From positions 1 to 59,837 of the forward strand of contig JAHIFE010000187.1 of assembly GCA_018901125.1 (NCBI GenBank): DNA of 59,837 nt, in the 5' to 3' direction. The translations under genes were made by a program, and so were the position numbers. Positions 1-59,837 of the stretch are shown here, in pieces. The stretch comes from Pseudomonadota bacterium. Lineage in GTDB: Bacteria > Desulfobacterota > Desulfobacteria > Desulfobacterales > RPRI01. The notes under the pieces were generated by a model. It ran no database searches and was not told where the DNA came from. It saw only the letters and a list, made by a program, of their open reading frames with translations. Every line of letters begins with the position of its first letter. The stretch's first letter is position 1.

Positions 1-42
1 GAAGTAATATGCCATTTAATAATTTTGTGAAACACCCAAACC

Positions 43-112
43 GTCATGCCGGACTTGATCCGGTATCCAGAACCCAATGGAATTACTGGTTTCCGGCCTT
101 CGCCGGAATGAC
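43..112. repeat. REP-like inverted palindrome pair (BIME-like)
   Basis: Two GC-rich imperfect palindromes face each other. The left unit begins GTCATGCCGGACTTGATCCGG. The right unit ends TTCGCCGGAATGAC. The same right-hand unit recurs at 8053-8079, and a decayed version lies at 42721-42834. This kind of intergenic unit is common in proteobacteria and is often dispersed by REP-associated (RAYT) transposases, one of which is encoded at 58677-59681. The rest of 1-312 holds no convincing gene. Confidence 0.7.
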
Positions 113-312
113 AAAAGTGTAGTTTTCCAGCTTTTTACATGACCATGAAATCTAAAGGCGGTTACCCTCGGTGGGAGCCAAGGTCGGCTTGACCGGAATA
201 CCCGAATATCTTATAAAAGGCCTTTTCGATCATGAGCGTTTGCTGCATATGGCGGAAAAAATCACTGCTTAGAGACAAATACCCTGGCAAGCAGAGGGAA
301 ATGCAGTTACTG

Positions 313-798
313 TTACTGTTGTGCCCTGTTCAGCGAACATCCGAAGTGGCGGCAATGTTTGCAATAGTGAAAGGGAAAGGCTATCAATGTCGGCAGTCCG
401 AACAGCCAGAAGATTATGAGAAGCGGGATATTGTTAACCAGCCAGAAATTTGGTATGATTACTGTGCCAGCCATTATGATATTAGCAGCAATTTTGCGGG
501 CTTTGACCGGCTCCGGTCCCCGGTAGGCATAAAACTTTCGCAAGAAGCCGGCCGGCATGAACAGGCAAGCCGACATTTTGTAGGGATACGGGCAATGTGC
601 GCAAAGCCATGGTATTACTACAGTTGAGTATCCTATTATTACATATAATATATATGCCAAAGCCCAGAGGGGGGTTTGTTTATAGATACCGTAAATCCCC
701 ACAATCGTGAACCCATACCAGCCGGTTCGCATGAGAAGCTTATCTTTAAAAGAGAAGCAATCGTGAAGTGTACATCCATTGTTGTTTTTGACAGGCAT
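313..798 (-). CDS. small Cys-rich integral membrane protein, unknown function
   Basis: I do not recognise the family. The 161-residue protein has three or four hydrophobic segments: a pair around residues 28-65 (GWYGFTIVGIYGIY, then ALAYILYVIIGYSTVVIPWL) and another pair near 105-140. Cys/His-rich motifs follow the membrane segments: CAHCPYP around residue 67, and HYCKHCRHFGC close to the C terminus, which could bind metal or an Fe-S cluster at the membrane face. I chose ATG at 798 because AGGAG lies 8 nt upstream; an ATG 24 nt further out has no such site. The opposite strand also has an open frame here, but it lacks family features and a good ribosome site. It stands alone beside the REP-like pair, convergent with nothing. 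Confidence 0.6.
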   Translation of the reverse strand: MPVKNNNGCTLHDCFSFKDKLLMRTGWYGFTIVGIYGIYKQTPLWALAYILYVIIGYSTVVIPWLCAHCPYPYKMSACLFMPAGFLRKFYAYRGPEPVKARKIAANIIMAGTVIIPNFWLVNNIPLLIIFWLFGLPTLIAFPFHYCKHCRHFGCSLNRAQQ

Positions 799-983
799 AA
801 TTATTCTCCTATTATTCTTCATGTTATGGCTGTTTTTTTTGGGTGATTGTTATCAATTATATTTGTCATATCTATAGCATGAAAAATCCTTTGATTCAAT
901 CTAACCTTAATAAATTATGCCAAAACAAATAAAAGCATACTTGCTTCTCATTTCTAACCATTATAAGATATTATAATCAGACA

Positions 984-1003
984 AAACGTTTTGAAAGTGG
1001 CTC
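984..1003 (+). repeat. solo right end of the 142-bp MITE-like family
   Basis: Twenty bases match the right terminus (GTTTTGAAAGTGGCTC at the tip) of the elements at 21373-21514 and 21754-21895. No matching left end is visible upstream, so this is a remnant. It lies about 55 bp before the penicillin-binding protein gene, in the same orientation as the second solo end at 4188-4211 just after that gene. Confidence 0.7.
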
Positions 1004-1059
1004 AATATATTAATAACAAAAAAACAGACTTCATATTTGACGGGTGAACAATAAGAAAC

Positions 1060-4000
1060 ATGATTTTATATAAACGGAAAACAGAACAACCGATCAAGAC
1101 TTTATTTTCAAGGCCGCGGCTTACTCCCTTAAGAATAAGCTTTTATATATTTTGTCTTTTATTTATAAGCATATGTGTCGGATTGGTTATATGGGAAGTT
1201 AAAACATCAAGGATACAGTCGATAGTTTTTTCGCACATTGCCAAAAAATTTTCCTACGAGCTGAAAAACGGGGAAAGTAAAGATATTCGTTTCCCAAAAT
1301 CCGGTCCTTACGATATTCGTCTGGGATATTCCAGAATTCCCGAATGGACCAGTAAAATGAATGGAGAAGGATATACAATAAGCAAACAGGCCAGGTGGTC
1401 TCCGGGTCTTTTGAAATGCGTTGACATGGGGCTGTTTACTATTTACCGGGAAAAAACCCAGAGCGGCATCCGTATTCTGGACCGGTATGACAAACAAATA
1501 TTGCTTCAAAAATATCCGCAGTATATTTATCCGGATTTCGAATCAATTCCGCCTGTTTTGGCCGATATGCTTCTGTTCATAGAAAATCGCCACCTTCTGG
1601 ATGCGGATTCTCCCTATCAGAACCCTTCTTTTGAATGGGAGCGCCTGTTCAAATCATTATCCGACGCAGCCATGTCTTCTGTTGACAGAGATCGCAATGT
1701 GACCGGTGGAAGCACTCTGCCAACTCAGATAGAAAAATTCAGGCACTCACCAAGAGGAATTACAGATACGGTAGAAGATAAACTCAGGCAAGTCCTTTCT
1801 TCATCGTTACGGACCTATTATTTTGGAGAAAAGACCTTTCAGGTCCGCAAGCAGATTTTGCTTGACTATATTAACTCCATTCCCCTTTCAGCGGCGCCCG
1901 GATTCGGAGAAGTGCTGGGACTTGGAGACGGCCTGTGGGCATGGTATGGGCTGGATTTTAACTCCGTTAACCACCTGCTGTTTGATGCCCGGAGAAAAAA
2001 TATTTCCCCCGATGAGGCAGATGAGATCGGAAACGCGCTTAAAGCAGTATTAAGCCTATTTTTGTCACAGCGGCGTCCTTCGGCCTATCTGGTCACTCAC
2101 AGGAAAGACCTTGAAGAGCTTACAAACACCTACTGCCGACTTCTTGCCAGGAAGGGAGTGATTTCCCCACAAATTCGGGATGCCGCTATCGCATCCATGC
2201 TGGATTTTCAAAAAAAAGGCGATTCCTTGTATTCCATGGAAATTCCGCCAAAAAAAATAGCCGGATTCATCCGGTCAAAGCTGATGACAACTTTGGGCAT
2301 GGAAAGGTTTTATGACCTTGATCGTCTCGATCTGGATGTTAAAACCGGCATCGACGTAAATCTCCAGCATGAAATAACCGAAGTACTTTATTCGTTAAAA
2401 GATCCGTCAAACATTATAAAGGCGGGGCTTACAGGCCCCCATCTTCTTGGAAAAGGCGACCCCTCGAAAGTAATATACAGTTTAAGTTTGTACGAACGAA
2501 CACCGATGGGGAATATGCTTAGGGTTCAGACCAATAATTATGGCGGCTCCTTCAACATTGACGAACAGATGAAGCTGGATATGGGTTCCTCTGCTAAATT
2601 GCGCGTTTTGATTCATTACATGGATATTCTGACCAAGCTCCACGGTCAGTATCAAGATTTACCGCATGCGGACATTAAGCTGATGTCTGAAGATCAATCA
2701 TTAGATCCGTTGACCCGGTGGACAATGGAATATCTGTTGACGGCCCGTGATAAATCCTTGATTCCCTTTCTGGAAGCAGCCATGGATCGTACGTATTCTG
2801 CCAGTGTCGGGGAACGATTTTTCACAGGTGGCGGGCAGCATACGTTTGCCAATTTTAATAAGAAAGACAACTTCAGGGTGATGTCGGTGCGTGAAGCATT
2901 CCGGCAGTCGGTCAATCTCGTGTTCATCAGAATGATGAGAGACATCGTCTATTACTACGTTTCCCAACGATACGGCGTTACGCCACGCTCCATTGAAAAA
3001 ATCAGCGATACGGATAAAAATCGGCTCCTGTATCAGTTCGTCAATAAGGAAAGCATTCAGTTTATCCGGCGCTTCTATAGCAAATATAAGGGAAAAACTC
3101 CCGATGAATCCAGAGAACTGCTGTTTAGAAAGATTTATCCCACACCTTATCGGCTGGCCGCGGCATTTAGATTTTTAACACCGGAAGCGTCGGTTGATGA
3201 ATTTGAAGCCTTTATCAGAAAACAGCTTCCGGATTCCCGCCTGACAAGTCAGTATATCAACACTCTTTACAAGCGATATGGCCCGGAAAATTTCTCTCTG
3301 GCGGATTTCGGGTATATTGTGCATGTCCACCCGCTGGAACTCTGGCTGGTAGCTTTTTTGCAGAGTCATCCCCAGGCAACTGCGGTTGAAGTAATTCAAC
3401 AAAGCACGGATAAACGTCAGGAGGTGTATCGCTGGTTGTTTAAAACAAAAAATTCTCGCAAACAATATAGAAGGATTCGAACGATCATCGAACTGGAAGC
3501 GTTCCAGGATATACATCGCGAATGGAAGCGAATGGGCTATCCCTTTGATTATCTTATCCCGTCTTATGCCAGCGCCATCGGCAGTTCAGGCGATAGGCCA
3601 TCGGCCCTGGCGGATCTGATAGGTATCGTTTTAAATAACGGAATTTTTTATCACAGAACTCAGTTTCAATATCTCCATTTCGGCAAAAATACTCCTTATG
3701 AAACTCTGATGACTCTTTTGCCAACCGAAGGGAAGCGGGTTATCGCACCTGAAACCGCTCAAATCGTCAAAACGGTACTGCAGGATGTGGTGGAGCAGGG
3801 AACAGCCGTTCGTCTGAAAAATGCAGCTTTCTCAGCCCAAGGAACCCCTTTGACAATCGGCGGTAAAACGGGGACTGGCGATCATCGGTATAAAACCTTC
3901 GGCTCGGGGGGCAATCTGATATCATCGAAAGTCATGAACAGGACCGCCGTTTTTGTTTTTTTTATAGGTGATCGCCATTTTGGGACTGTGAGCGTCTTTG

Positions 4001-4128
4001 TTTCGGGCTCTGATGCAGCGGATTATGAATTTTCCAGTTCGCTGCCGGTCGGTATTCTAAAAATGCTGCTACCCAATATCATCCCCCGTCTGGATGAGGT
4101 TGACGTTTCAATAAAGCAATATGGTTAA
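1060..4128 (+). CDS. class A penicillin-binding protein (GT51 transglycosylase + transpeptidase)
   Basis: This is a bifunctional peptidoglycan synthase anchored in the inner membrane by one segment at about residues 25-45. The glycosyltransferase part carries IENRH with the probable catalytic Glu175 and GGSTLPTQ at 216-223, close to the family GGSTLTQQ signature. The transpeptidase part carries SSAK (Ser510 nucleophile, Lys513), SVN (617-619) and KTG (936-938), so all active-site motifs are present. At 1022 residues it is longer than most PBP1-type proteins. The extra length lies mainly between SVN and KTG, which are over 300 residues apart; this region has many aromatic and charged residues and no recognised domain. 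GC content appears a little higher than in neighbouring genes. It seems monocistronic and is bracketed by solo MITE ends. The start is the only sensible ATG, and the ribosome site is weak. Confidence 0.9.
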   Translation: MILYKRKTEQPIKTLFSRPRLTPLRISFYIFCLLFISICVGLVIWEVKTSRIQSIVFSHIAKKFSYELKNGESKDIRFPKSGPYDIRLGYSRIPEWTSKMNGEGYTISKQARWSPGLLKCVDMGLFTIYREKTQSGIRILDRYDKQILLQKYPQYIYPDFESIPPVLADMLLFIENRHLLDADSPYQNPSFEWERLFKSLSDAAMSSVDRDRNVTGGSTLPTQIEKFRHSPRGITDTVEDKLRQVLSSSLRTYYFGEKTFQVRKQILLDYINSIPLSAAPGFGEVLGLGDGLWAWYGLDFNSVNHLLFDARRKNISPDEADEIGNALKAVLSLFLSQRRPSAYLVTHRKDLEELTNTYCRLLARKGVISPQIRDAAIASMLDFQKKGDSLYSMEIPPKKIAGFIRSKLMTTLGMERFYDLDRLDLDVKTGIDVNLQHEITEVLYSLKDPSNIIKAGLTGPHLLGKGDPSKVIYSLSLYERTPMGNMLRVQTNNYGGSFNIDEQMKLDMGSSAKLRVLIHYMDILTKLHGQYQDLPHADIKLMSEDQSLDPLTRWTMEYLLTARDKSLIPFLEAAMDRTYSASVGERFFTGGGQHTFANFNKKDNFRVMSVREAFRQSVNLVFIRMMRDIVYYYVSQRYGVTPRSIEKISDTDKNRLLYQFVNKESIQFIRRFYSKYKGKTPDESRELLFRKIYPTPYRLAAAFRFLTPEASVDEFEAFIRKQLPDSRLTSQYINTLYKRYGPENFSLADFGYIVHVHPLELWLVAFLQSHPQATAVEVIQQSTDKRQEVYRWLFKTKNSRKQYRRIRTIIELEAFQDIHREWKRMGYPFDYLIPSYASAIGSSGDRPSALADLIGIVLNNGIFYHRTQFQYLHFGKNTPYETLMTLLPTEGKRVIAPETAQIVKTVLQDVVEQGTAVRLKNAAFSAQGTPLTIGGKTGTGDHRYKTFGSGGNLISSKVMNRTAVFVFFIGDRHFGTVSVFVSGSDAADYEFSSSLPVGILKMLLPNIIPRLDEVDVSIKQYG

Positions 4129-4187
4129 TCCGGTAAAACAACCAGATTGGGGTTCGGGTAAAAATTATTGTTCGGGTAATTTATCCC

Positions 4188-4211
4188 ACTGAAACGTTTT
4201 GAAAGTGGCTC
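4188..4211 (+). repeat. solo right end of the 142-bp MITE-like family
   Basis: Twenty-four bases match the right terminus of the full elements, ending GTTTTGAAAGTGGCTC. The left half is absent. Its last base (C4211) is also the third base, on the opposite strand, of the stop codon of the flavoprotein gene, so the repeat tip and the gene end share a nucleotide. Confidence 0.75.
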
Positions 4212-6103
4212 TACAGGCTAAATTTATTGTCTATGAATATTTTTACCTGCTCCGGCGTGTAGTCCAGGCATACTATAGGCTTTTTCTCAAGCTGCATTTT
4301 CCCGTTTACCAGTTTCACAGTAATATTGCACAGCCAGTTTTCGTTATCCCTTTTTTCAAAATCCGCCCGGTAATGCGGACCCCTTGTCTCCGTTCTCATC
4401 AACGCCGCCCGGCACATGGCTTCCACCATATCTATCATATTATAATTTTCAATGGCTTCTTTCCATTCCGTATTGAAGATTTTTGTCTTTGCGGAAACAA
4501 TCATTTTCGGAAGGTCTTCTTTCCTGATCCTGACCAGTTCCTTTATTGATGATTCGAGGCTGGCCTTATCCCGTATGGGTCCCAGGGCATTAAAAGAAGC
4601 CTTTTGAATGGCATGTCTTACCACATGAGGACGAATTGGTTTATTCACCTTCCTGTTAAGGATTTCATGGATTCGAATAAATTCCTTATTTACCGGTTGC
4701 CAGTCTATTCTATTAATCTTCATTTTATCAGCATATTCAACCGCCTTAAGTCCTGAAAGTGAGCCGGCGCACTTGCTCACATCAATACTGCCGGTTCTTG
4801 CACCTCTTGTGCCGCCACCTAAGGGGCAGAAAAGGCCGGGTATTTCGGTTGCAAGATTTTCATCAACTACCGGATGTCCATTGGATTCGTACCATTCGGG
4901 AGCTACTTCAAGAAGATCTTTTTTAAAGTCAAATCCAAACAAGTCCTTGTAGGGTTTTATATTGCGTTTGTACAGGTCTCTTAAACCTGCAATTTTGGCA
5001 TCCGAACGGCAATCAATATAAACTCCACCGTGAGGGCCGCCTTTTCCTTCAAGGATTTTTTTGGCAACTTCACGCGAAAATAATCCCCTGTTCATTTCCT
5101 CTCTGGGGATGTTTTTCATCCAGAAGTCGCCATTTTTGTCGCATATATAAGTATAGTCGACATCATCGGCGCCGATACCCCCATTGTAGCTTCCTGCAAG
5201 ACCTTCAGGATACATGCTGATCAGGTCATTTGCCATAAATTCACAGTCTGTCAATCCGGCGCCATGTCTCAAGGCTATTGCGTCTATGTCTCCGGTATTA
5301 TCAGGGCTGCCCACAGAAACCGGACCTACGGAAAGCCAGCCATAGTGCCATGTGCAAGGACCGGCAGCGGCAATAGTAGCCCTGGCTCTGAAAACACGAA
5401 ACGTGCCCGTAGGCAGATAAATTCCCATGGCACCAATGCACCTTCCGTCCTGTATAAAAAGTTCGGTGATCATTGTGTTTTCAACAACGTTTATTGCATA
5501 CCTTTTAAGCTCGTCGGATTCATGTCTGCTGAACCCATGTTCTACCACGTCCGCACCCGGTATCATTGGTATCGTGATCAGTTTTCCTTCTTTGGTTCTG
5601 GAAAAAGCCGTAGTTCCGCGATTAGCCATTTCAATCAGCAGCTGGTTATCTATCTTATGATTATAGATTGCGCTCATTGCCTTCTGATTAGCCAGACCCT
5701 CGGAGTACCAGAAGTTGAACCTGTAAGCCTTATCACCATCTACCGTGCTGGCTACGTAATTGTCCCAGTTCATACCAACCCCGCCGCTAAACCCGAATGG
5801 CCCTTTATCTACCATGAGCAGATTTACGCCCTGACCAAATGCTTCCATGGCAGCCGATACGGCAGCGAAACCGCCTCCAAGAATAAGTATATCCGTATCA
5901 TATACTTCGTAAACCGGTTCGGGTACCGCAACGGTCTTTCCCTGAGCCTGGATTTCTGTGGCTGTGTCTTTGGAACCTGAGGCAGCACCGGCAAGATTGA
6001 CCATGCCCATACTTCCTGCTATACCGCCGGCCAAAAGTCCGGCATCTTTCAAAAACTTTCTGCGCGATGTTTCCTTATTCTCCTTCTTTTCCTTTGTCGC
6101 CAT
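4211..6103 (-). CDS. Tat-exported FAD-dependent oxidoreductase, FrdA/SdhA/AprA-like
   Basis: The 630-residue protein starts with a twin-arginine signal (SRRKFLKDAGLLAGG) followed by an Ala/Gly-rich hydrophobic stretch, so the mature protein should be periplasmic. A Rossmann FAD site (ILILGGGFAAVSAAMEAFG) comes soon after, and the C-terminal part has the fumarate-reductase-type signature RTETRGPHYR followed by RDNENW. The fold resembles the flavoprotein subunits of fumarate reductase, succinate dehydrogenase and APS reductase. No Fe-S or haem partner subunit is encoded nearby, which leaves the electron donor and substrate unknown. I chose ATG at 6103 because AAGGAG lies about 9 nt upstream; a TTG further out would put the signal peptide in an unlikely position. 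It seems monocistronic. Confidence 0.85.
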   Translation of the reverse strand: MATKEKKENKETSRRKFLKDAGLLAGGIAGSMGMVNLAGAASGSKDTATEIQAQGKTVAVPEPVYEVYDTDILILGGGFAAVSAAMEAFGQGVNLLMVDKGPFGFSGGVGMNWDNYVASTVDGDKAYRFNFWYSEGLANQKAMSAIYNHKIDNQLLIEMANRGTTAFSRTKEGKLITIPMIPGADVVEHGFSRHESDELKRYAINVVENTMITELFIQDGRCIGAMGIYLPTGTFRVFRARATIAAAGPCTWHYGWLSVGPVSVGSPDNTGDIDAIALRHGAGLTDCEFMANDLISMYPEGLAGSYNGGIGADDVDYTYICDKNGDFWMKNIPREEMNRGLFSREVAKKILEGKGGPHGGVYIDCRSDAKIAGLRDLYKRNIKPYKDLFGFDFKKDLLEVAPEWYESNGHPVVDENLATEIPGLFCPLGGGTRGARTGSIDVSKCAGSLSGLKAVEYADKMKINRIDWQPVNKEFIRIHEILNRKVNKPIRPHVVRHAIQKASFNALGPIRDKASLESSIKELVRIRKEDLPKMIVSAKTKIFNTEWKEAIENYNMIDMVEAMCRAALMRTETRGPHYRADFEKRDNENWLCNITVKLVNGKMQLEKKPIVCLDYTPEQVKIFIDNKFSL

Positions 6104-6198
6104 CTTTATCACTCCTTTCAAGATTTAAATTAGAGACTGATATAATATACGGCTTCGTGAGAATAAATCCTTAAAAACCAGACTTTATTGAAAGGTCT

Positions 6199-6390
6199 TT
6201 ATTCGGTGAATATTTTAAGATCCGCAATTTGTTCCACATTGAGATACGGCTTATAAACCGAACCTGAGTTTATCCCTTCACAATGGAATTGGACGCAGGT
6301 ACCCATTTGAACAAATATGGTGATCTTCACAGGCTCCGGGAAAAAAGGCCCTGTAACGATTTGGTTTGTTTTAAGTTCAGTAATTTGCAT
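6199..6390 (-). CDS. 63-aa protein resembling the N terminus of SNF2-type helicases
   Basis: The sequence has the pattern TGPFFPEPVKI, then a short beta-rich stretch and a final LNVEQIADL. From memory this resembles the extreme N terminus of large SNF2-family helicases found in restriction or defence loci (xxGPxFPEPVxV, then LTxEQL). Here the frame stops after 63 residues, and no helicase motor follows on either strand. It is either a relic or a free-standing small beta-domain protein. AGGAT lies about 8 nt before the ATG, so translation is plausible. It sits between the M29 aminopeptidase gene (upstream) and the Tat flavoprotein gene (downstream), all on the minus strand. Confidence 0.5.
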   Translation of the reverse strand: MQITELKTNQIVTGPFFPEPVKITIFVQMGTCVQFHCEGINSGSVYKPYLNVEQIADLKIFTE

Positions 6391-6450
6391 AAAAAAAATC
6401 CTGTTACTGATAATAATGATAGTAAATATTACTCTTCTTTTAGAAGTTTA

Positions 6451-7650
6451 TCAAATCGAAAATTTTCCATTTTCATAAATGGTAACGGTTTTTCCTGACG
6501 AAAGATTGGCTGTAACTCTTTTTTTCTCGGTATTAACCAAATCCCAGTGCAGAGCAGAGTCGTTAAATCCCAAATCCCTCTTGATTTCTTTTGTAAGATT
6601 TTTAGGATTTCCGGAAAATGTATCCGAATAGGATGAACCTAAGGCAATATGGCAGTTACCATAGCTTCCGCCGAAATTTTCGTCAAAAAGAGTGTTTGCC
6701 ATAAACTTGTTTATTTTTGAAAATCTTTTATCTGTTAAAGAAAATTCTCCAATTTTGTTAGCTCCCTTATCCATTGCAAGCTGATTTTTTACAAATTCTT
6801 CTCCTGTTTGGGCCTCAATTTTTACTGCTTCACCTTTTTTAAACTCAAGCCGTACATTTTCAACATAATTGCCGCTTCGGTATGAGGGCTGATTGGCAAA
6901 ATATACACCTTTTGTATTTCTCCAGTCAGGAGACAAAAACAGTTCAAAGCTTGGGATATTATGGCCGGATATACCTATCCATTTTCTCTGATCGCCGGGT
7001 GTGATTTCAAGGTCGGTGTTTTCAGATTCAATATGAAATGTTTTTACACTCATGCCGTTAAGCCATTTTTTTATCCGGGCAGCATCATTGTATACTTTCT
7101 GCCATTCTTCCACAGGCGATTTTTTATTAAGAAAACATGCAGCGGCAATTTCATTTGTATATTCTTTTACGCTCAGCCTGGCATGTTTTGCCAGTTCTTC
7201 AGTGGGAAGCATGCACAAAGTCCAGCCGAAAATGCCTTCCTCTTCTCTTTTATCAAGTATATCCTTTAAATGCTTTCTTGCAACTGTAGCCTTGCCGATT
7301 TTTTTTGGGTCTACTCCGCGAAGATGAGTAATTGATTCCGGCGCATGAAGGAAAATACTCCCGTTTATATTTTTGTAAAGTTCTTCTTCACCCGGAGCTG
7401 TGAAAATAAGCTGTTTACTGTCTGCAATATCGAAAAAATTTCGTTCCATAACCGGAGTTGCGCCGATTCTTAAAACCGGATTGATACCAATTTTAAGCAG
7501 TTTTTCATTTAGAATTTCGGCAAGTCTTAAAGCAGGAAGATTATATCTGATTAAAACAATATCGCCTTTTTTATATTTTCCTGATCTGGCGGTCTTAAGA
7601 CCCCATAACAGAACATCCGCATAGTTTAATAATTGTTTTTCCGTTAGCAT
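6451..7650 (-). CDS. M29-family metallo-aminopeptidase
   Basis: The 399-residue protein matches the AmpS/aminopeptidase T (M29) family in length and layout. The N-terminal half is an alpha/beta domain. The C-terminal half carries the metal-ligand region: the GEEF segment, ENFGG, CHIALGSS and the LHWDLV motif, where conserved Glu, His and Asp bind two metal ions. It should remove N-terminal residues from peptides in the cytoplasm; no signal peptide is present. The ATG is preceded by AAGGAT. The last residues (TVTIYENGKFSI) form the usual C-terminal strand. A small helical protein is encoded just upstream on the same strand. Confidence 0.85.
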   Translation of the reverse strand: MLTEKQLLNYADVLLWGLKTARSGKYKKGDIVLIRYNLPALRLAEILNEKLLKIGINPVLRIGATPVMERNFFDIADSKQLIFTAPGEEELYKNINGSIFLHAPESITHLRGVDPKKIGKATVARKHLKDILDKREEEGIFGWTLCMLPTEELAKHARLSVKEYTNEIAAACFLNKKSPVEEWQKVYNDAARIKKWLNGMSVKTFHIESENTDLEITPGDQRKWIGISGHNIPSFELFLSPDWRNTKGVYFANQPSYRSGNYVENVRLEFKKGEAVKIEAQTGEEFVKNQLAMDKGANKIGEFSLTDKRFSKINKFMANTLFDENFGGSYGNCHIALGSSYSDTFSGNPKNLTKEIKRDLGFNDSALHWDLVNTEKKRVTANLSSGKTVTIYENGKFSI

Positions 7651-7705
7651 GGATTATCCTTTTAGTTTGTTATGGTATGGTGGAAATCTTATGAGTCCAT
7701 CATAC

Positions 7706-7951
7706 TCAGTCTTTTAGAAAAAGCTGATGGTATTCGGCTTCGCTTAAATGCTTTTTCATAATTTTTGTTATCATAAAAAAAATCTCTGAAAGTTCTTCAT
7801 CGGAAAGCCTGCCAATCAATTTTTCCATCAGCTTATCATCCGAGAATTTTTGAAGATAATATTGGATTGTGTTTTCATCGGTTTTTCTGTCCATGCCAAA
7901 ACCCACAAGGTCACTGTAAGTTTCAACAAAATTGTGTGAATGTATTCCCAT
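7706..7951 (-). CDS. small helical hypothetical protein
   Basis: This 81-residue soluble protein is rich in charged residues and predicted helix, with LMEKLIGRLSDEELSEIFFMI in the second half. I do not recognise a named domain; similar short proteins occur as conserved hypotheticals in sulfate reducers. AAGGAAT precedes the ATG at a normal distance. It lies 55 nt upstream of the aminopeptidase gene and may be co-transcribed with it. No Cys cluster, membrane segment or signal peptide is visible. Confidence 0.6.
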   Translation of the reverse strand: MGIHSHNFVETYSDLVGFGMDRKTDENTIQYYLQKFSDDKLMEKLIGRLSDEELSEIFFMITKIMKKHLSEAEYHQLFLKD

Positions 7952-8052
7952 ATTTTTATTCCTTAATATTGATGATGTGTGATGAGCCCCCCATACTATT
8001 TCTCTTACTTGCTAAAATGTAAACGGTGGACTGTCTATTCACTGTCGCCTTT

Positions 8053-8079
8053 CTGGTTTCCGGCCTTCGCCGGAATGAC
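8053..8079. repeat. REP-like palindrome (single unit)
   Basis: This unit begins CTGGTTTCCGGCCTTCGCCG and ends GGAATGAC. It is identical to the right half of the pair at 43-112 and lies in the 175-bp gap between the ygiQ 3' end and the small-protein gene. Confidence 0.7.
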
Positions 8080-8126
8080 GGAAAAGGGTATGTTGTAATG
8101 ATTTATATGAATAAAAGAAATAATGG

Positions 8127-9839
8127 TCAATACAAGTTTTTATGCGTTCTGGTTCTTTTTGATGTTATAAATTTTTTCAGATTATCTTTTTTTGATATAT
8201 CTTTTTCCACATAAATTTTATTATTATTAAAAGGATTAACTTGTGTATAATACATTAAAGTCGAATATGTTGAAGGAGTAGGAGTAAAAACCTGGACCTG
8301 TTCGGTATTGATTTTTAACCTGTTTGATATAAAAGACTTCATTTTGTTTATTTCATCTTCATTGCATCCGGGATGGGACACCATGAAATAGTAAGTAAGA
8401 TACTGCTCTTTCCCTGCTTCTTCTGTGTACTTATAAAATTTGTCAACAAACTCAATAAGTGATTTTGTTCCCGGCTTTCCCATCAGATTCAGAATTTTAT
8501 CTTCGGTATGTTCGGGTGCAATTTTAAGCTGGCCTGATATATGATGCAGTATTATCTCTTTTAAATACTTTTCACCATTTATTTTGTCGTCAAGCAGAAG
8601 ATCATATCTTAAGCCCGATGATATAAATATTTTTTTGATACCGTTTATTTTTCTTAAATTTTTAAGCAGATTTATCTGCTTTTGGTGATCGGGTTTTAAC
8701 ATTGAACAGATTTTAGGATATATGCATCGTTTATCGGTACAGCTTCCGCTTGAAAGCTTTTTTTCGCATTCAAATCCATACATGTTTGCCGTAGGTCCAC
8801 CAACATCAAGAATATATCCCTTGAAATCAGGATGTGCGGCCAAAAGTTTTGCTTCTCTGATAATTGATTTTTCACTTCTCCAGCTTACCGTTGTTCCTTC
8901 ATGTACTGAAATAGCGCAAAAATTACACTCACCATAGCATCCCCTGTGAGTTGGAATTGAAAATTTGATTGTATCAAGAGCCCTTACCTGTCCTAACTGT
9001 TTATAATAGGGATGCAAATCTCTTTCAAAATCCATATCGTAAATAGCGTCAAGCTCTTCTGATAGAATATATGGTGCAGGGGGATTATGAACAAGATATC
9101 TTAAATCATGCTTCTGATACATGCCGTTTGCTTTTAAATGATCGTTGTTTTTGTAGAAAACATTGAACATTTCAATGAATGCGTTTTTATCGGAAAGTAA
9201 ATCATTGAATGAACAAAGTTTGATATAACCTTCGCGGGGTTTGTTCGATATATAGCAGATGCCGGGTATGTCTTTTGTGTCACTGCCATCCTTAAGCCTT
9301 TTTGCCAGCTCTACCGTAGTTTTCTCGCCCATACCATAAACAATATAATCGGCTTTAGCATCAAATATTATGGATTTACGTAAACGGTTTGACCAGAAAT
9401 CATAGTGTGGTATTCGTCTCAGACTCGCTTCTATTCCACCAAGAACAAGAGGTTTTGTATTTTTAAAATATTGTCTTACAAGATTTGAATAAACAATTAC
9501 AGCGCGATCCGGGCGGCGTGTATTATTTCCGCCGGGCGTATAATCGTCTTTTTTTCTTCTTTTTTTTGAGGCGGTATAGTTTGCAACCATGGAATCTATG
9601 CATCCGCCTGTAATACCCCAAAAAAGCCCGGGTTCGCCCAGGCGGCTGATATCCGTTTTTGAATTTATATCAGGCTGAGCAATGATTCCGACGCGAAAAC
9701 CTTCTTTAATCAGCAATTTTCCGATTAAGGATACTCCCACAAAGGGGCTGTCAATATAGCTGTCTCCTGTAACAAGAATGATATCCAGCGAATTCCATCC
9801 AAGTTTTTTAACTTCTTCTTTTGTTGTTGGAATAAACAT
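8127..9839 (-). CDS. ygiQ: YgiQ-family radical SAM protein
   Basis: The 570-residue protein opens with the family start MFIPTTKEEVKKLGW and contains TGDSYIDSPFVGVSLIG. The [4Fe-4S] and S-adenosylmethionine site is the triad C301-x3-C305-x2-C308 in the context HRGCYGECNFCAI. A B12-binding-like N-terminal part and the radical SAM barrel are both present. The family is widespread (UPF0313), but its reaction is not established. It is somewhat shorter than many YgiQ proteins, which carry a longer disordered C-terminal tail. GGAG lies about 10 nt before the ATG. The gene is divergent from the ClpX-like gene that opens the haem cluster, with only 64 bp between the two starts. Confidence 0.92.
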   Translation of the reverse strand: MFIPTTKEEVKKLGWNSLDIILVTGDSYIDSPFVGVSLIGKLLIKEGFRVGIIAQPDINSKTDISRLGEPGLFWGITGGCIDSMVANYTASKKRRKKDDYTPGGNNTRRPDRAVIVYSNLVRQYFKNTKPLVLGGIEASLRRIPHYDFWSNRLRKSIIFDAKADYIVYGMGEKTTVELAKRLKDGSDTKDIPGICYISNKPREGYIKLCSFNDLLSDKNAFIEMFNVFYKNNDHLKANGMYQKHDLRYLVHNPPAPYILSEELDAIYDMDFERDLHPYYKQLGQVRALDTIKFSIPTHRGCYGECNFCAISVHEGTTVSWRSEKSIIREAKLLAAHPDFKGYILDVGGPTANMYGFECEKKLSSGSCTDKRCIYPKICSMLKPDHQKQINLLKNLRKINGIKKIFISSGLRYDLLLDDKINGEKYLKEIILHHISGQLKIAPEHTEDKILNLMGKPGTKSLIEFVDKFYKYTEEAGKEQYLTYYFMVSHPGCNEDEINKMKSFISNRLKINTEQVQVFTPTPSTYSTLMYYTQVNPFNNNKIYVEKDISKKDNLKKFITSKRTRTHKNLY

Positions 9840-9903
9840 ATAAATACAACTCCATCAATTCTGACGCTTGCTTTTTGATTTGCCCGTGATTATACTCAAA
9901 AAT

Positions 9904-11682
9904 ATGAAAACGATAAACGAAAAAATACCAAATTATGAAGAAATTGAAAAAGAGATCGGCAGCTTTCTATCAAAAAAGTTTGGAGGGACTGTCAGGCTTG
10001 CTTCTGCTGCACCCATAACTCAAGAGGAGGAGACCGAACATATAGGTTCTTTAGGTAAGAATGACAAGAAATTAAATTTTGATTTGAAACCGGAGAGCCT
10101 TATCTCTTATCTCGACCAGTATATAATCAAGCAGGATGATGCAAAGGCTGTACTTGCCACAAAAATATGCACACATTACAACCGCATCAAAACTTTCAAT
10201 TCATATCCCGATCTTGCAGATGACATGTTTTGCGGCATAAAAAACAATGTCCTGATGCTTGGCCCTACCGGTGTGGGCAAGACCTACATGATAAAATTAA
10301 TCGCAAAAAAGGTAGGAGTTCCATTTGTAAAGGGTGATGCCACAAAATTCAGTGAAACAGGGTATGTGGGCGGAGATGTTGAAGACCTTGTCAGGGATCT
10401 TGTAAGGGAAGCCGACGATAATATTGAACTGGCCCAATACGGAATAATATATATAGACGAAATAGATAAGATTGCATCAAGCCATAATTTAATCGGAGCC
10501 GATGTTTCACGAACCGGGGTTCAGCGCGCTTTATTAAAACCGCTTGAAGAGACGGAAGTGGATCTGAAGGTGCCTCATGATCCGATTTCCATGATGCAGG
10601 AAATCGAGCGATTCCGCAGAACAGGCAAAAAAAACAGGCGGGTTGTAAATACCAGGAACATTCTTTTTATAGTAAGCGGAGCTTTTTTTGATCTTGCCAA
10701 GATAATTCAAAAACGTATTGCAAACAATAGTATCGGTTTTGGCTCAACAACTCCAAAAACAAAAAGCTATGCCAATGTGCTAAAGCATGTAAAGTCTGAA
10801 GATCTTATTGAATTCGGATTTGAATCCGAGTTTGTCGGCCGTCTGCCTGTAAGAGCTGTCTTGGAGGATTTAAACGAGAACGATCTTTTTGATATATTAA
10901 GAAATCCGAATAATCCCATAATCCTTGGGAAAAAACTGGATTTTGCGGCATATGGAATTGACATCAAATTTGAAGAAAAAGCCCTGCGGATTCTTGCAAA
11001 TCGTGCTTTCGACGAAAACATTGGTGCCAGAGGACTGGTTAGCGCTATAGAAAAAGCACTTATTGTATTCGAGAGATATCTTCCTTCAACAACGATAAAA
11101 AAATTCCCCGTTACTGAATATGCAGTTGAAAACCCGAAAACCTATCTTGAAAGCATTCTGTCGGCCCATAATGAACAACAGGAAAAGCAATACTCAGACG
11201 ATTTTGACAGTTTTGTCGAGCAGGAAAAAGATTTTATAAAAAAATATCTGGTTACAAATAAAAATTCTCTTTCACAAAGATATAATCTCACGCTGACGCA
11301 ATCGCGCATAAATCTGATATCCGATTATTATTCATCTCATATTATGGATGTTGGCGTTATCATTCAAAAGATAAAAACATTATGTGATGAAATAAAAAAT
11401 TTCGAATTAAAATTTTTCAAAAACCATGATATAAATATAGTCATTGAAGATGATGCAATTGATTTTACCCTGGAACAGGTTATAAGCTCTTCCATTAAGC
11501 CTGAAGATATTTATAATATGCTGAGTATAAATTTTGAGTATGGTTTGAAACTGATCAGAGAAAAAACAGGGAAAAACCGTTTTTTCATAACACGCCAAGC
11601 CTTTATGGATCCCGATGCTTATATCAGCAATATATTAAAAAACGGTCTGGGCGGAACCGAAAAAAAACCGGAAGGGTCTTAA
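9904..11682 (+). CDS. ClpX-like AAA+ ATPase lacking the zinc-binding domain
   Basis: The 592-residue protein has a ClpX-type AAA+ core: Walker A GPTGVGKT at 120-127, Walker B IIYIDEID ending near 188, and sensor-2 GARGL at 375-379. The N-terminal four-Cys zinc domain of ClpX is absent and replaced by a charged segment. An IGF tripeptide is present at 278-280, where ClpX has its ClpP-docking loop, so it may still pair with ClpP. About 180 extra residues follow the core, mostly helical, with no recognised domain. I chose ATG at 9904; a TTG 36 nt upstream is less likely, although neither has a strong ribosome site. The stop is 8 nt before ahbC, which suggests one transcript. Confidence 0.82.
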   Translation: MKTINEKIPNYEEIEKEIGSFLSKKFGGTVRLASAAPITQEEETEHIGSLGKNDKKLNFDLKPESLISYLDQYIIKQDDAKAVLATKICTHYNRIKTFNSYPDLADDMFCGIKNNVLMLGPTGVGKTYMIKLIAKKVGVPFVKGDATKFSETGYVGGDVEDLVRDLVREADDNIELAQYGIIYIDEIDKIASSHNLIGADVSRTGVQRALLKPLEETEVDLKVPHDPISMMQEIERFRRTGKKNRRVVNTRNILFIVSGAFFDLAKIIQKRIANNSIGFGSTTPKTKSYANVLKHVKSEDLIEFGFESEFVGRLPVRAVLEDLNENDLFDILRNPNNPIILGKKLDFAAYGIDIKFEEKALRILANRAFDENIGARGLVSAIEKALIVFERYLPSTTIKKFPVTEYAVENPKTYLESILSAHNEQQEKQYSDDFDSFVEQEKDFIKKYLVTNKNSLSQRYNLTLTQSRINLISDYYSSHIMDVGVIIQKIKTLCDEIKNFELKFFKNHDINIVIEDDAIDFTLEQVISSSIKPEDIYNMLSINFEYGLKLIREKTGKNRFFITRQAFMDPDAYISNILKNGLGGTEKKPEGS

Positions 11683-11690
11683 ATTACAAA

Positions 11691-12869
11691 ATGATAGGCA
11701 TATCCAAATTATATTGCGGCACAGTAGAGCCGTCGGATACTCTTCGCTACAATCGTTCTTCTTCACAGCTTCCATCACATCTTTTACAGTTTTCATCAGA
11801 TAAGAAACCTGTTGTTGTCTGGAATGTTACAAGACAATGCAATTTAAAATGCATACACTGCTATGCGCATGCTAAAAGCAGACCTGTTGATGATGAACTT
11901 TCAACCGCAGACGGAATAAAACTTATTGATGATCTTGCTCAGTTTCAAGTGCCGGTAATCCTGTTTTCAGGTGGTGAGCCTTTGATGCGAAAGGATCTTT
12001 CCGAACTTGCCGGCTACGCCGTTAAAAAAGGAATGCGAGCAGTAATATCTACCAATGGAACGCTTATTACAGAACAAACCGCAAAGATATTAAAAGAAGT
12101 GGGTCTTTCATATGTCGGAATTAGTCTTGATGGCATGGAAGAGATAAATGATCGTTTCAGAGGAGTAAAAGGCGCTTTTAAACAGGCTATGGAAGGCATA
12201 AGAAATTGCATGGATGCCGGGATCAAAGTCGGGTTGCGATTTACTGTCAATAAATACAATTTTGATGAAATACCGAAAATATTCAATCTGCTTGAAGAGA
12301 TGGAAATCCCGCGCGTATGTTTTTATCATCTTGTCTATGCAGGCCGGGGCTCAAAGCTTGTAGAAGAAGATCTTTCCCATAGTCAAACAAGGTCAGCGGT
12401 TGACACAATAATCGATCTTACCCAAAAGCTTTTTGACAAGGGAATTCAAAAAGAAGTACTTACGGTTGATAACCATTCGGATGGCCCCTACATTTATTTA
12501 AGGCTTTTAAAAGAAAATCCAAAAAGAGCAGGGGAGGTTCTTGAGCTTCTCAAGATGAATGAAGGGAACAACTCGGGAAGAGGCATCGGATGTGTAAGCT
12601 GGAATGGTGATGTTCATGCAGACCAGTTCTGGCGTCACCACAGCTTTGGAAATATAAAGGAAAGACCGTTTTCGCAAATATGGACTGATCCATCAGATCC
12701 TTTATTAAAACAGCTTAAAGAGAAAAAAAATCATGTAAAAGGAAGATGCGCTACTTGCAGGTGGCTTGATATATGTGCCGGAAATTTCAGGGTCCGCGCT
12801 GAAGCCATAACCGGCGATGTCTGGGCGCCTGATCCGGCATGCTATCTAACCGATCAGGAAATATCCTGA
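11691..12869 (+). CDS. ahbC: 12,18-didecarboxysiroheme deacetylase AhbC (radical SAM)
   Basis: AhbC removes the two acetate side chains of 12,18-didecarboxysiroheme to give Fe-coproporphyrin III in the siroheme-dependent haem route of sulfate reducers and archaea. The N terminus MIGISKLYCGTVEPSD is characteristic. The radical SAM cluster ligands are C50-x3-C54-x2-C57 in TRQCNLKCIHC, followed by SGGEP for SAM binding. A C-terminal Cys region (GCVSWNGDV, CATCRWLDICAGN, DPACYL) should hold an auxiliary Fe-S cluster. The gene follows the ClpX-like gene after 8 nt and precedes hemB and ahbD. The siroheme decarboxylase genes ahbA/ahbB are not in this window. Confidence 0.9.
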   Translation: MIGISKLYCGTVEPSDTLRYNRSSSQLPSHLLQFSSDKKPVVVWNVTRQCNLKCIHCYAHAKSRPVDDELSTADGIKLIDDLAQFQVPVILFSGGEPLMRKDLSELAGYAVKKGMRAVISTNGTLITEQTAKILKEVGLSYVGISLDGMEEINDRFRGVKGAFKQAMEGIRNCMDAGIKVGLRFTVNKYNFDEIPKIFNLLEEMEIPRVCFYHLVYAGRGSKLVEEDLSHSQTRSAVDTIIDLTQKLFDKGIQKEVLTVDNHSDGPYIYLRLLKENPKRAGEVLELLKMNEGNNSGRGIGCVSWNGDVHADQFWRHHSFGNIKERPFSQIWTDPSDPLLKQLKEKKNHVKGRCATCRWLDICAGNFRVRAEAITGDVWAPDPACYLTDQEIS

Positions 12870-12881
12870 TAAACAGAATAG

Positions 12882-12925
12882 CGAATTTCAAATAACGAAT
12901 TTCGAATAGCGGGAATCGATGTTCT
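12882..12925. repeat. GCGAAT-TTCGAA-rich dispersed repeat
   Basis: An AT-rich stretch is built of repeated AGCGAATTTC, AACGAATTTC and GAATAGCG blocks. Related sequence occurs after hemB (about 13958-13985) and between ilvC and cimA (about 50655-50706). In each case it fills a gap between co-directional biosynthetic genes. Confidence 0.5.
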
Positions 12926-12962
12926 TTGTTCGATATATGAACCAAAAACAAGGAGTATTTGT

Positions 12963-13940
12963 ATGCTGTTTCCGGATTACAGGCCGAGACGTTTAAGACA
13001 AAAAGAGGCTTTCCGTAAATTGATACGCGAAACCGAGCTTAGCGTAAATGACTTTATTCTTCCACTTTTTGCTATAGGCGGCAAGGGAGTTAAAAACCCC
13101 ATACTGTCAATGCCGGGCCATTTTCACTTTTCAATTGAGAATCTGGTGGAAATTTGCAGACAAGCCTATGATCTGGGTATACCGGCTATAATGCTTTTTG
13201 GAATACCGGATAAGAAAGACCTTCTTGGAACCGGTGCATATTCAAAAGACGGAATTGTTCAAAAGGCAGTAAAAACCATAAAAAACAAGCTTCCCGAACT
13301 TGCTGTGATAACCGATGTGTGCCTTTGCCAGTATACGGATCACGGCCATTGCGGAATTGTAAACGGAAATACTGTAGACAATGATGCAACACTTGAGCTT
13401 CTTGCCAAAATTGCCCTGTCACATGCAAAAGCAGGCGCCGATATGGTGGCCCCTTCGGATATGATGGACGGACGGGTAGCCGAAATCCGCGATACGCTTG
13501 ATGAAAACGGTTTCAGTAACATCCCGATAATGTCGTATTCGGCTAAATACTGCTCGGCGTATTACGGCCCTTTCAGAAGTGCTGCCGATTCCGCTCCAAA
13601 ATTCGGAGACCGCAGATCATACCAGATGGATCCTGCAAACGGGCTTGAGGCCATCCGCGAAGTTACTATGGATATCGGAGAGGGAGCCGATATAATTATG
13701 ATAAAACCGGCCTTGCCCTATCTTGATATTATATACCGGGTCAGGCAGGAGATTGATCTTCCGATTGCGGCATATAATGTCAGCGGTGAATTTTCCATGA
13801 TAAAAGCAGCCGAAAAAATGGGATGGATCGACGGGAAAAAAGTCATGATGGAAACCTTAACTTCTATTAAAAGGGCAGGCGCTGACATGATACTTACCTA
13901 TTTTGCCATTGAAGCAGCAAATGAATTATTAAAAAAATAG
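12963..13940 (+). CDS. hemB: delta-aminolevulinic acid dehydratase (porphobilinogen synthase)
   Basis: HemB condenses two 5-aminolevulinate molecules into porphobilinogen, the first common tetrapyrrole intermediate. The 325-residue length is normal. Schiff-base lysines are visible at K195 (SYSAKYCSAYYGPFR) and K248 (MIKPALPYLD). Cys120, Cys122 and Cys130 in VCLCQYTDHGHC form the catalytic zinc site, so this is a zinc-type enzyme. AAGGAG precedes the ATG by about 9 nt. It sits between ahbC and ahbD, with gaps of about 90 and 50 bp. It supplies precursor for siroheme, haem and probably B12. Confidence 0.96.
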   Translation: MLFPDYRPRRLRQKEAFRKLIRETELSVNDFILPLFAIGGKGVKNPILSMPGHFHFSIENLVEICRQAYDLGIPAIMLFGIPDKKDLLGTGAYSKDGIVQKAVKTIKNKLPELAVITDVCLCQYTDHGHCGIVNGNTVDNDATLELLAKIALSHAKAGADMVAPSDMMDGRVAEIRDTLDENGFSNIPIMSYSAKYCSAYYGPFRSAADSAPKFGDRRSYQMDPANGLEAIREVTMDIGEGADIIMIKPALPYLDIIYRVRQEIDLPIAAYNVSGEFSMIKAAEKMGWIDGKKVMMETLTSIKRAGADMILTYFAIEAANELLKK

Positions 13941-13991
13941 AAAAACATACAGCACTTTGATATTCGCTTTTCGATATACGAACCTTACGCT

Positions 13992-15101
13992 ATGAATGAT
14001 AAACCGAATCACCACAAACATCCGGGGGGAGAGAGCAATGCTTCTTCCCTGCGCCTTGTTGCCTGGGAGATTACAAGAAATTGCAATCTTGCCTGCATTC
14101 ATTGCCGTGCTTCCGCATTAAATACTTCCTATACAGGAGAGCTTGACACTAAAGCATCTTTTAAGCTTATTGATCAAATAGCAGCTGTAGGAGAGCCTAT
14201 AGTTATACTTACAGGAGGAGAGCCTTTATTACGGCCTGATATTTTCGATATCACAGGCTATGGAACAAAAAAAGGCTTAAGAATGGTAATGGCTCCAAAC
14301 GGTACGCTGATAACCGGACCCATAGCAAAAAGAATGGTCGATTCCGGAATAAAAAGAATAAGCATAAGTCTGGACGGACCTTCAAAGGACAGCCATGACA
14401 GTTTCAGAGGTGTAAACGGCGCTTTTGAGGCAGCTATACGTGGGATTGGTTTTGCCAAAGATGCTGGGCTTGAATTTCAAATTAATACTACAATTACCAA
14501 GCTTAACTTTAAATATATCCAGCAAATCCAGGAGCTGGCTGTAAACCTTGGTGCAGTAGCACACCATATATTTCTGCTTGTTCCGACAGGCAGGGGAAAA
14601 TATATTATTGAGCATGAAATCTCAGCCGATGAGTATGAGAAAACATTAAACTGGTTTTATGATCAGCGCAATAAAACATCTTTGCAGCTTAAAGCAACAT
14701 GTGCTCCGCATTATTACCGCATACTAAGACAAAGGGCAAAACAGGAAGGTAAATCAATCAATTTTGAATCTTTCGGCCTGGATGCTGTCACAAGAGGATG
14801 CCTCGGCGGAACCGGCTTTTGTTTTATTTCTCATATTGGTATTGTTCAGCCCTGCGGATTTTTAAATATTGATTGCGGTAATGTTACAAAGGATTCCTTT
14901 GATAAAATATGGAATTCATCTGAAGTCTTTCTTTCTTTAAGAAATTTTGATAAGCTTAAAGGCAAATGCGGTATATGTGAATTCAAAAGAGTTTGCGGAG
15001 GCTGCCGGGCGAGAGCCTATGAGGAAACCGGTGATTTTATGGCGCAAGAACCCCTTTGTAGTTATGAGCCAAAAAAATCGACAGTAAGTGATGATATTTA
15101 A
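13992..15101 (+). CDS. ahbD: Fe-coproporphyrin III decarboxylase AhbD (radical SAM haem synthase)
   Basis: AhbD performs the last step of the siroheme-dependent route, converting two propionates of Fe-coproporphyrin III to vinyl groups to give haem b. The radical SAM cluster ligands are C31-x3-C35-x2-C38 (TRNCNLACIHC), with TGGEP following. The C-terminal SPASM-like region has CLGG, QPCGFL, CGICEFKRVCGGCRARA and a final PLC, fitting a second Fe-S cluster. It is homologous to the AhbC encoded two genes upstream. No strong ribosome site is seen before the ATG at 13992. Gene order ahbC-hemB-ahbD supports the assignment. Confidence 0.9.
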   Translation: MNDKPNHHKHPGGESNASSLRLVAWEITRNCNLACIHCRASALNTSYTGELDTKASFKLIDQIAAVGEPIVILTGGEPLLRPDIFDITGYGTKKGLRMVMAPNGTLITGPIAKRMVDSGIKRISISLDGPSKDSHDSFRGVNGAFEAAIRGIGFAKDAGLEFQINTTITKLNFKYIQQIQELAVNLGAVAHHIFLLVPTGRGKYIIEHEISADEYEKTLNWFYDQRNKTSLQLKATCAPHYYRILRQRAKQEGKSINFESFGLDAVTRGCLGGTGFCFISHIGIVQPCGFLNIDCGNVTKDSFDKIWNSSEVFLSLRNFDKLKGKCGICEFKRVCGGCRARAYEETGDFMAQEPLCSYEPKKSTVSDDI

Positions 15102-15159
15102 TTTCCTGTAATAGATTCATCAACTATAAACATAAACCAACAGAAAAAAGGTGAATGAT

Positions 15160-15768
15160 ATGAAAATCAAGTCTCTTATGATACCTGATCCGATAACTAT
15201 TACGGAAAAGTCATCAATAACCGAAGCAATTGATCTGATGAAGGTCAATTCCATACGTCACCTGCCTGTTGTCGGCAAAAATAAAACGCTAAAAGGATTT
15301 ATCACACTTTCCGTTTTAAAACAGGGCCTCGTTCAATCCATGATCGGAGCATTATCTCTAACTGATTTAATTATTAAAAACCCTATAACTGTAAGTCCCG
15401 ATGAAGATATCGAAATAGCTGCCCAGAAAATATACAAGAATAAAATCGGAGGTGTTCCGGTTGTTGAAAAAAACAAGCTCGTCGGTATAATAACAGTCAC
15501 AGATATTTTAGGAGCGTTTATAAATATGATGGGTCTGTTAACGGCAAGCTCCCGTATAGATGTGATAGTTGGTGATAAGAAGGACTCTTTCAATAAAGCT
15601 ATCCAGATTATTCAGGAAATGGGCGGTGATATTATAAGCGTTGGAATGACCGCAAACCGTAAGGGATCAAAAAGAACGTATTATTTTCGCCTTTCTGCCT
15701 GTCAAACAGATAGCATCAGAAGCGCTTTGGAAAAAGAAGGATTTAAAGTGGAAAGTGCTATTGATTGA
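15160..15768 (+). CDS. CBS-domain pair protein (AcuB-like)
   Basis: The 202-residue protein consists of two CBS motifs (IPDPITITEKSSITEAIDLM, then NPITVSPDEDIEIAAQKIY) and a C-terminal ACT-like segment of about 65 residues. Such proteins bind adenine nucleotides and act as regulators; the partner is unknown. I chose ATG at 15160, with AAGGTG in front; the GTG 9 nt upstream is part of that ribosome site. It follows ahbD by about 60 bp, so it may sense energy state for the haem cluster or simply ride along on the transcript. Confidence 0.8.
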   Translation: MKIKSLMIPDPITITEKSSITEAIDLMKVNSIRHLPVVGKNKTLKGFITLSVLKQGLVQSMIGALSLTDLIIKNPITVSPDEDIEIAAQKIYKNKIGGVPVVEKNKLVGIITVTDILGAFINMMGLLTASSRIDVIVGDKKDSFNKAIQIIQEMGGDIISVGMTANRKGSKRTYYFRLSACQTDSIRSALEKEGFKVESAID

Positions 15769-16077
15769 TTAAATAGTAAAATATATTTTATTTCTGATTT
15801 TGTGCAAATGTTTCTGTGCATTTTTCCCTCCATATATTGCCTGTTGACCATTTATAACTTGACATAATCTTACTGCAAATAGTATGAATTATGCGAATTT
15901 CCGAATTATTTATAGTTCTTTCATGAATATCCGGTTTTGATCAGGCACAGATAGTAGAAACAGATTAAACGCTTAAGTCTTTAGAAAACCGTGCCGATAT
16001 TTTTATTTGGTTCAAATTCAAAATCTAAAAACAGACACGAAAACTTTGAACACCTTTTATTCGTTATGTTGCAGCTC

Positions 16078-16130
16078 GGGGGAGGGGCATATGAATAGCA
16101 GGAAAATAGAGATCGTTATATACCCCTCCC
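16078..16130 (+). other. inverted repeat GGGAGGGG...CCCCTCCC in a gene-free region
   Basis: Arms GGGAGGGGCATAT and ATATACCCCTCCC pair over 13 positions with one mismatch, around a loop of about 26 nt. No T-run follows. It lies in the 570-bp gap 15769-16339, which otherwise holds only the 43-bp palindrome at 16218 and no coding sequence I can support. It could be a structured RNA or a protein-binding site. Confidence 0.4.
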
Positions 16131-16217
16131 TTGGCTGATTACAGCATCCGACCCAAATATCAATCAAAGAAATAATAAATGTATTTATATGGTTATGGAT
16201 GTTACGCAAAATTATAT

Positions 16218-16260
16218 GAGCCAGTTTCAAAACGTTTCTGAAACGTTTTGAAACTGGCTC
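16218..16260. mobile_element. 43-bp palindromic deletion derivative of the MITE-like family
   Basis: This is a near-perfect palindrome with 21-bp arms and one central base, starting GAGCCAGTTTCAAAACG and ending with its complement. It equals the two termini of the 142-bp elements joined with the interior lost. It is flanked by the direct 4-bp duplication ATAT (16214-16217 and 16261-16264), so it probably inserted as such or lost its interior in place. The strong hairpin could also block transcription toward the envelope genes that follow. Confidence 0.8.
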
Positions 16261-16339
16261 ATATAAATAACAAATTCTTATAGAGCAGTAAGGGTTGTTT
16301 GGCAGGCATCATTTCAAAACAAAATGAAGCTTGCGAAAT

Positions 16340-17431
16340 ATGAATATGAAAAATAAAAAAATAAATGTGTTATTCATTTTTGTTGTTTCTGTTTTATTTT
16401 TATTTCCCACAAGTCTTACCGCAGGTGTAATTGTAACAGCCAAAGGGGTAAGCTTCTTTGAGCCGGGAAGAGAGGTTATAGCAAGGGAAAAAGCCATTGA
16501 TGAAGCTAAAAGAGCCGCTCTCGAACAGGCAATTGGTTCTGCTATTGAATCAAGCACAACCGTTGAGAATTTCGTTGTTATAAAAGACCAGATTTTAAGC
16601 CGTACAGCCGGGTATCTGAAAAACATAAAGGTGATCGAAGAAAAAAAAACCGAAATGGGCACCTTTGAGGTTAAAATCGAAGCAGATGTTGAAACCTTGG
16701 CGATGGTTGAAGACCTTGACAGATTCAAAAAAGTATTAAGCTGGCAAAAAAATCCCCGCATAAGCATCGTAATAGATAAAGATACAGACAACAATTATCT
16801 TCCGGCAGCCAAAAAATCCGCGTCCATTCTTGCCGATAAATTCAAACAGGGTGGTTTTACAGTTTTTAAATACGCTAAGGAGCAGGAATCGCAGATGGGC
16901 CTTTTGGTTAGTCTATCCCTTGAGCTTTCTTCAAATCGGTCTTCATACCAGAATATAGATCTTTTGGTAAATGAAATCAGTCTAAGTGCAAACATCTACC
17001 GTCCTGATGACGGTGAGATATTAGGCACATCCAGCGCAGTAAAATCTCTACCCGGAGAAAATAAACTCAAGGTTCTTGATGAAGGAGCAAAATACTGCAT
17101 TGATTCAATCTGGACTGATCTTCGGAGTAAACTTGTAAAGGTATGGGAAAAAGAGCTTTACTGTGAAAGAGATATAAGCATGATTATAAAAAAGATTCCT
17201 TCTCATGAAAAAGCTATTGAAATATCTAATATATTTAAATCTGATGTAAGCGGAATACTTGATATGAACCTTGCTGGTTTTAAAAACGGTAGCGCAGAAT
17301 ATAATATCAAATATAAAGGCTGGCCGGAACAACTGTTAAATGAAATGCAAATGTCATATTTTAAAAGAAAATATTTTAATTCGACGATTGAAAAAGTTGA
17401 AGCAAATAAAATAATTATAAAAATGAATTAA
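16340..17431 (+). CDS. exported FlgT-N / LPP20-like protein
   Basis: The 363-residue protein has a signal peptide (VLFIFVVSVLFLFPTSLTAG) and an N-terminal domain with the pattern VTAKGVSFFEPG, then AREKAIDEAKRAALEQAIG and LSRTAGYLKNIKV. This is the LPP20/FlgT N-terminal fold seen in bacterial envelope proteins. The following half contains two more alpha/beta segments without clear names. There is no lipobox Cys. ATG codons at 16340 and 16346 are both possible and the ribosome site is weak. The next gene starts 20 nt downstream, so the three envelope genes probably form an operon. No flagellar genes are in the window, so a flagellar role is not implied. Confidence 0.7.
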   Translation: MNMKNKKINVLFIFVVSVLFLFPTSLTAGVIVTAKGVSFFEPGREVIAREKAIDEAKRAALEQAIGSAIESSTTVENFVVIKDQILSRTAGYLKNIKVIEEKKTEMGTFEVKIEADVETLAMVEDLDRFKKVLSWQKNPRISIVIDKDTDNNYLPAAKKSASILADKFKQGGFTVFKYAKEQESQMGLLVSLSLELSSNRSSYQNIDLLVNEISLSANIYRPDDGEILGTSSAVKSLPGENKLKVLDEGAKYCIDSIWTDLRSKLVKVWEKELYCERDISMIIKKIPSHEKAIEISNIFKSDVSGILDMNLAGFKNGSAEYNIKYKGWPEQLLNEMQMSYFKRKYFNSTIEKVEANKIIIKMN

Positions 17432-17451
17432 TAAGCAATTGGAGGCGGGGT

Positions 17452-19449
17452 ATGATTAAAAAGGCGATTTATGTTGGGCTCATTTTTTTGCTGGCTGTTT
17501 TTTTGTTTTCTTGTGCTGCAGGAAAACAGGATTTCGAAGTCGGCATGAAACTACACCAGGCCGGAAAAAATAGTGACGCAATTGCCTATTTAGAAAAAGC
17601 TATTGCAAGTGAGCCGGATAATGCAGAGTATAAAAAAGCTTTAGCAGAACTTAAGGAGAGCCTGATATCAGAGTATGTTTCAAAGGCTTCAGAAACCATA
17701 AACGATAAAGCACCTGTTACAATTACGTCTTTAAATTCAGCTAAAGCCAACCTTTCGAAAGCAAAGGAGATTGATCCAAATAATCCTTCCGTAATAAGAC
17801 TTTCGGAACAACTTGATAAACAGGAAAATTCAATTATATCAAAAACAAAAAATTTATACGAAGAAGCTAAGGCTTTGCTGGCTGCGGAAGAATGGGTTCA
17901 GGCAAATACAAGCTTAAGACAGATTCAGGATATATTTCCCAATTATATGGATTCATATCAACTCTTAGAGCAAACGTCAAAAGAAGGCTCAGAGGCATTT
18001 TATAACAAAGCAAAAACTCTTTTTGACAATGATGATTTTAAGGACGCATTAAAAAATCTTAAAGATGCAATTTCGTTAAAGCCTGATCACAGCCCTTCGG
18101 TAAAACTCCTTGCTCTTATTAAAGAACGGGATAATAAAAATTATTTTATTGAAAAAGGCAGAAAAGCCGTATCTGATCAAGATTGGAGTAACGCACTCAA
18201 AACATATAACAAAGCTTTGGAATATTCTCCAAACGATGAATCCTTAAAATCGCTGATTTCGGTGGTTTTACAAAAACTTGGTACGTATTATATCCAAACT
18301 ATAAGAAACCAGATGGCAGATGGTTGGTATTACAAGGCTTTTGAAACCTATAACGCAGCATCGAAAAATGTGGCTGATCCCAATTCAACAGAATTCAGAA
18401 CCATTCGAAATGAGCTTGCATCTCAGGCAAATTCAATGGCAACCAGGTTCAAAGATCAGAAAAAATATGGCACCGCCTGGTTCTGGTTCAGTATGCTCAA
18501 GAATATTTCACCTGATTATCCTGAAATATTTTCAAACAATCTTGCCATGGAAGACAAGATAAGACAAAGAGTGCAAAAATCTATAGCTGTTTTTGATTTT
18601 TCAAGTCCTTCACAACACAAAGATTCCGGTATCATAGTTGCCAATAATCTCATAACCTACCTGTTTAAAAACGCAAGCGGGGATATCAAAATTCTTGAAA
18701 GAGAAAACTTGAAATCAATATTGGAAGAAATGAAACTCGGACAAATTGGTGTTGTTTCCGAACAAACCGCAAAAGAGATGGGACGGGTATATGGCATAGA
18801 TGTCGCGGTCATGGGAAGTGTATTATTATACCAGGTTGAAACATCCGTTTCCAACGGAACAAAAACCGCAAGATACCAGATAGGAACAGAAATCCAGGAC
18901 AATATCGAATACCTGAATTGGGCTGCTAAAAATCCCAATCCAACACCGGGCCAGCTTGCGTCTGCGCCTCCTGCAAAAATCTCATCACCTAAATATTCTG
19001 AAAAAGACTACGCTGTATCCAACCATAAGAAGGTAGGCTTTGTTCAGCTTTCATTTCGGATTGTTGATGTTAAAACAGGAGAAAACATTCAGGTAAGAAC
19101 TATAGAACGCAAAGAAACGGTTGAGGATGATACAAGCGCAGGTCTACCGGAAGCTAATGTTAAATATGATCCTCTCGTAATCCCCACAGATACCGAACTT
19201 CTCCAGAAAATGACGAGTGAAGTAGTTGCTGAACTCGGGAGAGAAGCTTTAAAGCCCTTAAACAATCTTGAAAAAACAAATTTTCAAGACGGTGAGCAGT
19301 ATTTGAAAAGAAGAGAAAAAATTCAGGCTGCCGAAAGTTTTGTTGACGCTATTTTTGATGAAAAAATGAAAATGGTTCTAGGTTCTCCTCTGACCAAAAA
19401 AGCAATGGAGCATCTTGATGATATTTTCCGTAATTATAAAGAAAATTGA
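17452..19449 (+). CDS. TPR lipoprotein with CsgG-like domain
   Basis: The N terminus has a lipoprotein signal ending in the lipobox LFSC (Cys at about residue 21), so the protein should be lipid-anchored. TPR-like helical repeats follow to about residue 350 (AGKNSDAIAYLEKAIASEPDN is one; DWSNALKTYNKALEYSPND another). From about residue 377 a CsgG-like domain begins: IAVFDFSS, ILERENLKSILEEMKLGQ, and GIDVAVMGSVLLYQ. CsgG-like modules build periplasmic or outer-membrane assemblies, but this long TPR fusion has no assigned role. A strong GGAGG site lies before ATG 17452. It is the middle gene of the envelope cluster. Confidence 0.82.
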   Translation: MIKKAIYVGLIFLLAVFLFSCAAGKQDFEVGMKLHQAGKNSDAIAYLEKAIASEPDNAEYKKALAELKESLISEYVSKASETINDKAPVTITSLNSAKANLSKAKEIDPNNPSVIRLSEQLDKQENSIISKTKNLYEEAKALLAAEEWVQANTSLRQIQDIFPNYMDSYQLLEQTSKEGSEAFYNKAKTLFDNDDFKDALKNLKDAISLKPDHSPSVKLLALIKERDNKNYFIEKGRKAVSDQDWSNALKTYNKALEYSPNDESLKSLISVVLQKLGTYYIQTIRNQMADGWYYKAFETYNAASKNVADPNSTEFRTIRNELASQANSMATRFKDQKKYGTAWFWFSMLKNISPDYPEIFSNNLAMEDKIRQRVQKSIAVFDFSSPSQHKDSGIIVANNLITYLFKNASGDIKILERENLKSILEEMKLGQIGVVSEQTAKEMGRVYGIDVAVMGSVLLYQVETSVSNGTKTARYQIGTEIQDNIEYLNWAAKNPNPTPGQLASAPPAKISSPKYSEKDYAVSNHKKVGFVQLSFRIVDVKTGENIQVRTIERKETVEDDTSAGLPEANVKYDPLVIPTDTELLQKMTSEVVAELGREALKPLNNLEKTNFQDGEQYLKRREKIQAAESFVDAIFDEKMKMVLGSPLTKKAMEHLDDIFRNYKEN

Positions 19450-19609
19450 TGAACACTAAAAATTGCTTTGTATGAGTCCGGCTAATTGGGTTCGATGTCG
19501 TATTCGTATCAATATAATTATATTAATTGACCGAGCATTATGCGCTTTTCATATTATCAGTCTCAAGGCGGTTTGCTTTGCATTTAAGATTATCCGGAGC
19601 AAAATATTG

Positions 19610-21370
19610 ATGAGAAGATTGTATTGCCTGCTGATTATATCAGCCGCTTTATCTATTATATCACCTCCTAATTTGTATGCACAGAAAAAGGTTCTGGCAA
19701 TTTTCAACCTTACTGCAGCAAATATCGAAGCCATGGGTTATAACGGGGAAATCCTTCATGCTCTCATTTCATCTATTGAAACCGACAAGAGTATCGATCT
19801 GTTGCCAAGAAGGGAAATAGAAGAGATGCTTTTCAGAACTGACATTAATCTGGATAACTCTGAAAAAGCCGTGATTTTGGCCGGAAAAGCGCTTGGAATA
19901 AATTTTGTTCTTTTCGGGGAAGTTACCAAAAAAGGATCTATGATAGTAACACGGCTTAACTTGATGGATATTGAAGGCAAAACCATTCTGAATAGCTGGA
20001 GTGTGGTTTTTACGGACCACGATTCCATTCTTAAAAAAATTCCAAAAATTACTGAAGAGATAAGTACTGCTCTTTCAAATTGGAAAAGATCGTCAGGTAG
20101 CATAACAAATGAAAACAGATTGTCTCAATCAATAGATCTTGATTACCTTAATGTAATAAACGAAGGCGATTCGGTTGGTCTTTCATGGAAAATAAACACG
20201 CAAAAATCATCTTTATCATATAATGTCTATCGTTCGGAAAACAGTGATGGCCCTTACCAGTTCGTAGGAAGTACTTCGGATTGTTTTTATAAAGATACCA
20301 CGGTTAAAAAAGGACAGTCATATTACTACAACATAGGAATAATAGCTGAAACGGAACCGGAGATAAAAAGTTCTCATACCACGCAGATACAGAATGTCGG
20401 GCAAAGAGTACCGCGTCCTCCTCTGGTTATGGGTGCGAAAGGCTATATCAAAAGAGCCGAAATTAAGTTTGTTCCATCGCTTAAAAACGAACAGGATTAT
20501 TTTAACATAGTAAAATATAATTTATACCGTAAAAAAAATGAAAATGACTGGGAAAATATCAAAACGGTTGATTCAAAAAACATGACACAGACCGATCCGA
20601 TTATTACGGTTATAGATGAAAGCGGTTTAAATGACGGCGCAAATTATACCTATGCGCTTTCAAGCACCGATGATTCAAATATTGAAAGTCCTCTTTCCGA
20701 CCCTGTTTCAATTTCTACGGTAAAAGCTCCTGTATTAACTCTTGTAAGAGATGATCTGTTAAGAAAAATAAATCTTTCCTGGACATTTGTGGAAAACGCA
20801 TCGGGTTATAGTCTTTATAGAAAAACAGAAAATGCGTCCTGGGAAAAAGTAGCCGATATTACTGAGGTCTTAACAACAAATTTTTCTGATGTAAAAAATA
20901 TATCCGACGGCATACAGTACATCTATCGAATCACTGCTTATGATGACAAAAAGGAATCCGGCTGCTCGAACGAAGTTAAAGGAAAAACAAAAGAACTTCC
21001 CGGTTTTCCGGAAAACCTTCAATCTCAAGATAGTTTGGCTAAATCGGTTACTTTAACATGGACTGCTATAGAAGACCCTGATATCGGCGGTTATAATATT
21101 TACAGGGGTGCTGACTGCAATAATATGCAAAAAATTGCATCGATTAAAAACTATAGGTCAAACACATATTTCGACAAAGGTGATGCTTTAAAACCACTTG
21201 AAGACGGGAAAAATTATATATATTCATATCTTGAAAAAGGTGATGCCTTAAAACCGCTCGATGACGGGAAAAAATATTTCTATGCAATATCTGGTTTTAA
21301 CCTGTTTGATGCCGAAGGGAAGCGGAGCAATTGTATTGAGGCGGAAACAAAATCAGCATCTGTTAATTAG
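19610..21370 (+). CDS. exported CsgG-like + fibronectin type III repeat protein
   Basis: I chose ATG at 19610, which gives 586 residues and a clean signal peptide (LLIISAALSIISPPNLYAQ), with GGAG 10 nt upstream. An open frame extends 147 nt further out, but its sequence looks non-coding. Residues 25-155 form a CsgG/FlgT-middle-like domain (VLAIFNLTAANIEAMGY; LLPRREIEEMLF; LGINFVLFGEV). Four or so fibronectin type III-like modules follow (SLSYNVYRSENSDGPY; NLSWTFVENASGYSLYRK; GGYNIYRG). The last module contains a 20-residue tandem duplication (KGDALKPLxDGKxYxY twice). The stop codon overlaps the target duplication of the MITE-like element at 21373. Confidence 0.78.
   Translation: MRRLYCLLIISAALSIISPPNLYAQKKVLAIFNLTAANIEAMGYNGEILHALISSIETDKSIDLLPRREIEEMLFRTDINLDNSEKAVILAGKALGINFVLFGEVTKKGSMIVTRLNLMDIEGKTILNSWSVVFTDHDSILKKIPKITEEISTALSNWKRSSGSITNENRLSQSIDLDYLNVINEGDSVGLSWKINTQKSSLSYNVYRSENSDGPYQFVGSTSDCFYKDTTVKKGQSYYYNIGIIAETEPEIKSSHTTQIQNVGQRVPRPPLVMGAKGYIKRAEIKFVPSLKNEQDYFNIVKYNLYRKKNENDWENIKTVDSKNMTQTDPIITVIDESGLNDGANYTYALSSTDDSNIESPLSDPVSISTVKAPVLTLVRDDLLRKINLSWTFVENASGYSLYRKTENASWEKVADITEVLTTNFSDVKNISDGIQYIYRITAYDDKKESGCSNEVKGKTKELPGFPENLQSQDSLAKSVTLTWTAIEDPDIGGYNIYRGADCNNMQKIASIKNYRSNTYFDKGDALKPLEDGKNYIYSYLEKGDALKPLDDGKKYFYAISGFNLFDAEGKRSNCIEAETKSASVN
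21175..21284 (+). repeat. in-frame tandem duplication inside the FN3 protein gene
   Basis: Two copies of roughly 50 bp lie at a 60-bp period and code for KGDALKPLEDGKNYIY and KGDALKPLDDGKKYFY. They differ at several bases, mostly in synonymous or conservative positions, so the duplication is not brand new. It keeps frame and adds 20 residues to the last module. Confidence 0.85.
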
Positions 21371-21372
21371 TA

Positions 21373-21514
21373 GAGCCAGTTTCAAAACGTCCCATTTTAG
21401 CCGATCTCTGCGTTGGGCGAAAATTTTAATCCTCTAAATACTCCATGTATTCCTGCGGTTAAAATTTTCATCCGCCTTGACCTTGACCAAACTGAAACGT
21501 TTTGAAAGTGGCTC
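21373..21514. mobile_element. 142-bp MITE-like element, copy 1
   Basis: Terminal inverted repeats begin GAGCCAGTTTCAAAACGT on the left and end ACGTTTTGAAAGTGGCTC on the right. Inner inverted repeats GAAAATTTTAATCC and GGTTAAAATTTTC surround a central ATACTCCATGTATTCCTGC. It is flanked by the 4-bp direct repeat AGTA (21369-21372 and 21515-21518). It has no coding capacity, so it depends on a transposase encoded elsewhere. The left duplication overlaps the stop codon of the preceding gene. Confidence 0.88.
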
Positions 21515-21753
21515 AGTAGTAAAAAAAGACCATTAACGCTAAAACGTTTATCAACTCACTCGCTTTAGAATTTCATATAAGCTGATTTGCAGCCGCAGAA
21601 CAAAGGCCATTTTAAAATCCATGCGGTTCGGATTCGCTCTTATACCCCCCAATATTGACTCCGATTAGATGTTATGTAAAAATTCCTCTCGACTTCGTTG
21701 CTAAGAACGCCATTTGTGGTATAGAATTACTCTTCACGATGTGCTTAACTATG

Positions 21754-21895
21754 GAGCCAGTTTCAAAACGTCCCATTTTGGCCGATCTCTGCGTTGGATG
21801 AAAATTTTAATCCTCGAAATACTCCATGTATTCCTGCGGTTAAAATTTTCATCCGCCTTGACCTTGACCAAACTGAAACGTTTTAAAAGTGGTTC
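21754..21895. mobile_element. 142-bp MITE-like element, copy 2
   Basis: Same length and structure as copy 1, in the same orientation, with only a few base differences (the right tip reads GGTTC instead of GGCTC). The direct repeat TATG flanks it (21750-21753 and 21896-21899). The 235 bp between the two copies (21519-21749) show no coding sequence or motif that I can support. The AsmA-like gene starts 33 bp downstream. Confidence 0.88.
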
Positions 21896-21927
21896 TATGA
21901 TTTATTAATTTTATTATCAGTGAATAT

Positions 21928-24900
21928 ATGAAATTTATTAAAAAAATGTTGTTCTGGACAACATTCTGGACGGGTATTCTTTTAATAATCGCTCTTGTTA
22001 TATCGCTTTTACTGCCGCATATAATAAGCCCTGAATATCTTAAAAGCAAAATTGTAGAGCAGGTCTCTCTAAGGATAGGATATAAGATCAATCTCCAGAA
22101 TGTTGATATTATATTATTTCCACGTCTACATGCAGATATAAAAAATACAACATTATTGGTGCCTGGCAATTTTTCAGTAAATATAAACAGCATAAAAGCA
22201 TATCCTGAAATATGGCCTCTTCTTACAGGAAGTGTTAATATCAATAAGCTTTATCTTGATGCTCCCAATATAAAAATTAATATTCCGGAAAGGCTTTCTG
22301 GGGAAACCGACATACAGATAAATATTGCTTTACGGAAAATAGAAAAAAAGTTGTATGATTTTTTCAGGAGCCGAACATTAGAAAAAACAGATATACTTGT
22401 TGAAATCAGAAGCGGAAATATAGATCTTTATACCGGCAAACGTCTTTATTTCAATTTTGGAAGTATATTTTCCCACTTTAAGCTAAATCCAAAACATATT
22501 GAAATGGTATTGAACGCCAAATCAAATATCAGTAATAACATATCGATAAAAAGCCAATATTTTTCTGATAATTCAAATAATAATGGAAATATTAAGATAT
22601 ATAACCTGAATCCAAAACTGCTTTTTGATTATCTTTACCCTGATTCGGCTTTAAAGATCGCTGATTCCAAAGCAGATGTGCAAATATATTTTACTAAAAA
22701 AGGAGCTTTAAATTATAATGCAAAATTCAAAGGTAAAATTGATCATCTTTCGTTTAAAAGAAATAATGAAAATCTGATTCTTAACAGCAGGCATCTTTCC
22801 GGGGATATAAATATATATGGAGAAGAAACCAACATTAATATTGAAAAGTTTATTCTTGATAATACCGAATCAGTTTTTTCAGGAAGTTATGTTGTAAATA
22901 CTTCATATCCTTATGTACAGTTTGACTTGCAAGGTAAAGATATTGATATTAAAGAGACCGGAAAAATTGTACTATTTCTTACAGGGGAATCAAATACATT
23001 TCAGGAGATATTTAATGTATTAAAAGAGGGGAAGGTTCCGTCTGTAAGCATCACAGCCAAAGCCCCTCAGGTTTCGGAACTGGGAAATATCAAAAACATA
23101 TTTATAAAAGGAAGTGCTCTTAATACCAAAATATCTGTGCCTATGCCAGCGCTTGAGATTTATGATATAAAAAGCGAAGTAACTGTTTCGGGAGGAATTC
23201 TTGAAGCAATTAATGCAGAAGGCAGGCTTGGAAATTCGCTTGCGCAAAACGGAACGTTTAAACTCGGTCTTTCGGAAGACAGTAATTTATTTTACCTTGA
23301 TGCTTTCGTGAATGCCGATATTTCTCCTCTTCCTTCCATCCTCAAACAAGTTGTTAAAAACAAAAGCTTTTTAAAAGAATTATATTTAATAAAACAATGT
23401 GAAGGGAAAGCAGTAGGAAAACTGACTATCGATGAAAAAGCGGGGTCGTATTCCACAAAAGTTGATGTTTCAAAATTTGATATAAAAGGTGTTTACAGCC
23501 GATTCTCAAATCCTGTTGCTGTTATCGGAAATAAATTTTTCCTGGATGATTCCGTTGTTAAATTTATGGTTCTTAGTGCGACAACCGGGAATACTTCAGG
23601 TTCAAACCTGTCTGCCGAATTCAGATTTGATAAATATAATTCTTTTAAAATTTTATCCGAAAAAACAACTATAGATTCTAATGAGGCAAATCAGTTTATA
23701 CTACCTTTTCAAAGTGCAAAAAAATCAGCGGAACAATTTCATATCAGGAAAGGAACCGTTACCCTAAACAATATTGAGCTAAACGGTCCTCTTTTTGATC
23801 CTTCCAAATGGGTTTTAAAAACAGACGGCAAAATAGACAATATGATAGTTGATTGCAAATCGCTATTAAAAGAAGCAATTAATATAACAAACCTGAAATT
23901 TAATGCTTCCCAAAATAAAAGTAAACTTTTTCTAAAATTCACGGATGCATATTTTCGAAAAACTTTTATCCCGAATCTTTTTGCTGAATTTGGGCTTGAA
24001 AAGGATTACGATTTTAAAATTCGATCAGAACAAGCATCGATAGATGCTAAAGAGATCAATTTGTTTACACCATATTTTCAACTTACCGAAACTGTGAAAG
24101 AAAGTATTAATATTAACAAAGGAACAGCCTTGCTGTATAATTTTAATCTAAAAGGTCCTTTGTTTAAGCCTGATAAATGGTCTTATAAAACAGACGGTAA
24201 AATAGGGAATATGCTTGTTGATTATAAATCGGTTTTTAGAGAACCACTTAATATAACAAAATTAAATTTCAAAGCATCCAGAAATTTTACAGACAATAAT
24301 TCAGGGCAAAATAAATATAAAATTGAAGATGGATATATTTCATCAGGCAAAAGCCATATAACTATTGATGGTGATATCGAATTATTAAAAGAAGAATTGC
24401 TGCTGGATATAAGAGCTTTTTCAGAATCCCTGTACTGGGCGGATATAAAGGAGCTGATAAATCAGCCCGCTATTAAAAGCTGTCCGGCAGAAAAAGCACC
24501 GACTTCATTTGTAAAAGGGATTATCCGTACACATATAGATAATTTTATATATGACGATTACACATTACATCCTGTTAAAGCAGATATTTTATTTGGTCAA
24601 AAAAAAATAATAAGTATTGCTGTTTCAGAAGCAAATATTTGTGGAATTTCATTAACAGGAAAAATTGAGGCATGCCCAACAAAAGTAGAATTTAAAATAA
24701 ATCCTTTTGCAAGAGATCAAGAGATTGAGCCTTGCCTCAAATGTTTTTGGAAAGGCAAGCATCTTGCGACAGGGATTTATAATCTTAAAGGTAATATTTA
24801 TTCAAAAGGAGAAGAAAAAGAAATTTCAAAGCTGCTTTATGGAGTTCTTGAATTTAATGCAAGCAAGGGAAGGATATACAGACTCGGATTTCTTTCAAAG

Positions 24901-25377
24901 ATATTTGCTTTGCTAAATGTTACTGAAATATTCAGAGGTAAGCTTCCTGATCTTATTGGAGAAGGTTTTGCTTATAATAGTATAAGTATCGAAGGAAAAC
25001 TTGAAAAAGGAAATTTTGTTGTAAGCAAATTTGTAATTGATGGCGCTTCAATGGCAGTAGTATGCACCGGCAATATAGATATCAGTAACAACAGGGCAGA
25101 TCTTATTGTTCTGATTTCCCCTTTTAAAACTGTTGATCTTATAATTAAATATATTCCTGTGTTAAGCCAGATTCTGGATGGCAATATAATCTCCATTCCT
25201 TTTAGAGTTCTTGGCAAAATTGAAGATCCGGATGTTATCCCCCTTTCTCCCACAGCAGTTGGATCAGGTTTGTTGAATATGCTCCAAAGAACTATCGCCA
25301 TTCCTGTTAAAATTATACAGCCTCTAACTTCAGATAAAGGTGCTGTGAATAATGATAAAGTTAAAAGCGCAGAGTAA
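21928..25377 (+). CDS. AsmA-like envelope protein
   Basis: The 1149-residue protein has one N-terminal membrane segment (ILLIIALVISLLLPHII) and then a long beta-rich periplasmic part. The opening (YLKSKIVEQVSLRIGYKINL, then VDIILFPRLHADIKN) is typical of AsmA-type proteins, which bridge the inner and outer membranes and are linked to phospholipid transport. The C-terminal region (GILEAINAEGRLG; FRVLGKIEDPDVIPLSP) fits the family. An internal duplication with a 123-residue period is clear: KGTVTLNNIELNGPLFDPSK near 608 and KGTALLYNFNLKGPLFKPDK near 731. The ATG has a weak ribosome site just after MITE copy 2, so transcription may start in or near the element. Confidence 0.82.
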   Translation: MKFIKKMLFWTTFWTGILLIIALVISLLLPHIISPEYLKSKIVEQVSLRIGYKINLQNVDIILFPRLHADIKNTTLLVPGNFSVNINSIKAYPEIWPLLTGSVNINKLYLDAPNIKINIPERLSGETDIQINIALRKIEKKLYDFFRSRTLEKTDILVEIRSGNIDLYTGKRLYFNFGSIFSHFKLNPKHIEMVLNAKSNISNNISIKSQYFSDNSNNNGNIKIYNLNPKLLFDYLYPDSALKIADSKADVQIYFTKKGALNYNAKFKGKIDHLSFKRNNENLILNSRHLSGDINIYGEETNINIEKFILDNTESVFSGSYVVNTSYPYVQFDLQGKDIDIKETGKIVLFLTGESNTFQEIFNVLKEGKVPSVSITAKAPQVSELGNIKNIFIKGSALNTKISVPMPALEIYDIKSEVTVSGGILEAINAEGRLGNSLAQNGTFKLGLSEDSNLFYLDAFVNADISPLPSILKQVVKNKSFLKELYLIKQCEGKAVGKLTIDEKAGSYSTKVDVSKFDIKGVYSRFSNPVAVIGNKFFLDDSVVKFMVLSATTGNTSGSNLSAEFRFDKYNSFKILSEKTTIDSNEANQFILPFQSAKKSAEQFHIRKGTVTLNNIELNGPLFDPSKWVLKTDGKIDNMIVDCKSLLKEAINITNLKFNASQNKSKLFLKFTDAYFRKTFIPNLFAEFGLEKDYDFKIRSEQASIDAKEINLFTPYFQLTETVKESININKGTALLYNFNLKGPLFKPDKWSYKTDGKIGNMLVDYKSVFREPLNITKLNFKASRNFTDNNSGQNKYKIEDGYISSGKSHITIDGDIELLKEELLLDIRAFSESLYWADIKELINQPAIKSCPAEKAPTSFVKGIIRTHIDNFIYDDYTLHPVKADILFGQKKIISIAVSEANICGISLTGKIEACPTKVEFKINPFARDQEIEPCLKCFWKGKHLATGIYNLKGNIYSKGEEKEISKLLYGVLEFNASKGRIYRLGFLSKIFALLNVTEIFRGKLPDLIGEGFAYNSISIEGKLEKGNFVVSKFVIDGASMAVVCTGNIDISNNRADLIVLISPFKTVDLIIKYIPVLSQILDGNIISIPFRVLGKIEDPDVIPLSPTAVGSGLLNMLQRTIAIPVKIIQPLTSDKGAVNNDKVKSAE

Positions 25378-25494
25378 TGGACGCCGACAACAATACGTTT
25401 GTTCGCAAGGCAGAATTGATCTTAATGCCATATATTGAATTCCTAAATTATCCACGGCCTCCGCCGGTGTAGGCTAACGCATATCAGGGAAATT

Positions 25495-25920
25495 CTATGT
25501 GCAAGTGCGTTTTTTTTGGGGAGGTATATAACCGGTTCTTCCCTGTTCAATTATTCTTCTTCTATATGCCTGATATATCTTATCCAAAAGATCATCAATA
25601 GTTATAGGTTTCATAACAAAATCAAAAGCACCAAGTCGTATTCCCTCTGTTCCGGTTTCAATCGAACCATGACCTGTAAGAATTACTATTTCCGATTTGA
25701 TCCCCTTTTTTTTAATCTCTTTTAGTGTGGCAATTCCGTCCATACCCGGCATTTTTATGTCAAGTATTATGACATCGAATACTTTTTCATCTACGATACA
25801 AACAGCGCTTGCTCCATCATATACAGCTGTAGCCTCATAACCTCTTTTAGTTAAAAGTTTTACAATATTGTTTGCGAAGGCCTTCTCATCATCTACTATG
25901 AGAATTTTGGGCTCACTCAT
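25495..25920 (-). CDS. stand-alone receiver (response regulator) RR1
   Basis: A CheY-like single receiver domain of 141 residues. The acid pocket is VDDE (10-12), the phosphoacceptor is D54 in IILDIKMPGMDG, and the switch residues are T82 (LTGHGS) and K104 (MKP). No output domain follows, only a basic tail (AYRRRIIEQG) also present in other receivers of the cluster. The ATG overlaps the end of HK1 by 4 nt, so the pair is translationally coupled and RR1 is the likely HK1 partner. This is the last gene of the minus-strand block. Confidence 0.92.
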   Translation of the reverse strand: MSEPKILIVDDEKAFANNIVKLLTKRGYEATAVYDGASAVCIVDEKVFDVIILDIKMPGMDGIATLKEIKKKGIKSEIVILTGHGSIETGTEGIRLGAFDFVMKPITIDDLLDKIYQAYRRRIIEQGRTGYIPPQKKRTCT

Positions 25921-27698
25921 TCTCGGCTCTCCTTTGTTGAATTCAAGTTGTCTTTGTGTCCTTCAGGCTGCTTGTAAGGAAGAATTATTTTAAATTCCGT
26001 ACCTTTGCCTAACTCGCTTTGAACTGAAATATCTCCACCCAAGCTTTTTATAATACTATAAGAAATGGAAAGCCCCAATCCGGTTCCTTTCCCAACGGAT
26101 TTTGTTGTGAAAAAAGGCTCGAATATTTTGCCCAGATTTTCAGGAGCAATACCTGAGCCGGTATCGTTTATGGATATTTCAACACCCTTGCTTATGCTAT
26201 CAAAACTAGTGCTTATGGTAATTTTTCCATGAGGCTTCCCCTCGTGAGCATCCACTGCATTATTAATCATGTTTAAAAAAACCTGTTGGAGTTTTGAAGG
26301 GTCTGAAACAATGAAAGGAATATTTCTTTCCAGATTTTTATCAAATTTAATATTTATTACTTTTGATCTTCCTTCCATCAGCTGAATAATTTCTTCCAAA
26401 AAAGTATTGAGATTTACCTGTTCCATACTTGAATTGATGTGTCTGGAAAACTTTAAGAGATTTTTTGTGATATTGGTACAGCGCAGAATCTGGGATTGTA
26501 TAGCAGATAAAGAATCGGATAATTCTGTTTTAACTTTTTCATCAAGATTGGATAATTCATCAAGCGAGTCTTTTATAATCTGGTTTTCGGTAAGTATAAT
26601 GGCAAGAGGATTATTAATTTCGTGAGCCACTCCAGCCGAAAGCTCCCCAAGAGAAGCCAGTTTACTGGCCTCAATAAGTTGCCGGTTCAGACGGTCAGCT
26701 TTTTCATCCCATTTTTTTATTGCATTGATCATATATCGGGCGCTGATAAGAGATATTACCGTTATGGCAATCAGGCTTAGATGCAGAAAAATCAAAGCAG
26801 CACGATTTGCATGGTCTACGTCTTTGAATGCTTCGGAATAATTTTGTTTAATTACGAGCTTCCAGCGTGGATTTTCAAGCCATGTATAGGCTACCAACTG
26901 ACGTGGAAAATCACTGCCGGGATATTTACCGCCGGATTCCAGAATTCCTATTCCGCTTTCCTCATGAAAAAACTCAGCCGGCAGCACAGCTTTGTCCATA
27001 ATTTTGCCGCTATAACGCGGAGTAGTTTGCAGAATTCCTTCCTTATTGGAAAGATATACTTCCCCTGTTTTGCCCATCTTGACATTTTCAACCAATGAAC
27101 GAAAATATTCCGTATCAATGGTGGCTCTTAAAATATAATTACCGTTATTGTCGGACCGGCGAACAGCTATTATAAAATGAGGAACATTGCGAAATCCTGT
27201 AAACATGTCGCTGATGTAAACACCTTTTTTCATAACTTCTTTGAACCACACTGCGTTCGAATAATTTTTTTTTATCAGATCATATGGTCCGGCATAGGCC
27301 AGATGTCTGCCGTCGCCGTAAATGAGTCCGAGATCCGTGAAAAAAGATCCTTCTATGTTCAAGGTGTTAAAGATTTTTTCTATGTTTTCCTGTTGTTGCA
27401 GGTATTCACAAGAGTTCGTAAATAAAATTAATTTCAGATCATAAGTTCTTTCTTTTAAAAACATATCAATAATTTTCCGGTGATGTCCTACCTGATCTTT
27501 GAAATAATTTTCCATTCGAATTCTGGAAAATCCGGAATAGTAATTATAGATACCCCAGCCGACAAGGAAAAGAGGAATTATAGAGCAAGCAAGGGTGATT
27601 AAAACAAACTTCCAATACAGCCTGGAATAATGACCTTCCTTCTCTTTACCCCTGCTTATCTTTGTTATGCCGGAAATAATTATTTGTTTAATTTTCAT
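25917..27698 (-). CDS. membrane histidine kinase HK1 with extracytoplasmic Cache-like sensor
   Basis: The 593-residue protein has two membrane segments (about 31-52 and 300-325) framing a roughly 245-residue periplasmic domain that resembles a double Cache fold. The sensor carries the motif AGPYDLIKKNYSNAVWF, then GVYISDMFTGFR and PHFIIAVRR, shared with HK2 and HK3. The kinase core has phospho-His H359 (GVAHEINNP), an N box (MINNAVDAH), and G boxes (DTGSGI, GKGTGLGLSI). It lies downstream of the PEP-synthase-like gene and upstream of RR1, with a 17-bp hairpin in the gap before it. Confidence 0.92.
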   Translation of the reverse strand: MKIKQIIISGITKISRGKEKEGHYSRLYWKFVLITLACSIIPLFLVGWGIYNYYSGFSRIRMENYFKDQVGHHRKIIDMFLKERTYDLKLILFTNSCEYLQQQENIEKIFNTLNIEGSFFTDLGLIYGDGRHLAYAGPYDLIKKNYSNAVWFKEVMKKGVYISDMFTGFRNVPHFIIAVRRSDNNGNYILRATIDTEYFRSLVENVKMGKTGEVYLSNKEGILQTTPRYSGKIMDKAVLPAEFFHEESGIGILESGGKYPGSDFPRQLVAYTWLENPRWKLVIKQNYSEAFKDVDHANRAALIFLHLSLIAITVISLISARYMINAIKKWDEKADRLNRQLIEASKLASLGELSAGVAHEINNPLAIILTENQIIKDSLDELSNLDEKVKTELSDSLSAIQSQILRCTNITKNLLKFSRHINSSMEQVNLNTFLEEIIQLMEGRSKVINIKFDKNLERNIPFIVSDPSKLQQVFLNMINNAVDAHEGKPHGKITISTSFDSISKGVEISINDTGSGIAPENLGKIFEPFFTTKSVGKGTGLGLSISYSIIKSLGGDISVQSELGKGTEFKIILPYKQPEGHKDNLNSTKESRE

Positions 27699-27830
27699 GA
27701 GCGTACTATTTATTGAGGATTAAAGGGGCCATGGAAGAGGAAGATAACAGCTCATTAGCTCATAAGTAAGGAAAGTAAATTGTCATCTTATAAGCTATCT
27801 CTTCCTTAGTCTTGAACCCTCGACCACTTA

Positions 27831-27876
27831 AGTAAATCATCTGCCAGCAGCTGAGGCCTCTGGCAGATGATTTACT
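27831..27876 (-). other. 17-bp-stem intercistronic hairpin
   Basis: The arms AGTAAATCATCTGCCAG and CTGGCAGATGATTTACT pair perfectly around a 12-nt loop. The stop codon of the PEP-synthase-like gene lies in the stem. No T-run follows on the minus strand, so it is unlikely to be a complete intrinsic terminator. It may define a 3' end or an RNA-processing point between that gene and HK1. Confidence 0.7.
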
Positions 27877-30457
27877 CAAGGTTATACTTTCCAGCCAGAA
27901 AATTTTTGGATAGTGCGTCTACGCTGGCCTCATTTGTCATCAGCATATCCATCTGACGTGTAAACTGCAAAAGCCTTCCGAGCATATCCAGTTTTTGTTC
28001 AATAAGAGTTTTCTCATGCTTTTGATATCTTGCATCAACCTTGTCTCCTGTGACCTCGACAGCAAAATCGGAAGCTTGAAGTATTAATGCTATAGCCCTT
28101 ACCCGTCTGTTTTTCCGGGTATCATCAGCAGCGCCTCCCTTGAAAGAGAAGGTTATATAATTCATGTTTACAGTCTGGCTGCAGTAAGTATCAAGAATAC
28201 TATAATGGTAACCTACACGGGAACTGAAATTTAAATATTTATCCGAGATAAGGGCATAGCTGCGGTCACCGAATCTTTCTACTACAGAAGGAGGAGAAAG
28301 CATCTGTTCTCTCATCACGGACATAAAGCCTTTAAATTCAATAGGGCGCAATTGAGTCTGATGAAAATCTTCATGCAATATTCCGTTAAGAAGTGCTTTG
28401 AATGGAACAGAGGCTATCTTATCAGGATGTATGTCTTTAAAATCCTGATTATTTTCCGTCAAACCCCCTCCAAGGTCTATAACATAAAGATCTAACGGAA
28501 TAGCACATTTAAGTTTAAAAGCTATGCCCTTTCTGTCACTTACAAAGTCGCTTAATTGAAACATCTCCGAATAGGAAAATTCATGCACGAGCCGGCTGAT
28601 ATCATGAAGAGATTTGCAGGAAGCGGGAGTAAAATTGGGCGATCTTGCATCCATAAGATTTAAGGGAACTACCCAATCACTGACTTCTCTTAAAATATTA
28701 TATACTGGAGTATTCTTCATGGGAAATTGACCGGTATTCTGGAAGGATTCCAATTCCGTCACTCTTCCCTGATATACCCTTCCCGAGTATGCATCCACGG
28801 TAATTTCCATACCAGACGGTATGGTTGTTGTCGCCACATTTGCGTTTACTATGGTTGGTACCGCAAATTCCCTTGCAAGAGAAGCCATATGTCCGGCTAT
28901 ATTACCGATGTCGGTTACTATAGCTTTAGCTTTCTTCATGGCCATGACAAGCTTTGGGGAAGAGTGCCTTGCTATAAGAACTGATCCTTCCGGGAAATTT
29001 AAGAGATCATCATCGGAAGCTACAAGAAAAGCAGGGCCAATTCCAACACCGCCTGATACAGTCATGCCTTTTTCTATAAGAAGTGGATAGGCTGTCAGAA
29101 CAGGAGTTATCGGAATAGTTTTCCCGAATTGTTCCGCACGCAAAGGTCTGCTTTGAAGAATACTGATATTGCCTTTGGCATCCAGTGCCCACTCAATGTC
29201 CTGTGAGCATCCGTAATGATTTTCAAGTTTCTGTGCATATTCTGCAAGGATACGGATATGTTCAGGTAAAAGACAGGGCTTATGGCGAAAATCATCTGCA
29301 ACCAAAACTTCCATCAGTCCGCCATCAGGCTTGCATACTAATTTAACGGTCTTTTGTGAAATCTCTGCTGAGACTATCTGACCGTCTCTATCCACAATGT
29401 AACTGTCCGGTGTTATAACCCCACTTACAGCGTATGGCCCCAGTCCTAATACGGCGGTGATTATTATATTTTTTTCCAGCAAATTAAGAGGATTTCTTGA
29501 ATACATTACACCACTTGCAACAGATTCAACCATTTGCAGGCAGCCCACACTCATACCGATATCTTCATCTCTTATTCCTTTATTAAGACGGTAGGAAATA
29601 GCATGGGGCGTGTAAAGACTTGCTGCAATTTCCTTATACGCTGATATGATTTGTTCTTTCGGTACGTTTAATTTGGATAGATATTGGCCTGCAGCCGAAA
29701 GCTCGCCGTCTTCCCCGATTGCGCTGCTTCTCATGGATACCATAAATGATGATCCGGAAGTATTAATAGCAGCGGCAGACTCCACAAGATTTGCATAGGC
29801 AAGCATAATAGCCTCTTCAAGTTCAGGAGGTAATTTTGTTGAGATAATCAGCTTGCGGATATCCTCACTTATAGTTATTAAGGTTTCAGGGTTATCCGGA
29901 TCAATTTCCATCTTTTTTTTGCTTACCTGATCGAAAAGACCGGTTTTAAGCATGAAAGATTTAAAGGCCCGTATGGCAACAGCAAACCCATTGGGTATGG
30001 GAAGTCCGGCCTTATTGAGTACTTCCCCAAGATTAGCATTCTTTCCTCCCACCCAATCAGCCATCTCTGCAGTAATCACGGAATAAGGTAAAATGTTTTC
30101 CGACGGAAGATCTTCTTTTTTCTTTTTAATAATTTCATTGATATTTGAATTGATTTTTTCGAATGTTTCAAAAAGTGAAGAGTAGCGATGACCGGACAGA
30201 TCATCCAGGTTTTTCACCATACGAAGAGCGTGGAATACGGCTTTGGCTGATCTTGATCTTACATATGACATGCCGAAGACCTGCTGTCCTTGCAGTTTTT
30301 CCTCAATATCGCTTATTACTTTTAAAAATTCGGCATTTGAATCAAGCAGCATTTTAAAACAGGAATATTTAAAACGAAAAAGATCGGACAAATTATCCCT
30401 GGCGTAAGTTCTGTCGTCCTGTTTTTTCCTTTTAAATAGTTTTAGCTTTTCAAACAT
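27872..30457 (-). CDS. PEP-synthase-like phosphohistidine protein without the PEP-binding barrel
   Basis: The 861-residue protein begins with a helical segment (1-120). It continues with a pyruvate-phosphate-dikinase-type ATP-grasp domain (about 125-440: VGGKNANLGEVLNKAGLPIP; SMRSSAIGEDG; ILQSRPL) and a swivelling phosphohistidine domain (about 490-570) with H523 in NIAGHMASLARE. The C-terminal TIM barrel of PEP synthase is missing. In its place are about 290 residues of unknown fold with LGGGLTENN, ILHEDFHQTQLRP and repeated Tyr/Phe. It therefore cannot be a normal PEP synthase and may pass phosphate to a partner. RR2 ends 2 nt before its start, which suggests tight coupling. Confidence 0.85.
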   Translation of the reverse strand: MFEKLKLFKRKKQDDRTYARDNLSDLFRFKYSCFKMLLDSNAEFLKVISDIEEKLQGQQVFGMSYVRSRSAKAVFHALRMVKNLDDLSGHRYSSLFETFEKINSNINEIIKKKKEDLPSENILPYSVITAEMADWVGGKNANLGEVLNKAGLPIPNGFAVAIRAFKSFMLKTGLFDQVSKKKMEIDPDNPETLITISEDIRKLIISTKLPPELEEAIMLAYANLVESAAAINTSGSSFMVSMRSSAIGEDGELSAAGQYLSKLNVPKEQIISAYKEIAASLYTPHAISYRLNKGIRDEDIGMSVGCLQMVESVASGVMYSRNPLNLLEKNIIITAVLGLGPYAVSGVITPDSYIVDRDGQIVSAEISQKTVKLVCKPDGGLMEVLVADDFRHKPCLLPEHIRILAEYAQKLENHYGCSQDIEWALDAKGNISILQSRPLRAEQFGKTIPITPVLTAYPLLIEKGMTVSGGVGIGPAFLVASDDDLLNFPEGSVLIARHSSPKLVMAMKKAKAIVTDIGNIAGHMASLAREFAVPTIVNANVATTTIPSGMEITVDAYSGRVYQGRVTELESFQNTGQFPMKNTPVYNILREVSDWVVPLNLMDARSPNFTPASCKSLHDISRLVHEFSYSEMFQLSDFVSDRKGIAFKLKCAIPLDLYVIDLGGGLTENNQDFKDIHPDKIASVPFKALLNGILHEDFHQTQLRPIEFKGFMSVMREQMLSPPSVVERFGDRSYALISDKYLNFSSRVGYHYSILDTYCSQTVNMNYITFSFKGGAADDTRKNRRVRAIALILQASDFAVEVTGDKVDARYQKHEKTLIEQKLDMLGRLLQFTRQMDMLMTNEASVDALSKNFLAGKYNLE

Positions 30458-30459
30458 TC

Positions 30460-30870
30460 TTATTTGTCCTGAGTAAGTTCTTTGCCATGTCCTTCCTCAA
30501 TAAACCTGCGACGATGAGCATCCTCAATTTTATCCAAAAGAGCATCGATATTACAGGGCTTTATGATGTAGTCATATGCGCCTGATTTTATGCCTTCGAT
30601 GCCTGCCTCAATGGAAGCATGTCCTGTAAGAAGTATAACTTCCATAAGCGGATCAATTTTTTTTATATGTCGTAAAGTTTCTATACCGTCCATTCCAGGC
30701 ATTTTTATATCAACAATAGCCACGTCGAAAGATTTTTGTTTCAGCAATTCCAAAGCATCTTCTCCGCTTCCGGCATCGCTGATGTCAAGGTTTCTTCTTT
30801 TTAGTCTTGCGGCCAGTGTTGTCCTGAAATCTTCTTCATCATCTACCAGCAAAAGACGTATTATTTTCAT
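30460..30870 (-). CDS. stand-alone receiver RR2
   Basis: Single CheY-like domain of 136 residues: acid pocket VDDEED, phosphoacceptor D54 (AIVDIKMPGMDG), T82 (LTGHAS) and K104 (IKPCN). The basic tail AHRRRFIEEGHGK matches that of RR1. It sits directly before the PEP-synthase-like gene (2-nt gap) and 15 nt after the membrane protein gene, so it may control or be controlled by that phosphohistidine protein. No DNA-binding or enzymatic output domain is present. Confidence 0.92.
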   Translation of the reverse strand: MKIIRLLLVDDEEDFRTTLAARLKRRNLDISDAGSGEDALELLKQKSFDVAIVDIKMPGMDGIETLRHIKKIDPLMEVILLTGHASIEAGIEGIKSGAYDYIIKPCNIDALLDKIEDAHRRRFIEEGHGKELTQDK

Positions 30871-30885
30871 ATTGTTTATTTCCGA

Positions 30886-31680
30886 TCACCCTTTATAAAC
30901 TGCAACCATATAGCCCGGTTCAACCACGCAGCCGGATTCCGCATAAGCAATCGAGTCTGTTTCGGTAGCACTATGAACTACCGCAGTTCCTGACGCCTGA
31001 CCTTTATCATTGAAAACGTTAATGCGTGTGCTTGTCTTAACACCATGATCTATACCAAGGCCAAAAAAGATTTCGCAGGTTTCCTGCACCTTTTTTACTT
31101 TGTAAATTACAGCTTTTCCTTTTCCAGCCATAAGAATTTCAATTTTACCCGAAATTAAAAATATGCACCCGAATGTCAAAACTATTAAGAAAAAAAAGAA
31201 AGCCGCAAAATACCATGGTGAGATGTCAAAATAACGTTTTATAAGCGATTTATAACTTTTTCTGTAGCTCTCATAATCTTTATATATTCTGATATAAAAT
31301 TTATCGGGCGGTTTTTTTATTTTAATATCTTTAATTCCGACCACAAGGATGTATTCTCCCTCTTTTATATCAGGGCTTATGATAAAGCGACCCTGCCACA
31401 TTTTACTTCCAAACCAGTGGCCCTTCTGAATTGAATCTATTGAAAGGCTAATAAGATCTGAAGTACTTGTGTAGAATATATCATCAGTAGTTACGACTGT
31501 TTCAGCAGTAAGTCCGTTTATGTCTAACGATGTTCCGGGAAGAGCATCAAAAACTGTTTTAGATTGCCTGAAACCGGCTACTATAGTATCTATAATCGCA
31601 AGGCTTAATAAAACACAAAAAACGGCAGCAATTTTTCCCACGTTACTTCTTAGCTGCAAGGTTTTATCTAAATCATTCAT
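30886..31680 (-). CDS. two-TM membrane protein with periplasmic beta domain, unknown family
   Basis: The 264-residue protein has membrane segments at about residues 15-35 (IAAVFCVLLSLAIIDTIVAGF) and 157-178. The 120-residue loop between them should be periplasmic and beta-rich (YTSTSDLISLSIDS; GEYILVVGIKDIKIKKP). A cytoplasmic tail of about 85 residues follows, with short beta strands and VVHSATETDSIAYAESGC. I do not recognise a named family. GGAG lies 11 nt before the ATG. Position between the lipoprotein and RR2 genes makes it a likely component of the exporter-signalling system. Confidence 0.65.
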   Translation of the reverse strand: MNDLDKTLQLRSNVGKIAAVFCVLLSLAIIDTIVAGFRQSKTVFDALPGTSLDINGLTAETVVTTDDIFYTSTSDLISLSIDSIQKGHWFGSKMWQGRFIISPDIKEGEYILVVGIKDIKIKKPPDKFYIRIYKDYESYRKSYKSLIKRYFDISPWYFAAFFFFLIVLTFGCIFLISGKIEILMAGKGKAVIYKVKKVQETCEIFFGLGIDHGVKTSTRINVFNDKGQASGTAVVHSATETDSIAYAESGCVVEPGYMVAVYKG

Positions 31681-31811
31681 TGCTGCTTTATCTCCATTTT
31701 GTGTTTCGGAAAAGATTTAATAAAATTCCCATTTGCTTTAGGGGGTATCATGCTATTTAGTAAAGATATAAATAAGAGCCATTCATTCTTCCTCTTGATA
31801 TAATTGATTTA

Positions 31812-31856
31812 TATACCTTCGCAGAAAGCCGGAAAACGACTTTCTGCGAAGGTATA
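31812..31856 (-). other. 17-bp-stem intercistronic hairpin
   Basis: The arms TATACCTTCGCAGAAAG and CTTTCTGCGAAGGTATA pair perfectly around an 11-nt loop. It starts 7 nt after the lipoprotein stop on the minus strand. No T-run follows. The size and position resemble the hairpin at 27831-27876. Confidence 0.75.
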
Positions 31857-31863
31857 AGTTATT

Positions 31864-32484
31864 TTATTTCTTAAAAATATCGGTTTTACTGATATTCATA
31901 AACCTTCTTGCCTTGCCTTCCTCCTTGTAATAAATGCGAACCTCATCGCCTGAATCCCAGGTATCGTCCGGTAGAGCAAAATATTCATCAGGAAGTGAAA
32001 AAGTAATAAGAATTTTTTGCCTACCCGAATAAATGGTAATGGTTTTGTTCTCTTTGTCTATTATAGGAAAAGATTTAGACACTTCAGTTGCTTCATCATA
32101 GACTAGCGGATTGTTCTTTGCCACATTTTCTTTATGATCTATTACTTTGTAATCTATGGTTTTAAAGTTTTGTGTGGCTGTATCAAATATGATTATCTGG
32201 TTTTTCTCGGTATCCAGCTTCATCCTTTTACCGGCCTTGGGAAGAGCCCCGATTTCACTAGGATCCTTGGGCATCTCATAGGTAAAAGGTGGCAGATGTG
32301 TATAGTCCGGATTATTCGGATCAGCATTAAAGTCTCTTATTAGTGTAACCGTTCCTTTTTCTTTATCAAATTCTATGACTCTGCCCTGATCCACATTTCC
32401 CAATTTTCCGCAGGCAAAAATAAATAATAAAGCGGACAAGACGGTAAACAAACCTGATCTTTTTATAAAAGTATGCTTTCTCAT
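31864..32484 (-). CDS. lipoprotein, DUF4881-like
   Basis: The 206-residue protein starts with a signal peptide ending in the lipobox FACG (Cys near residue 26), so it is membrane-anchored outside the cytoplasm. The mature part is beta-rich with VIEFDKEKGTVTLIRD near the start and VRIYYKEEGKARRFMNISK at the end, a pattern I associate with DUF4881 proteins of sulfate reducers. The function is unknown. The start codon lies 1-2 nt after the TauE/SafE stop, and its AGGAGG site is inside that gene, so the two are translationally coupled. This suggests the lipoprotein works with the exporter. Confidence 0.75.
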   Translation of the reverse strand: MRKHTFIKRSGLFTVLSALLFIFACGKLGNVDQGRVIEFDKEKGTVTLIRDFNADPNNPDYTHLPPFTYEMPKDPSEIGALPKAGKRMKLDTEKNQIIIFDTATQNFKTIDYKVIDHKENVAKNNPLVYDEATEVSKSFPIIDKENKTITIYSGRQKILITFSLPDEYFALPDDTWDSGDEVRIYYKEEGKARRFMNISKTDIFKK

Positions 32485-32485
32485 G

Positions 32486-33541
32486 CTAAGCGCCTCCTTT
32501 CTTCATTGCAATTTCCTGCTTTGCGCCCTGTATCATTTTAACAAGAATATACATAGAAAGAGCAGCAACAAGTCCTAATATAAGAACTGTTGAACAAGCA
32601 TCCATAATGGCTTTGGTGCCGGCCACATATTTTGGAATTAGTTTCATTATGACGGAAATACAGCAGCCAACAACAGCTATTCCAAAAGCGATACGGATCC
32701 CATACCCTTTGATATATTTGGTTGCCACTGTTCCGACCTGAGCTCCCATTGCTGCACCACAAAGCATGATTACGGCTGCAACCAGTTCCGTTCTACCTTT
32801 GAAAGTGTAAGTTCCTGCTCCATAAAGACCTGATATCATAACTTCAAAAAGGTCTGTTCCAACGGCTATATGGGTAGGGCACCCTATAAAATAAATAAGA
32901 GCGGGCATACGAATGAGTCCTCCGCCTATACCAAGGATACCTGCCAGCCAGCCGGTAAAAAAACTGATAAATATAGGTAGCCAAGCAGAGCAGGTAAATC
33001 CCGCTGCCTTAAAATGTACCATAGGGGGTATTTTAAGCTTATGAAAAGTCTTATGCCATTCAAGCCCGGTGGCAAGTTTATCATCTTCCAACCCTTTAGC
33101 CCTGGCTTCTTTTTCTTTACTTCTCTTCTTGGCCACATCCGCAAAAACCATCCATGCGATAAGTATAAGAAGGATAACATACATCCATCGCACAATAAGC
33201 TCCACTTTTCCTATTCGTTCAAGCCACATTATCATCTGGGCGCCTACCTCAAACCCGACAATGGTTCCGACAAGCATAATCATACCAAGCCGGTAATCGA
33301 CATTTCCGAACCTGCCATGCCTCATGGTGGAAATAAGAGACTTTCCCGCCATGTGTGCTATGTCTGTTCCTATAGCAAATGCCATAGGAAAACCAAGAAT
33401 ATTAAGCCCGGGCGTAACCATCCAGGCCCCGCCCATACCAAAAAAACCACCTATTATTCCGACTCCAATGCCAAGGATAACAAGGCCTGGCCAGAATACT
33501 GTAACTCCCGAAATGGGCATCAGAACATATAACCAATCCAT
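32486..33541 (-). CDS. TauE/SafE-family anion (sulfite/sulfonate) permease
   Basis: The 351-residue integral membrane protein has about eight to nine hydrophobic segments and the family glycine motifs in both halves: GVGIIGGFFGMGGAWMVTPG near the N terminus and WLAGILGIGGGLIRMPALIY in the middle. Such proteins move sulfite, sulfoacetate, taurine-derived or related anions across the inner membrane. A cytoplasmic loop of about 50 charged residues (KKRSKEKEARAKGLEDDK) separates the halves. GGGAGG lies before the ATG. It is the only clear transporter in the signalling block, so its substrate may be what the neighbouring kinases respond to. Confidence 0.9.
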   Translation of the reverse strand: MDWLYVLMPISGVTVFWPGLVILGIGVGIIGGFFGMGGAWMVTPGLNILGFPMAFAIGTDIAHMAGKSLISTMRHGRFGNVDYRLGMIMLVGTIVGFEVGAQMIMWLERIGKVELIVRWMYVILLILIAWMVFADVAKKRSKEKEARAKGLEDDKLATGLEWHKTFHKLKIPPMVHFKAAGFTCSAWLPIFISFFTGWLAGILGIGGGLIRMPALIYFIGCPTHIAVGTDLFEVMISGLYGAGTYTFKGRTELVAAVIMLCGAAMGAQVGTVATKYIKGYGIRIAFGIAVVGCCISVIMKLIPKYVAGTKAIMDACSTVLILGLVAALSMYILVKMIQGAKQEIAMKKGGA

Positions 33542-33610
33542 TATTTAACCTCCCGTCATTAATTTTTTTATTGTAATTTTTAAATATTTATCCAACAAGT
33601 TCCGATAATC

Positions 33611-33907
33611 TTAATGTTCCGACAATTCTCTGGATTTTAAGTCTATTCCTATCCTGGACATAATAAGATCTGCCAGAAGACCAAGAAGTACTCCGATTAT
33701 TGGTATTGAAACAACAGTTACAATTGTAAAATACAAATGGCTTTCATTATAAAGATTAGCAAACCATGCCTCCCAGCCGCTTAATTTGCGGGTGTCGGCT
33801 ACCATAACGAGAAGTGCGGCTTTTTCACCTCCCGCCAAAGCTGCGTTGGCTATAACAAGAAATGTCATTGTAATCATACCTGTAAGTTTAAACCACAATT
33901 TACGCAT
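33611..33907 (-). CDS. small membrane protein linked to the TauE/SafE permease
   Basis: The 98-residue protein has a first hydrophobic segment (GMITMTFLVIANAALAG) that could be a signal peptide or membrane anchor and a second at about 60-83 (FTIVTVVSIPIIGVLLGLLADLI). I do not know a family name. GGAGG precedes the ATG. It is 69 bp upstream of the permease gene, in the same direction, so an accessory or regulatory subunit is a reasonable guess. Confidence 0.7.
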   Translation of the reverse strand: MRKLWFKLTGMITMTFLVIANAALAGGEKAALLVMVADTRKLSGWEAWFANLYNESHLYFTIVTVVSIPIIGVLLGLLADLIMSRIGIDLKSRELSEH

Positions 33908-33990
33908 TTTGTTACCCTCCTTTTTTTGTTTTATTATATTATCGCCTTACGGGCGTATGGTCCAATTTGTTCAATAAACCTGATAAAATA

Positions 33991-34422
33991 TTAACTGTGT
34001 GGCCGGCCTATCTCCTTTATTTTTGCACCGCGAATTTTTTGTTCCTGCGAAGCTTTATTCTCAAAAGCTGCGACAAGCTTTTCGAGAAGTTCTGCAAACT
34101 TTACAGGTTTTAATAGATAATCAAAGGCTCCAAGCTTTAAACCTTCAATGCTGGTTTCAACAGAGGCATGACCTGTAAGAAGAATTACTTCCGTTAAAGG
34201 CTGTAATTTTTTTATCTCTCTTAATACTTCGATACCGTCCATACCGCCCGGCATCTTGACATCGAGCAGGACAATGTCAAAAGGCTTAACTTTTATAAGT
34301 TCAAGCGCTGCCTCTCCGCTGGAAACACCCGTTGCCTCTATTTTTCTTTTTTGCAGACGATTGACTATGGTTTCCAAAAAATCGGTCTCATCATCTGCAA
34401 TTAAAACACTGAAGGTAAACAT
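33991..34422 (-). CDS. stand-alone receiver RR3
   Basis: Single CheY-like domain of 143 residues from ATG 34422, chosen because AAGGAG lies 8 nt upstream; a start 42 nt earlier is inside the gap after HK2. The acid pocket is ADDE, the phosphoacceptor D54 (VLLDVKMPG), with Thr in LTGHAS and Lys in LLKP. One extra Gly is inserted after the phosphoacceptor loop (KMPGGMDG), unlike its paralogues. The gene follows HK2 by 19 nt and is its likely partner. Confidence 0.9.
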   Translation of the reverse strand: MFTFSVLIADDETDFLETIVNRLQKRKIEATGVSSGEAALELIKVKPFDIVLLDVKMPGGMDGIEVLREIKKLQPLTEVILLTGHASVETSIEGLKLGAFDYLLKPVKFAELLEKLVAAFENKASQEQKIRGAKIKEIGRPHS

Positions 34423-34441
34423 TGGATCTCCTTGTTTGTAC

Positions 34442-36103
34442 CTATTTTTTCTCAGGAACAACAACCGGTAATTTTACGGTAAATATCGTTCCTTTTCCTT
34501 CCTCACTTTCAAGAGTGATGGTTCCACCCATATTTCTGACAATATTATAACTGACTGATAAGCCGAGTCCTGTACCTTTTCCTGATTTTTTTGTTGTGAA
34601 AAAAGGTTCAAAAATCCTTGACTGATACTCTTTAGGGATTCCCTGCCCATTGTCTTTGACGATGACAGATATTTCCAAATCATGTCTCTTGCTGCTTATA
34701 TTTATTGTACCGTCTTTGCCTATCGCATCGACAGCGTTAGTTAATAGATTCAGAAATACCTGCTGGATCTGTGAATGATCGCTCGCAATGATAGGAAGAT
34801 CAGGATTTGAGTCATATATTATAGAAATATTATTTGTGCGGGCATAACTTTCAAGAAAACTTATTGTTTCATTGATAACTTTATTTATATCCACGTCTTC
34901 AAGGTGAGGTTCCATCCTTCTTGCAAATCCAAGCATTCCATGAATGACTTTTCTTGCCCTTTCCACATGTTCTTCTATTTTATGAAGTGACTTTTTATAC
35001 TCTCCAAGATTTTGGCTATTCTGGAATTCCTCTTCTGTGAGAAGATCTTCCATCCATCCTGTTTTTTCGGCTATTACGGCAAGCGGGTTATTGATTTCGT
35101 GGGCTACTCCTGCCGCCATCTTGCCGAGTGCAGCAAGTTTGTCGGAATGGACAAGTTGTGCATTCAACTCGTTCATCTTACGATCGGAGTTTTCAAGCCG
35201 CCTTATGGTCATACGTGTAGTAAAGATTGTAGTAAAGATTATCATCAGACAACCTGCTGTTACGATAATAATCTCCATCTGTTTTGTTTTAAAAAGCCGG
35301 GTCATTTCTTCAGTTGCATCCTGGCTTATTACAAGAAGCCAGTTGTTGTTTTTCAACCAGCGCCCGGCATAAAGTATTTTTCTGCCTTCCGCATTCATCT
35401 TTTCCTGAACCGTTGTTCCCTCTCCAAAAATAGTAGGATTCAAGTTTGATTTGGACAGAATTTCGTTGCCAAAACGCATACGGGTTTGGTAGAATCCTGC
35501 TTTGTTAACTATAAAAGCATCCCCTGTTTTTCCAACTTGTGCGGTTCTGACAAGAGTCTCAAAAACATCGGAATCTATAGTCGCTCTGAGTATCCAGCTT
35601 TTATTGGTTTCCTGGCGCTGGAGAGCGATAATGAAATGCGGTACGCGTCTGTATCCCATAAAGACATCACTTACATAAACCCCCTTGCTTTCAACTTCAT
35701 GAAACCATGGCTCGGAATAGTAATTGACATTAAGAAGCTTATAAGGACCGATGTATGTGACGTGTTTGCCTGAACTGTCGATCAAACCAAGATCGATGAA
35801 GCCTCCGACCCTGTTGTTCATTATCCGGAATATCTTTTCCAGATTATTCTTGTCTGACAGATAATCGAAAGTATATGCGTCGGCCATAGCCAGCAGAATG
35901 GCTGTGCGTTCTTTCAAAAATAATTCTATTGAATTGCTCTGGACTCTGGCCCGGTAGGAAATCTGTTCTTCAATTTTGCCCTTAAACATTTGAGCGAATT
36001 GGTAGTAAATCGTAACGCTTAAAAATATAAGTGGTATAAAGGAGACTAACAGCGTTACGAAAATAATTTTTCTTTGCAGGTTCGCATATAGTCGCCTTTT
36101 CAT
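34442..36103 (-). CDS. membrane histidine kinase HK2 with extracytoplasmic Cache-like sensor
   Basis: The 553-residue protein has membrane segments at about 12-34 and 277-297 and a periplasmic double-Cache-like domain in between. The sensor shares with HK1 the motif IGPYKLLNVNYYSEPWF, then GVYVSDVFMGYR and VPHFIIALQR. The kinase core shows H335 (GVAHEINNP), an N box (LLTNAVDAI), and G boxes (DNGQGI, GKGTGLGLSV). It lies between RR4 (12 nt upstream) and RR3 (19 nt downstream). Similarity to HK1 and HK3 suggests triplication of one kinase within the cluster. Confidence 0.92.
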   Translation of the reverse strand: MKRRLYANLQRKIIFVTLLVSFIPLIFLSVTIYYQFAQMFKGKIEEQISYRARVQSNSIELFLKERTAILLAMADAYTFDYLSDKNNLEKIFRIMNNRVGGFIDLGLIDSSGKHVTYIGPYKLLNVNYYSEPWFHEVESKGVYVSDVFMGYRRVPHFIIALQRQETNKSWILRATIDSDVFETLVRTAQVGKTGDAFIVNKAGFYQTRMRFGNEILSKSNLNPTIFGEGTTVQEKMNAEGRKILYAGRWLKNNNWLLVISQDATEEMTRLFKTKQMEIIIVTAGCLMIIFTTIFTTRMTIRRLENSDRKMNELNAQLVHSDKLAALGKMAAGVAHEINNPLAVIAEKTGWMEDLLTEEEFQNSQNLGEYKKSLHKIEEHVERARKVIHGMLGFARRMEPHLEDVDINKVINETISFLESYARTNNISIIYDSNPDLPIIASDHSQIQQVFLNLLTNAVDAIGKDGTINISSKRHDLEISVIVKDNGQGIPKEYQSRIFEPFFTTKKSGKGTGLGLSVSYNIVRNMGGTITLESEEGKGTIFTVKLPVVVPEKK

Positions 36104-36115
36104 ATAAATTCCTTT

Positions 36116-36535
36116 CTATTCCGTATTCTTCTCTTCTTCCAGGCGTTTGATTTTCTGTTCCTGGATTTTTTTTCTTTTGTAGGCATCTTCGAGTTTATAT
36201 AACAATTCATCAACATCAGTCGGCTTCATAAGATAATCGAAAGCGCCTACTTCCATCCCCTCAACGGCTACTTCAACATTTGCATGTCCTGTAAGCATTA
36301 TTACTTCAACCAGCGGTCTTATTTTCTTGATTTCTCTTAATGTCTTTATGCCGTCCATCCCCTGCATTCTTACATCCAGGACAACCAAATCTGTTGGAGA
36401 CTCCTCTAGTATTTTAAGAGCTTCTTCGCCGCTGCCAACGCCCGTTGCTTTGATTTTTCGCTTTTGCAGCCTTTTGAGCAACGTATCCAAAAACTCTTTT
36501 TCATCGTCTACAAGAAGGACGCTGAATTCATACAT
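36116..36535 (-). CDS. stand-alone receiver RR4
   Basis: Single CheY-like domain of 139 residues: VDDEKE acid pocket, phosphoacceptor D54 (VVLDVRMQGMDG), Thr in LTGHAN and Lys in LMKPTD. The tail AYKRKKIQEQKIKRLEEEK is longer and likely helical or coiled. Its N-terminal sequence (SVLLVDDEKEFLDTLLKRLQ) is close to RR3. Its start overlaps the end of RR5 by 8 nt. Confidence 0.92.
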   Translation of the reverse strand: MYEFSVLLVDDEKEFLDTLLKRLQKRKIKATGVGSGEEALKILEESPTDLVVLDVRMQGMDGIKTLREIKKIRPLVEVIMLTGHANVEVAVEGMEVGAFDYLMKPTDVDELLYKLEDAYKRKKIQEQKIKRLEEEKNTE

Positions 36536-36971
36536 TTGTTACACCTCCTGTTTTTACACAAATTTCTTTGATTCTATTGAAAAGCTCTTCAAAATCGCAT
36601 GGTTTTGCAAGATATTCTATCGCACCGTATTGCATGGCTTCTTCTGATGCAGCTTCCGAACCATGGCCCGTAAGTACAATTACCGGAAGTTCAGGCACCA
36701 TTTTAGATAAAATTTTCAGGACTTCAATTCCATCCATTTCTTCCATTTTAAGATCAATAATCGCTATATCGAAATCGGTTTTTCTAATGGCACGGAGCGC
36801 TTCAGGGCCGGAGAATGCTTTTGTAACTTCGAAATTTCTCTTTGATAGCCTCTTTGCAATTACATTGACAAAGTCCTTCTCATCATCAACAAGCAATAGT
36901 CTGATACGATTATGCTTATTATTTGATTTCGCGCCAACAATTTCTGTGTCTTCTGCTTTTGTGTTTACCAT
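36528..36971 (-). CDS. stand-alone receiver RR5
   Basis: Single CheY-like domain of 147 residues with an N-terminal extension of about 22 residues. The acid pocket is VDDEKD, the phosphoacceptor D73 (AIIDLKMEEMDG), with Thr in LTGHGS and Lys in LAKPCD. The C terminus lacks the long basic tail of RR1, RR2 and RR4. The overlap with RR4 indicates coupled translation. HK3 ends 77 nt upstream. Confidence 0.9.
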   Translation of the reverse strand: MVNTKAEDTEIVGAKSNNKHNRIRLLLVDDEKDFVNVIAKRLSKRNFEVTKAFSGPEALRAIRKTDFDIAIIDLKMEEMDGIEVLKILSKMVPELPVIVLTGHGSEAASEEAMQYGAIEYLAKPCDFEELFNRIKEICVKTGGVTNV

Positions 36972-37048
36972 TTTATAAAATCCATATTTAACAGCTTTGT
37001 TATAAGCCTGTTTTTACTCATAAGATATATTGTCTTTATAGCCGCTTT

Positions 37049-38743
37049 TTAATCTTTTCTTTTTGAGGGAAGCCGTACATAAAATGTTGTTCCTGCATCA
37101 ACTACACTGCGTACGTCAATTATTCCTCCCATTTTTTTTACGATCCCATAGCAAATGGAAAGTCCTAATCCGGTTCCTTTCCCCACAGGTTTTGTTGTAA
37201 AGAATGGATCGAATATTCTGGCAAGGTTTGCTTTCGGGATTCCAGGGCCATCGTCTGCCACGCTGATTACAACTTCATTAGCCTCCAGCATGCTTTTTAA
37301 AGTTATATTACCGCCCCTTTTTTCAAGTGAATCAAGGGCATTGTTCATAAGGTTTAAAAAGACCTGCTGTATTTCAGTATGAGACAAGCGTAATATTGGC
37401 AGATTTTCCTGAAGGCTTGAATTTATAACAACATTGGAAAATTTAGCCCTTTGTGTGCAGAAACTTATTACATCATTAATTACTTCGTTAATATCTACAT
37501 CTTCTATGACTGCTTCTGTTTTTCTTGCAAAACTTAAAAGCTTTTTAGTAATATCTCTGCATCGTTTTCCCTGTGTCTTTATCTGAGCAAGAGCCCTTTC
37601 AAGTTCGTTTTTATTTTCCTGGTTGTTTAAAGGTTCTTCCTCCATAAAGTCATGTATCCAGCCTGCCTCTTCAACCATAATCGCAACAGGATTATTAATT
37701 TCATGCGCTATTCCGGCAGCGAGTTCACCCAGTGAGGCCAGCTTACCGGTTTCTATGATCTGCTGGTTCATAATCTCTTTTTCATCGTCTGTTTTTGCTA
37801 TTTTGGCCACTATCCATCTCGAAAGCAAAAATGCAGTAATAATGATAAATATGCCGTCTAAAAGAATGATAAAAAGAGTTATTTGTCTTGCATTGGTCAG
37901 TTCAGAAAAAGCATCTGATTTATCCTGTTGACAGATAAGAACCCAATTGCCGTTTTTTATTAGAGTAGCAACAAAAAGATATTTTTTCTCTGAATCGTTA
38001 TACATTTCCGAGAAGTAAACCCCATCTTTTGTATTCTCTCCATTGGTAATGAGATTAAAAATTGAATATACTTTATCTGAAACCACGTCAACGCCAGGTT
38101 TCGATTGATATTCTCCTTTATTGTTTAATATAAACGCAAAGCCGGTTTTCCCGATTTTAAGATTTTCTACAAGCGAATTAAAAGTGGAAAAACTTATAGT
38201 TGCCCTTAATATCCATGGAATTCCATCCCGGTATTGTCTGGCAGTAATCACGAAATGAGGTGTTCCGCGTAAGCCAAGAAAAATATCACTTATGGAATAG
38301 TCACTTTTTATAGCGTTTTTAAACCACTGGGTATCTGAGTAGTTAGCATTTTCAAGTTTAAACGGTCCTGCGTATGAAATCTGTATTCCTTTGTCATTTA
38401 CTACTCCTAGATCTTCAAATACCGAACCGTATTCTGTTTGAAGCGAGGCAAGGCTGTTTCTTAAAAAATTCTCATTGTTAAGCTCTTCAAAAGCAAAAGA
38501 TTTTGCCATAAATCTCATACTGTTTAGTTTTTCATGTAAAAAACTATCTATGTTCTGTTTATGCTTAAGAACCAGCTCTCTGAGATGTTCATTTTGCTTT
38601 TTGTGATAAGATACATTGAAGCGGTTTAATATAATGCCACTGACCAATATTAAAGGTACAAAGGAAACAGCAATAATTATAAGAAGTATTTTCCTCGTAA
38701 GTGATTTATAATAAGGATCTTTAAGTCGGTTTTCCTGGTTCAT
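37049..38743 (-). CDS. membrane histidine kinase HK3 with extracytoplasmic Cache-like sensor
   Basis: The 564-residue protein has membrane segments at about 18-40 and 288-310 and a periplasmic domain that carries the cluster motif AGPFKLENANYSDTQWF, ISDIFLGLRGTPHFVI. The kinase core shows H347 (GIAHEINNP), an N box (LMNNALDSL), and G boxes (DDGPGI, GKGTGLGLSI). The start overlaps the end of RR6 by 4 nt. As the second gene of the block, it and RR6 may head the operon. Confidence 0.92.
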   Translation of the reverse strand: MNQENRLKDPYYKSLTRKILLIIIAVSFVPLILVSGIILNRFNVSYHKKQNEHLRELVLKHKQNIDSFLHEKLNSMRFMAKSFAFEELNNENFLRNSLASLQTEYGSVFEDLGVVNDKGIQISYAGPFKLENANYSDTQWFKNAIKSDYSISDIFLGLRGTPHFVITARQYRDGIPWILRATISFSTFNSLVENLKIGKTGFAFILNNKGEYQSKPGVDVVSDKVYSIFNLITNGENTKDGVYFSEMYNDSEKKYLFVATLIKNGNWVLICQQDKSDAFSELTNARQITLFIILLDGIFIIITAFLLSRWIVAKIAKTDDEKEIMNQQIIETGKLASLGELAAGIAHEINNPVAIMVEEAGWIHDFMEEEPLNNQENKNELERALAQIKTQGKRCRDITKKLLSFARKTEAVIEDVDINEVINDVISFCTQRAKFSNVVINSSLQENLPILRLSHTEIQQVFLNLMNNALDSLEKRGGNITLKSMLEANEVVISVADDGPGIPKANLARIFDPFFTTKPVGKGTGLGLSICYGIVKKMGGIIDVRSVVDAGTTFYVRLPSKRKD

Positions 38744-39153
38744 GGCTTATCTGTTGAATTCCCTCTTTGAACTCCTGTCTTGACGGTTTTGTTTAATATC
38801 CTTGCGATTACTTTTTTTAGCTGTTCTATGCTGTTTCCGCCTTTTTCAACAAATACCGTTGGGTCAAATATTTTAGATGCAGCGATATAATCTGAGAAAA
38901 AAGTATGAAGTATAACAGTAAGATAAGGAGTTTTTTGATTGAGCTTTTTTAATAATAAAGATTCTTCCGCATCAGGCAGATCCGGGTCAAGAATTAAAAT
39001 ATCAATCGGATCACGCTGATAAGCCCATTTTAAAACTTCTCTGCCATTTTCCGCAAGTTCGACAGTGTAGCCTTCAGCTGTCATTTCGCGCTTTAAAAAG
39101 TCTCTGACATTTGAGTTTTTATCGGCAATCAATATCTTGAATTCTTTTTTCAA
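38740..39153 (-). CDS. degenerate receiver-like protein RR6
   Basis: A receiver-fold protein of 137 residues that departs from the consensus: the acid pocket reads IADKNS instead of DD/DE, and the phosphoacceptor loop is LILDPDLPD. The Thr position reads ILHTFFSD and the Lys lies in FVEKGG. It may be weakly phosphorylated or act without phosphorylation. It is the first gene of the minus-strand block. The 281-bp region upstream (39154-39434) should hold the promoter and has only an A/T-rich inverted repeat at 39297-39323. Confidence 0.8.
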   Translation of the reverse strand: MKKEFKILIADKNSNVRDFLKREMTAEGYTVELAENGREVLKWAYQRDPIDILILDPDLPDAEESLLLKKLNQKTPYLTVILHTFFSDYIAASKIFDPTVFVEKGGNSIEQLKKVIARILNKTVKTGVQRGNSTDKP

Positions 39154-39296
39154 AGTTTATTTTCCAGGATAAATTGTTTTAAAAAAAATGTGCAAGGCAT
39201 ATGCCATCTTTATCCGGAAGAACATATTTTATAACTATCTGATTTGATTTAATTACAAAGGATGAGATAGATCATGCAATCAATAATACGGTGTCT

Positions 39297-39323
39297 GGTT
39301 TTTTTACAATATGTAAAAAACCC
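39297..39323. other. A/T-rich inverted repeat
   Basis: GGTTTTTTTACA and TGTAAAAAACC are arranged around a 3-nt centre, in the gap between the pilT group and the signalling block. On either strand it could act as a weak terminator for the pilT group or as a binding site; there is no GC-rich stem. The rest of the gap shows nothing I can name. Confidence 0.35.
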
Positions 39324-39434
39324 CAAGGCGATAGCTTCATGAAGATCCCGTTGCTTAATTTACATTATATTTTTTGATAAATTTAAAGAAAATGGATTTT
39401 TTTGAGTCTATAAAAGAAGTTTTGTAATAAAAAG

Positions 39435-39599
39435 TTAATCCATATACATAGCGATTTCGATTTCACGGATGTTTATTAAGATGTTCTTTTTATCTGTTTC
39501 AGATAGGTTGGGGCTGTTAAGGCGTATTTTAAGTGCAAGAAGAGTCATTTCTTGCCTGTATTGCTCGCAGGTGTATTTATTGTTTTTTATTTCGTTCAT
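39435..39599 (-). CDS. 54-aa small helical protein after the pilT group
   Basis: The protein is charged and helical (EQYRQEMTLLALKIRLNS, then SETDKKNILINIREIEIAM). I do not recognise it. ATG at 39599 lies 10 nt after the zinc-ribbon protein gene's stop; a GTG 18 nt upstream would overlap that gene. The ribosome site is weak. Its compact position at the end of the pilT group supports translation. Confidence 0.5.
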   Translation of the reverse strand: MNEIKNNKYTCEQYRQEMTLLALKIRLNSPNLSETDKKNILINIREIEIAMYMD

Positions 39600-39609
39600 G
39601 GTCTTTAAT

Positions 39610-40299
39610 CTAAACACGGCCAGTTTTTTTCATAGCATCTCGAAATACTTTGTAGAAAAATTCATGATCTGTTAATCCGCGGGAAAATATTTTGCCGAAA
39701 TCTTTAATGTTATTTGAATTTATTATGATGTTAACACTTTTTTGAAATGCCGTCATATTATCCATAGTTCGAAATCTGTCACTTAAGAGCGCAACAAATA
39801 TGTCTCGCCGTGTTGCAATAGGCAGGCGTTCGAGGTTAAACATTATAGGATTGGCATCCGGATTGGAGTTATCAAATTTTTCGTTCAGCACTATAGTGTC
39901 GTAGACATGATAGCGCATCTTTTTCATGACATCTCGTCCGTTTTTGGCCACTGTTATAGTAAATTCCATAAGATTAAGTGCTTCTAAAATTATTTTTATG
40001 AATTCCGGATCTGATTCGCAAACAAGAGCTGTTTTGCCTTCTTCTTCTATAAAATCAAAAGGCTTGTCTGCGGCATCATATGAATCAGATGTGACATCTT
40101 CATCGAATGTGATAGCTTCGTTTTTTGAATTCAAGACCGGCTGGTCCTGTTGCTGCGAATCAATATCTTCAGTTTTAATAGCAGTGCTGATTGGTATCTT
40201 GTTTTTGCATTTAGGGCATGCAATAAATTTTAGTTCAGCCGGAATTTTTTCATCGGAAACCCTGAACTTGCCGTTGCATTTTTCGCAGGTTATGTCCAT
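39610..40299 (-). CDS. zinc-ribbon + receiver-like protein
   Basis: The first 35 residues form a zinc ribbon of the MJ0042 type: CEKCNGKFRV, then ACPKCKNKIP. A low-complexity acidic linker follows (about 40-85). The remaining 140 residues look like a degenerate receiver (ALVCESDPEFIKIILEALNL; DTIVLNEKFDN), without a clear phosphoacceptor triad. This arrangement occurs in Deltaproteobacteria next to motility genes. It follows the second pilT-family gene after 47 nt, so a role in pilus retraction control is possible. Confidence 0.75.
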   Translation of the reverse strand: MDITCEKCNGKFRVSDEKIPAELKFIACPKCKNKIPISTAIKTEDIDSQQQDQPVLNSKNEAITFDEDVTSDSYDAADKPFDFIEEEGKTALVCESDPEFIKIILEALNLMEFTITVAKNGRDVMKKMRYHVYDTIVLNEKFDNSNPDANPIMFNLERLPIATRRDIFVALLSDRFRTMDNMTAFQKSVNIIINSNNIKDFGKIFSRGLTDHEFFYKVFRDAMKKTGRV

Positions 40300-40346
40300 A
40301 ATATATATTATTATCCCCCTAATTTTGATAGACTATCAATATATTG

Positions 40347-41528
40347 TCAGTTTTTAGTAGTATTCTTTTTTCTCGCATAACCGCGGTCAATTTCAAGTTT
40401 TTCAATATCTGTTGTTTTTTCCCCTCTTGAACTCTTAATCGCATCGATTCCACGTCCTACTACTCCTCTGCGTGAAGCGTAGGAAATCGCCGTTTCCTCT
40501 GAGATGAGACCTTTGCCGTAAAGTTCTGTGATATAATCATCAAAAGTTATCATTCCGAAGGGTCTACCTGTCTGCATAATTTCGTAAAATGTTTTATCTT
40601 CAGATTCTCCGTTTAAAATTATGTCTTTAACCCGTAAATTCATTCCTAGAATTTCAAATGATGCTATACGTCCGCCGCCGATTTTAGGAAGCAGCCTCTG
40701 GCAGACTATCCACCGGATTGTGTCAGCGAGACGTATTCTTACCTGGTTTTCTTCTTCTTTGGAAAACATGCCAAGTATGCGGTTTATGGTTGCGCCGGCA
40801 TCAATAGTGTGAAGAGTTGAAACTACGAGATGTCCTGTTTCAGCAGCGCTGATTGCTATTTCAATAGTCTCCCTGTCTCTCATTTCACCCACAAGAATAA
40901 CTTTTGGAGCCTGCCTTAAGGCAGCTCTCAAGCCGTTTGCAAAAGCGTCAAAGTCAATGCCGAGTTCCCGCTGGTTGAAGGTGGATTGTTTGTGAGGATG
41001 CTGGTATTCGATAGGATCTTCAAGCGTAACAATATGAACTGATTTGGATTCATTTATATTTTCAAGCATAGCGGCAAGAGATGTTGATTTGCCGGTGCCG
41101 GTTGCTCCGGTTACAAGAACGATGCCGTTTCTTTCTTCTGCAATTTTATAAAACACTTCGGGAAGCTGCATGCTATCAATGGTTGGAACCTTTGTTTCAA
41201 GGCGCCGCAGAACAATTGAATAATTTCCAGAACGTGAAAAGATATTTACCCTGAAGCGTGCTTTGCCAGGAAGGCTGTAGGATAAATCGCAGGAACCTTC
41301 TTTTAGAAGAGTTTCGGTTAACCGATGTTCCTGGTTAATAAGATTTAACGCCATAATTTCAGTCTGGAAAGGTGTCAATGATTCAAATTTAGGCGTAATA
41401 TCAATGCCGATAAGTTCACCCGAGCTTTCAACCTGCATAGGCTTTCCAACAGTGAAATTCAGGTCAGACACATCTTTTTGGGCATCGATCATTTTCGTCA
41501 GAATATGGTCTATCTCTTGTTTTCTCAT
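40347..41528 (-). CDS. PilT/PilU-family twitching ATPase
   Basis: The 393-residue secretion-type ATPase has Walker A GATGTGKS, an Asp-box region (HIVTLEDPIEYQH), Walker B (VILVGEMRD) and the His-box region (GHLVVSTLHT). It lacks the exact AIRNLIRE motif of canonical PilT and has a longer C-terminal tail (GVVGRGIDAIKSSRGEKTTD). It is probably the PilU-like auxiliary retraction ATPase for type IV pili. It starts 17 nt after the stop of the adjacent pilT, so the two are co-transcribed. Confidence 0.87.
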   Translation of the reverse strand: MRKQEIDHILTKMIDAQKDVSDLNFTVGKPMQVESSGELIGIDITPKFESLTPFQTEIMALNLINQEHRLTETLLKEGSCDLSYSLPGKARFRVNIFSRSGNYSIVLRRLETKVPTIDSMQLPEVFYKIAEERNGIVLVTGATGTGKSTSLAAMLENINESKSVHIVTLEDPIEYQHPHKQSTFNQRELGIDFDAFANGLRAALRQAPKVILVGEMRDRETIEIAISAAETGHLVVSTLHTIDAGATINRILGMFSKEEENQVRIRLADTIRWIVCQRLLPKIGGGRIASFEILGMNLRVKDIILNGESEDKTFYEIMQTGRPFGMITFDDYITELYGKGLISEETAISYASRRGVVGRGIDAIKSSRGEKTTDIEKLEIDRGYARKKNTTKN

Positions 41529-41545
41529 AGTTTGATCCTGTATAT

Positions 41546-42628
41546 TTATGCATCAGTGAAATCTGTGGGAGGGTTTTTCAATAACGGTCTGAATTTGGCT
41601 TTTTCATTTGCTTTTGCATACGCATCATCTGCGCTGATCCAGCCCTTGTTGTATAAATCCATTATAGCGTCATCTAACAGCTGCATTCCATACTTTTTCC
41701 CTGTTTGTATCATGGAGGCAAGCTGGTGTGTTTTTGATTCTCTGATCAGATTACGGACAGCCGGAGTTCCGATCATAATTTCAAGAGCAGGGCAACGAGC
41801 TTTAACATCAATTCTTTTGAATAGAACCTGGGCAACTATAGCTCTTATGCCGTCGGATAAAGTTGAACGGATCTGGGCCTGTTCGTTTGATGGGAAAACT
41901 TCTATTATGCGGTCAACCGTTTTTGCTGCACTTGAAGTGTGAAGAGTAGCAAAAACCAGATGACCGGTAGAGGCAGCTTCGATGGCAAGAGATATAGTTT
42001 CAAGATCGCGCATTTCGCCTACAAGTATAATATCAGGATCTTCACGTAAAGCTCCGCGAAGGGCCGCAGTAAATGTTTTTGTATGTAAGCCCACCTCCCT
42101 GTGATTTACAATACATCCCTGGCTTTTATGAACAAATTCAATAGGATCTTCAACAGTTATAATATGATCTCTTCTCTGTTTGTTTGCAACATCAACAATT
42201 GCAGCAAGGGTGGTTGATTTGCCGCTTCCTGTTGGTCCTGTAACCAGAACGAGTCCTCTTGGTAGTAATGCAAGCTTTGATATTACAGAAGGAAGCCCGA
42301 GCTGTTCCGCTGTCATTATATTACTTGGGATTTCCCTGAAAACAGCTCCAATGCCGTATTTTTGCATAAAAAAATTAGCACGGTAACGAGCAAGACCCGG
42401 GATTTCATATCCGAAATCAATATCTCCCGTTTCTTCAAATTTTTTAACTTTTTCTTCAGGTGCTATCTCATATAGCATGCTTCTTAAAGTATCTGAGTCC
42501 AGTTCTTTATATTTAACTCTTTCTATATCCCCTCTTATCCTGAGTGCAGGAGGCTGCCCTGAAACAAGGTGAAGGTCGGAAGCGCCCTGTTCGTTCATCA
42601 ATTTAAAAAAAGCATCAATTTTTGCCAT
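41546..42628 (-). CDS. pilT: type IV pilus retraction ATPase PilT
   Basis: The 360-residue hexameric ATPase has Walker A GPTGSGKS at 131-138, HIITVEDPIEFVH, ILVGEMRDLET and GHLVFATLHTSSA, plus the PilT-specific motif AVRNLIRESKTHQ. It powers pilus disassembly at the inner membrane. I chose ATG at 42628, because GGGAG lies just upstream and the protein then starts MAKIDAFF as in other PilT proteins; an open frame extends 87 nt further but is not conserved in character. It heads a four-gene minus-strand group. Confidence 0.92.
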   Translation of the reverse strand: MAKIDAFFKLMNEQGASDLHLVSGQPPALRIRGDIERVKYKELDSDTLRSMLYEIAPEEKVKKFEETGDIDFGYEIPGLARYRANFFMQKYGIGAVFREIPSNIMTAEQLGLPSVISKLALLPRGLVLVTGPTGSGKSTTLAAIVDVANKQRRDHIITVEDPIEFVHKSQGCIVNHREVGLHTKTFTAALRGALREDPDIILVGEMRDLETISLAIEAASTGHLVFATLHTSSAAKTVDRIIEVFPSNEQAQIRSTLSDGIRAIVAQVLFKRIDVKARCPALEIMIGTPAVRNLIRESKTHQLASMIQTGKKYGMQLLDDAIMDLYNKGWISADDAYAKANEKAKFRPLLKNPPTDFTDA

Positions 42629-42720
42629 AGAAACTCCCGTTGTAATAAGTATATAAATTTTAGTTTGTAAAAATTGATAATAATGATGACTTGTAAAAAA
42701 GTCGAAAAACAGCATTTTAC

Positions 42721-42834
42721 GTCATTCCTGCGAAGGCCGGAATTCAGTTATGCCGATGTGCTCCGGTTCGTATGGCTTCCTGATCCTGCCCCGGACCACG
42801 ATCCTGGATCCACCGGAGTGATGACTTTTTGCGA
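42721..42834. repeat. degenerate REP-like pair
   Basis: A palindrome beginning GTCATTCCTGCGAAGGCCGG and a distant inverted partner ending GGAGTGATGAC resemble the pair at 43-112 but are diverged. It lies in the 355-bp gap 42629-42983 between pilT and the DivIVA-like gene, where I see no coding sequence. Confidence 0.55.
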
Positions 42835-42983
42835 GAGCATCAATAATTTAGGTTTCATAAAAAGCCTGTCTGCTTAAATTGTGCTTTTATTTATAATTGC
42901 AGCGAGACCTTTCTGTAATGACTTATTAAAAATATATTACCAATGAGTATGTGACATTTAAAACAGCGCAATGGAAAAAACGT

Positions 42984-43487
42984 CTAAATAGATTTTTTGA
43001 ATGGTTCGATTTTTGCTTCTTCAATATCAATAACTTTTTGTTCTTCTCTGCTCATTTCAAGCAGCTTGGAGTAAGTTTCTAATATTGATGAAATCTGTGC
43101 TTCCATTTGTATCCGCTGTCTTTTAAGCTCTGAAATATCATCATGCAAATGAATTAGTTTGTTATTGGCACTGTTTAAAATTATTTCAGCTTTTACTTCA
43201 GCATCAGCAATAATTAAATCAGCTGATTTTTGAGCATTATCTTTCATCTGTTCAATAACATTCTGGGAATTTATCAGAGCCATTTTAAAGGTTTCTTCGC
43301 GATTTATGTACTCTTTTATATCTTGCCTGAGTCTTTCGGTTTCATTTTTTAAATGGTCGTTTTCGCTGATTAACAATTGGTGAGCATCTGCAATATCTTC
43401 GAGAAATCCATCTACTTCCTCTACATCGAATCCTCTGAAGCATATTCTGAATTTGCGTTGAAAAATATCAAGAGGCGTCAATTTCAT
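42984..43487 (-). CDS. DivIVA-domain coiled-coil protein
   Basis: The 167-residue cytoplasmic protein has the DivIVA lipid-binding head (MKLTPLDIFQRKFRICFRG, then DVEEVDGFLEDIADAHQLL) followed by a long coiled coil (about 40-150). DivIVA proteins recognise curved membrane and organise poles and division sites. It lies 28 nt downstream of the YggT gene on the same strand, the common YggT-DivIVA order linked to cell division genes. Confidence 0.85.
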   Translation of the reverse strand: MKLTPLDIFQRKFRICFRGFDVEEVDGFLEDIADAHQLLISENDHLKNETERLRQDIKEYINREETFKMALINSQNVIEQMKDNAQKSADLIIADAEVKAEIILNSANNKLIHLHDDISELKRQRIQMEAQISSILETYSKLLEMSREEQKVIDIEEAKIEPFKKSI

Positions 43488-43515
43488 TTTATACTCCTAC
43501 TGCTATAATTAATAA

Positions 43516-43812
43516 TTATGAAAGCATGAAAGCAAGCTTATGAAGACTTCTGACAAGAAAGTTATCTAAAAAGACTATTATTAGAATAACTATAATCGGA
43601 GCAAGATCTATGCCACCCAAATAAGGAATTTTTGACCGTATTGGATAAAGAACAGGCTCGGTTACGTTGTGGATAAATCTGACTATAGTATTATAGGGAT
43701 CAGGATTTACCCAGGATAATATAGCCCGTGCAATTATAATCCACATATAAAGCTTTAACACATATCCGATTACTACAGCAGCAGCATCTATAAAATTCCC
43801 AAGAATGAACAT
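43516..43812 (-). CDS. YggT-family membrane protein
   Basis: The 98-residue protein has two hydrophobic segments (AAVVIGYVLKLYMWIIIARA and IIVILIIVFLDNFLV) separated by the YggT motif ARAILSWVNPDPYNTIVRFI and TEPVLYPIRSKIP. The family is widespread and implicated in division or osmotic response. The two genes (YggT, DivIVA) form a short operon divergent from proC, with 543 bp between the starts. Confidence 0.88.
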   Translation of the reverse strand: MFILGNFIDAAAVVIGYVLKLYMWIIIARAILSWVNPDPYNTIVRFIHNVTEPVLYPIRSKIPYLGGIDLAPIIVILIIVFLDNFLVRSLHKLAFMLS

Positions 43813-44032
43813 TAATTGCGCCTCATAATAAATTTATATTAAAATATATCTTAACACATGGTATGTGCTATTATATCTGCTTGTCAGGAGTATATAGCAT
43901 GCCTATGAAAAAGGTAAAGTTTAAAAGTCGTTGCATACGGTTTCTTTTACCCGGTTTGCGCTATAGCTTTACTACCATACTTACTTTAGATATAAATCTT
44001 GCATAAAGTGATACGGAGTAAAGATTAATTGC

Positions 44033-44090
44033 TATCCTTTAAAACACTCCATTTATCCCGGTGGTTGAAATCCTCACCTTCAATGAACTT
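44033..44090. repeat. possible decayed copy of the MITE-like element interior
   Basis: AAAACACTCCATTTATCCCG followed by GTGGTTGAAATCCTCACC aligns with the central part of the 142-bp element (AATACTCCATGTATTCCTGC, GGTTAAAATTTTC) at roughly two-thirds identity by eye. Terminal repeats are not recognisable. The rest of 43813-44281 holds nothing else I can support. Confidence 0.3.
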
Positions 44091-44281
44091 GAGAACAATG
44101 TAATATTCTTGCAAGTTTTCGATTTTTAACCGTCTGATATTAGAAGACGGAATATTTGTAAGTCGTCAATTTTTTTTGTTTTAACCATGAATATTTAATG
44201 AATTGTTTGCTTTTTGTTAAATATGATCTTATATAACTAATTATATTTTTTAAGAATAGTCAAGAGATTTTGTTAAAATCA

Positions 44282-44311
44282 TTGACATATGCATATTTTA
44301 TAAATATGCAT
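44282..44311 (+). promoter_or_regulatory. candidate proC promoter with overlapping 10-bp palindrome
   Basis: TTGACA at 44282-44287 is followed after 17 nt by TATGCA at 44305-44310, a weak -10. The spacer and -10 are covered by the perfect inverted repeat ATGCATATTT-TAT-AAATATGCAT (44289-44311), which would make a good operator. The proC start is 45 nt downstream. Confidence 0.45.
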
Positions 44312-44355
44312 TTATAGAACCATTATATTTATTGTATGAAGGATTGGGAGGTTAC

Positions 44356-45207
44356 ATGGCTAAGTTTAACAGGAAAATCGGTTTTATCGGAGCCGGAAAT
44401 ATGGCCGAAGCTTTTATAGGAGCTATAACTAAGTCAGGAATCATAGCTTCTTCAAAGGTTTTTGCAAGCGATGTAAGCGAGGAACGACTGGATTCGCTGA
44501 AAAAAAATTATGGCATTTCAGTTATAAATGATAATTCCAAGGTATTTTCTATGAGTGATATAGTAATACTTGCTGTAAAGCCCCAGCAGGTATCTGCTGC
44601 ATTAACACTAATTGCAAATCGGGAAGATTATTGCTTACAGGGCAGGAAACTTATTATCTCTATAGCCGCCGGGATCACTTTGGAAAAACTCGAAAGCATA
44701 TTGTATGCTCCTTTAAATAAAGAAAATATCATAAATCTTCCGATCATAAGAGTTATGCCAAATACTCCCGCCCTGGTTTTAGCCGGTATGTCCGGAATGG
44801 TTCCAAACAGATATGCTAATCCTGATGATATCAATATTGTAAGAACAATTCTTGAAGCAATGGGAAAAGTAATTGAATTTAAAGAGGATGCTCTTAATGC
44901 TGTGACAGCTCTATCCGGTTCCGGTCCGGCTTATGTTTTTTATCTTGTTGAATCAATGATTCAGGGAGGCATAAACTTAGGTCTTGATCCTTATGATGCG
45001 ACAATACTTACAATTGCTACTTTAAAAGGGTCTGTAGCTCTTTTGGAGGAAATAGATGAATCTCCGGAATTGTTGCGAAAACGTGTGACTTCTCCAGGAG
45101 GTACGACGGAGGAGGCGTTTAAGGTGCTGGAAAAAAAGAAGGTAAAAGAAATAATTGCTGAGGCTATAGCCGCTGCAGCAAGAAGATCCGGTGAGCTCAG
45201 CCGCTGA
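44356..45207 (+). CDS. proC: pyrroline-5-carboxylate reductase
   Basis: ProC reduces 1-pyrroline-5-carboxylate to proline with NAD(P)H. The 283-residue protein has the N-terminal Rossmann motif IGFIGAGNMAEAF, the inner motif RVMPNTPALVLAGMSG, and the C-terminal ALSGSGPAYVF with VTSPGGTTEEAF. All are expected for a full-length enzyme. I chose ATG at 44356, because GGGAGG lies 6-7 nt upstream; an open frame continues 24 nt further but includes that ribosome site. It is monocistronic, with the ilv leader region following. Confidence 0.95.
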   Translation: MAKFNRKIGFIGAGNMAEAFIGAITKSGIIASSKVFASDVSEERLDSLKKNYGISVINDNSKVFSMSDIVILAVKPQQVSAALTLIANREDYCLQGRKLIISIAAGITLEKLESILYAPLNKENIINLPIIRVMPNTPALVLAGMSGMVPNRYANPDDINIVRTILEAMGKVIEFKEDALNAVTALSGSGPAYVFYLVESMIQGGINLGLDPYDATILTIATLKGSVALLEEIDESPELLRKRVTSPGGTTEEAFKVLEKKKVKEIIAEAIAAAARRSGELSR

Positions 45208-45350
45208 GAAAAAAATATTTTGTTATTTTTAGTTGTATTATCCGAAGGCAGGAGTGTTTTAAGCGGGAAAAGATCTGAAGAAGGAACAAAGGTGTTTAAA
45301 ACATAGATTTTGGTTCTCTTATTATCCGACATAATTACATAAAATATTTC

Positions 45351-45379
45351 TTGACACAAAAATATATAGCTGTTATTAA
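45351..45379 (+). promoter_or_regulatory. sigma-70-type promoter of the ilv operon
   Basis: TTGACA at 45351-45356, a 17-nt spacer, and TATTAA at 45374-45379. The expected start of transcription near 45386 would give a leader of about 220 nt containing the leader peptide and the attenuator. Confidence 0.6.
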
Positions 45380-45417
45380 GCTAAGGAAAATCGGGGAGCG
45401 AGATATACTAAATTATT

Positions 45418-45522
45418 ATGAAGATCTTATCCGTTAACAACCTTATTCGCAATGTTGCTGTACTACTAGTCCTAGTCGGGATAATTATTCCCGTCGGAGG
45501 AAATGGGTTGGTAATGGCTTAG
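45418..45522 (+). CDS. ilv operon leader peptide
   Basis: A 34-codon open frame lies between the promoter and the terminator upstream of ilvD. Its middle is packed with regulatory codons: the peptide contains VAVLLVLVGIIIPV, i.e. clusters of Val, Leu and Ile codons, including rare CTA Leu codons. This matches the design of enterobacterial ilv leaders, whose peptides also contain runs of Val/Leu and III followed by Pro. Stalling of the ribosome when charged Ile, Leu or Val tRNA is scarce would prevent the terminator at 45551-45591 from forming. A GGGAG lies 19 nt before the ATG, which is far, so initiation strength is uncertain. Confidence 0.8.
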   Translation: MKILSVNNLIRNVAVLLVLVGIIIPVGGNGLVMA

Positions 45523-45550
45523 CTTTTCACTACATAAACAGAAAATACAA

Positions 45551-45591
45551 AACCGTTATCAACCATAAAAAGCTGATAACGGTTTTTTTTT
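45551..45591 (+). terminator. ilv attenuator (intrinsic terminator)
   Basis: Arms AACCGTTATCA (45551-45561) and TGATAACGGTT (45574-45584) form an 11-bp stem with a 12-nt loop, followed by a run of T residues through 45591. The ilvD ribosome site (GGAGG) follows directly. It lies 28 nt after the leader-peptide stop, the usual distance for attenuation. Confidence 0.88.
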
Positions 45592-45604
45592 GGAGGGAAT
45601 TTGA

Positions 45605-47275
45605 ATGAAAAGTGATCTTGTAAAAAAAGGCATAGAAAGGGCACCTCACAGGAGCCTCTTTAAAGCAATGGGTTATACCGATATGGAAATTAACAGACCT
45701 CTTATCGGTATCGCCAATTCCGCAAACAGCATCATACCAGGCCATATTCACCTTGATAAGATTGTAGAAGCTGTAAAGGCGGGAGTTTATATGGGTGGGG
45801 GAACTCCTATTGAATTTGGTGTAATCGGGGTTTGTGACGGCATTGCAATGAACCATGTAGGAATGAAATATTCCCTTGCAAGCAGAGAGCTTATAGCTGA
45901 TTCTATCGAAGTTATGGCTACGGCGCATGCATTTGATGCCCTTGTGCTTGTGCCTAACTGTGATAAAATCATTCCGGGCATGCTGATGGCTGCTGCACGT
46001 CTTGATATTCCTTCAATAGTGATAAGCGGAGGTCCGATGCTGGCCGGGCGGAATCCCAACGCCTCAGGTTCCGATAAGATTGATTTGATCAGCGTTTTTG
46101 AAGCCGTAGGAGCTGTGCTTTCCGGTAGAATGACCGAGAATGAGCTTGGCTTGATTGAAGATGCAGCTTGTCCTACATGCGGATCATGTGCCGGGATGTT
46201 TACTGCAAATTCCATGAACTGTTTAACGGAAGCAATTGGGCTGGGTTTGCCGGGCAATGGTACTATTCCTGCAGTAATGTCGGCCAGAATAAGGCTGGCA
46301 AAAGAGGCCGGAATGCAAATTATGAGCCTTCTTGAAAAAAATATTACACCAAGACAGATATTAACCGAGAAAGCTTTCAGAAATGCCCTCGCAGTTGATA
46401 TGGCTCTTGGTTGTTCAACCAATACTGTTTTACATCTTGCGGCACTTGCAAATGAAGCAAGTTTTAATTTTGATCTTAGTATGATAAATGAGGTAAGTAA
46501 GAATGTAGCTCACCTTTGTTCATTAAGTCCGGGCGGTAAACATCATATTGAAGATCTTGACAGGGCAGGCGGCATACAGGCTGTGTTAAAAGAGCTTTAC
46601 GGAGCAAACCTGATTAATGGCGATTGTATAACCGTTTCCGGAAAAAGCGTTAAGGAAAATATAGAAAACGCTAAAATAACTGACAACAGCGTTATTCGTC
46701 CGATCGGGGACCCATACCACAAGGTAGGTGGCCTTGCAGTGCTTTACGGAAATATTGCTCCTGACGGCTGTGTTGTCAAACAATCCGCTGTGCTTGATGA
46801 AATGCTGAGGCATGAGGGGCCCGCAAGAGTCTTTAATTCCGAGGAAGAAGCAACCGGTGCAATAATGTCCGGGAAAATACAAAAAGGGGATGTTATTGTT
46901 GTGCGTTATGAAGGGCCTATGGGAGGACCCGGCATGCGTGAAATGCTTACTCCTACCTCGGCTATAGCCGGAATGAAACTGGACGCTCATGTTGCGCTTT
47001 TGACGGACGGGCGTTTTTCAGGGGGAACAAGGGGTGCCGCAATCGGACATATTTCTCCGGAAGCCATGCAGGGCGGTCCCATAGCAATTGTTGAGAATAA
47101 TGATATAATAGCTATTGATATTCCGGGCAAAACAATAACTCTTAAAGTTTCTGATGAAGAAATTGCTAAAAGATTATCCGCATGGTCAAAGCCGGAGCCT
47201 AAGATTTCTCACGGCTATATGGCAAGATATTCAAAAATGGTATCTTCTGCAAGTCAGGGAGCAGTTACGAAATAA
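45605..47275 (+). CDS. ilvD: dihydroxy-acid dehydratase
   Basis: IlvD dehydrates 2,3-dihydroxy-isovalerate and -3-methylvalerate to the 2-keto acids of valine and isoleucine. The 556-residue length is normal. Fe-S ligands are seen at C119 ([10 protein letters not shown]) and in the motif C189-PT-C192-GS-C195 followed by [13 protein letters not shown]-terminal GRFSGGTRG and GHISPEA motifs are present. GGAGG precedes the ATG directly after the attenuator. It is the first structural gene of the six-gene branched-chain operon. Confidence 0.97.
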
Positions 47276-47299
47276 TTTCACGGCACGCTAAGAGGAACT

Positions 47300-49006
47300 A
47301 TGAAAACAAATAAAGAAGATAAAATGCTGACTGGCGCCCAGATTCTTATGGAAATTTTAAAAAGTGAAGGAGTGGATACCATATTCGGGTATCCCGGTGG
47401 CGCTGTTATAGATATTTACGATGAGCTTGAAAGAACCGACATACGTCATATTCTTGTTCGTCACGAACAGGGAGCAGTACACGCTGCAGACGGATATTCG
47501 AGGGCAAGCGGCAGGGTAGGGGTATGTCTTGTGACCTCAGGTCCGGGTGCTACCAATACTGTAACAGGTATAGCATCGGCATACATGGATTCCATACCTG
47601 TTGTAATACTTACCGGCCAGGTTCCGACTCATCTTATCGGCAATGACGCTTTTCAGGAAGTTGATATAGTGGGTATCACAAGGTCATGTACCAAGCATAA
47701 TTATCTTGTAACAAAAGTAGAAGATCTTGCAGAAGCTCTTAAAGAGGCTTTCTATCTGGCAAGATCGGGACGCCCCGGTCCGGTGCTTGTTGATCTGCCC
47801 AAAGATGTTATAAAAGCAACCACAGCATTTAAATTGCCTGCGGAAGTAAATCTTAAATCATATAAACCGACTTATAACCCTAATTTGTGGCAGCTTCAAA
47901 AGATTATAAGTCTGATCGGCGAAGCTGAAAGACCCGTTATTTTTGCAGGAGGCGGGGTGATTTTATCAAAAGGATCTAATGAACTAACTGAATTTGCAAG
48001 AAAAGCGGTTATTCCGGTTACCACATCATTGATGGGACTCGGCTCTTTTCCGGCATCAGATCCGCTTTGGCTTGGAATGATAGGTATGCATGGAACTTAC
48101 AGGGCTAATATGTCGGTTGGAGATTGTGATCTTCTTATTGCGATAGGAGTCCGTTTTGATGACCGTGTTACAGGTAAAACCGATTCATTTGCCAAAAATG
48201 CAAAAATTATACACATAGATATAGATCCTACTTCCATAAGAAAAAATATCCCTGTATCTGTTCCGGTTGTAGGAGATTGCCGTATTTCCTTAGAGCATCT
48301 TAACCGGATGTTTGATGAAGCAAATTTGGGCGATCTTTTTCAAAAAAGAGAAAACTGGCTAAACAGGATAAAAATATGGAAGGATAAAAATCCTCTTTGC
48401 TACGAGCAGAAAGATATAATAAAACCGCAATATGTTATAGACACTCTTTTTAAACTTACAAAAGGAGATGCGATCATAACAACGGAAGTGGGTCAGAATC
48501 AGATGTGGACTGCTCAGTATTATCATTTTGACAAGCCGGGACATTTTATTACATCGGGAGGTCTTGGTTGTATGGGATTCGGACTCCCGGCAGCTATAGG
48601 CGCTCAGATCGCCTGTCCTGATCAATTGGTCGTGGATATTGCGGGAGACGGAAGTATCCAGATGAATATACAGGAAATGGCAACTGCTGTTCAGTATCGC
48701 CTTCCTATAAAAATTGTCATTCTGAATAACGGGTATCTTGGAATGGTAAGGCAATGGCAGGAACTTTTTTACTGCAAACGTTACTCCTGTACTACAATGG
48801 AATGCTCTCCCGATTTTGTAAAGCTGGCAGAAGCTTATGGCGCACTCGGCTTAAGAGCAACAAAACCTGAAGAAGTAATATCCGTTCTTACCGAAGGCCT
48901 TAATTCCGATAAAACGGTTATAATGGAATTTCTGGTTGAAAAAGAAGAAAACGTATATCCCATGGTTCCTGCTGAAGCGCCTATTACTGAAATGCTTTTA
49001 GTTTAA
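47300..49006 (+). CDS. ilvB: acetolactate synthase large subunit
   Basis: This thiamine-diphosphate enzyme forms acetolactate or acetohydroxybutyrate. The 568-residue protein has the catalytic Glu56 in RHEQGAVHAADGYSRASG, the FAD-binding middle domain, and the ThDP/Mg motif GDGSIQMNIQEM followed by NN (ILNNGYLGMVRQW). The start at 47300 has AGAGG upstream; the frame opens 25 nt after ilvD. The small subunit gene follows after 51 nt. Confidence 0.97.
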   Translation: MKTNKEDKMLTGAQILMEILKSEGVDTIFGYPGGAVIDIYDELERTDIRHILVRHEQGAVHAADGYSRASGRVGVCLVTSGPGATNTVTGIASAYMDSIPVVILTGQVPTHLIGNDAFQEVDIVGITRSCTKHNYLVTKVEDLAEALKEAFYLARSGRPGPVLVDLPKDVIKATTAFKLPAEVNLKSYKPTYNPNLWQLQKIISLIGEAERPVIFAGGGVILSKGSNELTEFARKAVIPVTTSLMGLGSFPASDPLWLGMIGMHGTYRANMSVGDCDLLIAIGVRFDDRVTGKTDSFAKNAKIIHIDIDPTSIRKNIPVSVPVVGDCRISLEHLNRMFDEANLGDLFQKRENWLNRIKIWKDKNPLCYEQKDIIKPQYVIDTLFKLTKGDAIITTEVGQNQMWTAQYYHFDKPGHFITSGGLGCMGFGLPAAIGAQIACPDQLVVDIAGDGSIQMNIQEMATAVQYRLPIKIVILNNGYLGMVRQWQELFYCKRYSCTTMECSPDFVKLAEAYGALGLRATKPEEVISVLTEGLNSDKTVIMEFLVEKEENVYPMVPAEAPITEMLLV

Positions 49007-49057
49007 TCTCTTCAAACTATAGATTTTAGATGAGGAACCGAAAAGGAAAATAATATT

Positions 49058-49537
49058 ATGACAGAAGAAAAACATGTACTGACAATGCTTGTGGATAATA
49101 AGCCGGGGGTTCTTTCCAGAGTGGTTGGTTTGTTCAGCGGAAGAGGATTTAATATTGACAGCTTATGCGTTGCAGAAACGATGGATCCTCTTATTTCCAG
49201 AATAACCATTGTTACAAAATCCTCTCTTGCGGAAATGGAACAAATCGAAAAACAGCTTAACAAACTGATAAACGTGATAAAGCTTCGCACAGTATCGGGG
49301 CCCAGATCGGTTCAAAGAGAAATGGCTATTATATATGTTATGGCAAAAAACGGCCAGCGGTCCGAAGTTTTACGAATCGTTGATATATTCAGAGGAAAAG
49401 TAATAGATGTGGGTCCTGAACATTTTATTATAGAAGTTACCGGCAATGATGAAAAACTTAATGCTATAATAAATCTTTTGAGACCAATGGGAATTAAAAA
49501 ACTTGCAAAAACAGGGACATTAGCCCTGTTCAGATAA
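49058..49537 (+). CDS. ilvN: acetolactate synthase small (regulatory) subunit
   Basis: The 159-residue protein starts with an ACT domain (VLTMLVDNKPGVLSRVVGLFSGRGFNIDSL) that binds valine for feedback control. The second half (EVLRIVDIFRGKVIDVGPEHFIIEVTG) is the IlvN/IlvH C-terminal domain. It associates with the large subunit encoded just upstream. The length fits the IlvH type. It could equally be named ilvH. Confidence 0.95.
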   Translation: MTEEKHVLTMLVDNKPGVLSRVVGLFSGRGFNIDSLCVAETMDPLISRITIVTKSSLAEMEQIEKQLNKLINVIKLRTVSGPRSVQREMAIIYVMAKNGQRSEVLRIVDIFRGKVIDVGPEHFIIEVTGNDEKLNAIINLLRPMGIKKLAKTGTLALFR

Positions 49538-49578
49538 ATTTGTGACTATAAATATATATATCTAACAAGGAGAAAATC

Positions 49579-50628
49579 ATGGCAAAAATTGATTTTGGCG
49601 GAGTAGTGGAAGAAGTTATAACATCTGAAGAGTTTACTATTGATAAAGCAAGAGAAGTGCTCAAAGATGAAACCATAGCTATTCTTGGCTATGGCGTTCA
49701 GGGGCCTGCGCAGGCTCTTAATTTAAGAGACAACGGGTTTGCCACAATCATTGGTCAGATGGAAGGTGACGCCTATTGGGAAAAGGCAATTGCCGATGGC
49801 TTTGTTCCGGGCAAGACGCTGTTTTCAATTGAAGAAGCAGCAACAAGAGGAACAATTATAAAAGAACTTCTTTCCGATGCCGGTCAGGTTGCTACATGGC
49901 CTATAGTAAAAAAATGCCTTTCAGAAGGTGACGCCCTTTATTTTTCACATGGGTTCGCCATTGTATATAAAGAGCAGACAGGTATTATTCCTCCGGACAA
50001 TATTGATGTTATACTTGTTGCGCCAAAGGGATCGGGAACAAATGTAAGAAGAAACTTTTTGGACGGCAGCGGAATCAATTCCAGTTATGCTGTTTTTCAG
50101 GATTATACCGGCCGCGCGACTGAAAGAACTCTTGCCCTTGGAATCGCCATAGGATCGGGCTATCTGTTTCCAACTACGTTCGAACAAGAAGTATACAGCG
50201 ACTTAACGGGTGAAAGAGGTGTTCTTATGGGTTGTCTGGCAGGTGTTATGGAAGCTCAGTATAACCTGTTAAGAAAACACGGCCATTCCCCCAGTGAAGC
50301 ATTTAACGAAACAGTTGAAGAACTGACACAGAGCCTTATCCGGTTGGTAGCTGAAAATGGAATGGACTGGATGTTTGCGAACTGTAGTACTACTGCACAA
50401 AGAGGCGCTCTGGACTGGTCTCCTAAATTTCGCGATGCAGTTGCTCCGGTTTTTGATGATCTGTACGATAGAGTTAAGTCAGGCAAAGAAACAAAAAGAG
50501 TTCTTGAGGTAAACAGCGCTCCTGATTACCTTGTGAAATTAAGAAAAGAGCTGGATGTAATAAAAAATTCCGAAATGTGGAAAGCAGGAGCAGCCGTCCG
50601 TTCGCTTCGGCCTGAAAACAGAAAATAA
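49579..50628 (+). CDS. ilvC: ketol-acid reductoisomerase
   Basis: IlvC isomerises and reduces acetolactate with NADPH. The 349-residue protein has the N-terminal nucleotide site ILGYGVQGPAQALNLRDNG, the central LVAPKGSGTNVR, and the C-terminal EAFNETVEELTQSL and MFANCSTTAQRGALDW. Its N terminus (FGGVVEEVITSEEF) and its end (RSLRPENRK) resemble, from memory, the form found in Bacteroidetes more than the common 330-residue class I enzymes of proteobacteria. AAGGAG precedes the ATG. A hairpin with T-run follows the gene. Confidence 0.95.
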   Translation: MAKIDFGGVVEEVITSEEFTIDKAREVLKDETIAILGYGVQGPAQALNLRDNGFATIIGQMEGDAYWEKAIADGFVPGKTLFSIEEAATRGTIIKELLSDAGQVATWPIVKKCLSEGDALYFSHGFAIVYKEQTGIIPPDNIDVILVAPKGSGTNVRRNFLDGSGINSSYAVFQDYTGRATERTLALGIAIGSGYLFPTTFEQEVYSDLTGERGVLMGCLAGVMEAQYNLLRKHGHSPSEAFNETVEELTQSLIRLVAENGMDWMFANCSTTAQRGALDWSPKFRDAVAPVFDDLYDRVKSGKETKRVLEVNSAPDYLVKLRKELDVIKNSEMWKAGAAVRSLRPENRK

Positions 50629-50672
50629 GTATTTTAGGCGGACTTGTAATATAATTTCGAATAGCGAATATC

Positions 50673-50706
50673 GAACAGCGAATATCGATTTTCGCTGTTC
50701 GTTTTT
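50673..50706 (+). terminator. terminator-like hairpin between ilvC and cimA
   Basis: Arms GAACAGCGAA (50673-50682) and TTCGCTGTTC (50691-50700) form a 10-bp stem with an 8-nt loop, followed by GTTTTT. It lies inside a GCGAAT-rich repeat stretch similar to those around hemB. It may partly terminate transcription after ilvC, lowering cimA and leuA expression. Confidence 0.6.
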
Positions 50707-50755
50707 ACGGCGAAAAAATGTTGTTTTACAAGTTCATCTATTCCGGGAGAATATT

Positions 50756-52342
50756 ATGGAACCGATCCTATTATATGACACTACCTTAAGGGATGGAACC
50801 CAGGGAGAAAATGTCAGTTTTACAGCCGATGAAAAACTTGATATCGCAAAAAGGTTAGATGACATAGGGATACACTATATAGAAGGCGGATGGCCAGGTT
50901 CCAACCCAAGAGATAAGCAGTTTTTCGATCTTGCAAAACGAACAAAGTTTAAAAACAGCCGTCTTTCAGCATTTGGCGCTACACGAAGATCCGGAATTTC
51001 TCCTGATGATGATCCCAGCTTAAAGGCCCTGATTGAAAGCGATACTCCGGCTATTACTGTTTTCGGTAAAAGCTGGGAGCTTCATATAGTTCAGATTATG
51101 GAAAATACTTTAGAAGAAAATCTTGAAATGATAAAAGATACTATAGAGTTTTTGAAACATAATAATCGTGAAGCGATTTATGATGCCGAACATTTTTTTG
51201 ACGGATATAAGGATAACAGCGAATATGCGCTCAAAACACTTGTAACTGCCGCACAAAGCGGCGCCGATATTATTGTGCTTTGCGATACAAACGGTGGTTC
51301 ACTGCCTTTTGAGATTGAAACAATCACAAAGGAAGCCCAAAGAGTACTTGAAAAATATTATGGTGAAAAAGAGGCGGTCAGAATAGGGATTCATGCGCAT
51401 AATGATTGTGGTCTTGCTGTGGCAAATTCAATAACAGCTGTAAAAGCCGGTGCTATGATGGTTCAGGGAACAGTAAACGGTTATGGTGAAAGATGCGGAA
51501 ATACCGATATGACTTCTGTTATTCCCATTCTTTGCCATAAAATGAACCTGCAGTGTTTTCCCTATGAGAATCTTTCCAAATTGACTAAATTGTCTCGTTT
51601 TGTTTGTGAAACTGCAAATATGATTCCGTTAAAAAGCAGGCCTTTTGTAGGAAAAAGCGCTTTTGCCCATAAAGGCGGCGTGCATGTCAGTGCCATCATG
51701 AAAGATCCGAGGGCTTATGAACATATGAATCCGGAGCTTGTGGGAAATACCCGCCGTGTTCTTATCTCGGATCTATCCGGCAAAAGCAATGTGGAATATA
51801 AAGCAAAAGAACTCAATATCGAGCTTGGAAATAAAGGATTTGACAGCCGCAAAATAGTATCCGAGATAAAGCGCCTTGAACAGGAAGGATACCAGTTTGA
51901 TACAGCCGACGGATCTTTTAGGATATTAATAGAAAAATATACCGATCAGTTCAAGCCGCTTTTTGATCTTGAATCATTCAGGGTAACGGTTGAAAAAGAT
52001 AAAGACAGGCCGTGCACTGCTCATGCGACAATTAAAATATCAGTTGATGACAAAACCGAGATAACTGCTGCCGAAGGGCACGGGCCGGTGAGCGCTCTTG
52101 ATAATGCGTTGCGCAAGGCCCTTGCCAAGTTTTATCCCGATCTTGATTCAATGCGGCTTGTTGATTTCAAGGTAAGGGTTATGGATGGCCGCGACGGTAC
52201 TGCTGCAAAAGTCAGGGTTTTAATAGAATCGCGGGACAAAGATGACATCTGGAGCACCATTGGAGTTTCGGAAGATATTATAGAAGCAAGCTGGCATGCA
52301 CTTGCGGACAGCTTTCAGTATAAATTAACAAAACTTGTATAA
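50756..52342 (+). CDS. cimA: (R)-citramalate synthase
   Basis: CimA condenses pyruvate with acetyl-CoA to citramalate, giving 2-ketobutyrate for isoleucine without threonine. The 528-residue protein has the LeuA-like barrel (YDTTLRDGTQGENVSFTADEK; GIHAHNDCGLAVANS for metal binding) and the typical CimA features GGWPGSNPRD and VFGKSWELH. A C-terminal allosteric domain is present. It is distinguished from leuA, encoded just downstream, by these motifs. Its presence explains why no threonine dehydratase is needed in the operon. Confidence 0.93.
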   Translation: MEPILLYDTTLRDGTQGENVSFTADEKLDIAKRLDDIGIHYIEGGWPGSNPRDKQFFDLAKRTKFKNSRLSAFGATRRSGISPDDDPSLKALIESDTPAITVFGKSWELHIVQIMENTLEENLEMIKDTIEFLKHNNREAIYDAEHFFDGYKDNSEYALKTLVTAAQSGADIIVLCDTNGGSLPFEIETITKEAQRVLEKYYGEKEAVRIGIHAHNDCGLAVANSITAVKAGAMMVQGTVNGYGERCGNTDMTSVIPILCHKMNLQCFPYENLSKLTKLSRFVCETANMIPLKSRPFVGKSAFAHKGGVHVSAIMKDPRAYEHMNPELVGNTRRVLISDLSGKSNVEYKAKELNIELGNKGFDSRKIVSEIKRLEQEGYQFDTADGSFRILIEKYTDQFKPLFDLESFRVTVEKDKDRPCTAHATIKISVDDKTEITAAEGHGPVSALDNALRKALAKFYPDLDSMRLVDFKVRVMDGRDGTAAKVRVLIESRDKDDIWSTIGVSEDIIEASWHALADSFQYKLTKLV

Positions 52343-52393
52343 AATATATTTTAGAATAGAGGAGAATTTGCTGCTATTTGCAAAGGAGAAGAT

Positions 52394-53941
52394 ATGAGTG
52401 AACGCATATATATTTTTGATACCACATTAAGAGACGGAGAACAATCACCTGGCGCCAGCATGAATACTGCTGAGAAATTAAGAGTTGCAACACAGCTTGA
52501 AAAGCTTGGTGTAGATATAATGGAAGTCGGCTTTCCTGCAACCTCGGAAGGAGACTTCGAAGCGGTTTCGGCAATATCCGGAAAAGTAAGAAATGCCCAG
52601 ATTGCAGCTTTGGCCAGAGCTAACATACCGGATATCGACCGGGCATGGGAAGCAATAAAAGATGCTGCATATCCAAGGATACATACAGTTATTGCCACTT
52701 CTGACCTGCATTTGAAATATAAGCTGAATATGACAAGAGAAGAAGTAATCCAAAGATCGGTTGAAGCTGTAAAACATGCTAAAAAGTTTACCGATAATAT
52801 AGAATTTTCAGCAGAAGACGGATCACGAAGCGACCGCGATTATTTATGCAAAGTATTTGAAGCGGCAATTGAAGCAGGTGCCAGCACCATTAATCTGCCT
52901 GATACTGTCGGATACGCCATTCCTGAAGAATTTGCAGAACTGATCAAATATGTGAGAGCCCATACTCCAAATATACATAAGGCTATTTTAAGCGTCCACT
53001 GTCATAATGATTTAGGCCTTGCCACGGCAAACACACTTGCGGCAATTGTTGCAGGAGCAAGGCAGGCTGAAGTTACAATAAACGGCATAGGTGAAAGAGC
53101 GGGTAATGCTTCGATGGAAGAGGTCGTCATGGCAATTAATACCAGGCCGAATTATTTTCCGATGACAACCGGTATTAAGACCGAATATTTTTATCCTACC
53201 AGCCGTCTGGTGAGTATGATTTCAGGTATTCTTGTTCAACCCAACAAAGCTATTGTTGGAGCAAATGCTTTTGCCCATGAGTCGGGGATTCATCAGGACG
53301 GGGTATTAAAAAACCCCATGACATATGAAATCATGAAACCGGAAACCATTGGATTGAATAGAAATAAAATGGTATTAGGCAAGCATTCGGGCCGCCATGC
53401 GCTCCGGGCCCATCTTAATGATATGGGATATGTACTGTCAGTCGAAGAACTGGATAAGTTATTTATAAAATTTAAAGAGCTTGCCGACAGAAAAAAGCAT
53501 GTGCTGGATGAAGATCTTGAAGTTTTAGTTGCTGAAGGTCTGTTGCAGACAAAAGATGTTTTTTCGCTTGAATATTTAAATGTTATAACCGGAACTACTG
53601 TTTTGCCTATGGCTAGTGTTAAGCTGATTATTAACGGAAGGTCGGTTCAGGGAGCAGGCTATGGTAACGGGCCTATCGATGCCGCTTTCAATACCATTTC
53701 CCGCTTAACCGGCACTACTTCAGAATTGATGCGTTTTTCAATAAGCTCACTTTCAGGAGGAACCGATTCTCAGGGTGAAGTTACGGTCAGGCTTAAAGAA
53801 AATGGGCTGGAAGCCATGGGCAGAGGAGCTGATCCCGATATTATAACTGCAAGCGCCAAGGCCTATGTAAATGGCTTGAATAGGCTTGAATATCTGAAAG
53901 CCCATCCGCTAAAAATATCAGAATCCGCTATTGAAGAGTAA
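52394..53941 (+). CDS. leuA: 2-isopropylmalate synthase
   Basis: LeuA commits 2-ketoisovalerate to leucine. The 515-residue protein has the signature IFDTTLRDGEQSPGASMNTAEK, the metal motif SVHCHNDLGLATANT, NGIGERAGNASMEEVVMA, and the C-terminal LeuA regulatory domain with GNGPIDAAFNTI. AAGGAG lies before the ATG. It ends the six-gene operon; leuB, leuC and leuD are not in the window. A strong hairpin follows about 70 bp after the stop. Confidence 0.96.
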   Translation: MSERIYIFDTTLRDGEQSPGASMNTAEKLRVATQLEKLGVDIMEVGFPATSEGDFEAVSAISGKVRNAQIAALARANIPDIDRAWEAIKDAAYPRIHTVIATSDLHLKYKLNMTREEVIQRSVEAVKHAKKFTDNIEFSAEDGSRSDRDYLCKVFEAAIEAGASTINLPDTVGYAIPEEFAELIKYVRAHTPNIHKAILSVHCHNDLGLATANTLAAIVAGARQAEVTINGIGERAGNASMEEVVMAINTRPNYFPMTTGIKTEYFYPTSRLVSMISGILVQPNKAIVGANAFAHESGIHQDGVLKNPMTYEIMKPETIGLNRNKMVLGKHSGRHALRAHLNDMGYVLSVEELDKLFIKFKELADRKKHVLDEDLEVLVAEGLLQTKDVFSLEYLNVITGTTVLPMASVKLIINGRSVQGAGYGNGPIDAAFNTISRLTGTTSELMRFSISSLSGGTDSQGEVTVRLKENGLEAMGRGADPDIITASAKAYVNGLNRLEYLKAHPLKISESAIEE

Positions 53942-54010
53942 TAAGAAATCATTTGCTTAAGAATTGATGAACTTGCAAAGATTCCATTGGGCAAGGTTTC
54001 AATATCTCAT

Positions 54011-54048
54011 TTGTGGGCACAGCCCGATTAATCGGCGCTTGCCCACAA
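54011..54048. other. long hairpin after the ilv-leu operon
   Basis: Outer arms TTGTGGGCA and TGCCCACAA (54011-54019 and 54040-54048) enclose the palindrome CCGATTAATCGG. No T-run follows on either strand, so it is not a textbook intrinsic terminator, although it probably marks the operon's 3' end. Nothing else recognisable lies in 53942-54185. Confidence 0.55.
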
Positions 54049-54185
54049 AAGTCAGTTAAATATTTGGATAGTTACTTTATAACTCCCTGATCTTCGATCA
54101 GATTATCCTGGTTTTTGTATTACTTTTATTTATGTTGCCACAGACGGCTTCTGTATTCTTGCTTATCCCAATAATGCAAATTAAT

Positions 54186-54626
54186 TTATTGCTTCAACTG
54201 ATCAGCAACCGATTGATTCAGAATTTTTTGAGCTTCTATAAGCAGCTTGTATTTTGATAAAATTTTGTTCATATTATTCGATAAAATCGCCTTCAATAGA
54301 TCCCCCTCTATTTCTGCAACTTCGAGTCTTTCATAATAGTCCATCGTCTCTTTGAGGTGAGCGATAACAATCTTACCTGTCAAAACCGGATGGTTGTTTG
54401 TTACATTTGCATCCTCAAATCTTGTTCCATGTTCAAGTTCAACTTCTAAACCTTTTCGAAACACCTCAATAGGTATATTCATTCCCTGGTTATTAACAAT
54501 GTTGAGGATCTTGGATGCTTCTTCATCTGATACATTTGGATCCGTAATACCGGACCAGTCACGCAGTCCGATTTCTTTGCAGATTCGTTTTACTTCATCA
54601 GCAGTTATATACTCCGGCAGTTTCAT
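54186..54626 (-). CDS. DUF5661-like protein
   Basis: The 146-residue soluble protein contains FRKGLEVELEHGTRFED, NVTNNHPVLTGKIVIAHLKE and MDYYERLEVAE. These match the pattern I associate with DUF5661 (small helical proteins with a conserved ELEHG and AHLxExxDYY). The function is unknown. GGAG lies before the ATG. It stands on the minus strand after the ilv operon, at the edge of the accessory-looking end of the window. Confidence 0.7.
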   Translation of the reverse strand: MKLPEYITADEVKRICKEIGLRDWSGITDPNVSDEEASKILNIVNNQGMNIPIEVFRKGLEVELEHGTRFEDANVTNNHPVLTGKIVIAHLKETMDYYERLEVAEIEGDLLKAILSNNMNKILSKYKLLIEAQKILNQSVADQLKQ

Positions 54627-54737
54627 TTTATTCTCCTTTCATGTTTGATCTGAATCGTTGCATCTTCTGTTTGGATTGAACGCCAGTAAAACCCGGGGTG
54701 GTGTTGTCTAGTAGATAGTTAAGTATTAAGCTTTATT

Positions 54738-55271
54738 TTATATCACGATTGTTTCTGAAATACTAATCTCGGTTAAATACCCCTTTGGGAGACTGCCTGG
54801 CCCGGTTCCCAATTGTTTTCCGGCAGGTCCATTTATCCAGCTAAATAAGCGGTAATCACTTAATTTATCGACAACCTCGCTTCCGTTGTTCGGTGGGCTG
54901 AGCATCACAACACGGCCAAGCTTCGGCACTTTATTGTGTTCAAGATAGTATCGGATAAGAATGGCTCCCATAGAGTGAGTAACAAAGTGAATCTTTTCTG
55001 CTTTAAGTTCTGAGCATTGTTTAATTGCTGTTGGTATTACATCAACAGAGAGTTCTTGTATGGTTTTTTTTCGTGATGGATAGCCGATATTTACTACTTG
55101 AAATCCTTTGTTTTTAAGGTGGCGTTCAAGTTTAAAAAAAGATTTCTCTTTGCGAGCCAAGCCATGCAAAAGTATAACGCATTCGGGAGTATTGCTTGCT
55201 GCCTCTGAGTTACAAAAGGTCATGAGAAATAATATTGATATATTTATGATTTTGCGCAGATTGCTTTTCAT
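54738..55271 (-). pseudogene. alpha/beta hydrolase (lipase-like), apparently 3'-truncated
   Basis: The 177-residue protein has a signal peptide ([16 protein letters not shown]), the oxyanion motif [12 protein letters not shown] and the nucleophile elbow THSMGA with S100. It resembles the roughly 210-220-residue exported hydrolases that end with a GKVSV...H segment. Here the frame stops shortly after [11 protein letters not shown] with an unrelated tail ([13 protein letters not shown]), so the catalytic Asp and His are missing. No continuation is visible in the 110 bp that follow. It is probably inactive, though a shortened protein cannot be excluded. Confidence 0.65.
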
Positions 55272-55479
55272 GTGTTATTCCCAATGGAATAAGAAAAAAT
55301 AATACATTAATAACATCATAATATTTTGAAGTAGCTATCAGAACACTCATAACAGACAGAGGCAAAGCCAATACAGCTATACCTGTCCGCATCACAGATA
55401 AGGATGTACGCTTTTCCGCTAAAACAAGCTGGGCCTCATTGATTGCTATTGAATTAGATTCAGTTATTTCGTCACTCAT
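55210..55479 (-). pseudogene. DUF202-like membrane protein, apparently truncated
   Basis: The 89-residue frame starts NEAQLVLAEKRTSLSVMRTG and continues through IAVLALPLSVMSVLIATSKYY, which is the YidH/DUF202 pattern. After IPLG the sequence becomes unlike the family ([19 protein letters not shown]). This stretch overlaps, in another frame, the start of the hydrolase gene at 55271, so the original last membrane segment is lost. Ribosome site AAGG is present before the ATG. It may be a 3'-disrupted gene joined to the hydrolase by a deletion. Confidence 0.55.
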
Positions 55480-55753
55480 ATCACATGCCTTTTATTGGTG
55501 AAATTTGTTAATGTGTTTAATATATTAACAAAAGTATAAGCTTAATGCAAGGGCGTTGTCGTGAGGCGCCAGGATAACATAAAATAGCATAGATCTTCTT
55601 CATTCATATTTTACACATTCTATTAGACGCTTAATCTATATCTTAAATAAATTATGTTATCTTTGTTTTAATGATAGACAAAAACAAAATCTTTTTTGTT
55701 GCTTTTTATGCTGAAAGAAGATTTAACCTGCTATTATTATTAGAGGTGTTTAT

Positions 55754-57601
55754 ATGATAAGTGTAGAAAATATTTCAAAAAGTTACGGCGGCTATATTCT
55801 TTTCGATGAAGCCGGATTCAAGATAAATCCAAAAGAGAGAGTCGGCCTTGTTGGAAGAAATGGCCACGGGAAAACGACCTTATTAAGACTGATAAAAAAG
55901 GAAGAGCTTCCTGACTCGGGAAATATTATTATCCCAAAATCCTATCGCATAGGATGTGTTGAACAGCACATAGAATTTACTGAAGATACCGTTCTTAAAG
56001 AGGGAATGAAGGGCCTTTTGGAAGATGAAAAAGATCATTTCTGGAAAGTTGAAAAAGTACTTGCCGGAATCGGGTTTTCACCGGATGATTTTAAAATCAA
56101 TCCTCTTGAGCTTTCCGGTGGATTTCAGGTACGACTCAATCTTGCAAAAATAATTGTTTCTGAACCTGATCTTCTTCTTTTGGACGAGCCCACAAATTAT
56201 CTTGATATTACTTCCATACGCTGGGTAGAACGCTTTCTTGTTAGCTGGCCGCGTGAGCTCATAATTATAACCCATGACAGAGGGTTTATGGATAAAGTAG
56301 TAACCCATGTGATAGGTATAAATAGAAAAAAAATAAGAAAAATTGCCGGTAATACAGAAAAGTATTACACTCAAATAGCCCAGGACGAGGAGATATACGA
56401 AAAAACACGTGTTAATGATGATAAGCGCAAAAAAGAAATTGAACTATTTATAAGCCGTTTCAGGGCAAAGGCAAGGCTTGCCAATATGGTGCAATCAAGA
56501 GTTAAAACCCTTAACAAGATGGAGAAAAGAGATAAACTCGAAAGAATAAAAACGCTGGACTTTGCTTTTCGAAGCGCAACATATCGGGGAAAACGCATTC
56601 TTACTGCAAATGATATATGTTTTTCATATGAGTCGCAACCGCCGCTTATCGGGGATTTTTCGATAACCATAGGAGCGCGTGACAGGGTATGTATTATAGG
56701 GAAAAACGGAAAAGGCAAAACAACACTGCTCAAAATTCTTGCAGGGGCGCTTGATCCACAAAAAGGGCAGGTAGATTACAATCCGGCTGCAATTAAAGGT
56801 TTTTTTGAACAGACCAATGTTAGTCATCTTATAGACAGCCGTACAATAGAAGAAGAAATTCTCTATTCACATAATGATATCGAAAGACAGGGTGCAAGAA
56901 ATATTTGCGGAGCCATGATGTTTGAGGGAGATTCCGCTTTGAAGAAAATAGGCGTGCTATCAGGCGGGGAAAAGAGCAGGGTGCTTATCGGAAAGCTGCT
57001 TGCAACTCCGGTGAATCTGCTTCTATTAGATGAACCTACAAACCATTTTGACATGGAATCATGCGATGCATTGCTTGCCGCTCTCGACTCTTTTGAAGGA
57101 GCAATAATCATGGTAACACACAATGAAATGTTTCTGGATGCTCTTGCAGAGCGTCTTATTGTGTTCCAGGATGATAATGTACATGTTTTTGAGGGAAGCT
57201 ATCAGCGGTTTTTGGAAAAAGAAGGATGGAAAGAAGAAAAAAACACTGAGCCGAACTTAAACATTGGTTCAAAAGTAAACAAGAAAGAACTCCGCCGTCT
57301 TCGTTCCGATATAATCACTGAAAAATCGAAAGTATTAAATCCTATAGAACGAAAGATCTCAAAAACTGAAAATGAAATCGAAATTCTCGAAAAAGAGCTA
57401 AGTAGCTGCATGGAAGCTATCCGGAAAGCCTCAGAAGACAAAACAGGCAAAAAAATCGCCGAAATATCAAAGGCTATTCATACTTGCCAGACATCTATTG
57501 ACAGGTTTTTTAACGAACTTGAAGTACTTACAGATGAATTGGAAGAAAAGAGCGCCGTATTTGAAGAAAGGCTGAAACAGATAGAACTTTCTGAAGATTA
57601 A
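55754..57601 (+). CDS. ABC-F family ATPase (ribosome-associated type)
   Basis: The 615-residue cytoplasmic protein has two ABC domains and no membrane segment. Domain 1 has Walker A GRNGHGKT (34-41), signature LSGGFQVRLNLAKI and Walker B LLLDEPTNYLD. Domain 2 has GKNGKGKT, LSGGEKSRVLIG and LLLDEPTNHFD. The linker between them is the charged, helical ABC-F type (ELFISRFRAKARLANMVQSR). A C-terminal coiled coil follows (about 520-610). ABC-F proteins act on translating ribosomes (EttA/Uup-like); the exact subtype is not resolved. Confidence 0.93.
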   Translation: MISVENISKSYGGYILFDEAGFKINPKERVGLVGRNGHGKTTLLRLIKKEELPDSGNIIIPKSYRIGCVEQHIEFTEDTVLKEGMKGLLEDEKDHFWKVEKVLAGIGFSPDDFKINPLELSGGFQVRLNLAKIIVSEPDLLLLDEPTNYLDITSIRWVERFLVSWPRELIIITHDRGFMDKVVTHVIGINRKKIRKIAGNTEKYYTQIAQDEEIYEKTRVNDDKRKKEIELFISRFRAKARLANMVQSRVKTLNKMEKRDKLERIKTLDFAFRSATYRGKRILTANDICFSYESQPPLIGDFSITIGARDRVCIIGKNGKGKTTLLKILAGALDPQKGQVDYNPAAIKGFFEQTNVSHLIDSRTIEEEILYSHNDIERQGARNICGAMMFEGDSALKKIGVLSGGEKSRVLIGKLLATPVNLLLLDEPTNHFDMESCDALLAALDSFEGAIIMVTHNEMFLDALAERLIVFQDDNVHVFEGSYQRFLEKEGWKEEKNTEPNLNIGSKVNKKELRRLRSDIITEKSKVLNPIERKISKTENEIEILEKELSSCMEAIRKASEDKTGKKIAEISKAIHTCQTSIDRFFNELEVLTDELEEKSAVFEERLKQIELSED

Positions 57602-57637
57602 TTCTTATGTGCTCTCATGTTTTAAGGGATAAAGTGA

Positions 57638-57784
57638 ATGAAAATGAATAAGGACGGAAAATATATTCTTTGTCCGAAAAAAGGAAACCCCAAAAAACAC
57701 ACTTTTGTATGTCAGAAATGTCGTTATCGTAAAACTTGCAGGGCATATCAGGAATATCTTCAACCCAAATTACCTTTTTGTTGA
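57638..57784 (+). CDS. 48-aa Cys-rich zinc-ribbon-like protein
   Basis: A short frame after the ABC-F gene with Cys at positions 12, 25, 28, 34 and 48 in LCPKKG, VCQKCRYRKTC and a terminal FC. The spacing C-x12-C-x2-C-x5-C could bind zinc. Lys and Arg are abundant, which fits nucleic-acid contact. AAGGG lies about 10 nt before the ATG; a second ATG is two codons later. It starts 37 nt after the ABC-F stop and may be co-transcribed. Family unknown. Confidence 0.55.
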   Translation: MKMNKDGKYILCPKKGNPKKHTFVCQKCRYRKTCRAYQEYLQPKLPFC

Positions 57785-57855
57785 TATCGGATACTGAAAT
57801 GGAATTTACTTATGCCTGAGAACCCTGAATACAGGCTACTATGGAGGGGCTAAAA

Positions 57856-58563
57856 ATGTTTACACTAAAAGATGGAAGTAAAACGAATGATATTCGGCTG
57901 GATCGGGTCGTTTTTTTTGATGATCGCAGCAGGGAATATCCCATACGACGCATGGTTGCGGTCAAAAAATTACGCTCTTACACCTGGCGTTGTAATATTT
58001 ATCTTGATCAGGGAAGGGAAGGCGCTTGCGTTGGGTTCGGTATTTCCCATGAACTGTCGGCCAGGCCGGCCGAAGTGCCAGGGTTGTCCAATGCTTTTGC
58101 ACGGGAAGCCATCTATTGGGATGCCCAAAAGATCGATGAATGGCCGGGAGGTGCATACCCGGGTGCGGAGCCGAAGTACGAAGGCACATCGGTGCTGGCC
58201 GGTGTCAAGATAGCGCAGAAAAAAGGCTTTTTTGATTCGTATTACTGGGGGTTCAGTTTGAACGATCTGGCCCTTGGGGTGGGGTATCGAGGCCCCGCTG
58301 TTTTGGGGCTGCCATGGCTGGAGGGGATGTTTGATACAGATGCAAAAGGATATATTTACGCAACAGGAGAGGAGATGGGCGGTCACTGTATTTTGTGCCG
58401 GGGTGTTAATGTTCGCGAGAAATATTTTTTGCTACGTAATTCCTGGGGTCGGGATTGGGGTGTAAATGGGGATTGCAAAATTACCTTTGACGATATGAAA
58501 AAATTGCTTGCTAATGGTGGTGAGTCCGTCTTCTTTCAAAACAGACACAAAGTGTGCTTGTGA
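57856..58563 (+). CDS. papain-like (C1) cysteine protease domain protein
   Basis: The 235-residue protein carries the C1 catalytic set: Gln52 and Cys58 in DQGREGACVGF, His177 in MGGHCIL, and Asn195 in RNSWGRDWG. There is no signal peptide or inhibitory pro-region, so it would fold as an active enzyme in the cytoplasm, unlike the usual secreted papains. I chose ATG at 57856, as GGAGG lies 8 nt upstream; a start 15 nt earlier would include that site. GC content appears higher than in the surrounding genes, suggesting recent transfer. It lies between the Cys-rich small protein and the transposase gene. The target is unknown. Confidence 0.83.
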   Translation: MFTLKDGSKTNDIRLDRVVFFDDRSREYPIRRMVAVKKLRSYTWRCNIYLDQGREGACVGFGISHELSARPAEVPGLSNAFAREAIYWDAQKIDEWPGGAYPGAEPKYEGTSVLAGVKIAQKKGFFDSYYWGFSLNDLALGVGYRGPAVLGLPWLEGMFDTDAKGYIYATGEEMGGHCILCRGVNVREKYFLLRNSWGRDWGVNGDCKITFDDMKKLLANGGESVFFQNRHKVCL

Positions 58564-58676
58564 TATGAATGCCAAATGATTGCTATTTACTAAAAAGCTG
58601 GAATTGAGAAAAATATTTGGGGACGTACATTATTATATTAATTGACAGCGGCATTTGAGGATGATAGAAGAGAAAA

Positions 58677-59681
58677 ATGCCAAGAAAATCCAGAATAGAT
58701 GCCGAAGGGGCAATAAATCATGTGATCGCACGTGGAATAAACAAAGAAGATATATTTTCCGACGATGCGGACTATAAAAGTTTTTTGAACAGGCTGGGAG
58801 TTGTATTAATGGATACTAAAACAGCCTGTTATGCATGGGCATTGCTGCCGAATCATTTTCATCTGCTGCTTCGTACCGGAAATACACCTGTATCAATGAT
58901 TATGCGAAGGCTTCTTACCGGTTATGCCGTTAATTATAATCACCGGCACAAACGTTCCGGCCATCTGTTTCAGAACCGGTATAAATCGGTTCTATGTCAG
59001 GAAGAACCATATTTGAAAGAACTGGTACGTTACATTCATTTGAACCCTTTGCGTGGGGGTATAATTTCGGATTACAGGTCATTGGGACGGTATTCTTATT
59101 GCGGTCATGGGGTCATACTGGGATTTTTAAAAAATGACTGGCAGGATACAGACTACATAATTAACCTGTTTGATAGTAGTAAAAGACCAAGCAGAAGAGG
59201 TTATTCGGATTTTGTTCGGAAAGCAGTTAATCAGGGCAGTCGTCCCGAGCTAACAGGAGGAGGCCTTTTGCGAAGCCAGGGAGGATGGACAGGGGTTAAG
59301 GCTCTTAGAAAAAGCGGTGAATATCAGAAAGGTGATGAGAGAATATTGGGGGATAGTGATTTTGTGACATCTGTTTTATCTGATGCGAATGAGTCAATGG
59401 ACCGTAAATATCAACTTAAAGCAAAAGGATATAATTTAAAAGATTTGATTGAGCGGGTAGCAGAGGTTACTGGAATAACATCCGAAGATATTATTCGTTC
59501 CGGAAGGAGGCGCAAGACATCTGCTGCGCGCGATCTGCTCTGTTACTGGGCAACCGAATATCTGGGAGTCAAGCAGCGGGAGCTATCAGAGCTTTTGAAT
59601 GTAACTCAATCTGCAATCAGTATGTCAACAGTTCGCGGACGTTTACATGCAGAAGAACTGAAATTGAATTTTGGAACATAA
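58677..59681 (+). CDS. REP-associated Y1/HUH transposase with DnaA-like C-terminal domain
   Basis: The 334-residue protein begins MPRKSRIDAEGAINHVIARG and has the HUH motif H60-F-H62 (LLPNHFHLLL), then SGHLFQNRYKSV and YLKELVRYIHLNPLRGG with Tyr112 or Tyr119 as the candidate nucleophile. The last 90 residues (IERVAEVTGITSEDIIRSGRR; RQRELSELLNVTQSAISMS-like) resemble the DnaA DNA-binding domain often fused to these enzymes. Such RAYT proteins act on REP hairpins by single-strand transposition. REP-like units occur at 43-112, 8053-8079 and 42721-42834. A MITE-like copy starts 16 bp downstream, although its 4-bp duplications are not expected from this class. Confidence 0.87.
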   Translation: MPRKSRIDAEGAINHVIARGINKEDIFSDDADYKSFLNRLGVVLMDTKTACYAWALLPNHFHLLLRTGNTPVSMIMRRLLTGYAVNYNHRHKRSGHLFQNRYKSVLCQEEPYLKELVRYIHLNPLRGGIISDYRSLGRYSYCGHGVILGFLKNDWQDTDYIINLFDSSKRPSRRGYSDFVRKAVNQGSRPELTGGGLLRSQGGWTGVKALRKSGEYQKGDERILGDSDFVTSVLSDANESMDRKYQLKAKGYNLKDLIERVAEVTGITSEDIIRSGRRRKTSAARDLLCYWATEYLGVKQRELSELLNVTQSAISMSTVRGRLHAEELKLNFGT

Positions 59682-59697
59682 TCAACTTATATAAGTA

Positions 59698-59837
59698 GAG
59701 CCAGTTTCAAAACGTCCCATTTTGGCCGATCTCTGCGTTGGGTGAAAATTTTAATCCTCGAAATACTCCATGTATTCCTGCGGTTAAAATTTTCATCCGC
59801 CTTGACCTTGACCAAACTGAAACGTTTTGAAAGTGGC
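59698..59837. mobile_element. 142-bp MITE-like element, copy 3 (cut by the window end)
   Basis: Identical in structure and nearly identical in sequence to copies 1 and 2: it starts GAGCCAGTTTCAAAACGT and runs to GTTTTGAAAGTGGC at the last base. Only the final two bases are missing. The left flank is AGTA (59694-59697), the same four bases as the duplication around copy 1. The right flank is outside the window. Confidence 0.85.

Follow-up and report, generated by a model that had tools for sequence, protein, structure and literature searches.

Short repeats of one length recur in the genome of a member of the Desulfobacterales, which raises the question of whether they are products of transposition, what moves them, and which of their parts holds the family together. 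We analyzed a stretch of 59,837 nucleotides (contig JAHIFE010000187.1 of assembly GCA_018901125.1; hereafter, the window), in which an earlier note had recognized a MITE-like family of 142 bp. The MITE view was supported but incomplete: the interior of the element is conserved over the order and the phylum, whereas the ends differ.

Copies and traces of transposition

The two complete copies reported in the window, 239 bp apart, are both 142 bp long and carry terminal and inner repeats (Table 1). The terminal inverted repeats are 17 bp with one mismatch (GAGCCAGTTTCAAAACG / GAGCCACTTTCAAAACG), and the inner inverted repeat is real, as the element consensus equals its own reverse complement at 86 of 142 positions. 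The third copy shares the repeats (98% identity over 140 bp) and its left flank is AGTA too, but it is not of full length as had been stated: the window end is the contig end, and the last two bases and the right flank are missing. The earlier note had missed a 43-bp ends-only version, two solo ends, and a possible decayed core in the window. Solo ends of 17–24 bp without a partner also occur at L157, L160, L162, and L163, and some abut gene ends.

Table 1. Parts of the element family located in the window
Feature	Position	Strand	Remark
Complete 142-bp element, copy 1, type T1 ends	21373..21514	+	
Copy 1, left target duplication AGTA	21369..21372		
Copy 1, right target duplication AGTA	21515..21518		
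Copy 1, conserved hairpin core	21395..21491	+	core model 109.6 bits, E 3.2e-22 (same-family model)
Complete 142-bp element, copy 2	21754..21895	+	orthologous site empty in G005
Copy 2, left target duplication TATG	21750..21753		
Copy 2, right target duplication TATG	21896..21899		
Copy 2, conserved hairpin core	21776..21872	+	core model 117.8 bits
Copy 3, 140 of 142 bp, cut at contig end	59698..59837	+	
Copy 3, conserved hairpin core	59720..59816	+	core model 116.2 bits
Ends-only version, 43 bp, flanks ATAT/ATAT	16218..16260	+	
Solo T1-type end	984..1003	-	
Solo T1-type end	4188..4211	-	
Possible decayed core copy, weak	43997..44097	+	core model 20.2 bits, E = 0.046

A search of the whole own genome with the ends, proposed earlier as a check, gave 487 matches (232 + 255) to the 17-bp end when up to one mismatch was allowed. 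These are not chance matches, because the reversed-pattern control gave 0. The same check was meant to reveal a full-length IS with the same termini, and in this part it failed, with only some transposase families searched. We estimate from the end counts that the own genome holds about 240 copies, and a number of its contigs start or stop inside a copy.

The 4-bp flank duplications AGTA/AGTA and TATG/TATG are exact at both complete copies, as had been claimed. Pooled over several genomes, 87 of the 126 flank-complete copies had exact 4-bp duplications, compared with 2.3 on average and at most 9 in 2000 shuffles of the flank pairing. Of the remaining 39 copies, 17 agree at three of the four positions and 4 show a 5-bp match; such inexact duplications would be expected if copies had aged, although this is not shown. 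In the first own-genome loci, the duplication was exact at 33 of 40 flank-complete copies (a set that includes one spurious 246-bp pairing, in L002), and in the fetched stretches the proportion was 20/25 for the own genome and 17/26 for the congener G005. Target preference at the 87 sites was symmetric, with C (49%; G 2%) just before the duplication and G (52%; C 0%) just after it. Three bases beyond these positions, A (61%) and T (67%) were favored. In addition, the orthologous intergenic region of copy 2 in G005 has a single TATG without the element, so that the search for empty sites in relatives suggested earlier was successful at the one site tested. At the other orthologous loci of the genus (L222–L229), no end was listed with up to four mismatches.

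Fixed-length duplications, symmetric target sites, and an empty site are hallmarks of DDE transposition. The claim that the repeats are transposition products thus rests on the duplications in 87 of 126 copies, the symmetric target sites, and the empty G005 site for copy 2. The window repeats are 142-bp non-autonomous DNA transposons of the MITE kind. Apart from an autonomous partner, which is unidentified, they have the features of such elements (short, modal length 142 bp, terminal inverted repeats, target duplications, and one empty site). Copies without duplications, or sites occupied in all relatives, had been named as grounds for refutation. These were generally not encountered, yet 39 of the 126 copies lack an exact duplication and one insertion is shared. 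In the latter case, two MAGs under separate names carry one insertion between identical flanks (L209:525-676 and L219:3813-3964), apparently through vertical inheritance of the site.

The lengths of flank-complete copies range from 37 to 188 bp (mode: 142 bp). In minimal versions (37 and 43 bp), there is hardly more than the two ends; 4-bp duplications flank two of three such versions and are absent from the third (L151:11893). Versions of 165 and 188 bp (L098:1511-1675, L102:6815-6979, L112:18676-18863, and L118:8833-9020) contain extra small-palindrome modules of the GCACTTTAGTGAAGCTTTAGCGCTA type at one position in the core, and a similar module is present in another family (L063, G088).

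Search for the mobilizing enzyme

Presumably, a DDE-type transposase moves the element. This enzyme, which is inferred and was not found, would recognize the 17-bp terminal inverted repeats in trans and act with a 4-bp target stagger. The absence from the window of a transposase with matching ends, noted previously, held for the families searched. Among the DDE_Tnp_1 loci, 7 from the own genome and 29 from six other carriers, not one was bounded by the ends together with a matching duplication, and the DUF772 and DDE_Tnp_4 profiles had no own-genome match at E ≤ 0.01. In 1.53 Mb of sequence, with ORFs judged by eye, no partner autonomous element was seen; 26 distant end-like pairs with matching 4-mers in this sequence enclosed no transposase-like gene among the longest ORFs listed for them, again by eye. 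The 400 kb read from G292 contained further end types and no parent IS. These negative results cover only some families (IS701 and IS1380 were not included), and an assembly of 241 contigs may miss multi-copy elements.

Two candidates for a parent IS were rejected: the end beside a DDE_Tnp_1 gene in G050 (L207) apparently belongs to a decayed MITE copy, and the transposase fragment between T1 ends 1769 bp apart at L132 lies between two separate MITEs whose flanks mismatch. End matches outside known MITEs were solo ends, mini-elements, or probable chance matches in distant taxa (Treponema, Coriobacteriaceae, Sphingomonadales, Chryseobacterium, Gastranaerophilales, and others). At position 658 of L215, from an Atribacterota MAG (CSMAG_886), there is an element end of the G088 subtype without a core match, which may reflect contamination or transfer.

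A Y1 gene at 58677–59681 ends 16 bp before copy 3; its product scores above the cut-off for Pfam Y1_Tnp and below that for NCBIfam REP_Tyr_transpos, and has a DnaA_C-like match. The element could therefore be REPIN/BIME-like and moved by this neighboring REP-associated tyrosine transposase, as its high copy number, mostly intergenic location, palindromic structure, and solo ends would allow. However, the element has diverse 4-bp target duplications, and to our knowledge Y1 (HUH) transposition makes none. Furthermore, an element end lies within about 1.5 kb at 4 of 16 Y1-gene loci, against about 2.7 expected from copy density by our own arithmetic (the 16 loci are a lower bound, as the PF01797 genome search missed the window's own Y1 gene). 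Given the target duplications and the lack of enrichment near Y1 genes, we rejected RAYT/Y1 mobilization, which is barely credible here.

End types around a shared core

In the order, matches to the whole element were obtained for 250 of 389 genomes and 93 of 150 genera, with up to two places scored per genome. Many of the weaker matches stop about 22 bp short of each end. In a survey of end patterns in 96 genomes, the window's pattern was present in 12 (own genome included), and at least 57 of the 96 have an element match; the figure of 12 is too low for type T1, since diverged T1 ends, for example in G057 (L261), escape the pattern. T1-like ends are present at most of the top-scoring loci that we read (L238–L264). 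At E ≤ 0.001, a core covariance model found matches in 80 of the 395 genomes searched across the phylum; 70 of these 80 lie outside the order, and by our count 58 fell below E 1e-8. The model E-values are rough, and the weakest matches, near the threshold, may be due to chance. Named core carriers are Deltaproteobacteria and Desulfobacteraceae MAGs. Several queries against phages, plasmids, E. coli, and viral contigs gave no match, although these did not amount to an exhaustive covariance-model search.

The same core of about 97 bp stands between at least six types of terminal repeat, each roughly 21–23 bp long (Table 2). Mean flank identity peaks at the duplication length of each type. It is also high at 2 bp for T3 and T4 (0.76 and 0.88), because TA is present at the junction. 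Every type has a modal element length of 141 or 142 bp, and T6 copies of 139–140 bp are found as well. Ends on 17 of 157 cores remained unclassed, and the samples are small for T5 (n = 5) and T6 (n = 2, plus 2).

Table 2. Terminal repeat types and their target duplications (only end pairs 101–214 bp apart are counted)
Type	End	Duplication	Exact	Within one mismatch	Mean flank identity
T1	GAGCCASTTTCAAAACG	4 bp	94/143	117/143	0.83
T2	GAGACCTTTGCAAAACG	5 bp	12/39	22/39	0.72
T3	GTGYCCATCC	6 bp, mostly inexact	1/21	10/21	0.63
T4	GTGCCYGAACG	6 bp	4/8	7/8	0.88
T5	GGGTACCTTG	4 bp	4/5	5/5	0.95
T6	CAGGCTGTTACAG	4 bp	2/2; two further copies (few), both TCGA/TCGA		1.0

Could the ends have simply drifted with one evolving transposase in a single MITE lineage, without any end exchange? 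A motif beside the core, AAAACG, is common to T1 and T2, and GTGYC is common to T3 and T4; drift may thus indeed relate some types (T1/T2 and T3/T4), and the nearly equal modal length across types is compatible with it. Cores of the same type are also somewhat more alike: median identity between different genomes was 0.845 within types and 0.796 between types (6880 pairs), leaving out cores that lay less than 35 bp from the end of a locus or had over 12 unaligned positions. On the other hand, T5, T6, and several unclassed ends have no evident resemblance to T1, the best duplication length varies among 4, 5, and 6 bp, and TA stands at both junctions in T3 and T4. Moreover, several types coexist within single genomes (G292, G045, G207, G112, and G260). 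Drift is less likely than end exchange because the duplication length changes and the types coexist, and as a full account we hold it to be improbable. End counts differ strongly between congeners; the congener G006 has no match to the T1 end pattern and carries T2 ends on 8 of the 9 copies read. T1 ends are present in G000, G005, and G009 of the same genus.

The explanation that we consider probable is that these are MITEs with a conserved core that was refitted by repeated end exchange and served by several transposases. The simplest inference from the ends and duplication lengths is that the core lineage exchanged its ends several times and would thus have been moved by several enzymes. Since no autonomous element was found for any end type, the notion of different transposases rests on end sequence and duplication length. 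As to the route, we can only speculate: the palindromic arms might allow ends to be swapped through recombination or template switching, or the core might have landed inside another mini-element, between its ends. The data do not demonstrate a recent exchange in situ, because cores of different types within one genome are not especially close (identity 0.765, 21 pairs). Our literature searches found no precedent for a shared core with different ends, with subscription papers largely outside their scope.

The conserved core and comparison with known systems

The core is an imperfect palindrome with a nearly invariant apex, AATCCTCGAAATAC...GTATTCCTGCGGTT. Its covariance model was built on alignment A1, which consists of 64 cores and that of window copy 2, from 78 of 209 distinct cores (mainly L238 upward, 94–100 bp); the 14 cores omitted were near-duplicates and one insertion variant (L315). 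The match of copy 2 to the model is therefore by construction. Across these 65 chosen cores and 18 consensus pairs, 97.2% of cells were paired, and double-change cells numbered 113, against 36.4 in shuffles (0/500) and far above slid versions. As single-stranded DNA, copy 2 folds at −26.2 kcal/mol (z = −6.5).

Covariation of this kind does not necessarily mean selection on the hairpin. Palindrome-templated mutation (quasipalindrome correction) is known in bacteria, and the whole element is an imperfect palindrome, so that the covariation could partly come from this process. However, the mismatch at pair 36/64 is T-G in 148 of 148 cores and was never corrected, and most outer positions are non-complementary in the one register tested. 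That templated mutation alone accounts for the stem, with no selection, is possible but rather unlikely.

The compensatory stem changes and the nearly invariant apex would also be expected of a structured RNA or cis-regulatory element that is kept for its benefit to the host, with the MITE ends as incidental vehicles. Consistent with this, 68 of 80 copies lie outside ORFs of at least 90 aa, although the same simple ORF rule counts 86% of the sequence as coding. Orientation relative to tandem neighbor genes, however, shows no preference (17 same, 17 opposite), and wobble pairs point to no consistent strand: 148 distinct cores of 93–101 bp contain 19 G-U and 41 A-C cells, excluding the one invariant T-G pair. 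Rfam gave no element match at the gathering score in window positions 21300–22000 and in eight loci with other copies; the best score over the element was 31.8 bits, where 79 are needed, to a plant-type miRNA family at L278. The strong variation of end counts between congeners also argues against a host-useful core, which we regard as quite unlikely. A strand-specific RNA role is unsupported by the orientation and wobble data, and the core is likelier to be a DNA hairpin, albeit by weak inference.

Returning to the refitted MITE, we tentatively propose, with somewhat more doubt than confidence, that the hairpin of about 97 bp is itself the selfish unit, a satellite indifferent to the transposase, which would persist throughout the phylum by taking on, at a nearly fixed spacing of about 22 bp on both sides, the ends of whichever transposon is active in its host. 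The ends are what usually defines a non-autonomous transposon, and its lineage should not survive the loss of its transposase. With a hairpin whose centre persists while its ends are replaced, we would see how a tiny gene-less parasite can outlast any one transposase. Surveys that group MITEs by terminal repeats would split one family into many, and the role of the conserved centre (hairpin formation, host-factor binding, or RNA) would become directly testable.

A hairpin at L211:5390-5489 (−) shares with the core the base TGCGTTG/CGCCTTG and the apex TCGACATAC..ATGTAT (R1 match, E 0.00094), while its stem is wholly different and its terminal repeats differ as well. If the hairpin is the selfish unit, this one would belong to a still wider class.

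Among known systems, the IS5, IS1182, IS701, and IS1380 groups have duplications of about 4 bp and short terminal repeats. The window element resembles them in both respects, although no member with the window ends was found (IS701 and IS1380 profiles being outside the search). Insofar as the available part of the source describes them, REPINs and BIMEs with RAYT likewise form many intergenic inverted-repeat hairpins (PMC3733652). Unlike these, the window family has fixed-length target duplications and no detectable linkage to Y1 genes. MITEs usually keep their ends and vary inside. In bacterial examples such as Chunjie (Geobacter uraniireducens) and the QMITEs (Coxiella), it is the ends and the direct repeats that are better conserved, to judge from the portion of the source available to us (PMC10969869). 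On the same partial basis, the window element is similar to these in being short, non-coding, and mostly intergenic, with terminal inverted repeats, target duplications, size variants, and truncated copies, whereas it differs in that its interior is conserved across the phylum and its ends and duplication lengths change (PMC10969869). The window family thus reverses the usual conservation pattern of MITEs: the interior is kept and the ends are changed.
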